From: a virus
Strand: one strand, 5' to 3'
DNA length: 40,899 nt
Virus record (IMG/VR): IMGVR_UViG_3300035071_000024
Location: 1-40,899 of that record
The translations under genes and the position numbers were made by a program. Below are positions 1 to 40,899 of the stretch, one piece after another. The notes beneath the pieces were generated by a model. It was not told where the DNA came from, did no database searches, and was given only the letters and a program-made list of their open reading frames with translations. Positions within the stretch are counted from its first letter, which is position 1. The number at the start of each line of letters is the position of its first letter.

Positions 1-41
1 ATCCGCGCCGCTCGCAGCCGATTCAACCTCGGCCGCGACGA

Positions 42-126
42 GCCCCTGTGGCGGAATTGGTAGACGCGCTCGACTCAAAATCGAGTTCCGCAAGGAGTGC
101 TGGTTCGACTCCGGCCAGGGGCACCA
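42..126 (+). tRNA. tRNA-Leu, anticodon CAA
   Basis: Complete type-II tRNA with encoded CCA. The acceptor stem GCCCCTG (42-48) pairs with CAGGGGC (116-122), followed by discriminator A123 and CCA 124-126. The anticodon stem CTCGA/TCGAG (69-73, 81-85) encloses loop CTCAAAA with anticodon CAA at 76-78. The variable arm is long, as in leucine tRNAs, and the T stem GCTGG/CCGGC carries one G-T pair. An integrase gene follows on the same strand about 200 bases downstream, so the 3' half of this tRNA is the likely attachment core (attL) of the prophage. The second core copy should lie beyond the right end of the window. Confidence 0.97.
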
Positions 127-207
127 TCTCCCTTTTTTACGACTTCTCACAGCCTCACAAGGCCTCTCAAACCCTCCGTAAAAAGCGGGGATATTTCCGA
201 GAAATCA

Positions 208-240
208 AGGGTATTTGAGCCTATGTCTCTCTCATACCCT
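208..240. repeat. Inverted repeat in the attL-integrase interval
   Basis: AGGGTAT (208-214) and ATACCCT (234-240) form a 7-bp inverted repeat in the noncoding stretch between the tRNA and the integrase. Such repeats beside an attachment core can be integrase or excisionase arm sites, but nothing here proves that role. Confidence 0.4.
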
Positions 241-282
241 CACACCCCCTCCCACTGGCAGCCACTGCGGATTGTGGGTATA

Positions 283-322
283 TTGTTGGTATGACCGCGG
301 CCGCCGGCCGCCATACCAACAA
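283..322. promoter_or_regulatory. Large inverted repeat directly upstream of the integrase start
   Basis: Perfect 11-bp arms TTGTTGGTATG (283-293) and CATACCAACAA (312-322) flank a core that is itself palindromic (GCGGCC, GCC, GGCCGC). The right arm ends 8 bases before the integrase ATG at 331, so the hairpin would cover the ribosome-binding region, or the site could be an operator or an integrase arm site. No clear Shine-Dalgarno sequence is visible between repeat and start. Confidence 0.6.
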
Positions 323-330
323 AATCGATT

Positions 331-1500
331 ATGGCTCTTACGGATGCTGAGGCGCGGGCGTTGAAGCCCTGCGATGGGAAGCTTACAAAGCTATCAGATG
401 GCCACGGGCTACAGCTGTGGGCGCACCCATCCGGAAAGCGCAGCTGGCACCTCGTCATACGAGTAGGCGGCCGTCAGCGCTCCATAACGCTCGGCGGCTA
501 TCCGGCCCTTTCGCTCAAGGAGGCGCGGCAGAAGGCCGCCGAGACTCGGACGCAATTAGCGACTGAGGGAGATGCCGCAGCTATCCCCGCCGCCGCGATG
601 ACATTCGGCGCGATCAAGGCGGAGTGGCTCGATCTCGTCGAGCGTTCCGGCGCCGCGCCGAAGACGAGGGAAAAAATGATCTGGCATGCGAGCCTGCTGG
701 CCACGCTGGATGCGCGGCCCATCGCCGAGCTGCGCGCGCCCGATATTCTTGCTGTGCTTAAGCTGCTCGAAGCCAAAGGCTTTGTCGAGACGGCGACGCG
801 GCTGCGCTCGACCGTCTCCAAAATCTTCCGTTATGCGGCCGCCGGCGGCCATGTGGATTCCGATCCGACCGCCCTGCTCCGCGGCGCTCTCCAGCCGCCG
901 AAGCCGAAGCATCGCGCCGCTCTCGTCACACGAGACGATTTCGCCCGGCTGATGCGCGCGATCGGCGCCTATGCGGGCAAGAGCGGGATCGTGCGCGACG
1001 GGCTCACGCTGCTCGCGCTCACGGCCGCGCGGCCGGGCGAGCTGCGCCTGGCGCAATGGGGGGAGTTCGACCTCGAGGCGGGCGTATGGACCGTGCCGGC
1101 CGGACGCATGAAGATGCGCCAGCCGCATCGCGCGCCGCTGTCAGCAGCTGCCGTGGATATTCTGCGGCGGCTGAAAAAGGAGGATGGTCTGGCGCGGCCG
1201 GCCTCGCCCTATATTCTTCCGGGCCCGCGCCCCGGTCGACCACTTTCGGAAAACGCCTTCAATGCCGCGCTGCGCGCCATGGGCTTTACGGGAGACGAGG
1301 CGACGGCGCACGGCTTCCGCTCGTCGTTCTCGACGCTCGCCAACGAATCGGGCCTGTGGAATTACGACGCCGTGGAGCGGGCGCTGGCGCATCAGGACGG
1401 GAGCGACGTCCGCCGCGCCTATCACCGGGCGGATTATTTCGACGAGCGCCGGCGGCTCATGGAATGGTGGGCGGGGGAGATTGTGGGGATGATATCCTAG
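331..1500 (+). CDS. int: Tyrosine recombinase / phage integrase (P4 type)
   Basis: A site-specific recombinase of 389 residues that should integrate and excise the prophage at the tRNA-Leu 3' end. The N-terminus (about 1-80) is the DUF4102-like arm-binding domain typical of P4-type integrases, the middle (about 90-190) is the SAM-like core-binding domain, and the C-terminus is catalytic. Visible catalytic residues are Arg234 (in TAARPGEL), Lys261, His327 and Arg330 (HGFR), His354 (ALAHQ) and probable nucleophile Tyr364 (RRAYHRADY). Length and spacing suit an intact enzyme. It is transcribed away from the tRNA, and its stop overlaps the stop of the convergent gene at 1497. The 40-bp inverted repeat before the start may control it. 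Confidence 0.97.
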   Translation: MALTDAEARALKPCDGKLTKLSDGHGLQLWAHPSGKRSWHLVIRVGGRQRSITLGGYPALSLKEARQKAAETRTQLATEGDAAAIPAAAMTFGAIKAEWLDLVERSGAAPKTREKMIWHASLLATLDARPIAELRAPDILAVLKLLEAKGFVETATRLRSTVSKIFRYAAAGGHVDSDPTALLRGALQPPKPKHRAALVTRDDFARLMRAIGAYAGKSGIVRDGLTLLALTAARPGELRLAQWGEFDLEAGVWTVPAGRMKMRQPHRAPLSAAAVDILRRLKKEDGLARPASPYILPGPRPGRPLSENAFNAALRAMGFTGDEATAHGFRSSFSTLANESGLWNYDAVERALAHQDGSDVRRAYHRADYFDERRRLMEWWAGEIVGMIS

Positions 1501-1991
1501 CTCCCGCCGCGCGCGCATCGAATGAAAAGCTTTTGCCCCGTCGGCATGCGGTAGCGCAGGTGGAATTTCTGCGTCAGCAAATCATGGATCGTGCGGGCCG
1601 AAGCTTGGAGCGCGGGCGCATCCTTCGTCCAGTCAGCTTCGCTCGCGATCATCTCGGCGGCGAAAACGGCGTCATCCAACTCGGCGAATGAGCCAATCAA
1701 TCTCCCGCTCGGGAGATGCGTCAATCTGGCGACATCTCCAAACTCCTCACCATCTTCGTAGCAGATTGTCGTGTAGGAGACGGCAAAAGCGCCTTTCACC
1801 CATCCCCAATCCGCTACCCTGCCCTTCGCGGTTGTGAACGAAAAAAAGGCGAGTTGCCATCCCTCGGCGAGCGACCGCCATTCAGCGATTTGCGCCGGGG
1901 TCGCGTCCGGCGCAAAGATAATTTCCGCTTCTTCCTCCGCTGTCGTGGGACGATAAAAAGGTTCGGAATCGATCAGGGGATAATCGTTCAT
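1497..1991 (-). CDS. Hypothetical protein, last gene of the leftward early operon
   Basis: 164 residues, not recognised. I chose the ATG at 1991 because it overlaps the previous gene's stop as ATGA; a longer reading frame upstream is arginine-rich and antisense-like. The protein is acidic at the N-terminus and has an aromatic-rich middle with several Trp residues (AEGWQLAFF, DWGWVKG), suggesting a folded globular domain. There are no membrane segments or Cys clusters. Its stop codon overlaps the integrase stop in convergent orientation, leaving no room for a terminator between them. Confidence 0.75.
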   Translation of the reverse strand: MNDYPLIDSEPFYRPTTAEEEAEIIFAPDATPAQIAEWRSLAEGWQLAFFSFTTAKGRVADWGWVKGAFAVSYTTICYEDGEEFGDVARLTHLPSGRLIGSFAELDDAVFAAEMIASEADWTKDAPALQASARTIHDLLTQKFHLRYRMPTGQKLFIRCARGGS

Positions 1992-2446
1992 CTTAGTTTC
2001 TCGCACGTCAGCGCCAGCACGCGCCTGCCGAGCGGGTCGACATGGCAGGGCGCGCAGTCTGGACAGTCTTCGTCGAGCGGCTTGCCTGTGGCCGCGTGGC
2101 GGGCGCAGAGGCGGCAAAAGCAGGCGAGGTTGAAGCCGATGAGCGCCTCTATGCCGCTGGGCATCCCATGGATGCGCTGCATCTCGTCGAACATGGCGAC
2201 GGCCTGCGCGGGCGTCTCGACCAGTGTAAAGCGCGCGTCGGCGTGATCCTTGTGCGCCCATTGCCAGATCCAGCTTTCTCCTTCGCGGCCGACGCGGAAA
2301 TATCCGCCGACCTTAAAGGGATTGCCGAAGTCGCTCGGTCGCGTCACCGCGCGCGCCGGCAGGCCGTTGGCAGCGCGCGAGGCGGCTTGCAGGTCGAAGC
2401 CGCGCGAGCGCTTGCGCTGGAGGCGGACCGGGCGCGGAGCTACCAT
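1988..2446 (-). CDS. DUF4326 domain protein
   Basis: 152 residues. The DUF4326 signature is visible: TRPSDFGNPFKVG at about 35-47, and a C-terminal Cys/His cluster (LACFCRLC, then CPDCAPCH at about 130) that probably binds zinc. The domain is common in phages and alphaproteobacterial prophages and its biochemical function is not established. The start lies inside the end of the upstream 79-residue gene (7-bp overlap), and its own stop overlaps the next start as ATGA, so the three are translationally coupled. Confidence 0.85.
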   Translation of the reverse strand: MVAPRPVRLQRKRSRGFDLQAASRAANGLPARAVTRPSDFGNPFKVGGYFRVGREGESWIWQWAHKDHADARFTLVETPAQAVAMFDEMQRIHGMPSGIEALIGFNLACFCRLCARHAATGKPLDEDCPDCAPCHVDPLGRRVLALTCEKLR

Positions 2447-2679
2447 TTTCCTCTCGCCTTCTTCTCGTCCAGCGCAATGCCATCGCCGATGCGCTCGAGC
2501 GCGGCGATGGCGGCGGCGCCTTCTGCTGTGCTGACGTAGGCGCGCAAGAAGCGATGGACGGTTTCAGCATGTTGACGCCATGCGCGCTCGGCTTCCGTGC
2601 GCGGCGCGGCGCGCGCCCCCGGCTCACTGCCGGTTTTCGTGATGTATTTGTCGGCCGTGCGGCGCGCCCAGTCGTTCAT
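2440..2679 (-). CDS. Small hypothetical protein
   Basis: 79 residues, not recognised. Charged and mostly helical (AERAWRQHAETVHRFLRAY), basic overall, no membrane segment. It overlaps the ASCH gene upstream by 4 bp and the DUF4326 gene downstream by 7 bp, which supports it as a real member of the operon. Function cannot be inferred. Confidence 0.7.
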   Translation of the reverse strand: MNDWARRTADKYITKTGSEPGARAAPRTEAERAWRQHAETVHRFLRAYVSTAEGAAAIAALERIGDGIALDEKKARGKW

Positions 2680-3092
2680 GGGCGCGCCTCCTGGTAGAGG
2701 GTCGCCTCGTCTACCTCAAAGAAGCCAAGACGTCCCTTGCAGGGAAGAAAAAGCAGAGGCTGGGGATCGCGCAGGACGAAGCCGTAGCGACCGAAAAACC
2801 ACGGAGATTCGGATCGCTCGACGCAATCGACGATCTCGACAGAGCCGACGATGCCTCCACGCTCTAATTTTTTGTGGCTGGGAAAGCGCTGGGTGATTTC
2901 ATTTTTACCCAAGCGCGACGCTAAACGACAGACATCGAAGCAATCTGCCCACTCGTCTTGCGTCATGCCTTTCGCAGCATGAATGAGCACTCGACCGCGC
3001 ACGCGCGTTGACCAATCTCGGTTCTCGACGTCCTTGCCGGCGTGAAGGATGGCCCAGCACCACGGCTGGCGGATCGAAAGGGCGAGCGTCAT
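2676..3092 (-). CDS. ASCH domain protein (PUA-like fold)
   Basis: 138 residues. The N-terminus reads LSIRQPWCWAILHAGKDVENR, continuing with DW and then VLIHAAKGM, which is the classic phage ASCH/PUA-like opening; family members bind RNA or modified nucleotides, and some act as nucleases or esterases. A second conserved part is GGIVGSVEIVDCV, followed by FGRYGFVLRDPQPL. Its neighbours (DUF4326, adenine methylase, DUF5131) suggest a nucleic-acid or nucleotide-related task during takeover, but that is inference. It overlaps both neighbours by 4 bp. Confidence 0.88.
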   Translation of the reverse strand: MTLALSIRQPWCWAILHAGKDVENRDWSTRVRGRVLIHAAKGMTQDEWADCFDVCRLASRLGKNEITQRFPSHKKLERGGIVGSVEIVDCVERSESPWFFGRYGFVLRDPQPLLFLPCKGRLGFFEVDEATLYQEARP

Positions 3093-3373
3093 GAGAGCGC
3101 CTCCGTAGCGGGCAGCGCGTCCCCCAGCGCCTTCTCGGCTTCGGCCTTGGCGGATCGGGCAGCGCGGATTTCTTTTCGAGTGAATCGGCAGTATGCGACT
3201 TCTTCGTCAGGTCCTTCGCCAGAGAATTCATCGAACGTCTCCTGCGCCTCGCTCCCGCCTCCATTGTCGATCGCCTTGCGCGTTTCTTTCAACTCGCGCA
3301 AAATGTCTCGCAGAATGTCCGCAATCACACATAGGACCACGATAAGCGCGATCTTGAAAATTGGGTCATCCAT
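3089..3373 (-). CDS. Small membrane-anchored hypothetical protein
   Basis: 94 residues from the ATG at 3373. That start is preferred to one further upstream because it overlaps the previous gene by only 8 bp and has GAGG about ten bases before it. An N-terminal hydrophobic stretch (IFKIALIVVLCVIADIL, about residues 4-20) is followed by a charged helical region, fitting a single-pass membrane protein with a cytoplasmic tail. No family recognised; phage early proteins of this shape sometimes act in superinfection exclusion, but nothing here shows it. Confidence 0.65.
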   Translation of the reverse strand: MDDPIFKIALIVVLCVIADILRDILRELKETRKAIDNGGGSEAQETFDEFSGEGPDEEVAYCRFTRKEIRAARSAKAEAEKALGDALPATEALS

Positions 3374-3878
3374 TGTCGAGCGCCTCGATGAGAGAGCGGA
3401 GGGCGTCGAAATCTTTCTCGTCAACCAACACGATACCCTGCGTCACCCCAAGCAGCGTTCTCTCGTCACGCGCCCCAGTCGTTACGATGGTTTGTATTGC
3501 CTTCGCGAGCGCGTCGCGGGATTGCTCGGCGGCGAGGGCGCGGGCTATCGCAGCGCATGAGGATGATCGGCTTAAATACAGACGGTTATGGACAACCGCT
3601 AGGCGCGCTTCCCATTGTTCTTTCTCGACAGCCCATTCTGAGGCTTTCTGCGCCCATTGCTCGCATTGCGATTTCCATTCGTCCCGCTCGTTCTCAAGGG
3701 CGCGGATCGCGTCGGCGGATGCTCTGTAGCCGTTGTCAAATGCGGCCCACAGAGAACCGTCAACATGATCGTCATGTTTCGCCCACTCTCTTGAGCAAGC
3801 GTAGTCGTCGGTTGCCTTGTAAACCTTCCAAGCGATCATCAAGGGATGCGTTTCGGGAACGATGGATTGTTCGCTCAT
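3366..3878 (-). CDS. Hypothetical coiled-coil protein
   Basis: 170 residues from the ATG at 3878, which overlaps the upstream stop as ATGA and has GGAG nine bases before it. The N-terminal half has a Trp-rich region (MIAWKVYKA, SREWAKHD) with a central heptad-like segment (about 65-100: ALENERDEWKSQ, EKEQWEARL) that should form a coiled coil. Similar Trp-rich small proteins occur in phage early operons with unknown roles. Confidence 0.75.
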   Translation of the reverse strand: MSEQSIVPETHPLMIAWKVYKATDDYACSREWAKHDDHVDGSLWAAFDNGYRASADAIRALENERDEWKSQCEQWAQKASEWAVEKEQWEARLAVVHNRLYLSRSSSCAAIARALAAEQSRDALAKAIQTIVTTGARDERTLLGVTQGIVLVDEKDFDALRSLIEALDNG

Positions 3879-4339
3879 TGGTCTTCTCCTTCGGCGGCGG
3901 CGAGCATGGCGGACCAATGCTCCTTCTCAAGCGCCAGCGTCATCTGGTGTCCGCAGCACTCTCCGGCATCCACACACTCTGGCCTCGTGCATTCCAGCAC
4001 GCATCCCGCGCGTAGCATCTTCTCCGTAGCCTCGACCGGCGCCACGGCGAAGCCGCTGGCGCGGATCGAGGCGTCTCGCGCTTTCGCGTATGCGTTGCAG
4101 ATCGCTGTTATATGATCGTCTGAGTCGATCGGCGTCCAATAAAAGTGGCGCTCGTTGGCCGCCTTCAAACCTGCTTTGTGCGCCTCATCCAGCGCCTTCG
4201 CTTTATCGGTCATTGGCGGTGTCCTTCTCCGCTGCTCCGCTTCCTCGATGACGAGCGCGACGACGGCGCGGGCAGCAACTGTTGCAGGACTATGCAGGAT
4301 TAGCGTCTCAGCTTCTTTGACCAATTCATCCGCGGTCAT
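3875..4339 (-). CDS. Hypothetical protein with C-terminal Cys cluster
   Basis: 154 residues. The ATG at 4339 follows a good AGGAGA site at the right distance. The protein is helical, with a segment (AICNAYAKARDAS, then EATEKMLRAG) resembling the small conserved repeat seen in many phage hypothetical proteins. Near the end, Cys residues spaced as CVLECTRPECVDAGECC suggest metal binding. It ends in an ATGA overlap with the next gene. Function unknown. Confidence 0.72.
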   Translation of the reverse strand: MTADELVKEAETLILHSPATVAARAVVALVIEEAEQRRRTPPMTDKAKALDEAHKAGLKAANERHFYWTPIDSDDHITAICNAYAKARDASIRASGFAVAPVEATEKMLRAGCVLECTRPECVDAGECCGHQMTLALEKEHWSAMLAAAEGEDQ

Positions 4340-4355
4340 TTCTGATCTCCTGATT

Positions 4356-4871
4356 TCAGACTGGGCGACGAGAAGCAATTGCGGGGCGCGTCATTACACC
4401 AAGGCCAATCCTGCTTGCTCGTTCAAGAGCGGCAACGGCGCGTCCTCCAGAGGCGAAAAGGCTCGTCCCCTGCGCGGGTGATTTCCCAGGCATACCATCG
4501 CGCCCGATGAATTTTATCTTCGGCGCGACGAACAGGACGGCATCCGCGCGCGGCGCGTAAGCCTGCCACCACGGAGCCGACGTTCGATCAGGCGCCAGCG
4601 CGATCCCGTTGCCGTGCGCGAAAAACTTCTCAAGCCACGGCGCGATTCCGTTGCGGCCCCCAAATGGCGGGTTCATCCAGACGAAGCCTGACCAATCCAT
4701 TTTCAGCCCGTCAGCATTGCGGCAATAGACATTTTTCACCGGAATCCACCGAAGGTCTCTGTCTTCAGGATAAGCAGGGTCCAGGTCGAAGCGCTCGCCA
4801 AGTGCATCAAAGATGTGCGGCGGCGTATACCATTCGTCGGTCGCGCCGACGCATTGCTCATGCAGCGCCAT
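4356..4871 (-). CDS. dam: Phage DNA N6-adenine methyltransferase, Dam type (PF05869-like)
   Basis: 171 residues. The N-terminus TDEWYTPPHIFDALG, followed by FDLDPAYP, and the catalytic motif WMNPPFGGRNGI (NPPF, about 65-76) are the signatures of phage Dam-type adenine methylases, which transfer a methyl group from S-adenosylmethionine to adenine N6. The likely role is protecting phage DNA from host restriction or marking replicated DNA. Start: ATG at 4871 with AGGAAG upstream. The product has the usual length for this compact family. A second adenine methylase of another family lies at 18260 in the opposite transcription unit. Confidence 0.9.
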   Translation of the reverse strand: MALHEQCVGATDEWYTPPHIFDALGERFDLDPAYPEDRDLRWIPVKNVYCRNADGLKMDWSGFVWMNPPFGGRNGIAPWLEKFFAHGNGIALAPDRTSAPWWQAYAPRADAVLFVAPKIKFIGRDGMPGKSPAQGTSLFASGGRAVAALERASRIGLGVMTRPAIASRRPV

Positions 4872-4886
4872 CAGCGTGTCTTCCTC

Positions 4887-5357
4887 TCACCCATTCTCGC
4901 GCCCTCCGGCATGAGGGCGCGCGAGCGGTCGGCATTTCGCCATGTATTGTTCTACGATTCTGACTGCCGGCGACTCATCGTCTGTGCCTTCCGCAGCCAA
5001 TAAAACCGCCTCAAGCTCGTATGCGATGTGCGGGCTTATGATCGTGTTAAGTGCTGTCGCAAAATGATCCATCTCATTGGCGAGCCCGTGCCTTGTGAGC
5101 CAATATTGGAGAATCTTTCCGCATGATGTGCATATGGCGGGACCATCTCTTTCGCGCCGTTCATCCCAACCGCCGTCAACCAACCATTTATTTCCGTGAC
5201 CCCGCACTTTTCGGTTATGGTGCTTCACGAGCGCGCGGCAGCACGAATAGCAGTAGTCTGCTCCGAAATTATCTCCGAGAATCCAACACACGGGCTCGGC
5301 ATTGGCTTCATCTGCAATCTGGCTCAGTTTGTCGAACAGCGCGTGGATAGTGCTCAC
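4887..5357 (-). CDS. Hypothetical protein with paired Cys motifs
   Basis: 156 residues. The start is GTG at 5357, overlapping the upstream stop as GTGA. Two Cys pairs (CYSCC at about 36-40 and CTSC at about 76-79) with nearby His residues suggest a small zinc ribbon. The rest is mixed helix and strand (ANEMDHFATALNTIIS). I do not recognise a named family. The operon position next to the Dam-type methylase does not settle a role. Confidence 0.7.
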   Translation of the reverse strand: MSTIHALFDKLSQIADEANAEPVCWILGDNFGADYCYSCCRALVKHHNRKVRGHGNKWLVDGGWDERRERDGPAICTSCGKILQYWLTRHGLANEMDHFATALNTIISPHIAYELEAVLLAAEGTDDESPAVRIVEQYMAKCRPLARPHAGGRENG

Positions 5358-5626
5358 TTCTCATCGCCATTCGTGCGCCATTCAGCGTGGGAAGAGGCGA
5401 TCTTGCATGGAACGAAAAAGTGCACTCTGCTCTCGTTCTTCTGCGCGAACCCAAGCGCGCGCAAATGGTCGTAAAATCGAATGCGCGCCTGTCGGCTGAA
5501 ATCCTTCATTCCTTCCCAATTCGCAAAATCCATGAAGACGTCCTCTCCGGGGCGCCAGCATCCTTCCGCGCCTGGGCCGCATTGGCAGGTTTCGGTGAAG
5601 AAGCGCATGATGTCGGCGGAGGTCAC
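5354..5626 (-). CDS. Small hypothetical protein
   Basis: 90 residues if started at GTG 5626, which overlaps the upstream stop as GTGA and has GGAG about nine bases ahead. A longer frame to 5758 would overlap the upstream gene by more than 130 bases and looks artefactual. Content: two Cys close together (CQCGPGAEGC), then WEGMKDFSRQARIRFYDHLR. Family unknown. Confidence 0.65.
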   Translation of the reverse strand: MTSADIMRFFTETCQCGPGAEGCWRPGEDVFMDFANWEGMKDFSRQARIRFYDHLRALGFAQKNESRVHFFVPCKIASSHAEWRTNGDEK

Positions 5627-6012
5627 GAGAAATTCTCCGGGTCCAAGCTCTCTCCCGGGTCGAGAGCGCCGACGCGGGTGATAAATTGTTCCATCTGCGC
5701 CTTCGTCTTGAAGCCGATCCAAGTCCACCCGAAAATGGTCGCGTTGCCAGAGCGCCATTCGGCGTCATCGGCCCAAATCGAACCTTCCTTGCCGAATGTT
5801 TTGCGAAGCCAGTCAAAAATCTCGCGCCAACTGTCGCTGTTGATGTTGCCTGTTTTGACGTCGATCATCCACGGCGTCCGCGTCCAAAGCTCGCGCATGA
5901 AAGCGTCGTGTTCGCTAGCGCTGCTGTTGAAGGCCATGACGCTGGCGTAAAGAGGAGTCGTTTCAGGGAGCCCGAGCGCATGGCGCGCGAGTTCGCGTTG
6001 CTCTGGGGTCAT
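5623..6012 (-). CDS. Hypothetical protein
   Basis: 129 residues. Starts with MTPEQRELARHALGLP, a small helical opening common in phage early proteins, then strand-rich sequence with many aromatics (ATIFGWTWIGFKTKAQ). ATGA overlap with the DUF5131 gene upstream and GTGA overlap with the next gene downstream. No Cys clusters or membrane segments. Not recognised. Confidence 0.75.
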   Translation of the reverse strand: MTPEQRELARHALGLPETTPLYASVMAFNSSASEHDAFMRELWTRTPWMIDVKTGNINSDSWREIFDWLRKTFGKEGSIWADDAEWRSGNATIFGWTWIGFKTKAQMEQFITRVGALDPGESLDPENFS

Positions 6013-7127
6013 GCGCGCGCCTCCGGGAAGTCGTTGTGCTCGCGGCCGTCGAGCAGGCGGCCGGCGCGGGACTTGCCGACGCGCAGCATAGTCGCGCCAG
6101 AGGATAGGTGCTCAAAACGATAACCAGCGCCTTTCGCGAGCTGCGCTGCTTCCTCGAAGGTCAGCGGCCGGTGAGGATCATAATCAAGGCCGTAGGCCTG
6201 AAACTCTCCGAAGTTTGTCAGGTGACGCAGCCACGCGTCCGCGTCGATCCACTCGCCGTTCTGCTTGTGGAAATAGGCGATCGCATTCGCTGCGCAAAAG
6301 CTTCTTGTGGCGCGCGCCCATGCGGTGACGGCAATTCGCGCATCTCGCCCGCTCTCCCCTCCAAAGATGATTTGATTGACGAACTCCCATCCGCGCCAGT
6401 TGACCGGCCCAAGCGCCGGTTCATAGCTCACGAATTTCACGGCGGCGGGTGTCGCTTCGAAATCCTCTCGGCGCTCGTCGGCGCGTGGCTGATCTTCGGC
6501 CGTCACGCCGAGCCATAAGCCAGGCAGACCATCAGTCAGCCACCCCAAAACGGAAAAAGGAGCATTCATCCAAAACGGATGTCCGGCAAGTCGTGAAACA
6601 TTTCGGATGCTCTGCGCAAAGCGATGATCAAGAAAGGCGGAGAGATCGCCTTTCGCAAGGTCGACAATACCTGAAATATATTGACGCATCCGATGTGGAC
6701 GTTTCGTCAACAGTTGGAAATCATGGTGCGCCTTGTAACCGATGATCACACTTTGATCATCGGTTTTTCTTCCAGCGCAAAGCGCCATGACCGCGAAGAC
6801 GCGGTCGATCCATTCGTCTGGGACAAAATCCGCGAACAGGTCTGTCATTGAGCAGACGAAAATGCGGCGCGGGCGTTTCCAGCGTAGCGGCTGCAACAGC
6901 TGGTGCTCATGCAGAAAAAGCTCAATGTCGTCGCGGTGGCCTGGCTTGTATGGGAGACCGGTTCCGCCGGTCGCGCCTGGCTTTATGTTGAGCCTTTCGG
7001 AATAGCAGTTAGCGCAGGCTGGCGAGACTTTTTCGCAATGCCAGCCTGGCTTGCCCGTCTCACGGTTGCGTGCGCGGATCGGGTTTATCGTCGCATCGGT
7101 CCATTCGATCTTGCTGTTAGCGGCCAT
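6009..7127 (-). CDS. DUF5131 (phage Gp37/Gp68 family) protein
   Basis: 372 residues from the ATG at 7127, where the family opening AANSKIEWTDATINPI begins; the frame extends further upstream but that part is antisense-like. A conserved Cys cluster CEKVSPACANC (Cys31, Cys38, Cys41, spacing CX6CX2C) near the N-terminus resembles an iron-sulfur or radical-type site. Further family motifs are IFVCSMTDLFADFVP, LLTKRPHRM, GLWLGVTAEDQ, KFVSYEPALGPV and IIFGGESG. The family is widespread in phages, but its reaction is not established to my knowledge. It shares the operon with ASCH, DUF4326 and a DNA methylase. Confidence 0.92.
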   Translation of the reverse strand: MAANSKIEWTDATINPIRARNRETGKPGWHCEKVSPACANCYSERLNIKPGATGGTGLPYKPGHRDDIELFLHEHQLLQPLRWKRPRRIFVCSMTDLFADFVPDEWIDRVFAVMALCAGRKTDDQSVIIGYKAHHDFQLLTKRPHRMRQYISGIVDLAKGDLSAFLDHRFAQSIRNVSRLAGHPFWMNAPFSVLGWLTDGLPGLWLGVTAEDQPRADERREDFEATPAAVKFVSYEPALGPVNWRGWEFVNQIIFGGESGRDARIAVTAWARATRSFCAANAIAYFHKQNGEWIDADAWLRHLTNFGEFQAYGLDYDPHRPLTFEEAAQLAKGAGYRFEHLSSGATMLRVGKSRAGRLLDGREHNDFPEARA

Positions 7128-7323
7128 CGGCGCCGCTCCGGATTTCCGCGACGATCTTTGCGACGTCGGCGACCTCGCAGCTTTCATGCGTCGAATCGTA
7201 GGAGCAGATATCAACGGCGATCTGCTCGTCGGACCAATCGTCGAAGCAGTAGCCGTTGTCTCTCGCGCGATCGATCGCCGCTTGGACGCTGGCGCGCGTC
7301 GGCTTGTCGAGCTGCTCGCTCAT
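7117..7323 (-). CDS. Small acidic hypothetical protein
   Basis: 68 residues (MSEQLDKPTRASVQAAIDRA onward), acidic, with WSDEQIAVDICSYD in the middle. It overlaps the DUF5131 start by 11 bp and the next gene upstream by 4 bp. Small acidic phage proteins can be inhibitors or DNA mimics, but there is no direct sign of that here. Confidence 0.68.
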   Translation of the reverse strand: MSEQLDKPTRASVQAAIDRARDNGYCFDDWSDEQIAVDICSYDSTHESCEVADVAKIVAEIRSGADGR

Positions 7324-7547
7324 CTCGCCCTCGCTCCTTCATCCCGGCTCCGATACATAAATCGAGACAAAGCTTCTTCATGCGCGCGCCAGCCTTTGTC
7401 GTGCCCTACAATGTAGCCGGCTCGATAAGCCCGCTCGGAAATGCGCACGTGCATGGCGGTGCGTTCGCGGTCTTCGCGCTCGTTCTTTATTTTTCGATCA
7501 AGAATCCGCAAGATAGCGAAGCAAAACATAATGTTAAGCAATCCCAT
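7320..7547 (-). CDS. Small hypothetical protein with hydrophobic N-terminus
   Basis: 75 residues from ATG 7547. The opening MGLLNIMFCFAILRIL is a short membrane or signal-anchor stretch, followed by a very basic and charged region (DRKIKNEREDRER). The frame extends to 7745, but that part is an arginine-rich shadow of the neighbouring gene; the chosen start overlaps the upstream gene by 14 bp. Function unknown. Confidence 0.6.
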   Translation of the reverse strand: MGLLNIMFCFAILRILDRKIKNEREDRERTAMHVRISERAYRAGYIVGHDKGWRAHEEALSRFMYRSRDEGARAR

Positions 7548-7812
7548 CGCTCTTCTCCCTGCGTTCGATCTCGGCGATCTGCTCGTCGAGCGCGGCGCGT
7601 TGGGCGCGGAGCTTTTCGAGCGTGCGACGGTTGGTCTCTGATCTCTGGCTCTTGGCGGTCTCGACCGCGTCGTAGAGCGATTGGCGCAGCGCGTCGGCTT
7701 CCTCCGGCTCCATTGTTTCGAGCGGTTCGCTCTGCCGGCCTTCATAGTCTCGCCAAATCCTGAATAGCGTCACGCGGCCTTTGTCCGCGATTGCCTCGAA
7801 AGACAGCATCAC
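7534..7812 (-). CDS. Hypothetical coiled-coil protein
   Basis: About 92 residues. Start is GTG 7812 or ATG 7809; the second overlaps the upstream TGA within TGATG. A short strand-rich N-terminus (VTLFRIWRDYEG) is followed by a long charged coiled coil (about 40-88: RRTLEKLRAQRAALDEQIAE). The coiled coil suggests oligomerisation or protein binding. Not recognised. Confidence 0.68.
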   Translation of the reverse strand: MMLSFEAIADKGRVTLFRIWRDYEGRQSEPLETMEPEEADALRQSLYDAVETAKSQRSETNRRTLEKLRAQRAALDEQIAEIERREKSDGIA

Positions 7813-8102
7813 GCGCCTCTCCCCGGCAGGGTCTCTCGCGCATCGGGAAGGCTGTCGAGATAGGCGTCGAGCGAGGCGACGCTCACCAAGACGAGCAAGG
7901 TCCCCGCGCGCTTCGCCGAGATCGTGCCTTCCGCGATCAGCATGTCGAGCTTCGAGCGGCTGCAGCCGATATATTTGGCGGCTTCGTCCTTTCGCAGCAC
8001 GCGTGGTCGCAGTTGCACGATCGCCGCCGGATCGGCGTCTATGGCGAGGATATGGGCGCTCATCGCTATCGGGCTCCGCTTGGTTTCAATTTGCTGTCTC
8101 AC
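7809..8102 (-). CDS. HTH protein, excisionase / AlpA-like DNA-binding domain
   Basis: 97 residues from GTG 8102 (GTGA overlap with the ParB-like gene), or 84 from an internal ATG at 8063. The core LRKDEAAKYIGCSRSKLDML, followed by IAEGTISAKRAG and SVASLDAYLDSLP, is the winged helix-turn-helix of the excisionase/HTH_17 group. In a prophage with a tyrosine integrase, this is the best candidate recombination directionality factor, promoting excision, though such proteins can also be transcription regulators. It is transcribed from the early leftward promoter, far from int. Confidence 0.75.
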   Translation of the reverse strand: MRQQIETKRSPIAMSAHILAIDADPAAIVQLRPRVLRKDEAAKYIGCSRSKLDMLIAEGTISAKRAGTLLVLVSVASLDAYLDSLPDARETLPGRGA

Positions 8103-10111
8103 GCCGGCGCTCCTTCCGTGTTCTCAATTGCCCTCTCGATCGGCGTCTTGCGCGGGCCGCGCTTTTTGCCCTTGCTCTTGCCCCCCTGACCGCTCGACTT
8201 GTTCGCGTCTCGCTCTGCGCCAGCGCAACCGCTCGACGCCTCGTCTTTTTCGATCGCGTCGCGCATGGCCTCGGCGAGCGGCTCCTGGCGCTCGGAGTAG
8301 ATCGCGTCGTCGAGCGCGCCGGGACGCGCGGGAAAGTCCGACCAAGCGCTGAAGGGCGGCGGGAGATGGCCCTGCTCTTTCGAGAGCGTCGCGGCGTGCT
8401 GGGCGAGCTTGTCCTTTTTCCAGCCCTTCACGCGCGCCGCCTCGGCCGGGCCGATCAGCGCGCCGACGATGCGCGCCGTGCGCTCCTTTTCGGCGGCCTC
8501 GAAATAGCCGCGGCGGTCGATGTTGCGCTCGAGCGCGCCGGCGACGTCGCCGCCGCGCGCTGCGACGGCGCGGAACAGGACGCCGATCTCATCGAAGCCT
8601 AAGCCCCCCGTCTCGATCGCGGCGGCCATGATCCGCGCGAAGGCGACGGTGAGATCGCAGGTCGAGGCCTCGGCGCATCCGGCGAGCGCGTCCTGGAAGG
8701 CGAGCGGCCGGATGCGCTTCAGGAGGTCATTGTCTTCGGGATCGCGCGACTGCACGGGCCGCAGGCCGAGCCCGACGACGCCATATTGGCAGCCGAGCGC
8801 CGCCACCGCGAGCATCATGGCGATGTCCGGCCGGGCCCGCACGGCGTCGCGCAGCGCATGGGTCGCGCCGGCGTCGATGACGGCGCGAAGCTGCTTGCCC
8901 GGTTCGCCGAGCGGGGTTTTTTCGGCGCCCGGCGAAAGCTTCTCCCCGCTCTCGCCGGCCGCCGCGTCTGGCGCTGCGGCGGCCGGCTGGTTGTCCGCTC
9001 GCTCCGGGCTAGCCCGACCGCTCGCGGATTGTGCGGCTTCGTCGGGGAGCGCGACGCCGCGTGTGAGATAAATCTCGCCTCCGCAGTCGAGGTCGGCGCG
9101 CACGCCATAGTCTGCGCGATCGTCGACGGTCGACAGGATGGCCTCGCGCTCGGCCGTGAGTTTTTTGCGCTTGGCCTTCGTGCATTCGCCGGCGAGCTCG
9201 CGCGCGATCTCGTCGAGGCGACCCTTCTCCTCGTCCGACAGGAAGAATTGATCGAAACCGCCCTCGTCCTCTCCCGCGAAGGCATGGCCCCAGCCTTCCG
9301 CCTCGGCGAACCGCAAGGCTTCGGCGCGCAGGAAGTCCATGGCGATGCGCCGGGCGATCGAGGGGTCTTGCAGGCCTGGCTGCTCGGAGAACAAATCCTC
9401 CATCAGGCGGCCGCCTGCTCCGCGATAGACCTCGAGCCGCCCCGGATCGGCGCAGAGGAACTTCGCGACAGGATCGCTCGCGACCATCGTATCGCCGCGC
9501 AGCGCCGCACGGATGGTGGTGGGGTGATTGAGGCTTCCTGACCCGCGCTTCGCCCAATCGTCGAGCAAGGCCTCCTGCGCGGCGAGCGGCGCGATCGTAT
9601 AGGCCTCGGCCGAATCGCGCGTGATCTCGCCCTTGCGCCACAGCTCGCGCACGCGCGGCGAGAGCGCCCCGAGCGCCAGGCGCTGGCGGACATGGCGCTC
9701 GGTCTCGCCGAAGTCTCTGGCGATGTCCGCGACGGTCTTGCCGTGCTGCTCGACGAGCTGCGAGAAGCGCTCGAATTCGTCGACGGGATGCTTGGTGTGA
9801 GGCGTTACGGAAAGCGTAAGAGCGAGTTGCAGCGCGTCGGCCTCGGAGCCGTCGAAAATCTCGACGGCGGGATACTTCTCGTCAGCATGACCGGAGAGGC
9901 CCTCGCAAAGCAGCCGAAGCGCGCGCCAGCGCCTGCCGCCGTCGAGCACCTCGTATTCTCCCGCCGCGTCAGGGCGCTCGCGCACGGTCAGCGGATATTG
10001 CATGCCGATCGCGCGGATTGTCGCGGCGAGCGATGAGACGTCGCTCACCATGTCCTGATTGGGATTGAGCGGCGAGATGCGGGTGATTTTGGAAAGAGAT
10101 AGCGTGGTCAT
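8099..10111 (-). CDS. ParB-like nuclease-domain protein, large
   Basis: 670 residues. The N-terminus has the ParB/Sulfiredoxin-like domain: NPNQDMVSDVSSLAATIRAI, then YPLTVRERP and YEVLDGGRRWRAL (GGRRWRAL at 58-65). An HTH follows at about 125-155 (VADIARDFGETERHVRQRLA). The remaining 500 residues are helical with an Ala/Pro/Glu-rich linker near 370-410 and a Lys/Gly-rich basic tail. Related large ParB-like proteins occur in alphaproteobacterial plasmids and phages. No ParA ATPase is visible in the window, so partition is unlikely to be its whole job; a regulatory or DNA-binding role in early infection is possible. It ends in a GTGA overlap with the HTH gene. Confidence 0.9.
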   Translation of the reverse strand: MTTLSLSKITRISPLNPNQDMVSDVSSLAATIRAIGMQYPLTVRERPDAAGEYEVLDGGRRWRALRLLCEGLSGHADEKYPAVEIFDGSEADALQLALTLSVTPHTKHPVDEFERFSQLVEQHGKTVADIARDFGETERHVRQRLALGALSPRVRELWRKGEITRDSAEAYTIAPLAAQEALLDDWAKRGSGSLNHPTTIRAALRGDTMVASDPVAKFLCADPGRLEVYRGAGGRLMEDLFSEQPGLQDPSIARRIAMDFLRAEALRFAEAEGWGHAFAGEDEGGFDQFFLSDEEKGRLDEIARELAGECTKAKRKKLTAEREAILSTVDDRADYGVRADLDCGGEIYLTRGVALPDEAAQSASGRASPERADNQPAAAAPDAAAGESGEKLSPGAEKTPLGEPGKQLRAVIDAGATHALRDAVRARPDIAMMLAVAALGCQYGVVGLGLRPVQSRDPEDNDLLKRIRPLAFQDALAGCAEASTCDLTVAFARIMAAAIETGGLGFDEIGVLFRAVAARGGDVAGALERNIDRRGYFEAAEKERTARIVGALIGPAEAARVKGWKKDKLAQHAATLSKEQGHLPPPFSAWSDFPARPGALDDAIYSERQEPLAEAMRDAIEKDEASSGCAGAERDANKSSGQGGKSKGKKRGPRKTPIERAIENTEGAPA

Positions 10112-10239
10112 CAGGCGTCTCGTTCGCTGGAGTTGTCTTGGGCCTTCAGGCGCTCAAGCCGCTCAAGCTCCGCGACGATAAGCGCCGCGATGCGCGCTTT
10201 CGTGCGCTCCTCCCGGGTTTTCTCGCGAATATCCGGCAT
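10111..10239 (-). CDS. 42-residue helical micro-protein
   Basis: A short frame with GAGGAG about ten bases before ATG 10239; its TGA stop shares one base with the ParB-like ATG at 10111 (TGATG). The product, MPDIREKTREERTKARIAAL followed by a Leu-heptad segment (LERLERLKAQ), is a highly charged helix. It fills the only gap in this part of the operon, and the overlap argues for translation coupled to the ParB-like gene. Function unknown. Confidence 0.65.
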   Translation of the reverse strand: MPDIREKTREERTKARIAALIVAELERLERLKAQDNSSERDA

Positions 10240-10254
10240 CAAATCATTCTCCTC

Positions 10255-10539
10255 TCAAATCCTCTTGGGCTCGCATTCGGCGAGGGCGATCTTTTCGGCG
10301 AGCGTGCGGATTTGGCGCGCGCGCCATTGCAGCGCCGCGCGCGGCGTCTCGGACGGCGGGTCGAAGTCGATGAAAGCGGCGAAGGCGTCGCGCGCCGTCG
10401 CGAGATCATGGGCCGCGAGCGCGAGAAAAAACGCCTCGATCGCGTCGCCGAGCAATTCATGCAGCCCAAGCGCGGCGACGGCGCGCGCGCGGCGCGACGG
10501 CTCAACGGGCGAGATGGCGTTGTCGTTCGCGACGCTCAT
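10255..10539 (-). CDS. Hypothetical helical protein
   Basis: 94 residues, rich in Ala and helix (ALGLHELLGDAIEAFFLALA, AHDLATARDAFAAFIDFD). It resembles a small all-helical bundle. ATGA overlap with the upstream gene. Not recognised; no catalytic motif visible. Confidence 0.7.
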   Translation of the reverse strand: MSVANDNAISPVEPSRRARAVAALGLHELLGDAIEAFFLALAAHDLATARDAFAAFIDFDPPSETPRAALQWRARQIRTLAEKIALAECEPKRI

Positions 10540-10823
10540 TGCGCGCGCCCCGTCGACGCATCGGCGCTGATGACGCCGCCCGCCTCCTGGGCCAGCCGAT
10601 CGGCGATGTCGTCGAGAATGTCGATGATCTTATGAGGGCAGAGATGGGCGGTGGCGAATTTCACGTCGAAGCCGTCGCCATCTGGCTCCGGCGTCGCGAG
10701 GATGAGGATGGCGCCGACATTGGAGCCGAAGCCGTTCGCGAGCGTGACGATCAGTTCCGCGGCCGCTTCGGCGGTCGGCGCGACCGATCCGGGCGCGAGG
10801 GGCGGAAGAAGACGCGCGGTCAT
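10536..10823 (-). CDS. Hypothetical protein
   Basis: 95 residues. A hydrophobic strand-rich middle (VGAILILATPEP, FDVKFATAHLC) and a helical end (KIIDILDDIADRLAQEAGG) suggest a compact alpha-beta fold. 4-bp overlaps on both sides place it firmly in the operon. Family not recognised. Confidence 0.72.
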   Translation of the reverse strand: MTARLLPPLAPGSVAPTAEAAAELIVTLANGFGSNVGAILILATPEPDGDGFDVKFATAHLCPHKIIDILDDIADRLAQEAGGVISADASTGRAQ

Positions 10824-10939
10824 TTCTCGTCTCTTTCGCGGCGGGCGGCGAGACGGCCCGCAATATCAAATCCAATGGCGAGGCCGAGGACGAAGGCGAA
10901 GACGTGGCTGGCGATGAGCGTGGCGAGATGCTCGGTCAT
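10820..10939 (-). CDS. 39-residue membrane micro-protein
   Basis: Short gene with ATGA overlaps at both ends: it starts within the stop of the upstream 201-residue gene, and its stop overlaps the next start. The product has one hydrophobic segment (LIASHVFAFVLGLAIGFDIA, about residues 8-27) and a basic tail (RLAARRERDEK), which predicts a single-pass membrane peptide with a cytoplasmic C-terminus. Function unknown. Confidence 0.65.
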   Translation of the reverse strand: MTEHLATLIASHVFAFVLGLAIGFDIAGRLAARRERDEK

Positions 10940-11541
10940 TGACCCATCTCGCTCTGGGCGGGGCTCAACCGTTCGGCAAGTTTTGTCTTCGCCGTCAGGT
11001 CGTCCATCGTCGCTCGAATTTTTGCTCGATTGGCTTCGGCGGCGCCCAACTTCTTGAAGGGGAAGGCACGACGGTGGGCAAGTTCGGCGGACTGTGCGGC
11101 GCGCCAGTGCCGATCGGTCGCCGGGCGGTCGAAGCCCGAGCGCAGAAGCGCGAGGCGCGCAAAGCCGTCGATGTCGATATTGCGGAAGGGCCGCAGCGTC
11201 TGCGCCATGGCCGAGATCAGCGCGTCGTCGTCGAGGGCCTCGGAATGATGGACAGGAGTGAGGGAGGTCAAAGCTGTCTCGACGAGACGGCGCGCAAGTT
11301 CGGCTTCCAGCGCCGCGCGCCAAAGGCGGTCAATGTCGTCCTCATCGAAGCCGGCGGCAAAAAGAAGCCGTCGCGCGACGCTTGCAGCGTCGAGCTGCGC
11401 GAAAATCATGAGATCGGGAAAGGCGCGCAGGGCTTCGGCCATGTCCGATGCGGTCGCCTCGTCGCCGACAATGGCAGCCGAAGGCTTTAAGGGGGCGCTG
11501 GTTCTCTGGCGAAGAGCGGAATGGAACTTTGAAAGCGCCAT
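10936..11541 (-). CDS. Hypothetical protein with internal duplication, first gene of the leftward operon
   Basis: 201 residues from ATG 11541, which has GGAG nine bases upstream; ATG 11556 is an alternative. Two similar segments are visible: about 34-85 (ALRAF ... AAGFDEDDIDRLWRAALEAELARR) and about 115-158 (TLRPF ... LRSGFDRPATDRHWRAAQSAELAHRR). The shared pattern is LR-F, then GFD, DR-WRAA and AELA-R. It is the first gene after the operator-controlled leftward promoter, a position often held by an early regulator or host-takeover factor. Family not recognised. Confidence 0.72.
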   Translation of the reverse strand: MALSKFHSALRQRTSAPLKPSAAIVGDEATASDMAEALRAFPDLMIFAQLDAASVARRLLFAAGFDEDDIDRLWRAALEAELARRLVETALTSLTPVHHSEALDDDALISAMAQTLRPFRNIDIDGFARLALLRSGFDRPATDRHWRAAQSAELAHRRAFPFKKLGAAEANRAKIRATMDDLTAKTKLAERLSPAQSEMGQ

Positions 11542-11575
11542 TTTGGAATACTCCATCGAAGCGGTGACGGAGCGG

Positions 11576-11617
11576 ATTGAAGAACAATTTGTTCTGTGCG
11601 TCAAGAACGTTTTGTTC
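11576..11617 (-). promoter_or_regulatory. Leftward early promoter (PL-like) with two operators
   Basis: On the minus strand, -35 TTGACG (11599-11604), a 17-base spacer and -10 TTCAAT (11576-11581). Operator GAACAATTTGTTC (11582-11594) fills the spacer and touches the -10. Operator GAACGTTTTGTTC (11605-11617) abuts the -35 on its upstream side. Operator centres are 23 bp apart. The rightward promoter before cro has the same geometry and the same operator form, so both are inferred to answer to the same repressor. It drives the operon 11541 down to 1497. Confidence 0.85.
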
Positions 11618-11642
11618 TAGTCAGGATGCTTAAGGCTGTGCC

Positions 11643-11673
11643 AAAAAAGAAAGCCCGGCGCGGGGCCGGGCTT
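11643..11673 (-). terminator. Rho-independent terminator of the lysogeny transcript
   Basis: Read on the minus strand, stem AAGCCCGG/CCGGGCTT (arms 11666-11673 and 11651-11658, 7-base loop) is followed by TCTTTTTT. It lies downstream of the repressor, lipoprotein and coiled-coil genes and just upstream of the leftward promoter, insulating one from the other. Confidence 0.85.
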
Positions 11674-11684
11674 AGGAGGAACAA

Positions 11685-11927
11685 ATGATCGAGAAGATTA
11701 AAACAGCGGCTATTACCGCGATGGCCGCGGTGGCCGAGCCGATCTTCGAGGAATCGCTGCGCCGGATTTACAGGCGTCGTCGACTGCTGGCGACCCGAGC
11801 CGGATGCCCATCGTCGCTCGATCGGACTTTCTTCACTCTGTTTGGGGAGGAGACGCAGGAGGACGCGGCGGTTGAGGTTGAGATTGAGCGGATCGAAGCC
11901 GCGCGAGCTCCCGTTCAAGCCGGTTAA
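11685..11927 (+). CDS. Possible small basic protein
   Basis: 80 residues with a near-perfect AGGAGG seven bases before the ATG, the strongest ribosome site in the neighbourhood. The N-terminus is an amphipathic helix (IEKIKTAAITAMAAVAEPIF), then a basic patch (RRIYRRRR). It overlaps the 3' end of the opposite-strand 67-residue gene by 95 bases, and I see no promoter for it on this strand, so transcription would have to come from an unseen start. One of the two overlapping genes may be false. Confidence 0.4.
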   Translation: MIEKIKTAAITAMAAVAEPIFEESLRRIYRRRRLLATRAGCPSSLDRTFFTLFGEETQEDAAVEVEIERIEAARAPVQAG

Positions 11928-12036
11928 TATCGGCGCGCAACGGCGCGACGGCGCGCTCGATCATAGAGGTTATTTCTTTGAGTCCGGTGCGCCCCGCCCA
12001 AGTGCGCTTGATTTCAGCCCATGTCGGTTCATTCAT
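11833..12036 (-). CDS. Small coiled-coil protein
   Basis: 67 residues. ATG 12036 is preceded by GGAAGGA at about nine bases. After MNEPTWAEIKRTWAGRTGLK comes a heptad-repeat segment (about 23-48: ADINRLERELARLRSA), then a Pro/Gln-rich tail. It is the last gene before the minus-strand terminator at 11673, so it is probably expressed with the repressor in the lysogen. Role unknown. Confidence 0.6.
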   Translation of the reverse strand: MNEPTWAEIKRTWAGRTGLKEITSMIERAVAPLRADINRLERELARLRSAQSQPQPPRPPASPPQTE

Positions 12037-12051
12037 TGGAAATGTCCTTCC

Positions 12052-12426
12052 CTATCCGTTCACGGTCCGCGCAAACTTTTGCAGTGCTTCGTCGGTGCGG
12101 GGAGCGCAGCCAAACATATTTCGACAACCAAAATGCGCGCGAATCTCGAATTTCCCTGGCGCGACGGAGACTTTGTTGACCGACGCCATAAGGCCGGTGC
12201 TGCCGCTATCCACGGCGTTATAGGTCTCGATCAAATAGTCGGTTTGGGTTTGTATTTTGTAGGCCGCGTTCTCAGTGACCCAGGCGACGGCGCGCGACCA
12301 CTTGGCCTCGCAATCGGGGCCGGCCGAACAGGCGATTGGCGGCGGCGGTGGGGCGGGCGGGGCTCCTGTGGATTGACAGCCCGCGAGCGCAGCTATCAGC
12401 GAAAGCGGAATAGCCTTCGTATGCAT
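12052..12426 (-). CDS. Putative lipoprotein
   Basis: 124 residues. ATG 12426 has AGGAAG upstream. A signal peptide with lipobox LAGC (MHTKAIPLSLIAALAGCQS) predicts lipid attachment at Cys17 and export to the periplasmic face of a membrane. A Pro-rich linker follows, then a domain with two Cys pairs (CSAGPDC; CRNMFGC) that could form disulfides. Placed between the repressor and the terminator, it is likely expressed in the lysogen and is a candidate lysogenic-conversion or superinfection-exclusion factor; this is inference from position and export signal. Confidence 0.8.
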   Translation of the reverse strand: MHTKAIPLSLIAALAGCQSTGAPPAPPPPPIACSAGPDCEAKWSRAVAWVTENAAYKIQTQTDYLIETYNAVDSGSTGLMASVNKVSVAPGKFEIRAHFGCRNMFGCAPRTDEALQKFARTVNG

Positions 12427-12572
12427 AAAATCTTCCTTTGCTTCGGTTAAATCAAGCGAAGTGCATGATCTATTGAAGATGCGCACAGATGTCCTGTTAT
12501 TGATCTGTTGTGCCTTGTTTTTTTCGGAAAAGCCGCATCCAGCGTTGCGGTCATTCTTCGGCGTTGGAAGGG

Positions 12573-12959
12573 TTAAGAGGCCACGATGGATGCCGGCGCG
12601 TTCTCGTAAGAAGTTAGGGAGCACAGCGGGCCGCCGAATTTAAGCGGCGCTTTTGGCTCCTTATTAAAAGGGGCGGCGTCTTCAGCTCCGAAAAGCCAAT
12701 CCAGCGATAGCCCTGTCAGTCGACGCAGGTCGACGAGAACCGCGTATCGTGGTTCGCGGGCCCCATTTAGCCAATGTTCAACGGCTTTTGGTCCTACGAA
12801 ATACCGTTCACCAATTCGCTTTTTATCGATCTTCCCCTTCTGATCAACGAAGCCAGCTTGCCGAAGCGCCAGCTCGAGCCTTTGGGCCCAAACAGGGGTC
12901 GGCGCTTTCGGCTTTCTTTCCGCTGCTTTCGCGTCGGGCTTATTGACCGGCTTTTTCAT
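12573..12959 (-). CDS. Phage repressor (CI-like, XRE-type HTH)
   Basis: 128 residues from ATG 12959; frames extending further upstream run through the operators and are not credible. A Lys/Pro-rich N-terminus (1-22) precedes a helix-turn-helix region at about 27-85 (WAQRLELALRQAGFVD, KRIGERYFVGPKAVEHWLNG, LRRLTGLSLDWLFG). It is divergent from the cro-like gene across three operators. There is no S24 peptidase domain, so RecA-stimulated self-cleavage is not expected and induction must work another way. The start lies very close to a weak -10 (GATACT, 12966-12971), so the transcript may be leaderless. Confidence 0.85.
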   Translation of the reverse strand: MKKPVNKPDAKAAERKPKAPTPVWAQRLELALRQAGFVDQKGKIDKKRIGERYFVGPKAVEHWLNGAREPRYAVLVDLRRLTGLSLDWLFGAEDAAPFNKEPKAPLKFGGPLCSLTSYENAPASIVAS

Positions 12960-12979
12960 TTCATAAGTATCTGATATCC

Positions 12980-13037
12980 GAACAAAATGTTCTACGAACA
13001 TAATGTTCTTGACGGACGGAACGTTTTGTTCCATTTC
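12980..13037 (+). promoter_or_regulatory. Rightward early promoter (PR-like) with three operators
   Basis: Operators GAACAAAATGTTC (12980-12992), GAACATAATGTTC (12996-13008) and GAACGTTTTGTTC (13019-13031). The -35 TTGACG (13009-13014) directly follows the second operator. The third fills the 17-base spacer and touches a weak -10 (CATTTC, 13032-13037). The first operator overlaps the likely -35 area of the divergent repressor promoter, giving a route to autoregulation. Two operators plus the -35 repeat the layout of the leftward promoter. Confidence 0.85.
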
Positions 13038-13043
13038 TTGGAC

Positions 13044-13373
13044 ATGAAGCTTGCCGATTACCTGGAGAAAAATGAAATCGACCAAGCGTCCTTCGCGAAG
13101 GCGCTGGGGGTCACCAAAAAGGCTGTCCAATTCTGGGTTGGAGGAGAGCGTCATCCGCGTCTCGAACAAATGCAAAAAATCGCTGAAGCGACGAAGGGTG
13201 AGGTTATGCCAAACGATTTCCTTTCCTTTCGCGCCGAAGGATCTTGCGAAACGTCCATCGCGCGGGCAGCCCAAGAGGCGCGCTCCCAAGAGATGAACGC
13301 GGCGGCCGGGGACGCAGAACCCACCCCGACCGCCGATCGCGCCAACCCCCATTATCCCGAGGCGGCGGAATGA
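13044..13373 (+). CDS. Cro-like HTH regulator (YdaS/Cro type)
   Basis: 109 residues. The HTH lies at about 5-55: LADYLEKNEIDQASFAKALG, then VTKKAVQFWVGGERHPRLEQ and MQKIAEATKGEV. The ATG at 13044 is only a few bases from the expected transcription start and lacks a Shine-Dalgarno sequence, which suggests a leaderless message. The C-terminal 50 residues are Ala/Pro-rich and probably disordered; their last part (ADRANPHYPEAAE) is encoded by a junction sequence that recurs twice downstream. It should bind the GAAC-N5-GTTC operators and oppose the repressor during lytic growth. ATGA overlap with the next gene. Confidence 0.85.
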   Translation: MKLADYLEKNEIDQASFAKALGVTKKAVQFWVGGERHPRLEQMQKIAEATKGEVMPNDFLSFRAEGSCETSIARAAQEARSQEMNAAAGDAEPTPTADRANPHYPEAAE

Positions 13374-13494
13374 ATGGCGCCCGCAACCTCCGATCGCCAA
13401 CCCCTTTCATCGCGGGGACACATATGATGCAGGGCATCCTAGACTCCTTTTTGATTGGTCTCTGGCGCGCGATCTGCGCGGCGGAGCGGCGCGC
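13346..13494 (+). repeat. Direct repeat, copy A (149 bp)
   Basis: Identical base for base to 14052-14200 (706 bp apart). It covers the last codons of the cro-like gene, the ATGA junction and the first 41 or so codons of the following gene. The two proteins therefore share an N-terminus and then diverge. Confidence 0.95.
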
Positions 13495-13789
13495 TGGGGG
13501 CGCGTCTCGAACGCGATGCGCGGGGGCCCGTATGAGCGGCGCACGAGAGCTTCAAAACATGACGCGAGAGCAGCGACTGGAAATGCTTCGGAAATTTGCC
13601 GAAAGCGAACCAGGGCCGAAACGCGCGGCTGCTTCTGGCCAGCCGCGCCGCGCGCCATCGTGCGGCCTCAAGTGTTGTGGCGATGCAGGATTTCAACCTT
13701 TTTCCGAATTTGGACGAGCGTTGAAAGATATGTGGCGCCGCATCCGTCATAGCTTTTTACCTGCTCGAAATCGCGGAGAAGGGCGATGA
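13370..13789 (+). CDS. Hypothetical protein sharing its N-terminus with the gene at 14076
   Basis: 139 residues from ATG 13370 (ATGA overlap with cro); a start at an internal MMQGILDSF is possible. The first 41 residues (MNGARNLRSPTPFIAGTHMM, then QGILDSFLIGLWRAICAAER) match the gene at 14076 exactly because of the 149-bp repeat. Past that it differs: a helical piece (MTREQRLEMLRKFAESEPGP) and a basic Cys-containing tail. The last 122 bases overlap a minus-strand gene, so the true 3' end may be damaged or shorter. Confidence 0.5.
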   Translation: MNGARNLRSPTPFIAGTHMMQGILDSFLIGLWRAICAAERRAGGASRTRCAGARMSGARELQNMTREQRLEMLRKFAESEPGPKRAAASGQPRRAPSCGLKCCGDAGFQPFSEFGRALKDMWRRIRHSFLPARNRGEGR

Positions 13790-13898
13790 AAGTCTCGCGC
13801 GCGGCAGCGTCTCCAGAAAACGCGAAAAGCAGAGAAACGGCGTCGATCATCGCGTCCATCGCGCTTTCGGTGGCGGCAATTGGGTCGTCGGCAGGCAT
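13668..13898 (-). CDS. Small acidic protein, minus-strand cassette gene 1
   Basis: 76 residues. ATG 13898 has GGGAG at a good distance. The product (MPADDPIAATESAMDAMIDA, then VSLLFAFSGDAAARETFIAL) is acidic and helical and looks like a genuine soluble protein; the plus strand here reads as Ser/Arg-rich antisense sequence. It is preceded by a GC-rich hairpin (13937-13971) conserved before the second minus-strand gene at 14763. Opposite orientation, a separate ribosome site and repeat borders fit a moron-type insertion. Function unknown. Confidence 0.58.
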   Translation of the reverse strand: MPADDPIAATESAMDAMIDAVSLLFAFSGDAAARETFIALLRDFEQVKSYDGCGATYLSTLVQIRKKVEILHRHNT

Positions 13899-13930
13899 GA
13901 AATTCTCCCTTGGTTCCATAGGCCGTGGGG

Positions 13931-14078
13931 GGAAACGCGCCGGGGCTGTTTGCGAATCGCAGCCCCGGCGCACGCCTAAGATACATGCAGCGGCGTGCGC
14001 CGTTGCGGCGGCCGGGGACGCGAGACCTGCCCCGCCCGCCGATCGCGCCCGCCCCCATTATCCCGAGGCGGCGGAATG
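13931..14078 (-). repeat. Junction repeat, copy B, with leader hairpin
   Basis: 148 bp aligning without gaps to 14796-14943, with 17 differences by hand count. It contains a 12-bp stem GCGCCGGGGCTG / CAGCCCCGGCGC (13937-13948, 13960-13971). It lies upstream of a minus-strand small gene and ends at the plus-strand ATGA junction. In minus-strand sense the order is TATC-like box, hairpin, GTTTCC, ribosome site, ATG. Confidence 0.85.
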
Positions 14079-14200
14079 AATGGCGCCCGCAACCTCCGAT
14101 CGCCAACCCCTTTCATCGCGGGGACACATATGATGCAGGGCATCCTAGACTCCTTTTTGATTGGTCTCTGGCGCGCGATCTGCGCGGCGGAGCGGCGCGC
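14052..14200 (+). repeat. Direct repeat, copy B (149 bp)
   Basis: Second copy of the identical 149-bp repeat (first copy 13346-13494). Together with the overlapping junction repeat it bounds the cassette 13495-14051. Confidence 0.95.
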
Positions 14201-14561
14201 GGAAGCGCGCCGGAAGCAGGCGGCGGAAACTGCGCTCGCGCCGCAGGCGCTTGCGCGTTGGGCGACGTTCGAAAGCCTATGGCCATGCACGCCGCGCGAA
14301 TCCAAGCGCGCACGCGCGACTTTCTTGGCGCTATCAGAAGATGCGCAGGCGCAGGCCATCGAATGCGCGCCGGCTTATATCGCCAACCGCCAATCGCGCC
14401 ATTATCGAATTCGCCCCGCGCAATATTGGCTCGAAGCGGAAGGATGGAAATTTATCCGTCCCGCGAATTTGCGCGGTCGCATAAATCCCGCAGTCGGCGG
14501 CGATAGCCCCAGTGTTCCGGGTCAGAGCTCTCTCGCTCCAGCGTGCGGATCCGGAAAATGA
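14076..14561 (+). CDS. Protein with replication-initiator-like C-terminal domain
   Basis: 161 residues. The N-terminal 41 are identical to the gene at 13370. From about 60 to 130 the pattern W-TFESLWP, then ATFLALSEDAQAQAIECAPA, YIANR and YWLEAEGWKFI matches the C-terminal domain of the replication protein encoded at 23270 (W-AFRKLWP, VFLRLSVVEQGAAIDAAPGY, WLKGEGW). It lacks that protein's N-terminal HTH domain. It may modulate replication by competing for the initiator's partner, or be a leftover of recombination. The last 110 bases overlap a minus-strand gene. Start: ATGA junction within the repeat. Confidence 0.7.
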   Translation: MNGARNLRSPTPFIAGTHMMQGILDSFLIGLWRAICAAERRAEARRKQAAETALAPQALARWATFESLWPCTPRESKRARATFLALSEDAQAQAIECAPAYIANRQSRHYRIRPAQYWLEAEGWKFIRPANLRGRINPAVGGDSPSVPGQSSLAPACGSGK

Positions 14562-14763
14562 CTTCTCCTGCCGCGGTCGGCTCCATTTGCCGGATGATTT
14601 CGATAATTGCGTCCGTTAACGCCAGGATCTGGTCGACGGCGTCATCGATGTCGCGGTCGTGTTCGGACACATCGGATCGCAGGTCTTCGACGATCTCGCG
14701 CACCGGACAAACGTGTCCCTCCGCGCTATTGGCGGCGAGAGCGGATTCTTCATTTTCCGACAT
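14452..14763 (-). CDS. Small acidic protein, minus-strand cassette gene 2
   Basis: 103 residues. ATG 14763 follows GTGGAG. The sequence MSENEESALAANSAEGHVCP, then REIVEDLRSDVSEHDRDIDD and DQILALTDAIIEIIRQMEPT is acidic and helical, with a basic C-terminus (RRRLRDLCDRANSRDG). A conserved hairpin lies upstream as for gene 1. Not recognised. The two minus-strand genes differ in sequence but share their leader, which points to exchange of coding content behind a fixed leader. Confidence 0.6.
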   Translation of the reverse strand: MSENEESALAANSAEGHVCPVREIVEDLRSDVSEHDRDIDDAVDQILALTDAIIEIIRQMEPTAAGEVIFRIRTLERESSDPEHWGYRRRLRDLCDRANSRDG

Positions 14764-14795
14764 GCTGTTCTCCACTGGCTGTATCGGGTCGGCGA

Positions 14796-14943
14796 GGAAA
14801 TGCGCCGGGGCTGCAGGCGAATCGCGGCCCCAGCGCACGCCCAGGATACATGCGGCGCTCTTCGCCGTTGCGGCGGCCGGGGACGCGAGACCTGCCCCGC
14901 CCGCCGATCGCGCCAACCCTCACTATCCCGAGGCGGCGGAATG
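14796..14943 (-). repeat. Junction repeat, copy C, with leader hairpin
   Basis: Aligns to 13931-14078 at a constant offset of 865. The hairpin is kept (GCGCCGGGGCTGC at 14802-14814 pairing with GCGGCCCCAGCGC) with one mismatch and one G-U pair on the + strand. Copy C ends at the ATGA start of the gene at 14941, after which similarity stops. Confidence 0.82.
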
Positions 14944-15792
14944 AGCGACGCGCGGGGCTGCATGAGCAAAAGGTCCTTTTCCCTTAATCATATGAGGCTT
15001 CAGGTGACGCTCGCTCGCGCCCAGAGATTTCAGGACCGCAAGAGCGCCCCGCCTGGTGCGGAAAGTCGTCCGATCCCGATCGCCTATGGCCCCCCTCGGA
15101 AGATTTGGACGCCCGATTTCACGCATCGCGTGGCCCCTGCCTATATCGAAGCCAAATGGGTTGGCACGACGTTGCACCCGCGCAGCGGAAACCCGGTGCT
15201 GCTGCTGCAAACGCCGGGTGGTGAGATGCGCTTTCACCTTTCGCCGTCCTGCGGCGCGAGCATCGTCGAAGAGGGCGCCGACTTTTGGCTTCATCGGAGC
15301 TTGATAAGCTCCCATTCGGTGAGCTCTGCGGGGATCCCGCATCGCGAGGGATCGCATCCGGACGAAGGCCTGCGCGTATACCCCAAGATCAATTTCTCCA
15401 CCGCCGTTTGTGGTGAAGAATATGAGCCCAGCGGCGTCCCATCGAACATCGGACGCCAGCGGCCACGGAAGCCCCGTATTTCGAATATTCCGCATCGGCT
15501 CTCAAATCTCCAAAAAACCTGCATGTCGTGGCTCCGAGGACTTTGTGAAAAGCTCGGCATTCTCGGCCGTCGCGCCAGCCGCGTCAAAAGCGCAGCGCAA
15601 CAGGTCCCGACCGGAGAAGGCCGCCGCGCCGTCGCGGCCGATCTCTGCGCCCGCATTTCCCGCGATCTCGGCGCGCTGCGCTTCCTCTGCGACGAGGCGG
15701 GGCTCGACGCGGAAGAAGATTTCATCGCTGAGGCGATTTCCGAGTTTGAGGATCTCTCCGCGCGTCTCGCTGAGACCGCGAAGTGGGGTTGA
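14941..15792 (+). CDS. Hypothetical protein
   Basis: 283 residues from ATG 14941 at the third ATGA junction. The first half carries strand-rich sequence (AYIEAKWVGTTLHPRSGNPV, LLLQTPGGEMRFHLSP), and the last 90 residues are helical and acidic (LDAEEDFIAEAISEFEDLSA). The middle (about 125-190) is low in recognisable structure, so this could be two genes fused or a frame-damaged gene, with an alternative internal start at 15523 that has no ribosome site. No family recognised. A hairpin follows the stop directly. Confidence 0.6.
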   Translation: MSDARGCMSKRSFSLNHMRLQVTLARAQRFQDRKSAPPGAESRPIPIAYGPPRKIWTPDFTHRVAPAYIEAKWVGTTLHPRSGNPVLLLQTPGGEMRFHLSPSCGASIVEEGADFWLHRSLISSHSVSSAGIPHREGSHPDEGLRVYPKINFSTAVCGEEYEPSGVPSNIGRQRPRKPRISNIPHRLSNLQKTCMSWLRGLCEKLGILGRRASRVKSAAQQVPTGEGRRAVAADLCARISRDLGALRFLCDEAGLDAEEDFIAEAISEFEDLSARLAETAKWG

Positions 15793-15819
15793 GCGGGGGC
15801 GTTCCCCCGCGTGCGTTTT
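15793..15819 (+). terminator. Probable terminator after the cassette array
   Basis: Stem GCGGGGG/CCCCCGC (15793-15799, 15804-15810), loop CGTT, starting on the base after the stop codon of the previous gene, then GTGCGTTTTA. The T-tract is short and displaced, so efficiency may be partial, leaving room for antitermination. Confidence 0.55.
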
Positions 15820-15918
15820 ACGTAAGGCGTCAGAGCGGGTGGCAGCCCGCATCCGACGCGAGTTGATTGGGAACGAGTAAGCAAAACCTCCTCCATGCCG
15901 GGCATTCTGACATGGGAG

Positions 15919-15949
15919 TTTTTGCAGGTGTGCAAAAAGCGTTTGCAAA
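15919..15949. promoter_or_regulatory. Palindromic sites upstream of the 15961 gene
   Basis: TTTTTGCA (15919-15926) and TGCAAAAA (15931-15938) form a perfect 8-bp inverted repeat with spacer GGTG, followed by the palindrome TTTGCAAA (15942-15949). They lie immediately before a small HTH-like gene, as expected of operators for an autoregulator. The motif differs from the GAAC-N5-GTTC operators. Confidence 0.6.
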
Positions 15950-15960
15950 AGGGCAAAGCG

Positions 15961-16296
15961 ATGAACGCCGAAATTTTCGTCGACGATGCGCGCGAGCGCG
16001 TGAAGGAGATGGTCCGGTGGGAAAGCCGCGGGCCCGGCGACATCGAAAATGCGATGCTGCGCATCGCCGGACATACGAGCGTCCCCTATGGCGAACTCTG
16101 GAAACTGCGCTACCGGCCGGGCAAGTCGATCGACGCCCATATCTACGCCGCCATCGTGCTCGGCTACGAGCAATGGCGCGAGCATCAGCGCCGGGAATTC
16201 CTCGACGAGCGCGGCGCGGCAAACCCGCAGAGCCTCCTTGCTCGCCTATTTGTTCGCGCGGCTGATGCTGTGGCTGGCCAGGAGGATAGACCGTGA
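15961..16296 (+). CDS. Small HTH-like regulator candidate
   Basis: 111 residues from ATG 15961; a longer version from 15895 would read through the palindromes and is unlikely. The core GPGDIENAMLRIAGHTSVPY, then GELWKLRYRPGKSIDAHIYA resembles a short helix-turn-helix family seen in rhizobial and other alphaproteobacterial genomes. Tandem palindromes just upstream support autoregulation. The C-terminus is a charged helix. GTGA overlap with the next gene. Confidence 0.7.
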   Translation: MNAEIFVDDARERVKEMVRWESRGPGDIENAMLRIAGHTSVPYGELWKLRYRPGKSIDAHIYAAIVLGYEQWREHQRREFLDERGAANPQSLLARLFVRAADAVAGQEDRP

Positions 16297-16607
16297 CCGC
16301 GCGCAAGTCTGACAACGCCCGGCGGCGGAAGACGACTCCGGCCGCGTCCCCTCTTACGCAAGCCGTAAGAGCCTTCAACGCGGCGGACTTCGCAACGGTT
16401 CCGTTCGGAGGAAGCCGAGCGGTCCGGGCGGACGAGAGCGCGTGCGACGCCGCGGCGCTGCGCACGCATCTCGCGGCCTTTCGCGACGATCTTATGCGCG
16501 AAGGTCATTGCGAAGCGGCGCGCGGCATGACGCGATTGCTTCGCGACTTCGATTTTCTCACGCGTGGAATGGATCGCGCGCGCAGGGCGTCCGGCGTGAG
16601 AGTGTGA
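16293..16607 (+). CDS. Hypothetical basic helical protein
   Basis: 104 residues from GTG 16293 (GTGA overlap). Basic N-terminus (MTARKSDNARRRKTTPAASP), then helical (LRTHLAAFRDDLMREGHCEA, ARGMTRLLRDFDFL). Probably DNA- or RNA-associated given the charge. An inverted repeat, CTCTTACG / CGTAAGAG, lies inside its coding sequence near 16350. Not recognised. Confidence 0.65.
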   Translation: MTARKSDNARRRKTTPAASPLTQAVRAFNAADFATVPFGGSRAVRADESACDAAALRTHLAAFRDDLMREGHCEAARGMTRLLRDFDFLTRGMDRARRASGVRV

Positions 16608-16634
16608 TGTGCGCGCGGGCAAATGGAGACGTCA

Positions 16635-16826
16635 ATGGATAAAATTTCCGGTTTCAAGTTCGAGCTCAAGCAGATCGTGAAATTGGTCGAGTCCGACGAA
16701 TCTGGCGGCGTGATCGGGCGGACCGAATACACGAGCGGCAACAATACCTATCTCGTGCGCTACCGCGCGAGCGACGGCCGGCAGGTCGAGTGCTGGTGGG
16801 CGGAAGACGCGCTCGCGGCGGCCTGA
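16635..16826 (+). CDS. Small beta-barrel-like protein
   Basis: 63 residues. ATG 16635 is chosen because TGGAGA precedes it at the proper spacing; the in-frame ATG at 16623 lacks one. The sequence FKFELKQIVKLVESDESGGV, then IGRTEYTSGNNTYLVRYRAS and VECWWAEDALA reads like a five-strand SH3/KOW-like barrel found in many phage small proteins. Function unknown. It is the last gene before a terminator. Confidence 0.75.
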   Translation: MDKISGFKFELKQIVKLVESDESGGVIGRTEYTSGNNTYLVRYRASDGRQVECWWAEDALAAA

Positions 16827-17173
16827 CGGTCGTCTGACAAGAGCTTCTGCCGGCGTGACATCCGGCCGGAGACGGAAGCAAGGCTGTCGCTTCCGTGCCC
16901 TCCTTGGGCGTTTCCTCCCTGACTTGGGCGGCCGTCTCCTACGGCCGCCCCTTTTTGGGGAGTTTCCGTGAGTGGTTGGGCGTCGCCCAGAGCGAGCGGG
17001 AAAATGAGTTTCGAGCTTGCGTCGGCGTCTCGCGCCGATGGGACGGGTCTGCGGCGTGCGCCCGGCAAGACAGACGCCGCGTTGTTTCGTTCTGTTGCGA
17101 GCGTGGCGTTCGAGTTTCCTGGCCGTGGCGGCTGACGAACGCCACGGCCAGGATCGTTTCACCGAGGGCCCGC
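16827..17173. other. Structured noncoding interval
   Basis: 347 bases with no convincing gene but four inverted repeats in series: GCCGG/CCGGC (16849-16853, 16862-16866), ACGGAAGC/GCTTCCGT (16872-16879, 16889-16896), a terminator (16926-16956) and the 12-bp stem CTGGCCGTGGCG/CGCCACGGCCAG (17119-17130, 17140-17151). It could hold a regulatory RNA, a processed leader or tandem terminators. No promoter with a good consensus was seen. Confidence 0.6.
16926..16956 (+). terminator. Rho-independent terminator
   Basis: Perfect 10-bp stem GGGCGGCCGT/ACGGCCGCCC (16926-16935, 16941-16950), loop CTCCT, then CTTTTT. It ends the transcript of the 15961-16826 genes; expression of the replication genes beyond it needs a new promoter or antitermination. 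Confidence 0.88.
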
Positions 17174-17380
17174 ATGCGACGCGATCTCTTTTCCGACACC
17201 CCTGCCCCGCGCGCGCCGGACGCCAAGCGAGCGGATGGGCCTGCCCAGAGCGAGCGTCCGAGGGGCGCGCCCGTCGCGCATCGCTGCGCCGTGTGCGGCG
17301 GCTTCGCGCCCTTCGGCGAGGGCCTGCCGCATCGCGGGGAGCGTGTCGTCTATTACTGCCGGGAGCATAAACCGCAATGA
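17174..17380 (+). CDS. Small zinc-finger-like protein
   Basis: 68 residues from ATG 17174. A basic, Pro-rich start is followed by CAVCGGFAPFGEGL, then YYCREH, a CX2C ... CX2H arrangement suited to one zinc ion. Comparable small zinc proteins are common in alphaproteobacterial prophages. ATGA overlap with the next gene. Exact role unknown. Confidence 0.72.
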   Translation: MRRDLFSDTPAPRAPDAKRADGPAQSERPRGAPVAHRCAVCGGFAPFGEGLPHRGERVVYYCREHKPQ

Positions 17381-17964
17381 GCACTATCGAAGCGAAAGAA
17401 ACCAAATCGCGCGTCTGCATTTGCGACGAAACCATCGACGTCGACGCACGTCTCGATTGCCGCGACGATGTGGATCGGCTCATCGAGCGGATTCAGTATG
17501 CGGCCGATTTTATGTGGCCGGCGGAGGCCTGTGCGATCGCGTCCGCAATTGTCGGCGCGGAAGCCGCGGCCGCCGAGATTGCCGAATCCATTGAAGGAGG
17601 ATTGACGCAGGCGGCCGATGAGCCGCAGCCGCCACGCCAGAGCGCCGCGCCGGCCCTCGATGATCAGGCTGAAGCGCAGGATGAATCGGCGCCGCCACTC
17701 ACCCTCGCCGAGATTCTCGCGCAGGCGAAGGATGGCCCGCTCACCGTCGAGGCCATCGATCGCGTCGTCGCCGAGCAATTGGCGGATGACGAATTCGAGA
17801 AGCTTTCGCCGGCGCAGGCGGAAGCCGTCGCGCTGAAGCGGATCGGCCTTTCGGCATTGCAGACCGCCGTTGCGTTGGGTGTGCCAAGCGAACAATCGAT
17901 CTGGGCTCGGCTCTCGAAAGCGAAAGAGCGGGGCGTGACCGTCGAGCGGGAGCGCGCCGCGTGA
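17377..17964 (+). CDS. Two-part protein with C-terminal HTH-like domain
   Basis: 195 residues. The N-terminal half begins with an acidic section containing two Cys (VCICDETIDVDARL), then an Ala/Pro/Gln-rich linker (about 80-108). The C-terminal 75 residues (IDRVVAEQLADDEFEKLSPA, LKRIGLSALQTAVALGV) align with most of the next gene's product, ending in the same VERERAA. The shared unit looks like an HTH. ATGA and GTGA overlaps on either side. Confidence 0.78.
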   Translation: MSTIEAKETKSRVCICDETIDVDARLDCRDDVDRLIERIQYAADFMWPAEACAIASAIVGAEAAAAEIAESIEGGLTQAADEPQPPRQSAAPALDDQAEAQDESAPPLTLAEILAQAKDGPLTVEAIDRVVAEQLADDEFEKLSPAQAEAVALKRIGLSALQTAVALGVPSEQSIWARLSKAKERGVTVERERAA

Positions 17965-18263
17965 GCGCCGCCGCATTGAGCGACATGGCGCGCAAGGTGA
18001 TGTCAGTCGATGGCGTTCTGCGCCGGATTGATCTTGGCGCGCTCGATCGCGCGACCATCGCCACGGTCGTCGCGGAGCAATTGAGCGATGATGAATTCGA
18101 CGCATTGACCGGCGCGCAGGCGAAGGCCGTGTCGCTGCGACGGCTCGGGCTGACATCCGTGCAATGCGCGGATGCGCTGGAGATCAATCAGACGGCGGTC
18201 AATCATTATCTCGCCGCGGCCGCGAAGCGCGGCGTCGTCGTCGAGCGGGAGCGCGCCGCGTGA
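17961..18263 (+). CDS. HTH-like protein, tandem paralogue of the preceding C-terminal domain
   Basis: 100 residues from GTG 17961. ATVVAEQLSDDEFDALTGAQ, then VSLRRLGLTSVQCADALEIN and QTAVNHYLAAAAKRG has a helix-turn-helix pattern. It is similar to residues 121-195 of the upstream protein and ends identically. A 26-bp stretch spanning the stop/start junction (17941-17966 and 18240-18265) is identical, so the domain arose by tandem duplication or was homogenised by gene conversion. Likely a regulator or replication accessory protein. Confidence 0.75.
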   Translation: MSAAALSDMARKVMSVDGVLRRIDLGALDRATIATVVAEQLSDDEFDALTGAQAKAVSLRRLGLTSVQCADALEINQTAVNHYLAAAAKRGVVVERERAA

Positions 18264-19354
18264 GCAAGCCGCGCCGGCGCAGCCATGCCGTCGCCGCCCT
18301 GCCGCCGCCCGAGGATGCGGCGTCGGAGAGCTATGCCGAGAGCGGCGTCGCCTTTTACGACGCGGCGATCGCGGCGCTCTCGACCGCGACGCTCGCCGAA
18401 TCGAAAGAAATGCTGGCGAAGGGAGAATCCGTCGAGCTCTTCGCCAAGAGCGCGCGCAACCCAGAACTGCTCGATCGCGCGGTCGCCGTCTCGCTCGCCG
18501 CACAGCGACGCGCGGGGGAATTGCTGCGGCGGATGGCGGACGATGGCGAGCGAGAGACGCGCGGCGGCGATCGAAAATCAAAGTCGCGCGAAAAGACTTT
18601 GATCACGCTTGAGTCGCTCGGCGTGACGAAGACGCAATCGCAGAAATGGCAGCAGCTCGCGGGCTTGTCGAAGCCCGATTTCGAAGAGCGCGTCGCCGAG
18701 CGCCAGAAGGAGGCGCGGCGCGCCCTCGACGGCTCACGCGCCGAGCGCCAGGCGGAGAAGAAGAAACGCCGCCAAGAGCGCGAGCAAGAGCTTGCTGAAA
18801 ATATTCGCGCGCTGCCCAGCAAAAAATACGGCGTGATCTATGCGGACCCGGAATGGCGTTTCGAGACATTCTCGCGCGAAACGGGCCTCGATCGCGCGGC
18901 GGATAATCACTATCCGACGTCGAGCTTGGAAGAGATTTGCGCGCGCGACGTCGGCTCGATTGCGGCGGATGATTGCGTGCTCTTTTTGTGGGTGACGGGG
19001 CCGATGCTGGCGAATGGCGCGTTCCTGCGCGTGCTGGAGGCATGGGGCTTCGAAGGCAAGTCGCGCTTCGTATGGGGAAAGGAAATCCCCGGCAATGGCT
19101 ATTGGGTGATCGATGATGCGGAAGAGCTGATCATCGCGACGCGCGGGAATGTCCCGTGCCCGGCGATGGGCGATCAGTTCCGCGCGCTGCAATGCGTCGC
19201 CAAGACCGATCATTCCGCCAAGCCGGAGCGCTTCGCCGAAATCATCGAAAGCTATTTCCCCAATCTTCCAAAGATCGAACTCAATCGGCGCGGTCCGCCG
19301 CGGCCGGGCTGGGATGCTTGGGGGAATGAGGCGGAAGAAGGAGAGCAGCCATGA
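18260..19354 (+). CDS. MT-A70 family adenine methyltransferase with DPEW motif
   Basis: 364 residues from GTG 18260, which uses the duplicated GTGA junction. Residues 1-180 are helical and charged (AFYDAAIAALSTATLAESKE, then a ParB-like piece VSLAAQRRAGELLRRM and a Lys/Arg/Glu-rich coiled coil). The methylase domain starts at about 185: YADPEWRFE (DPEW at 196-199, where the usual MT-A70 motif is DPPW), AADNHYPTSSLEEI, DDCVLFLWVTGPM, ATRGNVPCP, KPERFAEIIESYFPN. It should methylate adenine N6 in DNA. Role: probably protection from restriction, or epigenetic control of phage genes. Confidence 0.92.
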   Translation: MSKPRRRSHAVAALPPPEDAASESYAESGVAFYDAAIAALSTATLAESKEMLAKGESVELFAKSARNPELLDRAVAVSLAAQRRAGELLRRMADDGERETRGGDRKSKSREKTLITLESLGVTKTQSQKWQQLAGLSKPDFEERVAERQKEARRALDGSRAERQAEKKKRRQEREQELAENIRALPSKKYGVIYADPEWRFETFSRETGLDRAADNHYPTSSLEEICARDVGSIAADDCVLFLWVTGPMLANGAFLRVLEAWGFEGKSRFVWGKEIPGNGYWVIDDAEELIIATRGNVPCPAMGDQFRALQCVAKTDHSAKPERFAEIIESYFPNLPKIELNRRGPPRPGWDAWGNEAEEGEQP

Positions 19355-19797
19355 GTGAAGGTTTTGTCCCGCTTTGCTATGTCGATGAAATCACGCCGCC
19401 GCCGCGCGAGCATCCGAATAATTGGATTCTAAAGATCGGCGAGCTGTTTTATCTGGATACGCCAGACGATTTTTATACCGACAAAGAGACGGGCCCAGAT
19501 CCGCTTTTCGATGGTCGAATTTATGGTTTCGAGCGCCTCGAAAGTTTCGGCGACGCGGTGCTGACGATTAAGGACGACAAAAGCTACGCCCTCGACAAAG
19601 ACATGCCGGCGGGAGCTGAATCTGTCTACGCGCCATGCGATACCGATACGCTCAGCGGTAGCATTGAAGAGCTTATCGAAAACTGCAGCGATGATCTCGG
19701 CCCCGGAGATCATTCGATCGAATATTTTTCATGGGTTAGCGAGCAATGGCGTTTTGACGCGGCGACCGGTGTGTTTGCGAAGGTTCCGGTCCAATGA
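19351..19797 (+). CDS. Hypothetical acidic protein
   Basis: 148 residues, strongly acidic with many aromatics (NNWILKIGELFYLDTPDDFY, IEYFSWVSEQWRFD). No Cys cluster or membrane segment. ATGA overlaps join it to the methylase before and the HD protein after. Acidic, compact phage early proteins can act as DNA mimics or inhibitors, but that is speculation here. Not recognised. Confidence 0.75.
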   Translation: MSEGFVPLCYVDEITPPPREHPNNWILKIGELFYLDTPDDFYTDKETGPDPLFDGRIYGFERLESFGDAVLTIKDDKSYALDKDMPAGAESVYAPCDTDTLSGSIEELIENCSDDLGPGDHSIEYFSWVSEQWRFDAATGVFAKVPVQ

Positions 19798-20342
19798 GCC
19801 GCGGCGACTGGATTCAGACCTTTACGGGCCGCGCCTTCTATCCATGCGATCCGCGCCCGGAAGACGTGTGCATGCGCGACATCGCGCATGCGCTCTCGCA
19901 TCTCTGTCGTTTCGGCGGCCATTCGCGCCACTTTTACAGCGTCGCAGAGCATAGTTCGGTATTGTGCGAATATTTCCTTGAGCGCAGTCAACGTGACCTT
20001 GCGCGATGGGCGCTGTTGCATGACGCCTCCGAGGCCTATCTCGTCGACGTTCCGCGCCCGATCAAGCCGTCACTGCCGGCGTATCGCGTGCACGAAACGC
20101 GCGTCATGGCCGCCGTCTGCGCGCATTTCGGCCTGCCGGCCGAAGAGCCGGAGGCTGTTCGCGACGCCGATCGGCGCATCCTGACAGATGAAGCGCGCGC
20201 GCTGATGGCGCCGCCGTCGATGCAATGGGTGGCGGTACGCGAGCCGCTCGGCGTCAATATCATCGGCGTGAGGCCGGATGTCGCGCGCGCGACATTCTGG
20301 AGGCTGGCGCTCGAGCTATTCGATCTGGCGGGCGTGGAATGA
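19794..20342 (+). CDS. HD-domain phosphohydrolase (YfbR-like nucleotidase)
   Basis: 182 residues. The HD signature is clear: IAHALSHLCRFGGH, FYSVAEHS (His53), ALLHDASEAYLVDVPRPIK (His76-Asp77, Asp85). Family members hydrolyse deoxynucleoside monophosphates or related nucleotides using a divalent metal. In a phage replication operon it would adjust nucleotide pools. The opening GDWIQTFTGRAFYPCDPRPE is typical of phage members. ATGA overlap with the upstream gene; the next gene begins 22 bp after its stop. Confidence 0.9.
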   Translation: MSRGDWIQTFTGRAFYPCDPRPEDVCMRDIAHALSHLCRFGGHSRHFYSVAEHSSVLCEYFLERSQRDLARWALLHDASEAYLVDVPRPIKPSLPAYRVHETRVMAAVCAHFGLPAEEPEAVRDADRRILTDEARALMAPPSMQWVAVREPLGVNIIGVRPDVARATFWRLALELFDLAGVE

Positions 20343-20364
20343 TGGCTCGAGAGCGGAGCGCAGA

Positions 20365-22173
20365 ATGAATTTTCCGTTGGTCGTAAATCAGCCCCCGGCG
20401 GCGAGCGATATTCCGCTTCATCTGTGTCGGCCCGACCCGGTGGAGAACGGGGCGGCGCGGTTGAGCTGGGAGCCCGAGAGGCCGGGCGAAAGCGAAGAGA
20501 TTCCGCCGCGCTGGCGGCTCAAGGGTTCGATCGCCGTCGTTCTGATGGCCGAAAAGCTTTTCGCCGGCGCGCGCGCCTCGGCGCGGCGTGATGAAATCTC
20601 GTGGCCTGCCATGCCGTCGATGTTTGAAGACCTACTGATGGTGATGCAGCGGTTTCCGATCGCGATCGATAAAAGCGCGCGCGAGATCTGGGAAGAGCAA
20701 TATGCGGATGTGCTGAAGGTCTGGTTCATTCGCAGCCGGCCGGAAGGCCAAGCCGCGCAGGGCGGCGGGCGCTTCAAGGGCGTGTTGAGGACTTTTCAGC
20801 AGGAGGGTGTGCGGTTTCTGCTGGCGGGAAGTCGCGCGGTGCTCGCGGACGATATGGGACTTGGCAAGACCGTCCAGGCCTTCGCCTATCTCGACACGCT
20901 CGACAAATGGCCTGTCGTCATCGTCTGCCAGTCGCATGTGCAGTCGCACTGGGCTGGGAAGATTGGCGAATTTCTGAAATGCGAGCCGGCGCGCGGCGGG
21001 TTGCTGGCCTCGAGCGAAAATCTTCGCTGGACGGTCTTGCGTGGGGCGAAGGCGCAGGACGATACGCCGGAAGCCGACGTCTATATCGTGCATTATCTTG
21101 TCGTCCACGCCTGGGTGAATCTACTGCTTGCGCGCGGCGTGAAGGCGGTTGTTTTCGACGAAGTGCAGGAGCTGCGCGCGACAGGGACGCGTAAATATGA
21201 ATCGTGCCGACTGATCGCAAAAACAGCGAAATGCGCCGTCGGTCTGTCTGGAACGCCGATCTACAACAAGGGCGTCGAAATCTACAATGTCCTGAACGCG
21301 CTCAATCGCGGCTGTCTCGGAACAAAGGTTTCATTTCAGGAGACATGGTGCAGCGAACATGACCCGTCGCTGGTCAAGAGCCCGGAAGCGCTCGGCGCTT
21401 ATCTCACTGAAATTGGGCTGATGCTTCGGCGGCGGAAAGATGAGGTCTTGTCCGAGCTGCCGGAAAAGCAGCGCGTCATCGAGCCGATCGACGCAGACAA
21501 CAAGCTTTTCGCCGAGTTGATTCAGGAAGCGGCGAAGCTCGCGCGCGATGCGGATATGCAAAATGATCCTTTCGCCAAGGGCATGAAGGAAGCCGAGGCG
21601 ATTGCGAAAGCGCGGAAGGCGACGGGCATATCGAAAGCGCCTGGCGTTGTCGCTTTTGTGCGTGGGCTGATGGAAGCCGAACAGCCGACGCTTGTCTTTG
21701 CGCACCATCATGACGTGCATGACGCCATTCTCGAAGCGCTTGACGATTTCAACCCTGTGTCGATCACCGGTCGCGAGTCGCCGGCGCAGAAAGACACGGC
21801 GCGAAATGCGTTCATGCGCGGCGACTCGAATTTGTGCCTGATCGCGCTGCGCGCTGCGACCGGCATCGACGGCTTGCAATCGCGCGCGCGCGTCGTCGTA
21901 TTCGCCGAGCTCGACTGGTCGCCGGCGGTCCATGCGCAAGCCGAAGACCGCGCCCATCGGATGGGTCAGAAGAACGGCGTGCTGGTTTACTATCTTACGA
22001 CCGAGCTCGGCACCGATCCTGGAATGATGGAAATATTGAGCGTGAAGGCGCGGCAGTTCCTGGGGCTCATGAACGAAGAGGGTGAAACGGAAGAAGCTGC
22101 GCGCGAGGCGAGCGCAGCAGCGGAGCGGCATAAGGCGGAGATTCTCTCCATGTTGAGGGGGATGCGCGAATGA
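20365..22173 (+). CDS. SNF2-family DEAD-like helicase / ATPase
   Basis: 602 residues from ATG 20365, preceded by GGAG. Superfamily 2 motifs in order: I DDMGLGKT (162-169), II FDEVQEL (264-270, a DEVQ variant of DEAH), III SGTPIYN (295-301), V-VI region QSRARVVVFAELDW and QAEDRAHRMGQ (525-535). The first 120 residues are phage-specific. Phage SNF2-type proteins move along duplex DNA and may remodel the origin, strip host proteins or act as replication helicase. No DnaB-type helicase or polymerase is seen in the window, so this is the main candidate for unwinding. ATGA overlap with the next gene. Confidence 0.94.
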   Translation: MNFPLVVNQPPAASDIPLHLCRPDPVENGAARLSWEPERPGESEEIPPRWRLKGSIAVVLMAEKLFAGARASARRDEISWPAMPSMFEDLLMVMQRFPIAIDKSAREIWEEQYADVLKVWFIRSRPEGQAAQGGGRFKGVLRTFQQEGVRFLLAGSRAVLADDMGLGKTVQAFAYLDTLDKWPVVIVCQSHVQSHWAGKIGEFLKCEPARGGLLASSENLRWTVLRGAKAQDDTPEADVYIVHYLVVHAWVNLLLARGVKAVVFDEVQELRATGTRKYESCRLIAKTAKCAVGLSGTPIYNKGVEIYNVLNALNRGCLGTKVSFQETWCSEHDPSLVKSPEALGAYLTEIGLMLRRRKDEVLSELPEKQRVIEPIDADNKLFAELIQEAAKLARDADMQNDPFAKGMKEAEAIAKARKATGISKAPGVVAFVRGLMEAEQPTLVFAHHHDVHDAILEALDDFNPVSITGRESPAQKDTARNAFMRGDSNLCLIALRAATGIDGLQSRARVVVFAELDWSPAVHAQAEDRAHRMGQKNGVLVYYLTTELGTDPGMMEILSVKARQFLGLMNEEGETEEAAREASAAAERHKAEILSMLRGMRE

Positions 22174-22610
22174 AAGCCGGCGCGCCTAAGATCCTCATCG
22201 ACGCTCAGATCGCCGCCGTCTCTCTCGCCGCGCAAATCGCGCATGCCGGCGCGGGTTATCGCGGCGAAAGCGTCCTGCCGGCGCATGCCAGCGCGCTCGA
22301 TGCGGCGGCGCGCACGCTCGCATGGGTGCGAGATAATGCGGCGCCGTTGCGCAAGATGGCGCGCGGCGCGAGCGAAAAAGCCCGTTTCGCTGATCTGCCG
22401 CTTGCCCAGCAATCGGCGCTGCGCTGCGCTGATGCGCGCTTCCAGAAGTTCGTGAACGCCGGCGACGCCGACGCGGCGGCCGCCGCCGTGCGGCGCGTCT
22501 GTGGGGTCGAGAGCCGCGCCGAATTCGACAAGGACTCTGGCGCAGCGGCGCTGTGGCGACGTCTCGACGCCGAATTCGAAGGATGGCTGCGCGGGGTTGG
22601 CGACGCATGA
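22170..22610 (+). CDS. Hypothetical Ala-rich helical protein
   Basis: 146 residues, mostly helix (ILIDAQIAAVSLAAQIAHAG, SALDAAARTLAWVRDNAAPL), with a conserved-looking end (LWRRLDAEFEGWLRG). No motif recognised. ATGA overlaps on both sides place it in the replication operon. Confidence 0.75.
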   Translation: MKAGAPKILIDAQIAAVSLAAQIAHAGAGYRGESVLPAHASALDAAARTLAWVRDNAAPLRKMARGASEKARFADLPLAQQSALRCADARFQKFVNAGDADAAAAAVRRVCGVESRAEFDKDSGAAALWRRLDAEFEGWLRGVGDA

Positions 22611-22969
22611 TCGAAGGCTTTTTTCGCCTCGTCGAGGATATCGCGCTACGCGAGCGCATCGATCCTGTGTGGCTCGCGGGCAAGCGGACCAATCCGCCGC
22701 TCCTCGCGCGATTGCGCGACGAGGTGATCGCCGACGCGCTGTGGCGCGGCTTCGGCTCCTGGGATGTCATGGCCTGCCTCGGCTGGCGCAACCGCGTGTG
22801 TCTATTCGAGGCGGCCGCGCGGGGCGCGGCCGCCTCGGCCGCGAGGCGCAGGCCGATGAATGCCGCGCGCGGGCGCGTCTGGCCAAAAAAGAAGCCGACT
22901 GGCGGCGGGAGGCGGCCTGATGCGCGTGATGCTGCACAAGTTCGGCCCGAAGGCTGTGAGCGCGGATGA
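22607..22969 (+). CDS. Hypothetical protein, possibly frameshifted
   Basis: 120 residues from ATG 22607 (ATGA overlap). The first 65 or so (MIEGFFRLVEDIALRERIDP, then LRDEVIADALWRGFGSWDVM) look well formed, with an HTH-like middle. Past a GC-rich palindrome near 22815-22840 the frame becomes a basic, low-quality tail and overruns the next gene by 50 bases. In the -1 frame the sequence instead gives ECRARARLAKKEADWRREAA with a TGA that forms a TGATG junction with the next start at 22920. A frameshift, by mutation, sequencing error or programmed slip, is suspected. Confidence 0.6.
   Translation: MIEGFFRLVEDIALRERIDPVWLAGKRTNPPLLARLRDEVIADALWRGFGSWDVMACLGWRNRVCLFEAAARGAAASAARRRPMNAARGRVWPKKKPTGGGRRPDARDAAQVRPEGCERG
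22815..22843. repeat. GC-rich palindrome inside the suspected frameshift region
   Basis: Within this stretch the sequence GCGGCCGCG, CGGGG, CGCGGCCGC gives a 9-bp inverted repeat. Such a hairpin could provoke a sequencing or replication slip, or stimulate ribosomal frameshifting. Boundaries are approximate. Confidence 0.5.
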
Positions 22970-23273
22970 CGATTTGCATATCCATACCGCCTCACCTTGG
23001 GTTCATCGGAGGCGGTGTCGCGCCAGGCTATCCAGTGGTGAACGAAGATTGCTCGTTCTACTCGCCGCGAACCATGGGCGGGGCGTGAGCCATGCGGAGA
23101 TCGTCGATGCGTTGTTTCATGACGACCCGAACGGCGGCCCGGATGACGCGCGTGGGAGCGTCGGGAAAATGATCGCGACTTTGCGCATGTCAGGCCCTGC
23201 TCTCGGCTTCAGGATCACGAACGAGCACGGCATCGGCTTCCGCCTGGAGCTCATCGATGCGGGTGGCGCATGA
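22920..23273 (+). CDS. Winged-helix DNA-binding protein (OmpR/PhoB C-terminal type)
   Basis: 117 residues from ATG 22920. LSSGERRLLVLLAANHGRGV, then SHAEIVDALFHDDPNGGPDD, GKMIATLR and LGFRITNEHGIGFRLE follow the response-regulator winged-helix pattern, including the terminal GIGFRL hairpin. No receiver domain is present, so it is a stand-alone DNA binder. It sits just before the replication initiator and may regulate that gene or assist at the origin. ATGA overlap with the initiator start. Confidence 0.83.
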   Translation: MRVMLHKFGPKAVSADDDLHIHTASPWVHRRRCRARLSSGERRLLVLLAANHGRGVSHAEIVDALFHDDPNGGPDDARGSVGKMIATLRMSGPALGFRITNEHGIGFRLELIDAGGA

Positions 23274-24298
23274 GCTTCGCGGCGCTCAACTGGGCTTGCG
23301 CGATCCGCGATCCGAACGTCTCGGCAGGCGCGCGGCATGTGCTGCTGGCCATGGCGCAATTCGCCGATGAAGCGCAGACCTGCTACCCCTCGCACGCCTA
23401 TCTCGCCGCCGTCACCAATCTGTCGGAAGACACGATTCAGCGGCGCGTGCGCGACCTGGTCGAGCTCGGCCTGCTTTACGTCGTAAAGCGCAAGAATAAT
23501 GATGGGCGGCGGCTCACGAATTACTATGTTTTACTTGTCGATGAACGCGCGAAGGCCCACGCGATCGCGCATGGCTGGTCGCCGGCGACGGCGCGCGACG
23601 GCGCGCAGGATGGGCTTGCGGAAGACGCGGAAAGCGAGACGGTCCAACCCGCAGGCTGCGGGTTGGACCAAGCCGCAGGGGAAACGGAGCCATGCCGCAG
23701 GGGAAACGAAACCATGCCGCAACTGTGCGGCATAGAACCATCAAATAACCATCAAGGAACCTACCCCCCTACCCCCCAGCGGGGGGAGGGAGGGGGAAGC
23801 GCTGCGCGCAAGCTCTCCGATGACGATGAGGCTCGCCTCGAGCGTTGGGAGGCGTTCCGTAAGCTCTGGCCATGGGACGTGACGGAGCTCGTCGCTGAAG
23901 CGCGCGGCGTGTTCCTGCGGCTCTCCGTCGTCGAGCAGGGCGCCGCCATCGACGCAGCGCCCGGCTACATCGCGGGCTGTCGGGAGCGCAAGACGACCGC
24001 GCGCAACCACGGCATTGCGCATGCGGTGAAATGGCTCAAGGGCGAGGGGTGGCTGGCGGCAAAGGCGCGCAGCGTCGAAAGCGCGGCGTCTCTGGCCGGG
24101 CAGCCTTTCATGGTCCGCCAAGGATCGCCACAAGCGGCGGCATGGGCCCAATACGAAACCGCGGTCTACGGCGCGCCACGGCTGAAGTTCATCCCGTCGA
24201 AGGCCTACGGAATGGCATGCATGCGGCCGACGGAATGGCCGCCTCGGCGAGAGGCCGCTGAAGGCGCGCGCGACGGGCCGGCGCAAGGCGCGGCTTGA
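23270..24298 (+). CDS. Replication initiator, two-domain (HTH plus C-terminal domain)
   Basis: 342 residues. The N-terminal winged HTH of phage replication proteins is at about 1-90 (LNWACAIRDPNVSAGARHVL, CYPSHAYLAAVTNLSEDTIQ, RRVRDLVELGLLYVVKR). A low-complexity linker at about 120-185 is encoded by an iteron-like repeat block, and the C-terminal domain at about 190-270 (WEAFRKLWPWDV, VFLRLSVVEQGAAIDAAPGY, WLKGEGWLAA) recurs in the protein at 14076. The layout matches lambda O-type initiators, where the origin lies in the linker-coding DNA and the C-terminal part recruits a replication partner. The stop overlaps a TTG start of the next gene. Confidence 0.88.
   Translation: MSFAALNWACAIRDPNVSAGARHVLLAMAQFADEAQTCYPSHAYLAAVTNLSEDTIQRRVRDLVELGLLYVVKRKNNDGRRLTNYYVLLVDERAKAHAIAHGWSPATARDGAQDGLAEDAESETVQPAGCGLDQAAGETEPCRRGNETMPQLCGIEPSNNHQGTYPPTPQRGEGGGSAARKLSDDDEARLERWEAFRKLWPWDVTELVAEARGVFLRLSVVEQGAAIDAAPGYIAGCRERKTTARNHGIAHAVKWLKGEGWLAAKARSVESAASLAGQPFMVRQGSPQAAAWAQYETAVYGAPRLKFIPSKAYGMACMRPTEWPPRREAAEGARDGPAQGAA
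23641..23795. other. Candidate intragenic replication origin
   Basis: In order: a perfect 13-bp inverted repeat GGTCCAACCCGCA / TGCGGGTTGGACC with a 3-base loop (23641-23669); two 22-bp direct repeats starting GCCGCAGGGGAAACG (23672-23693 and 23694-23715, 2 differences); a 6-bp inverted repeat GCCGCA / TGCGGC (23716-23731); two AACCATCAA repeats 11 bases apart in an AT-richer stretch (23736-23744, 23747-23755); and a C6/G6 inverted repeat near 23773-23787. The block lies in the linker of the initiator gene, as in lambda-type origins. Function is inferred. Confidence 0.65.
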
Positions 24299-24987
24299 AG
24301 CGTGCGTTCCGTGAGTTTGGCAGTTTCGAGATGGGGCGTGAGCGAATGGATGCGGAACAGGATGACCTTGCGGCGCTGGTTGCGAAGCGTCGGGCGGCGA
24401 TGACGAGCGCGCCATGCTGGCATGTTGTCGAATGTTACGATGGCAAGGACAAGGAAGTTTACGGGCGCTTGGCAGCGCTTGGATTCGAGGTCTGGCGGCC
24501 GACCGTCGTTGTGCGGACGATGCGGAGATGGCGTGGCAAGCCGACTGCGACGGGAGAGCGGATCAAGGTCTTTGCGCCAGTGTTTGGGCGCTATCTGTTC
24601 ATTCGCGTCGCGATGAGCGATTCGGTCCGCTCGGCGGTGAAAGAGCAGCCCGGCGTGCATTCATGGCTGTGCTTTGCGGGGTCGGACGATCCGGCGACCA
24701 TGCCGGACGCGCTGATCGAACACTATCGGCAGTTGACGCATAAGCCCCTTGAAGTTGCGATTGTTTTCGCTGTCGGCGACAAGGTGCGGGCGCTGCATGG
24801 GCCCTTCGCCGGTTTCGAGGGAGAGACTATCCGGGTTGACTCTCGTGGCGTCGTCTGCGCTGAATTGACCATCTTCGGCAGACCGACGCCTGTCATCTTC
24901 CCGGTCGGTCACGTCGAGCTTGTGGAGCATGGCCGCCGGCCACCGATCGAGCGCGACGTCAAGCAACGCCCGCGAAAGCGAGCGTAA
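24295..24987 (+). CDS. NusG-like transcription antitermination factor
   Basis: 230 residues if started at TTG 24295 (TTGA overlap with the initiator stop); ATG 24331 or 24346 are reasonable alternatives. The NGN domain at about 40-150 (CWHVVECYDGKDKEVYGRLA, ALGFEVWRPTVVV, VFGRYLFIRVAM, GVHSWLCFAG) and KOW motif at about 160-190 (FAVGDKVRALHGPFAGFEGE) match NusG/RfaH-like proteins, with a basic C-terminal tail (RDVKQRPRKRA). It should bind RNA polymerase and change its pausing or termination. Located just before the packaging and head genes, it is probably the late-gene antiterminator. Confidence 0.9.
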   Translation: MKRAFREFGSFEMGRERMDAEQDDLAALVAKRRAAMTSAPCWHVVECYDGKDKEVYGRLAALGFEVWRPTVVVRTMRRWRGKPTATGERIKVFAPVFGRYLFIRVAMSDSVRSAVKEQPGVHSWLCFAGSDDPATMPDALIEHYRQLTHKPLEVAIVFAVGDKVRALHGPFAGFEGETIRVDSRGVVCAELTIFGRPTPVIFPVGHVELVEHGRRPPIERDVKQRPRKRA

Positions 24988-25004
24988 GTGCGAAGCTTTA
25001 CGCA

Positions 25005-25328
25005 ATGACCCTCAAGCTCATCGAGCCGCGCATCAAGGCGCGCGCCGCTTCCCGTGTGCGGATGCTTTCCACGGAAGGCGGCGCGAACGCCGCGCATTAT
25101 CAATCCGACGGGCATAAGGCCTGGGCGGCGGCGGTGAAGCGGCGCGACGGCTACCGTTGCGTGACGCCGCGATGCGACAGCAAGGGCCGCTTGATCGCGG
25201 ATCATATCGTCGAGATCACGGACGGCGGCGCGCGGTTCGATGTCGCCAACGGCCAGACCCTCTGCCTCGCTTGCCACAACCGCAAGACGGCGAGGCAAAA
25301 GGCGTCCCGCAGCGGTGGCGCGGTGTGA
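25005..25328 (+). CDS. HNH endonuclease
   Basis: 107 residues. Zinc-binding Cys pairs (YRCVTPRC; LCLACH) frame the nuclease motif ADHIVEITDGGARFDVANGQ (Asp66-His67, Asn82, His91), the beta-beta-alpha-metal fold. HNH proteins encoded directly upstream of the terminase genes are required for cos cleavage and packaging in HK97-like phages (established for that group). The position here fits that role rather than homing, since the gene is free-standing in the packaging cluster. Confidence 0.92.
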   Translation: MTLKLIEPRIKARAASRVRMLSTEGGANAAHYQSDGHKAWAAAVKRRDGYRCVTPRCDSKGRLIADHIVEITDGGARFDVANGQTLCLACHNRKTARQKASRSGGAV

Positions 25329-25471
25329 CTGTGTGATAGCGCACAATGTGCGGCGGCACACACCAAGGGGGGTTAAATTCCCCCTGGCGCGCCCCTCCCG
25401 AAATCGGACGCACCGGCACGCGCAGATTTTTGGCCGCTGAAAGTCTAAAAACTTTTTTTGCAGTTGAGCTG
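25329..25471. other. Candidate cos region
   Basis: 143-base gap between the HNH and small terminase genes, the usual cos position. It holds CGCAC/GTGCG (25340-25344, 25348-25352) separated by AAT, a second near-palindrome of AGGGGG and CCCCCT around TTAAATT (about 25366-25385), and an A/T-rich run before the terminase start. No cleavage site can be fixed from one sequence. Confidence 0.45.
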
Positions 25472-25957
25472 ATGGCCCGGAAAACGAAAAGCGTTCGGGG
25501 TGGCGCGCCCAAGTGGCTGGTCAATCGTGTTGCGCGCGCGCTTTGGGCGAAGTTGCACGAAGATTTGACGTCGATCCGCTTTCTGCAATCGACAGATCAA
25601 AATGCGCTCGCCCGCTACGTCCAATACATGTCCGAGTGGATCGCGCTGACGGACGTCCTCGAAAAGGAAGGCTACAGCTACAAGACGTCCTCGGAGCATG
25701 TCGAAGAGCTTGTCAGGCCCCGCCCGGAATTTCGTATGCGCAAGGACGTCGAAGCGTGCCTGACCTCTCTCGAGGATCGGCTCGGTCTCAATCCACGCTA
25801 TCGGTTCGCCATCACGCAAATGCAGCTCGCACAAAAAGCGCCGCTGCCGCCTGGTCAGACGGACTTGCCGCTCGGTGGAGATGACGCGGCCGAAACGGCG
25901 CTCGACGCCAAGACCGAATGGGAGCGTCTCCTCGGCGCGCCGAGCCGACCGCATTGA
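25472..25957 (+). CDS. terS: Terminase small subunit, P27 family
   Basis: 161 residues from ATG 25472; the frame continues upstream but that part is unlike the family. After a basic start (MARKTKSVRGGAPKWLVNRV), the P27-type core follows: LWAKLHEDLTSIRFLQSTDQ, ALARYVQYMSEWIALTDVLE, RPRPEFRMRKDVEACLTSLE, LGLNPRYRFAI. The protein recognises the packaging site and loads the large subunit. Its stop overlaps the TTG start of the large subunit (TTGA). Confidence 0.88.
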   Translation: MARKTKSVRGGAPKWLVNRVARALWAKLHEDLTSIRFLQSTDQNALARYVQYMSEWIALTDVLEKEGYSYKTSSEHVEELVRPRPEFRMRKDVEACLTSLEDRLGLNPRYRFAITQMQLAQKAPLPPGQTDLPLGGDDAAETALDAKTEWERLLGAPSRPH

Positions 25958-27681
25958 CCGCCGCCTGGAATTTCGCCGTCCCGGATTGGCGCGATCGCAT
26001 CCGCGAGGGCCGCTCGCTTGTCCCGGAATTGCCGATCTTCGCTGATCAGGCCGAGCGGGCCGTTGCCGTGTTCAACCGCCTACGGCTCGCGGACGTGCCC
26101 GGCAATCCGACGATGGAGGCGGCAGCCGGCGCCTGGTTTCGCGACATCATCGCGACGTTGCTCGGCTCGGTGTCTCCCACGACGCTTCAGCGAATGGTCC
26201 CGGAGCTGTTCGCTTTGGTGCCGAAGAAGAACAACAAGACGACCGGCGGCGCCCTGCTCATGCTCGCCGCGCTCATTCTCAACGAACGCCCAAACGCCGA
26301 GTTTCTCTTCGTCGCGCCGACCAAGCTCATCGCCGAGCTGTCCTTCAACCAGGCGCTCGGCGCGATCGCGCTCGATCCGTATCTTTCCGACCGCTTCCAT
26401 GTCCAAAACCACATCAAGAAAATCACGGACGTCAAAACCGGCGGCTTCCTTCAGATCAAATCCTTCGATCCGAACGTGCTCACCGGCACGAAGCCGGTCG
26501 GCGCATTGATCGACGAAGTGCATCTCATCGGCGCTGCGCCGGAAGCTGATCGCGTCGTTCGGCAGCTGCGCAGCGGCATGATCTCCCAGCCAGAGGCGTT
26601 CTTGGCCTTCATCACCACGCAATCGGAGCGGCCGCCCGCCGGCGTCTTCAAACGCGAGCTTGCCCGTGCGCGAGACGTGCGCGACGGTCGCCGCGCCGAC
26701 GCGCTGCTCGCCGTGCTTTACGAGTTCCCAGAGGAGATCGGCCGCGCTCAGAAAAACGCCGACGGCGTCTATCCATGGGAGGACCCGGCGCTCTGGCCTA
26801 TGGTGACGCCAAATCTCGGCCGCTCGATCACCATTCCTCGTCTTCATGCGCTCTATCAGACAGCGAAACAGGATGGCGAAGCGGAGCTCATCGGCTGGGC
26901 GTCCCAGCACCTCAATATCGAGGTCGGCCTTGGTCTGCGATCGGATCACTGGGCCGGCGCGGATCATTGGGTCGACGCCGGATTGCCGGGTCTCACGCTC
27001 GAAACGCTGATCACGCGCTGCGACGTCGCCGTCGTCGGCATCGATGGCGGCGGCCTTGATGATCTGCTCGGCCTCGCCGTGATCGGCCGCGATCGCGAGA
27101 CGCGCGAATGGCTCTGCTGGGGGCATGCTTTCGCCTTCCGCGATGCGCTCGCGCGGCGAAAGAGCATCTCTCAGGAGCTGAAGACATTCCAGGCCGATGG
27201 CGATCTCACCATCGTCGACACGCTCGGCGATGACGTCGACGGCCTCGTCGCCATCGTCCGCCGTCTCGCCGACGCAGGCCTGCTTCCGGACAAGGCAGCG
27301 ATCGGCCTTGACCCGGCTGGCGTCGGCGCGATCGTCGACGCGCTGGCGGAAGCCGGGATCGACGACGATCAAATCTGCGGCGTGTCGCAGGGCTACAAAC
27401 TCATGGGCCCGATGAAGACCGTCGAGCGTAAGCTCGCGGATGCGAGCTTATGGCACACGGGTTCCGGCCTCCTCGCCTGGGCTGTCTCAAACGCCAAGGT
27501 CGAACTCAAGGGCAACGCCGCCCTCATCACCAAGGCGGCCAGCGGCACGGCGAAAATCGACCCGCTGATGGCGTTACTCGACGCCGCCGCGCTGATGAGC
27601 ATGAATCCAGAGTCATCGTCGGCGCGCCGCCCCTCGATCTACGAAGAACAGGAAATGCGCATTCTCAGGGTTGGCGGCTGA
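25954..27681 (+). CDS. terL: Terminase large subunit
   Basis: 575 residues from TTG 25954, chosen for the TTGA overlap; ATG 25918 is in frame but lies inside terS. ATPase motifs: Walker A-like VPKKNNKTT (about 89-97) and Walker B LIDEVH (about 185-190), then a coupling motif near FITTQSE. The nuclease half includes GIDGGGLDDLLGLAVIGR (catalytic Asp) and TIVDTLGDD. The protein powers DNA translocation into the prohead and makes the terminal cuts. Length and motif order suit the Terminase_1 (HK97-like) family. Confidence 0.95.
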   Translation: MTAAWNFAVPDWRDRIREGRSLVPELPIFADQAERAVAVFNRLRLADVPGNPTMEAAAGAWFRDIIATLLGSVSPTTLQRMVPELFALVPKKNNKTTGGALLMLAALILNERPNAEFLFVAPTKLIAELSFNQALGAIALDPYLSDRFHVQNHIKKITDVKTGGFLQIKSFDPNVLTGTKPVGALIDEVHLIGAAPEADRVVRQLRSGMISQPEAFLAFITTQSERPPAGVFKRELARARDVRDGRRADALLAVLYEFPEEIGRAQKNADGVYPWEDPALWPMVTPNLGRSITIPRLHALYQTAKQDGEAELIGWASQHLNIEVGLGLRSDHWAGADHWVDAGLPGLTLETLITRCDVAVVGIDGGGLDDLLGLAVIGRDRETREWLCWGHAFAFRDALARRKSISQELKTFQADGDLTIVDTLGDDVDGLVAIVRRLADAGLLPDKAAIGLDPAGVGAIVDALAEAGIDDDQICGVSQGYKLMGPMKTVERKLADASLWHTGSGLLAWAVSNAKVELKGNAALITKAASGTAKIDPLMALLDAAALMSMNPESSSARRPSIYEEQEMRILRVGG

Positions 27682-27684
27682 TCC

Positions 27685-28992
27685 ATGTGGCCGTTCTCGC
27701 GCAAATCATCGCCAACGCCCGTCGCGGCGAAATCAATCGGCGGCGGCGTTCCGGCGCAGGGCTTTTTGCCGACGCTGGGCGCGATTCCTTCCGCAGCCGG
27801 CGTCCTGATCAGCCAGGCGACGGCGATGACAGTTTCCACTGTCTACGCCTGCGTCTCCATCCGCAGCGAAGACGTCGCCCGCTGCGCGCCGACGCTCCGG
27901 CGCCCGCTGAAGGATGGAAGCTTCGATGTCGTCACGGATCATCCGGTTGCCAAGCTGTTCAAGCGGCCGAATCGCGCACAGACATGGTTCGAATTCGTCG
28001 AGCAGATGCAGGCGGCGCTCCTGCTGCGCGGCAACGCCTATGCGGTCATCCTGCGCGACAATCGCGGTCGGCCGAAAGAGCTGATCCCGGTCAACCCCGA
28101 CGCCGTGATGGTTCTCGAAGCCTCGGACGGATCGATCTTCTACAACACGAACCGCGTCGGCCTTTTTCAGATCGCGGCGCTGCGCGACCTGCCTGTCGCG
28201 ATCCCGGCCGAGGATATGTTCCATCTGCGGGGGCTAGCCTTCAATATAACGGCCGGCTCCGGGCGCCTCAGCTTCGCGCGCGACTCGATCGGGCTCGCCA
28301 TGGCGCAGGAGCAGCAGGCCGCGCGCTGGATGCAAAACGGCGCGCGCCCGAGCGGCGTGCTGCAAATCGCCAAGACGTTGACGGACCCCGCGGCTAAGCG
28401 CCTGCAATCGCAATGGGCAAGTTTGTTTTCGGGGATACAAAACGTCGGCGCCGTGCCGATCCTCGAAGAGGGGCTCGAGTGGAAGCCGATGACGCTCAGC
28501 GCGGAGGACCTCGAATTCCTGGCGCAGCGCAAGTTCTCCGTTGAAGACGTCACCCGCTGGTTTCGCATGCCGCCGCACAAGGTCGGCGTTACCGACGCGA
28601 ATTCGAAGCTCAACCAGGCGCAGGCGGATCAGGCTTACGTCAATGAGACGATCATGCCCGATCTCGAGCGCTGGGAGCAGAAGTTCGAAAGAGCTTTCGA
28701 TCTCGACGCGGAAGGCCTGGAGGTCGTCTTCGACGAAAGTTCCCTGCTGCGGGCCGACATCATGACGCGGGTGAACGTCGGACGGCTCATGACGCTGTCC
28801 GGGCTCGCCGCCACGAATGAATGGCGGCGCTCCGAGCGAATGGGGCCGGTCGAAAGTCTGCCCAAAGGCCCGGGATGGGAAGTGCGCGCGCCGCTCAACA
28901 CCGGCCCGCTTGGCAGCGACATGACCGGCGTCGCCGCCGATGGCGCGGGGCGGCCGCGCGGATCCGGCAATAAGGAGCCTGGAGAGGAATGA
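27685..28992 (+). CDS. Portal protein, HK97 family
   Basis: 435 residues. Recognisable features: N-terminal TVSTVYACVSIRSEDVARCA, HPVAKLFKRPN, QMQAALLLRGNAYAVILRDN, PVNPDAV, the long stem and crown region AMAQEQQAARWMQNGARPSG, then FRMPPHKVGV and NQAQADQAYVNETIMPDLER. It forms the dodecameric ring through which DNA enters and to which the connectors bind. Starts three bases after terL and overlaps the protease start as ATGA. Confidence 0.96.
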   Translation: MWPFSRKSSPTPVAAKSIGGGVPAQGFLPTLGAIPSAAGVLISQATAMTVSTVYACVSIRSEDVARCAPTLRRPLKDGSFDVVTDHPVAKLFKRPNRAQTWFEFVEQMQAALLLRGNAYAVILRDNRGRPKELIPVNPDAVMVLEASDGSIFYNTNRVGLFQIAALRDLPVAIPAEDMFHLRGLAFNITAGSGRLSFARDSIGLAMAQEQQAARWMQNGARPSGVLQIAKTLTDPAAKRLQSQWASLFSGIQNVGAVPILEEGLEWKPMTLSAEDLEFLAQRKFSVEDVTRWFRMPPHKVGVTDANSKLNQAQADQAYVNETIMPDLERWEQKFERAFDLDAEGLEVVFDESSLLRADIMTRVNVGRLMTLSGLAATNEWRRSERMGPVESLPKGPGWEVRAPLNTGPLGSDMTGVAADGAGRPRGSGNKEPGEE

Positions 28993-30365
28993 AGCGCAAA
29001 TTCATCCCGAGCGCGTCGCTCGCCGACAGCAAGGTAGGGGAGCGGCAGATTCGCGTCGTCGCCAGCACCCCGACGCCGGACCGCGTCAAGGACGTCATGG
29101 TCGCCGAGGGTTGCGATCTGACAGAGTATCGCGCCAACCCAATTGTTCTCGCAAATCACAATCCTGCCTGCCCGATCGGCACGGCGGACGTCGAGATCAA
29201 GAATGGGCGCGTCGAGGCGACGATCACTTTCGCGCCGGCCGGTGCGAGCGCCAAGGCCGACGAATATTGCGCTCTCGCCAAGGCTGGCGTGCTCAACGCG
29301 GTTTCTGTCGGTTTCGAGACGCTCGACGCAGAGCCAATCCGCGGTGGCGGTGAGCGCGTCAAGAGCTGGTCGCTGCTCGAGTTGTCGCTCGTGTCCGTGC
29401 CCGCGAACCCGGAGGCTGTCGTGACCGCGCGCTCGCTCGAAAAAGCCGACGCCGAGAAATGGAAGGTCGGCGCCTCGCGCAATCTTCCTCTCGACGAGGA
29501 ATCGGACTGGGACGGCGCGGAAGCCGAAAAGTCGATCTTCGAGAAAGCCGACTTCGATGGCGACGACCCCGACACCGTTTTCGCTCGCAAGGGATTCCTC
29601 GTCTATGACTCCGTCGACCCGGCAAAGAAGGGCTCCTACAAGCTTCCTTTCGCGAAAGTCGTCGACGGCCGCTTGACCGCCGTCGCAGCCGGCGTCCGCG
29701 CCGCCGCATCGCGCCTGAAGCAGGCGGATATTCCCGACGATGTCGCCGAAAAGGCGCGCGGCGTCATCGATCATTACGAGGCGAAGATGAAGAGCGATGG
29801 AAAATCCGCTCCGCTCTCTCGGCGCGTCAAGGCGGTTGTGGCCTCGCGCCGCAAGGGCATGTATGACCTCAACAGCCTCTCCTATGTCGTTCAGCAGCTC
29901 GTGAGCCTCGCGCTCGGCGCCGACTGGGAGCGCGATTACGAAGGCGATGATAGCGACCTTCCCGAGATCCTCGCCGAGATCGCCCGCTCGGCTGGAGAGG
30001 CTTTCATCGCCATGAGCGAAGAGGAGACGCGCGAGGCGCTCGCCAGTCTCTCCGATCTTCTGCCGGCGGAGCAAAAATCCTATGTCGCGGGCGCTCCGTC
30101 GCGCGCCGCCAAGCTGCTGCGCGCCGCGGCGCTTCGCGCCAAGGCCGGCCGACGCTTCTCGAGCGACAACGAGAAGTGCATCAAGGGCGCGATGGAACAG
30201 ATCAAGTCGGCGCATGAGACGCTCGACAAAATGCTCTCGCAGGCTTCGGACGAAGACGAGGGTGAAGAAGAACAATCCGAATCCGACACGGATGCGGGCG
30301 CGTTGAAAGCGCTGACATGGCGCGAGCGCGACGTCGAGCTGCTGAGGCTCGCGAACACAGCCTGA
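28989..30365 (+). CDS. Prohead protease (HK97 S78 family) fused to a C-terminal domain
   Basis: 458 residues, about twice the length of a bare HK97 protease. Protease domain 1-150: VVASTPTPDRVKDVMVAEGC, ANHN (His57 candidate), NAVSVGFETLD, LLELSLVSVPANPEA (catalytic Ser within 133-136). Residues about 165-270 (LPLDEESDWDGAEAEKSIFE, YKLPFAKVVDGRLTAVAAGV, DIPDDVAEKARGVIDHY) form a second domain seen attached to phage proteases elsewhere; it may act as a scaffold or targeting segment. The C-terminus is helical with an acidic Glu-rich stretch. ATGA overlap with the portal gene. Confidence 0.93.
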   Translation: MKRKFIPSASLADSKVGERQIRVVASTPTPDRVKDVMVAEGCDLTEYRANPIVLANHNPACPIGTADVEIKNGRVEATITFAPAGASAKADEYCALAKAGVLNAVSVGFETLDAEPIRGGGERVKSWSLLELSLVSVPANPEAVVTARSLEKADAEKWKVGASRNLPLDEESDWDGAEAEKSIFEKADFDGDDPDTVFARKGFLVYDSVDPAKKGSYKLPFAKVVDGRLTAVAAGVRAAASRLKQADIPDDVAEKARGVIDHYEAKMKSDGKSAPLSRRVKAVVASRRKGMYDLNSLSYVVQQLVSLALGADWERDYEGDDSDLPEILAEIARSAGEAFIAMSEEETREALASLSDLLPAEQKSYVAGAPSRAAKLLRAAALRAKAGRRFSSDNEKCIKGAMEQIKSAHETLDKMLSQASDEDEGEEEQSESDTDAGALKALTWRERDVELLRLANTA

Positions 30366-30451
30366 TCGCGCGACACGCCGATCGTCCCTGAAACATTGAT
30401 CGCTCATCGGCCGCCCTGCGCGCTGTAGCGATGCTGCTTGCGAGAAGAGAC

Positions 30452-31852
30452 ATGAAGAAGATTCACGAGCTCCGGGCGGAGCGCGAGAAGGCCTATGACG
30501 CCTTCAAGGCGCACGCGTCAAAGAAGGACTTCACTGACGCCGACCAGCCGGAATACGACCGCCTGAAGGCAGAAGTTGAGAAGAAGGATGCTGAGATCAA
30601 GCGGGCCAAGGACGCACAGGCCCTCGCCGCATCGACCGCGCAACCGGCTCCAGGTCAGGAAATCAAGGTTCCCGCTGCCGTCGAAACGGACCGCTACGTC
30701 AAGGAAAAATCCATCATCTTCGGCGCCGTGGCCAAGGCCATCGCGCTCGGCGGCGGCAATATCTACAATGCCCGCACCGCGGCGAAGGACCTCTACGGCG
30801 AAAATCACCCCGTCACCAAGGCTTTGATCACGGCCAGCGGCTCGGCGGGCGGCTTCATCGTCCCGCCGGACGTAGCCAATGAGATCATCGAGCTGTTGCG
30901 CGCCAAGGCGGTCGTCCGATCGGCCGGCCCGCGCAACATGCCGATGCCGCGCGGCACGATGACGCTGCCAGGCCAGGCCTCCCCGGCGACGGCGAGCTAT
31001 GGCTCGGAAACGAAGACCATCACGCAGTCGCAGCCGTCGCTTCGCCAGATCGTCGCCAGCTACAAAAAGCTGACGGCCTTGGTGCCGGTGTCGAACGACA
31101 TGATGCGCTACGCCGATCCGGCCGTCGACGCCTTTGTGCGCGACGATCTGGTGAAGGTCATGGCGCTGCGCGAGGACCTCTCCTTCCTGCTCGGTGACGG
31201 AACGCAGGACAGCCCGCGCGGCTTCCTGTCTTTCGCCAATGGCTGGGTTGGTCAGAACGGCGGAACGCAGGGGGTGTGGAGTCAGGCCGCCAATTCGGTC
31301 ATGGCGGTGAACGGTGCTGACCCTGCCAATTCTACCGGCGGCAATTTCATCACGTCGACCTCGGCCTTCACTCTGGCGACCGTGGCCACCGAGGCAGGCG
31401 GCGCGATCAATCGCCTCGACGCGGCGAACGTTCCCGCCGACAAGCGAGCATGGTTCTTCAACCCGCGGATCAAGAACTACCTTTACAACGTCCAGAATAG
31501 CATCGGTGTCTACGTCTATCGCGACGAGATGAACAAGGGGACGTGGCTCGGATATCCCTTCTATATCACGACGCAGATCCCCGTGAATTATTGGGATGCG
31601 GCTGGATCGAACAAGGATCTCTCCTTCGTCTTCCTCGTCGAGATGAGCGAGGCGATCGTTCTCGACTCGATGCAGCTTCAGCTCGCGGTTTCTCAGGAAG
31701 GAACCTATGTCGACTCGCTCGGCAATACTGTCAGCGCCTTCCAGAGCGACCAGACGATCATCCGCGCCATTGCGGAGCATGACTTCCAGCTCCGTCACGA
31801 CCAGTCCGTGGCCGTGATCCAGGGCGTGCGCTGGGCCCCTGCGATCTCCTGA
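30452..31852 (+). CDS. Major capsid protein, HK97 fold
   Basis: 466 residues from ATG 30452, with GAAGAGA ahead; an in-frame ATG at 30431 is less likely. Residues 1-75 are a coiled-coil delta domain (MKKIHELRAEREKAYDAFKA, KAEVEKKDAEIKRAKDAQ), normally removed by the prohead protease. The HK97-fold part follows: GSAGGFIVPPDVANEIIELL, VPVSNDMMRYADPAVDAFVR, LREDLSFLLGDGTQDSPRGF, PFYITTQIPVNYW, QLRHDQSVAVIQGVRW. It forms the icosahedral shell. Confidence 0.96.
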   Translation: MKKIHELRAEREKAYDAFKAHASKKDFTDADQPEYDRLKAEVEKKDAEIKRAKDAQALAASTAQPAPGQEIKVPAAVETDRYVKEKSIIFGAVAKAIALGGGNIYNARTAAKDLYGENHPVTKALITASGSAGGFIVPPDVANEIIELLRAKAVVRSAGPRNMPMPRGTMTLPGQASPATASYGSETKTITQSQPSLRQIVASYKKLTALVPVSNDMMRYADPAVDAFVRDDLVKVMALREDLSFLLGDGTQDSPRGFLSFANGWVGQNGGTQGVWSQAANSVMAVNGADPANSTGGNFITSTSAFTLATVATEAGGAINRLDAANVPADKRAWFFNPRIKNYLYNVQNSIGVYVYRDEMNKGTWLGYPFYITTQIPVNYWDAAGSNKDLSFVFLVEMSEAIVLDSMQLQLAVSQEGTYVDSLGNTVSAFQSDQTIIRAIAEHDFQLRHDQSVAVIQGVRWAPAIS

Positions 31853-31865
31853 TCCTGACGAAACG

Positions 31866-31894
31866 GCGGCGGAGTAGCCGCTCCGCCGCTTCTC
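31866..31894 (+). terminator. Hairpin after the capsid gene
   Basis: Stem GCGGCGGAG/CTCCGCCGC (31866-31874, 31881-31889), loop TAGCCG, followed by TTCTC. A weak T-tract suggests partial termination or protection of the capsid mRNA 3' end, which would raise capsid expression relative to later genes. Confidence 0.55.
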
Positions 31895-31920
31895 GCCACT
31901 CTCCGAAAAGGCATCGAAAA

Positions 31921-32391
31921 ATGTCGAGCATCGTTCTTCAGCGCGACGTCGCCTCTCTCGGCACGTTGCAGCGCCTCACCGCGCCATCGACAGCAACGGC
32001 CGCCAGCACAGGCGATTCCACCACGACCACCGGCGTCACCATCGACCGGGCCGGCTTCTCCTCCGGCGGCCTCGCCGGCGCGCTGGCCGCCGCCGTCATT
32101 TGGGGGGCGACCCTTGCGACCGGCAAGACGCTCTCCATCGGCTATGCGATTCAGGACAGCGCGGACGGGGTGAATTTCTCCGATTTCCAGACGGCGACCT
32201 ATGCTGTCGTCGCGACCGGCTCGACCGCCGCGAGCGCCATGGCCGGATCGTTCGAGATCGGCGTCAATCTCCTCGATGCGCGCCGTTACGTCCGTCTCAA
32301 CTACGCGGTCGATCTGTCCGCGACGCAGACCGACACGGCCGTTGGACAGGGCGCCGGCTTCTTCGCCGGTTTCGATCGCCTCCCGCAGTAA
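31921..32391 (+). CDS. Putative capsid decoration (cement) protein
   Basis: 156 residues rich in Thr, Ala, Ser and Gly with strand-like pattern (TLSIGYAIQDSADGVNFSDF, FEIGVNLLDARRYVRLNYAV). Position just after the major capsid gene and the small, strand-rich composition suit a head-stabilising protein. It has a general resemblance to the gene at 35059 (repeated SADG / SLDQG turn within a strand motif). Assignment is by position and composition only. Confidence 0.65.
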   Translation: MSSIVLQRDVASLGTLQRLTAPSTATAASTGDSTTTTGVTIDRAGFSSGGLAGALAAAVIWGATLATGKTLSIGYAIQDSADGVNFSDFQTATYAVVATGSTAASAMAGSFEIGVNLLDARRYVRLNYAVDLSATQTDTAVGQGAGFFAGFDRLPQ

Positions 32392-32400
32392 GCGCATCGG

Positions 32401-32426
32401 CAGCGGCGCTTACGCGCCGCTGTCTC
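32401..32426 (+). terminator. Hairpin after the decoration gene
   Basis: Perfect 9-bp stem CAGCGGCGC/GCGCCGCTG (32401-32409, 32414-32422), loop TTAC, then TCTC. Together with the hairpin at 31866 it brackets the gene at 31921, implying separate mRNA control of capsid and decoration genes. The weak T-tract lowers certainty. Confidence 0.5.
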
Positions 32427-32440
32427 TAAGAAGGTCGTTC

Positions 32441-33181
32441 ATGTCAGAAGACATTGCTGTTCGCATGGAGCGCGCCCGTCAGCGCTCGGTCATGATTTGC
32501 ACGCCTGTGGCGCGCAATCCTGTCTGGCAATATACGGCGAGTCTCGCCTCGACGCTGCTTTTGCTCAAGGAGCATGGCATCCGCGTCACCTTCCAATTTG
32601 TCGTCGGCTCCTCGGTGATTTGCAAGGCGCGCAACGAATTATGCGCGCATTTCCTGATGTCGGATTTCACCGATCTGCTTTTCATCGACGATGACATGCA
32701 ATGGCGCCCTGCGGACGTTCTGCGCCTGCTCGGCTCCGATAAGCCGCTGATCGGCGGCGTCGGGCGCATGCGCATTCAAAAGCCCAACAGCGACCCCGCC
32801 GTTTGGTGCTGGCGCCCGAAACACGACAAAGGCGCATTGCGTCAGGACGATATGGGGGCCGTGGAGGCGCTCGGCTTCGGCGCCGCATTCATGCTCGTCA
32901 ATCGCCGGGTGCTTCATGAAATGGCCCAGGCGCATCCGGAGTGGAAACGCCCTGGACCGGAGGACTGGTCTCAATCCCTCCGCGACGCTTATTTCGAGTT
33001 CTTTCGGCAAAACGAGGATGGCGTCCTCGGCGAAATCTCGGAAGACTATGTCTTTTGCAATCGCTGGCGCGCGCGCGGCGGCGAAATCTGGGTCGACCCG
33101 ACGATCAAGCTCGGACACGTCGGCTCTTGGACATTCGCCGGAACGCTCGGCGAAACTCTTGTCGCGGGAGACACGCAATGA
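32441..33181 (+). CDS. Glycosyltransferase-like protein in the head operon
   Basis: 246 residues from ATG 32441 with GAAGG upstream. The GT-A-like pattern is visible: TPVARNPVWQYTASLASTLL, GSSVICKARNELCAHFLMSD, LLFIDDDMQWRP (DDD at 83-85, metal and sugar-nucleotide site), IGGVGRMR, GFGAAFMLVNRRV, EDYVFCNRWRARGGEIWVDP, KLGHVGSWTF. It probably transfers a sugar from a nucleotide donor. Placed between capsid and connector genes, it may glycosylate a virion protein; cell-surface modification is an alternative. ATGA overlap with the next gene. Confidence 0.85.
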   Translation: MSEDIAVRMERARQRSVMICTPVARNPVWQYTASLASTLLLLKEHGIRVTFQFVVGSSVICKARNELCAHFLMSDFTDLLFIDDDMQWRPADVLRLLGSDKPLIGGVGRMRIQKPNSDPAVWCWRPKHDKGALRQDDMGAVEALGFGAAFMLVNRRVLHEMAQAHPEWKRPGPEDWSQSLRDAYFEFFRQNEDGVLGEISEDYVFCNRWRARGGEIWVDPTIKLGHVGSWTFAGTLGETLVAGDTQ

Positions 33182-33372
33182 AGCTCGTCACCTTCACGCG
33201 CGACATGCGCCCGCACAGCGCCGGCGACACGCGCGTCGTTCCCGATGACGTCGCCGCGCGGCTCGTCGACGCGGGCGATGTTGAGCCCAATCCGCCGCCG
33301 TTCCCGGCGGGGGCTTCAGAGGCGCAGGAGCCGCGCGCCGAGCGCCAGACATATCGCACGAAGCGCCGCTGA
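33178..33372 (+). CDS. Small hypothetical head protein
   Basis: 64 residues. MKLVTFTRDMRPHSAGDTRV, followed by VPDDVAARLVDAGDVEP is a short module seen in phage head operons (flow from a beta hairpin into DVAARLVDAG), then a Pro/Arg-rich disordered tail. ATGA overlap with the glycosyltransferase gene. Exact role unknown; position suggests a head-tail accessory protein. Confidence 0.72.
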   Translation: MKLVTFTRDMRPHSAGDTRVVPDDVAARLVDAGDVEPNPPPFPAGASEAQEPRAERQTYRTKRR

Positions 33373-33394
33373 CGCCGCGCCATAGGAGCCATCC

Positions 33395-33655
33395 ATGACC
33401 GATCGCTATGCGGGCATGAGCCCCGATCTCAATAGCCCTTATGTCGGGGCGGCCGACGTGACGCCGAACGACTCTGAATCGATCGAAACGACGCGCGCGA
33501 TCTACGTCGGGGGCGCTGGCGCCATCAAGGCGACCATGCAGGACGGGAGCGTCGCGACCTTCACCGCTGTTCCGGTCGGGACCGTGCTGAAAATCCGCGC
33601 CACGCTGATCTGGGCGACAGACACCACGGCGACAAACATCATCGCGCTCTACTGA
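33395..33655 (+). CDS. Spike base-like protein (RCAP_Rcc01079-like)
   Basis: 86 residues. The pattern FxG-like opening, ADVTPNDSESIETTRAIYVG, AGAIKATMQDGSVATFTAVP and GTVLKIRATLIWATDTTATN matches the small strand-rich spike base proteins known from alphaproteobacterial phages and gene transfer agents. In the Rhodobacter agent that family contributes to head spikes. AGGAG lies before the ATG (33381-33394 region). Similarity is by eye from remembered family features. Confidence 0.75.
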   Translation: MTDRYAGMSPDLNSPYVGAADVTPNDSESIETTRAIYVGGAGAIKATMQDGSVATFTAVPVGTVLKIRATLIWATDTTATNIIALY

Positions 33656-33662
33656 GGCCCAC

Positions 33663-34082
33663 ATGAGCAGCAGCGTCATCCTGGGAACGGCGGACGGCAA
33701 GGAGGTCGTCGCCGCGATCGATCCAGCGACTTTCTCCGCGCCACTCGAGCGCGTGAGGTTGACGGCGGATTATCATCGTGCGCCGCCGCCTGGCTTCCCG
33801 GCGCTGGAGATCGGCCATCGCCTCGGAGCGATTATCGACGCGGGTGTGACGCTGCGCGTCACGGGGGCGGAAGCCGATGCGCTCATCGCGGCCGGCGCAG
33901 CGATTGCCATCGATCGCGCGCCCTCCGCGCAGGTGGCGCCCGCGCCGGCGGCCGCAGAGCCGCAAGCGCCGGATGCGTCGGCCCCGCAAGTGTCCACGGC
34001 GGAAAAGCTGGAAGGCCGCCCCGGCTCCGCGAAGAAAAGCGCGCAGCGCGCCGCGCCTCCGACCCTCAAGGTTCCTTCCTGA
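33663..34082 (+). CDS. Hypothetical protein with disordered tail
   Basis: 139 residues. The first 85 look folded (VILGTADGKEVVAAIDPATF, LTADYHRAPPPGFPALEIGH, VTLRVTGAEADALIAAGAAI); the rest is Ala/Pro-rich and disordered. The segment VTLRVTGAEADALIAAGAA resembles the short repeat found at the end of several phage head accessory proteins. Role unknown. Confidence 0.7.
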   Translation: MSSSVILGTADGKEVVAAIDPATFSAPLERVRLTADYHRAPPPGFPALEIGHRLGAIIDAGVTLRVTGAEADALIAAGAAIAIDRAPSAQVAPAPAAAEPQAPDASAPQVSTAEKLEGRPGSAKKSAQRAAPPTLKVPS

Positions 34083-34103
34083 CGCCAAACTAAGGGGATG
34101 AAA

Positions 34104-34373
34104 ATGTCTGCAACGGATTCGATTGCGCGGTTCAACGCCGCCGCTCAAGCGCATGGCATCGGCATGGCGCGGCTCCTCGACGCGCTCAAGGAAAAAGACG
34201 CCGAGCTTGCGAAGTCCAAGGCCGATGCCGCCGCCGCCGAGAAAGAGCGCGACGATGCGGTGAATCAGCTCTCCGATTATCTGGAAAAATCGACTGGGGA
34301 TATCGACGCGGTGATTGGCCCGGCCCCGGCGGCGTCTGGCGCCGCCGACGCTCCCGCCACGAAGAGCGCCTAA
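34104..34373 (+). CDS. Small coiled-coil protein
   Basis: 89 residues from ATG 34104, because AAGGGG lies at the correct distance for it and too near for ATG 34098. A coiled coil at about 25-62 (LDALKEKDAELAKSKADAAA, AEKERDDAVNQLSDYLEK) is followed by an Ala/Pro tail. Possibly a scaffold-like or accessory protein. Not recognised. Confidence 0.7.
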   Translation: MSATDSIARFNAAAQAHGIGMARLLDALKEKDAELAKSKADAAAAEKERDDAVNQLSDYLEKSTGDIDAVIGPAPAASGAADAPATKSA

Positions 34374-34378
34374 GCGCA

Positions 34379-35050
34379 ATGTATTACGGCGCACCTGCGC
34401 GGTTCACGACCGTTTCGACGATCGTGTCCGCCGCGAAAAGTCACGACCTGACGACGCTTGCGACGGTCAAGGAGGAACTCGGGCTCACGACGCCGGACGC
34501 AAGCCGCGACAGGGTTCTGGCGCGCTACATCGCCGCCGGCTCTACGGCGATCGCGAATTACTGCAATCGCGTCTTCGCAGTCGAGACGGTTCAGGATCAA
34601 TTCTATCCGCGGCGCGACCCGCCAATGCGCATTGCGACCGGCGGCGTCGACCCGATCCAGCTCACGCGATGGCCTCTCGTCTCGATTTCGTCGCTGACCG
34701 AAAACGGCCGCTCGCTCACAGAGAACGCGGATTACATCGCCAATTGCGATCTGGCGCAGCTCACGCGCTACGACGTGAATAACTACCCGATCCCGTGGGA
34801 TGAATGGCAGATCGTCGTCCAATACAAGGCGGGCTATGAGAGCATCCCGGCGGATCTCGAGGACGCCTGTATCAACTATGTGAAGTTCCGCCATTTCTCA
34901 CGCACGCGCGACCCAGGCGTCAAAGAGGAAAATGTCCAGGGCGTCTATTCGGCGCAGTATCTTTGGGGAACGGGGCCTGGCGGTCCCGGCGACCTCCCTG
35001 CGCAAGTCGCCGACGCCGTCGAGCGCTATCGCGTTCCCGTCATCGCCTGA
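34379..35050 (+). CDS. Head-tail connector protein (gp6-like)
   Basis: 223 residues. TVKEELGLTTPDASRDRVLA, RYIAAGSTAIANYCNRVFA, then DQFYPRRDPPMRI and DEWQIVVQYKAGYESIPADL, EDACINYVKFRHFSRTRDPG follow the phage connector (gp6/gp15-like) pattern, in which an N-terminal helical region packs below the portal. It should form the first ring under the portal. Confidence 0.9.
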   Translation: MYYGAPARFTTVSTIVSAAKSHDLTTLATVKEELGLTTPDASRDRVLARYIAAGSTAIANYCNRVFAVETVQDQFYPRRDPPMRIATGGVDPIQLTRWPLVSISSLTENGRSLTENADYIANCDLAQLTRYDVNNYPIPWDEWQIVVQYKAGYESIPADLEDACINYVKFRHFSRTRDPGVKEENVQGVYSAQYLWGTGPGGPGDLPAQVADAVERYRVPVIA

Positions 35051-35058
35051 GGCCCAGC

Positions 35059-35481
35059 ATGAACCAACCCGGCCCTTTCCAGCTCACGCTCAATGGCTCC
35101 GCCTTCCAGATCGTCGGACCCGGAGTCTATGTCGGCGATGTCGCGGCCGGCCTCGACGGCGTTCAGGCGGCGAGCTTTCAGGCGCAGTTCGGCTATGGCA
35201 GCGGTGGGACGAGCGTCACCGCCTATCTCCAGACGTCGCTCGACCAGGGGCAGAACTGGGTGGACGTCGCCGCGATTCAGTTCATAACCGCCGGCGGAAC
35301 CGAGATCGTCAACCTCTCCGGCCTAACGCCGAAGACGACTCCCGTCGCGCCCACCAGCCAGGGGCTGGCGCCGGGCCAGACGGTCGACGGCGTTCTCGGC
35401 GATCGCTTCCGCGCGGTCGTCGTCGTCGTGGGGACCTATGGCAACAGTTCGCTCCTCAATATCACGGGCTGCGCGCGCTGA
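35059..35481 (+). CDS. Hypothetical strand-rich structural protein
   Basis: 140 residues (MNQPGPFQLTLNGSAFQIVG, VTAYLQTSLDQGQNWVDVAA, FRAVVVVVGTYGNSSLLNIT). All-beta composition. Located between connector genes; probably a virion accessory protein. Its stop shares one base with the next start (TGATG). Confidence 0.75.
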   Translation: MNQPGPFQLTLNGSAFQIVGPGVYVGDVAAGLDGVQAASFQAQFGYGSGGTSVTAYLQTSLDQGQNWVDVAAIQFITAGGTEIVNLSGLTPKTTPVAPTSQGLAPGQTVDGVLGDRFRAVVVVVGTYGNSSLLNITGCAR

Positions 35482-35867
35482 TGGTCGATCCTGCCATGCA
35501 AGCCGCTTACCGCCGCGCCCTCGCGCGCACGGGCGAGACGGTGACGGTCCAGCGCGTGAGCGGCACGGCGCCGCGGACGGCGACCTTCTCGGCGAGCGTC
35601 AAAGCGAATGTGCAATCCTATGCGCCGGAGACGAATGAGGTCTCTGAGGGGGGCTATGGATCGTCGCAGATCGGCGCAACCACCCAAAGCCAGCGCAAGG
35701 TCATTGTCGTCGCTGAGGACCTCGCCGCCGCACGCTTTCCGCTGCCGGTGCAAAAGAACGATCGCGTGATGCTCGCCGATGGCACGAAATGCAATGTGAC
35801 CGGCGTCGACGCGCATAAGCGTCAGCTCGCGGGCGCGATCGAGCTGACCGTCGTCGAGGTGCAATAG
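35481..35867 (+). CDS. Head-tail adaptor / head closure protein candidate
   Basis: 128 residues. AYRRALARTGETVTVQRVSG, VKANVQSYAPETNEVSEGGY, SQRKVIVVAEDLAAARFPLP, KNDRVMLADGTKCNVTGVDA has the order of strands typical of gp7/FII-like head-closure proteins. It should sit between the connector and the tail terminator. Confidence 0.75.
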   Translation: MVDPAMQAAYRRALARTGETVTVQRVSGTAPRTATFSASVKANVQSYAPETNEVSEGGYGSSQIGATTQSQRKVIVVAEDLAAARFPLPVQKNDRVMLADGTKCNVTGVDAHKRQLAGAIELTVVEVQ

Positions 35868-35868
35868 C

Positions 35869-36357
35869 GTGTTCAAGATCGAGGGAAATATCGACAATGT
35901 CGTCGCCCGCATCGAGAAGATTAGCCCAGATGCGCACGCCAATCTCGAAAAGACGGTCGATAATCTCAAGGACCGTCTTGTCATTGAGGTAAAGGCGCGC
36001 ACCCCTGTCCGCTCCGGCGCGCTGCGGGCAAGTATCGTCGGAGAGCTGCATCCTGGGGCTACAGGCGTTTCAGGGCAGGTCAGCGCTAACCCGACCGGCG
36101 GCGAGTCGAAAGGCTCGCGCCGCTGGTATTATGCAATCTGGGTCGAATATGGCGCGCATATCCCGGCGCATAAAATCGTCCCGAGCGTCGCTCAGGTCCT
36201 CGCCATTCATCAGGCCGATGGCAAGACGATCTTCGCCAAATCGGTCATGACCAAGCCGGCCGATCTTAGGGCGCAACAGCCGATCCATGGCGCCTTCAAG
36301 GAGATGCGCAAGGAGATCCTCTCCGATCTTCGAAAAGCGGTGGAGGAAGCGCTGTAA
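35869..36357 (+). CDS. HK97 gp10-like tail completion protein
   Basis: 162 residues from GTG 35869. The family pattern is clear: LEKTVDNLKDRLVIEVKART, PVRSGALRASIVGEL, RRWYYAIWVEYGAHIPAHKI (VEYG), and the C-terminal helix KEMRKEILSDLRKAVEEAL. These proteins link head and tail in HK97-like siphophages. TAATG overlap with the next gene. Confidence 0.9.
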   Translation: MFKIEGNIDNVVARIEKISPDAHANLEKTVDNLKDRLVIEVKARTPVRSGALRASIVGELHPGATGVSGQVSANPTGGESKGSRRWYYAIWVEYGAHIPAHKIVPSVAQVLAIHQADGKTIFAKSVMTKPADLRAQQPIHGAFKEMRKEILSDLRKAVEEAL

Positions 36358-36800
36358 TGACGGCGACGCGAGAGCAGATCATTTCCGCGCTTCTTCAGAA
36401 GTTCGCGGCGAGCGGTGCGTTCAAGACGGTTGGGCGGCGCAATCGCGACCCGAATGAATCGGTCCCGCTCGAGCAGCTGCCGATGGTGATGCTCGTCAAG
36501 AAGTCGGAGAAATTCGAGAGGCCGTCGCCGAATCTGCCGCCGAAGCGCACGCTGAACATGGTCGCGTTCGTCTATACAGGCGTCGCGCCGGAGGATGAAA
36601 ACGCCATTCCGGAAGCGCCGCTCAATGACAGCATGGAGGCGATCGACGCCGCGCTGGCGCCGGACGATGTGATGCAGAACAGATGCACGCTCGGCGGTCT
36701 CGTCTTCTCGGCGATGATCGACGGTGAATCGGTCGTTGGGCAGGACGCGAACAGCGGCAGGTCCGTCCAGGTCGTTCCGATCTCCATCCTCATTCCCTGA
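36357..36800 (+). CDS. Tail terminator-like protein
   Basis: 147 residues: TREQIISALLQKFAASGAFK, then TVGRRNRDPNESVPLEQLPM and MVMLVKKSEKFERP, a beta section, and VQVVPISILIP at the end. The order and length suit gpU-like tail terminator proteins that cap the tail tube. Assignment rests on position after the gp10-like gene and before the tube. Confidence 0.75.
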   Translation: MTATREQIISALLQKFAASGAFKTVGRRNRDPNESVPLEQLPMVMLVKKSEKFERPSPNLPPKRTLNMVAFVYTGVAPEDENAIPEAPLNDSMEAIDAALAPDDVMQNRCTLGGLVFSAMIDGESVVGQDANSGRSVQVVPISILIP

Positions 36801-36859
36801 TTTTTCGCAAACATGAAGGAGGCGCCGGACCGCGCGCGAGCGCGGGTTGGCGAAAGCGC

Positions 36860-37096
36860 ATGAGCACGACCCCCCCGCCGATCCTGACAAGCGCCACCGA
36901 GGCGCCGGCCGCCGAGGCCGCGACCGAAGCGCCCGCGGCGCTGCCAGATCGCGGCCCGTCGTCAGCCGCCGCGATCGTCGACGTGTGGTTCAACGCAACC
37001 TTCCCCGGCACTGCGATCGGCGGCGTCACGGAAAATTGGAATTTTCTTCACGCGGCGAAGGAAGACTTGAAGCGCCGCCTCCGCGCAAAGGAGTAA
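36860..37096 (+). CDS. Small hypothetical protein
   Basis: 78 residues. Ala/Pro-rich N-terminus, then VDVWFNATFPGTAIGGVTEN and a basic helical end (AKEDLKRRLRAKE). Lies just before the tail tube gene. A short protein with a similar WFN end is common beside tail genes. Unknown role. Confidence 0.7.
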   Translation: MSTTPPPILTSATEAPAAEAATEAPAALPDRGPSSAAAIVDVWFNATFPGTAIGGVTENWNFLHAAKEDLKRRLRAKE

Positions 37097-37102
37097 TCAG
37101 AG

Positions 37103-37840
37103 ATGCTCAACGCATTCGGGCCCGGAATTCTTAAGATCACGCGAAACGACATCGCGAACGCGACGCCGATCGATATCGGCTACGCCAACGAATTCTCATT
37201 CGATTTCGCCGGCAACATCAAGGAGCTATTTGGGCAGAACCAATATCCGCTCGACGTCGCGCGCGGCACGGTGAAGATCACCGGCAAGGCGAAGGCGGCG
37301 GTCATGTCGGGGATCGCCTGGAATAGCGCCTTTTTTGGCGAGAATTTCCAGAGCGGCGGAATCAAGTGGAACCCCGGAGAGGCTCATAGCGTGCCGGCGG
37401 AGAGCACTTATACGGTGACGGTTACGAACAGCGCTACCTTTGAGCAAGATTTGGGCGTCGTCTATGCGGAGACGGGTCTCCCGCTCATAAAGGTCGCGGC
37501 CGTCACGGAGATCGGCCAATATTCTGTCTCCGCTGGCGTCTACACCTTCTTCAGCGACGACGCGAGCGCGAATGTGCTGGTCAGCTACACGTCGACCGTC
37601 ACGACCGGTCAGACCTTGCCGATCACCAACCATCTCCTCGGCTATTCGCCGACCTTCCAGCTCGATTATTACACATCGCGCAACAACAAGGCGTTTATCG
37701 CGCGCTTCTACAAATGCGTCGCGCCGAAGATTTCGATTGCGGCGAAGCTCGAAGACTTCTCTATGCCGGAGTTCGACATCTCGATGTTCGCCAGCCCTGC
37801 CGGAAGTGTCGGCATGCTCGTTTATCCCGAAGTTTCGTAA
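37103..37840 (+). CDS. Major tail tube protein
   Basis: 245 residues. MLNAFGPGILKITRNDIANA, then IDIGYANEFSFDFAGNIKEL, FGQNQYPLDVARGTVKITGK, AKAAVMSGIAWNSAFFG and a C-terminal YYTSRNNKAFIARFYKCVAP, KISIAAKLEDFSMPEFDISM follow the phage tube pattern (tail tube, Ig-like insert in the middle with VTVTNSATFEQDLGVVYAET). Highly expressed structural protein; forms the tail tube rings. Confidence 0.85.
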   Translation: MLNAFGPGILKITRNDIANATPIDIGYANEFSFDFAGNIKELFGQNQYPLDVARGTVKITGKAKAAVMSGIAWNSAFFGENFQSGGIKWNPGEAHSVPAESTYTVTVTNSATFEQDLGVVYAETGLPLIKVAAVTEIGQYSVSAGVYTFFSDDASANVLVSYTSTVTTGQTLPITNHLLGYSPTFQLDYYTSRNNKAFIARFYKCVAPKISIAAKLEDFSMPEFDISMFASPAGSVGMLVYPEVS

Positions 37841-37849
37841 GGAGGTCGA

Positions 37850-38158
37850 ATGCGCCCCGACCATATCGAGATCGCCTTCGGCGGTCGGAAATTCACGATT
37901 CAACCGCTCACGATCGGGCAAATTCGCAAGATCGAAAAGGCGATTACCATTCCTCAAGGAGAAGCGCGGGACATTCCCTTTACAGTCATCGGTATCGCGC
38001 TCAGTCGCCACTACAGCGAGGTGGCGGTCGATGATCTTGAAAGCGATGCTGATGAGATCGTCGCGAACTTCAACGCCATTCTCCAGCTCGGCGGCTTCAA
38101 GAAGGCGTCGCCGGGGGAAGGCGCGGGAGCGCCAACTCCGAACGCAACTGGCGAATGA
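37850..38158 (+). CDS. Tail assembly chaperone, first component
   Basis: 102 residues: FGGRKFTIQPLTIGQIRKIE, KAITIP, IALSRHYSEVAVDDLESDAD, EIVANFNAILQLGGFKKA. The TIQPLTIGQIRKIE start is typical of gpG-like tail chaperones. It assists the tape measure during tail assembly. ATGA overlap with the second component; AAGGAGG precedes the ATG. Confidence 0.83.
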   Translation: MRPDHIEIAFGGRKFTIQPLTIGQIRKIEKAITIPQGEARDIPFTVIGIALSRHYSEVAVDDLESDADEIVANFNAILQLGGFKKASPGEGAGAPTPNATGE

Positions 38159-38403
38159 TCTACGGCCGCCTTCTGGCGGCCGGCCGATCTTATGAGCAAA
38201 TCGACGACATGTGCATGGCCGACGTCGAGATGATCTTCGATCATTGGCGAGACTATCCGACCGCAGACATGCTGTTGCGCGCCTTTTTCGACGTGAAGCC
38301 GCCGCCGGACTATGACGCGCCGCCGCCAGAAGGATGTCTGTCGATCGCGGAGCTGCGTGTCTTCGCGCACAAGCACCGGCATCTCGCCGGGCGAAAGGAC
38401 TAA
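38155..38403 (+). CDS. Tail assembly chaperone, second component
   Basis: 82 residues: MIYGRLLAAGRSYEQIDDMC, MADVEMIFDHWRDYPTADML, and a C-terminal segment VFAHKHRHLAGRKD. Its place directly after the first component and before the tape measure fits the GT-type partner, often made by -1 frameshifting. Here it has its own ATG overlapping the first gene as ATGA, in the -1 frame. Confidence 0.8.
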   Translation: MIYGRLLAAGRSYEQIDDMCMADVEMIFDHWRDYPTADMLLRAFFDVKPPPDYDAPPPEGCLSIAELRVFAHKHRHLAGRKD

Positions 38404-38405
38404 CG

Positions 38406-40899
38406 ATGTCTGGCGATAGCGCTGTCAAAGTTGTTTTCGGCGCGGATGCGACGGGTCTCGACTCCGCCGTCGCCGTCGCGAAGGCGCGCCTCCAGCAATT
38501 CAATTCCGAGGTGCGCAGCCTTGCGAAAGAGGCCGCCTCCGCCGGCGGCGCGACGAACGACAATCTCGCCGCGGCGCTGAAGGAAGCGACGGCCAACGCG
38601 GCGTCGGCGCAGCGCGAGGTGAGTTCGCTGGCGCGCGCCGTGAAGGAAAGCAAGGGCGCGTTCGACGAGCACACGAAATCCGTTGGCGTCAACCGCATCC
38701 AGCAGATGGAGGCGATGCACGTCGCCAAGGCGCTCGCCGATGAAATCGCGGCGGGTCAGAGCCCTCTTCGCGCTTTGGCCATGGAGGCCGGACGCATTGG
38801 CGAGATTTTCGCCATGGGCATTCCGAAGATCAGCCCTTTCGCGGCGATTGCGACAGGCGCCGGCGTCGCGGCCGGCGCCATCGCCTTGCTCGCCTTTCAG
38901 GCGCGTAAATCGTCGATCGAGATCGAGTCCCTCTCCAAGGCGATGAACTTTTCCGGCATCTCCGGGGCGTCATCGGCGGAAATCGAAAAGCTCACGAAAT
39001 CGGTCCGCAGCATAAAAAACACGGAAAGCATGTGGTCCGGAGTTTGGGACTATATGGCCCAGATCAGCACGGAGGACGCAAACAAGATCGTCAGCGCATT
39101 TGCGACGATGCGGAACGGCTCGACCCAGCTGATGGGCGAGATCGTCCCGCTCATCTCCGAATATGCCGCCGCGACGCGCAATGAGATTCCCAAGGCGTCC
39201 GAAATTCTCATCAAGGCCTTCGAAGATCCGCTCAATCAAGGAGAGAAGCTGAAAGAGATTTTCCCCAATGTCACATCCGCCCAGCGGCGGTTTTACGAGG
39301 AAGCGGCGAGAAGCGGGAATATCGTCGAGGCGCAAAACGCACTCCTGAAGATCCTGTCCGATGCGCTCGGCAAGGGTGCGGCGGCGAGCATAGCGGCAGC
39401 AGAGGCGGCGCTGCGCGACAAGCAGGCGCAGCTCGAGCGCAAAGAGGCCTATGCCGCGGCGCTGGACTCGTCGATCAAGGCGGCGGCCGGGGCGGATCAT
39501 TCCATTGGCGTGCTCAAGGTCGAAATTGCGACGCTCGAAAGAGAGCTTGTGGCGCTGCGGGCGAACGACGCCGCGCGCATTGCGTCTGTTCCGACGATCC
39601 AGCAATGGGGGCGCGCCCTAGAAGAGGCGATCAAGAGCGCCGGCGGCGATAAGCTCGACGAGCTGACCGGGAAGCTCCAAAAGCTTCAGGGCGCCATGAA
39701 GGGGGTCTCGGAGGCCTCCGGCGCCGGCGAGGGCCCGCTGGGCGGTTGGTGGACGAAGGAGCGCCAGAGCCACGCCATCGATCGCCTGCAAAAGGAGGCC
39801 GGGTTGTCCCAGTGGGGCGCATCCGGCCTTGTGGCGCGCTGGGGGGGCGTAGAGGCCGGCGGCGGCCCGGCCAGCGTTAATCCTGACTCCGGGGCTTTCG
39901 GCATCGGCCAGTGGCTCGGCGGTCGCGAAAAGGGCATCCTTGGCAATACCGATTTCGATGCGCAGATCTCGCACGCCGTCGCCGAGCTGAATGGCGCGGA
40001 GAAGGCGGCTGGAGACGCCTTGCGTAAGGCGTCAAATGCCTCTGACGCCGCGCGCGGCGCGTCCATGTTCGAGCGCGCGGAAGGTTACAGCAAGGCGACC
40101 GGTGAGGATAATTTTACGGCGAAAACACCGGTTCGGAGGGTCTATGCGGAGAAGTTCGGCGGAGTCGACGAGAACCAATTGTCGCGCGCCAGTGAGGCGG
40201 CGGCCTCGCTCAAAGATCAAATCCTATCCGTGAAGCAGGCCCGGGAAGGCGGCACTGAAATCGACAAGGCCGAACTGGCCAATCTGCAATCGCAGCTCGC
40301 CGGAAAACGTGATGAGCTCCAAGAGCAGGAGCGCGTTGTCGAGGGCATCCAAAAGCAGCTCGATCTCACCTCGTCGACCGCCGAGCGGACGAAGCTGCAG
40401 GTGCAGCTCGATTCCGCGCGCCTGGCGCTCGCGGACAGGCAGGCGGCGGCGAAGCGCGCCGAGCTGCAATTGGAGGTCGGGCGCGCGGAGAGTGGGGCGC
40501 CGGAGAACCGGCGCGACACAAAGGTTGCGCTCGCTGAGTTCGATATGTCCCGCTACGCCGAGGACACGGCGCAATACAAGCAGGCGCTCGCGCAAAAGGA
40601 AGCGGCGCATCGGGCGTATGAGCAAGAGCAGCAGCAGGCCACGCGAGTCGAGATCGATGGCGAGCTTGCGGCGCTTGGCAAGAGCCTGTCGCAAAAACAG
40701 ACGCTCTACGATGAAGAGACGAAACTAAAGCTCATCTCCGAAGACAAAAAGCTCGAGATGACCCGCGCGGCCCTCAACGAGGAATATGCGGCCGAAATGG
40801 CGCTCCTGCAAAAGGAGCTGGCGCTGAACAATCAGAAGCCGCAGCAGATCCAGGCGGTCAACAACAAGATCAGGGCGCTCGAAGAAAAGCACGCCGACG
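38406..40899 (+). CDS. Tape-measure protein with tail-lysozyme domain, C-terminally truncated by the window
   Basis: 831 residues visible, no stop before the window ends. The N-terminus (VVFGADATGLDSAVAVAKAR) and long helical stretches are typical of tape measures, which set tail length and are ejected with the DNA. A membrane-like Ala-rich segment (AAIATGAGVAAGAIALLAFQ, about 156-175) is present. At about 470-590, GLVARWGGVEAGGGPASVNP, followed by DSGAFGIGQWLGGR matches the phage tail lysozyme family (Glu483 candidate catalytic residue), suggesting local peptidoglycan digestion at entry. The rest is coiled coil. Confidence 0.93.
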   Translation, partial: MSGDSAVKVVFGADATGLDSAVAVAKARLQQFNSEVRSLAKEAASAGGATNDNLAAALKEATANAASAQREVSSLARAVKESKGAFDEHTKSVGVNRIQQMEAMHVAKALADEIAAGQSPLRALAMEAGRIGEIFAMGIPKISPFAAIATGAGVAAGAIALLAFQARKSSIEIESLSKAMNFSGISGASSAEIEKLTKSVRSIKNTESMWSGVWDYMAQISTEDANKIVSAFATMRNGSTQLMGEIVPLISEYAAATRNEIPKASEILIKAFEDPLNQGEKLKEIFPNVTSAQRRFYEEAARSGNIVEAQNALLKILSDALGKGAAASIAAAEAALRDKQAQLERKEAYAAALDSSIKAAAGADHSIGVLKVEIATLERELVALRANDAARIASVPTIQQWGRALEEAIKSAGGDKLDELTGKLQKLQGAMKGVSEASGAGEGPLGGWWTKERQSHAIDRLQKEAGLSQWGASGLVARWGGVEAGGGPASVNPDSGAFGIGQWLGGREKGILGNTDFDAQISHAVAELNGAEKAAGDALRKASNASDAARGASMFERAEGYSKATGEDNFTAKTPVRRVYAEKFGGVDENQLSRASEAAASLKDQILSVKQAREGGTEIDKAELANLQSQLAGKRDELQEQERVVEGIQKQLDLTSSTAERTKLQVQLDSARLALADRQAAAKRAELQLEVGRAESGAPENRRDTKVALAEFDMSRYAEDTAQYKQALAQKEAAHRAYEQEQQQATRVEIDGELAALGKSLSQKQTLYDEETKLKLISEDKKLEMTRAALNEEYAAEMALLQKELALNNQKPQQIQAVNNKIRALEEKHAD

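Follow-up and report, generated by a model that had tools for sequence, protein, structure and literature searches.

The window, i.e. the whole 40,899-base IMG/VR record analyzed here, carries integrase, terminase, portal and head genes, and therefore represents a temperate phage. It also contains a DUF5131 gene (6009-7214, - strand), a ParB-like gene (8099-10111, - strand) and an MT-A70 methyltransferase gene (18164-19354, + strand). One of its genes encodes an O-like replication initiator (Table 1), the N-terminus of which matches the Pfam family PF13730 (HTH_36) with an E-value of 6.8e-12, and the PHROG replication initiation families 1032, 270 and 391 with E-values of 2.6e-16, 9.6e-16 and 3.7e-15, respectively. 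In the AlphaFold model of the protein, residues 1-100 form a winged-helix domain predicted with confidence, residues 111-177 form a disordered linker, and the C-terminal domain is helical. Pfam search of the initiator returned HTH_36 and no lambda O family, and a PDB sequence search gave no match; the protein falls outside the family of lambda O itself. The initiator gene is directly followed by a NusG-type antitermination gene, and the window genes scanned include none recognizable as a replicative helicase, primase or P-like loader. The C-terminal domain would contact the helicase or a helicase loader. A second copy of this domain (corresponding to residues 189-268, 41% identity, E 4e-10) is encoded by an ORF at 13995-14561 on the + strand, in which no HTH domain was detected. 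This ORF overlaps or adjoins long direct repeats that form two pairs, of 95% and 89% identity (13299-13504, 13931-14079, 14005-14209 and 14796-14944), suggesting a duplicated module.

The DNA encoding the disordered linker harbors four iterons, with CCGCA cores at 23649, 23673, 23695 and 23717 that are spaced by 24, 22 and 22 bp, and the array occupies about nucleotides 372-466 of the initiator gene. Iterons 1 and 4 are palindromic, and iterons 2 and 3 have one half-site each. An earlier note on this DNA had listed a 13-bp perfect inverted repeat, which corresponds to iteron 1; the repeat is present, but its arms are 14 bp long, and by length it ranks among the top three perfect inverted repeats with a loop <=10 in the 40.9-kb window. 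The note's pair of adjacent 22-bp repeats proved to be iterons 2 and 3 of the four-copy array, with 22-bp units that are 86% identical, and its GCCGCA inverted repeat is iteron 4, the inner inverted repeat of which, ATGCCGCA-actg-TGCGGCAT, spans 23714-23733. The two repeats assigned to an AT-richer stretch were likewise recovered, in an A-rich tract with an AT content of about 58%, compared to 33% for the gene, and so was the C/G inverted repeat beyond it. GC skew singles out no origin in the window.

Table 1. Initiator gene and elements of the candidate origin, in positions of the window
Feature	Position	Strand	Basis or detail
O-like replication initiator gene, 342 aa, HTH_36 N-terminus	23270..24298	+	PF13730 and PHROG matches
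Putative recognition helix, residues 53-65	23426..23464	+	AlphaFold helix at high confidence; D[ST][VI]QR motif tracks TGCCGCA iterons; partial Mantel
Disordered linker, coding part (residues 111-177), houses the candidate origin	23600..23800	+	pLDDT <50
Iteron 1, perfect 14-bp inverted repeat, 1 nt between arms, core CCCGCAggcTGCGGG	23641..23669	.	Repeat analysis
Iteron 2, AGCCGCA half-site, 22-bp unit	23668..23689	+	
Iteron 3, ATGCCGCA half-site, 22-bp unit	23690..23711	+	
Iteron 4, palindromic copy CCATGCCGCA-actg-TGCGGCATAG, adjoins the A-rich element	23712..23735	.	
A-rich putative unwinding element	23736..23761	+	AACCATCAA at 23736-23744 and 23747-23755 (11 bp apart), GGAACC at 23756-23761
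C-run/G-run inverted repeat (CCCCCCTACCCCCCAGCGGGGGGAGGGAGGGGG)	23764..23796	.	Kept in L164 and L165, weaker in L166
C-terminal helical domain, coding part (residues 183-325)	23816..24244	+	Structure model

Iterons 2, 3 and 4 encode AAGETE, PCRRGNE and TMPQL, respectively. As 22 is not a multiple of three, the three copies lie in three frames, so that the DNA repeats and the peptide does not. With protein and codon usage fixed, an inverted repeat as long as that of iteron 1 arose in only one of 1000 synonymous-codon shuffles (p = 0.001), and a tandem repeat this strong in none of 1000 (p < 0.001). Folded as single-stranded DNA, the region lies 5.2 standard deviations below dinucleotide shuffles.

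When 2.9 million viral contigs were scanned, without protein information, for copies of CCATGCCGCA spaced by 22-24 bp, 39 loci were recovered, nine of which have a spacing of 22 or 23 bp, i.e. not a multiple of three. Seven of the nine lie in the linkers of HTH (O-like) initiators: one near-identical contig, two full-length relatives (L117 = L164 and L132 = L166), three of the Tardiphaga type, and L147, a weak match (E 0.005). The other two, L123 and L124, share an identical intergenic sequence and were not counted as support; they contain several TGCCGCA copies, two of them at 22-bp spacing (near 10263 in L123 and near 6579 in L124), with an integrase-like gene on one side and a small DNA-binding-protein-like ORF on the other, and these repeats are possibly recombinase or excisionase sites. 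Most loci with 24-bp spacing only are alanine-rich or other protein repeats, with L115 as an O-like exception, and were not counted either. No usable O-like relative emerged from synteny around the terminase and NusG-like genes; seven distant initiators, once aligned, proved too diverse to serve as a scanning query, and the matches of a pattern scan of 385 alphaproteobacterial genomes were scattered. The sole match of single-protein scans, a 99.4%-identical contig, has no change in the gene and thus provides no test of conservation. Compared to the near-identical contig L003, about 30 differences cluster at 22424-22837 and end at a 31-bp GC palindrome (22807-22837); this edge is likely a recombination boundary, with the initiator gene just downstream free of differences to L003.

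The relatives L164, L165 and L166 keep both the array and the A-rich word. The core spacing is exactly 24/22/22 in L164 and 54/22/22 in L166, and the last three copies are kept in the partial L165. The core of iteron 1 reads TGCCGCAgatTGCGGCA in L164 and thus differs on both arms from that of the window, so that the symmetry is kept; iteron 4 of L166, ACCGCA-actg-TGCGGT, is also changed on both arms. A palindromic iteron 4 beside the A-rich element is found in all three relatives and in Tardiphaga L005. Among codons of unchanged residues in relatives that are 42-63% identical, those inside the element are identical more often than those outside: 26/28 versus 53/99 in L165 (p = 1e-4), 20/23 versus 55/108 in L166 (p = 0.002) and 14/18 versus 68/133 in L164 (p = 0.04), corresponding to 78-93% inside and 51-54% outside. 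As the closest diverged relative shares 28 of 30 linker residues, constraint acts on the peptide as well as on the DNA, with an additional component on the DNA; the earlier proposal that the DNA rather than the protein is conserved is therefore right about the extra constraint on the DNA, but not about a protein free to vary. Repeats that vary freely among relatives and neutral synonymous sites, named in the earlier note as evidence against an origin, were not what we found, as synonymous identity is raised in the element and the layout of the array is kept.

We extended the comparison to 66 non-redundant O-like genes with N-termini at most 60% identical, taking 94 neighboring genes as controls. 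Significant linker iterons, defined as a tandem repeat with a period of 18-26 bp at p <= 0.01 by codon shuffle, were detected in 41 of the 66 O-like genes, compared to 2 of the 94 controls. The mode of the period is 22, all 41 repeats fall at codons 93-187, and lambda was recovered as a positive control. The layout is not universal, as 18 of the 66 genes show no significant linker repeat at p <= 0.05; four of six further phages fetched later have a linker repeat at p < 0.01. The HTH_36 O-like genes on secondary replicons of Azospirillum (L006, L007, L017-L063) were regarded as another use of the fold and left aside; those tested carry neither significant linker repeats nor the AACC word described below, and the genes of L006 and L007 adjoin plasmid replication and partition genes.

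The type of iteron varies together with the helix at residues 53-65. Among 94 unique O-like genes, all eight with the motif D[ST][VI]QR have 3-6 copies of TGCCGCA/TGCGGCA and the other 86 have 0 or 1, a comparison biased by the fact that several of the eight were found by the iteron scan. For L005, L194 and L195, which came from protein searches only (the queries for the latter two included iteron-found sequences), the contrast is 3/3 versus 0/86 (p = 9e-6). Moreover, in a partial Mantel analysis across 48 genes, helix identity remained correlated with iteron similarity after accounting for the remainder of the domain (partial r 0.26, 0/2000 permutations as high), while that remainder contributed little after accounting for the helix (r 0.06, p = 0.06). 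These data support the binding of iterons by the N-terminal helix, and suggest that the DNA-reading helix of an initiator predicts the repeats that it binds; for the present protein, we infer that helix 53-65 reads the iterons.

A second conserved element lies downstream of the iterons. In the stretch 15-45 nt past the array, AT content exceeds the codon-shuffle expectation (p = 9e-8, 48 genes), with the A-rich side on the coding strand. In an unbiased 6-mer count 3' of the iterons, TAGAAC and AGAACC came out on top, the latter present in 35 of 66 genes against 8.7 expected. The word then counted, AACC[ATG]TCA/AACCACCA/AACC[AT][GA]TCA/AACCTGTCA, occurs 64 times 3' of the iterons, whereas codon shuffles yield 10 (max 20) and dinucleotide shuffles 1.3 (max 4); these counts overstate the enrichment because the word was defined after seeing the sequences. 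Elsewhere in the genes it was counted five times, and the opposite strand has none. The copies of AACC(A/T)..TCA, usually 11-13 bp apart, lie in all three frames (37/15/12) and are translated as EPS, NHQ or TI, depending on the gene. Three of the six later phages carry the word in the right place, and lambda has none.

In lambda, four iterons at nt 349-433 of gene O, spaced by 20, 24 and 23 bp, are followed by an AT-rich tract (PMC5043065). The four iterons of the window occupy an equivalent position within its initiator gene, followed by a tract that is A-rich on the coding strand; the parallel to lambda O drawn in the earlier note thus holds in layout. However, the iteron sequence differs, two of the four copies are half-sites whereas those of lambda are inverted repeats of ~19 bp, and the A-rich tract carries AACC words. 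In addition, the initiator gene is followed by a NusG-like gene, with no P gene recognized next door, unlike the O/P module of lambda. At ori-lambda, O dimers bind the iterons, the adjacent AT-rich tract opens and P brings DnaB (PMC5043065, PMC7466680).

On these sequence comparisons, region 23641-23796 is very probably the theta-type, lambda-type intragenic origin of the phage, located inside its own initiator gene, and would work like ori-lambda with an initiator from outside lambda O's family. Weighing against this reading are the half-sites of iterons 2 and 3, an A-rich tract of only about 58% AT, the lack of a recognizable helicase, primase or loader gene among those scanned, and the O-like genes without a significant linker repeat. 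The winged-helix N-terminus would bind the four TGCCGCA-type iterons via helix 53-65, and the initiator-iteron complex would bend and open the A-rich AACCATCAA stretch just downstream. The C-terminal domain would then bring in the host replicative helicase, unless a host loader takes over this recruitment.

It is very unlikely that the O-like protein or a neighbor binds the repeats only to repress or tune its own transcription, with replication starting elsewhere. Iteron-type initiators often autoregulate, and Foldseek indicated that the N-terminal fold also resembles transcriptional regulators; however, no sigma-70-like site is found near the array, which lies some 370 bp into the gene and is followed by an A-rich tract with a conserved word, an equivalent layout is a proven origin in lambda, and the AT trend of the 48-gene family is not expected of an operator. 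Even less probable is a function of the hairpins as a terminator, attenuator or antitermination site tied to the adjacent NusG-like gene. The position of that gene and the strong predicted fold (z -5.2, with DNA parameters) would suit such a function, but no T-run follows the hairpins on the + strand, and the one terminator-like match overlapping iteron 4 is on the - strand, in a region total of two that is within the shuffle expectation. Moreover, it would leave unexplained the direct repeats at about two helical turns and their covariation with a DNA-reading helix. Least credible of all is selection on the low-complexity linker peptide instead of the DNA, which would fit the conservation of that peptide but not copies placed in three frames by the 22-bp spacing, repeats lost in peptide-preserving codon shuffles, constrained synonymous sites (equal divergence inside and outside was refuted with four relatives), a linker to which AlphaFold gives no structure, or an AACC word with three different readings.

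Beyond an origin in this phage, we tentatively suggest, as a possibility not quite amounting to a probability, that intragenic phage origins share a second element: tandem AACC(A/T/G)(N)TCA words, 11-13 bp apart on the coding strand, directly 3' of initiator-specific iterons, and conserved across phages of alpha- and gamma-proteobacteria despite differing iterons. The element might be a strand-specific site that holds the opened DNA for helicase loading, with replicon specificity set by the divergence of helix-iteron pairs. Searches of an open-access library yielded no description of it, which does not prove that there is none. In Bacillus subtilis, the DnaD recognition element is a strand-specific motif in the unwound region by the initiator boxes, and is proposed to direct helicase loading; it differs from the AACC element in consisting of TnnT pairs and belonging to a chromosomal origin (PMC10201434). 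The DnaD N-terminal domain is a weak structural neighbor of the window initiator, and a functional link between the two elements is only a suggestion.

Origins are unannotated in most phage genomes. If the proposed reading is true, sequence alone would suffice to locate the origin of many temperate phages, and a few residues of one helix to predict the iteron type, providing a testable recognition code for the winged-helix family. One DNA stretch would be under two simultaneous constraints, coding and putative binding, and a shared putative unwinding element is indicated in many phages.

Distant initiators with their own intragenic iterons were already known from phage L and P22. The initiators encoded by gene 18 of P22 and gene 18 of phage L are distantly related and each has its own intragenic iterons, reported from sequence inspection and genetics (PMC8022706); covariation, synonymous constraint and control genes were examined in the present analysis. 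Similar to the window, Mesorhizobium phage vB_MseS-P1 (L107) and Rhizobium phage PPF1 (L106) have an O-like gene followed by a NusG-type antiterminator, and the gene order of vB_MseS-P1 also includes HNH and small terminase. Both have linker repeats with a 23-bp period, that of PPF1 being not significant alone, and their iterons differ from those of the window (AGGGTGACACCGG in vB_MseS-P1). The O-like gene on a 99.8-kb plasmid record of Tardiphaga sp. 709 (L005, NZ_CP135530.1) shares the iteron word ACCATGCCGCA at 23-bp spacing, and has a near-palindromic last copy and an AACC-type A-rich stretch, as in the window, but encodes a different C-terminal domain. Given this O-like gene with its iterons and AACC stretch, the plasmid is possibly a phage-plasmid or one that relies on an origin of the phage type.
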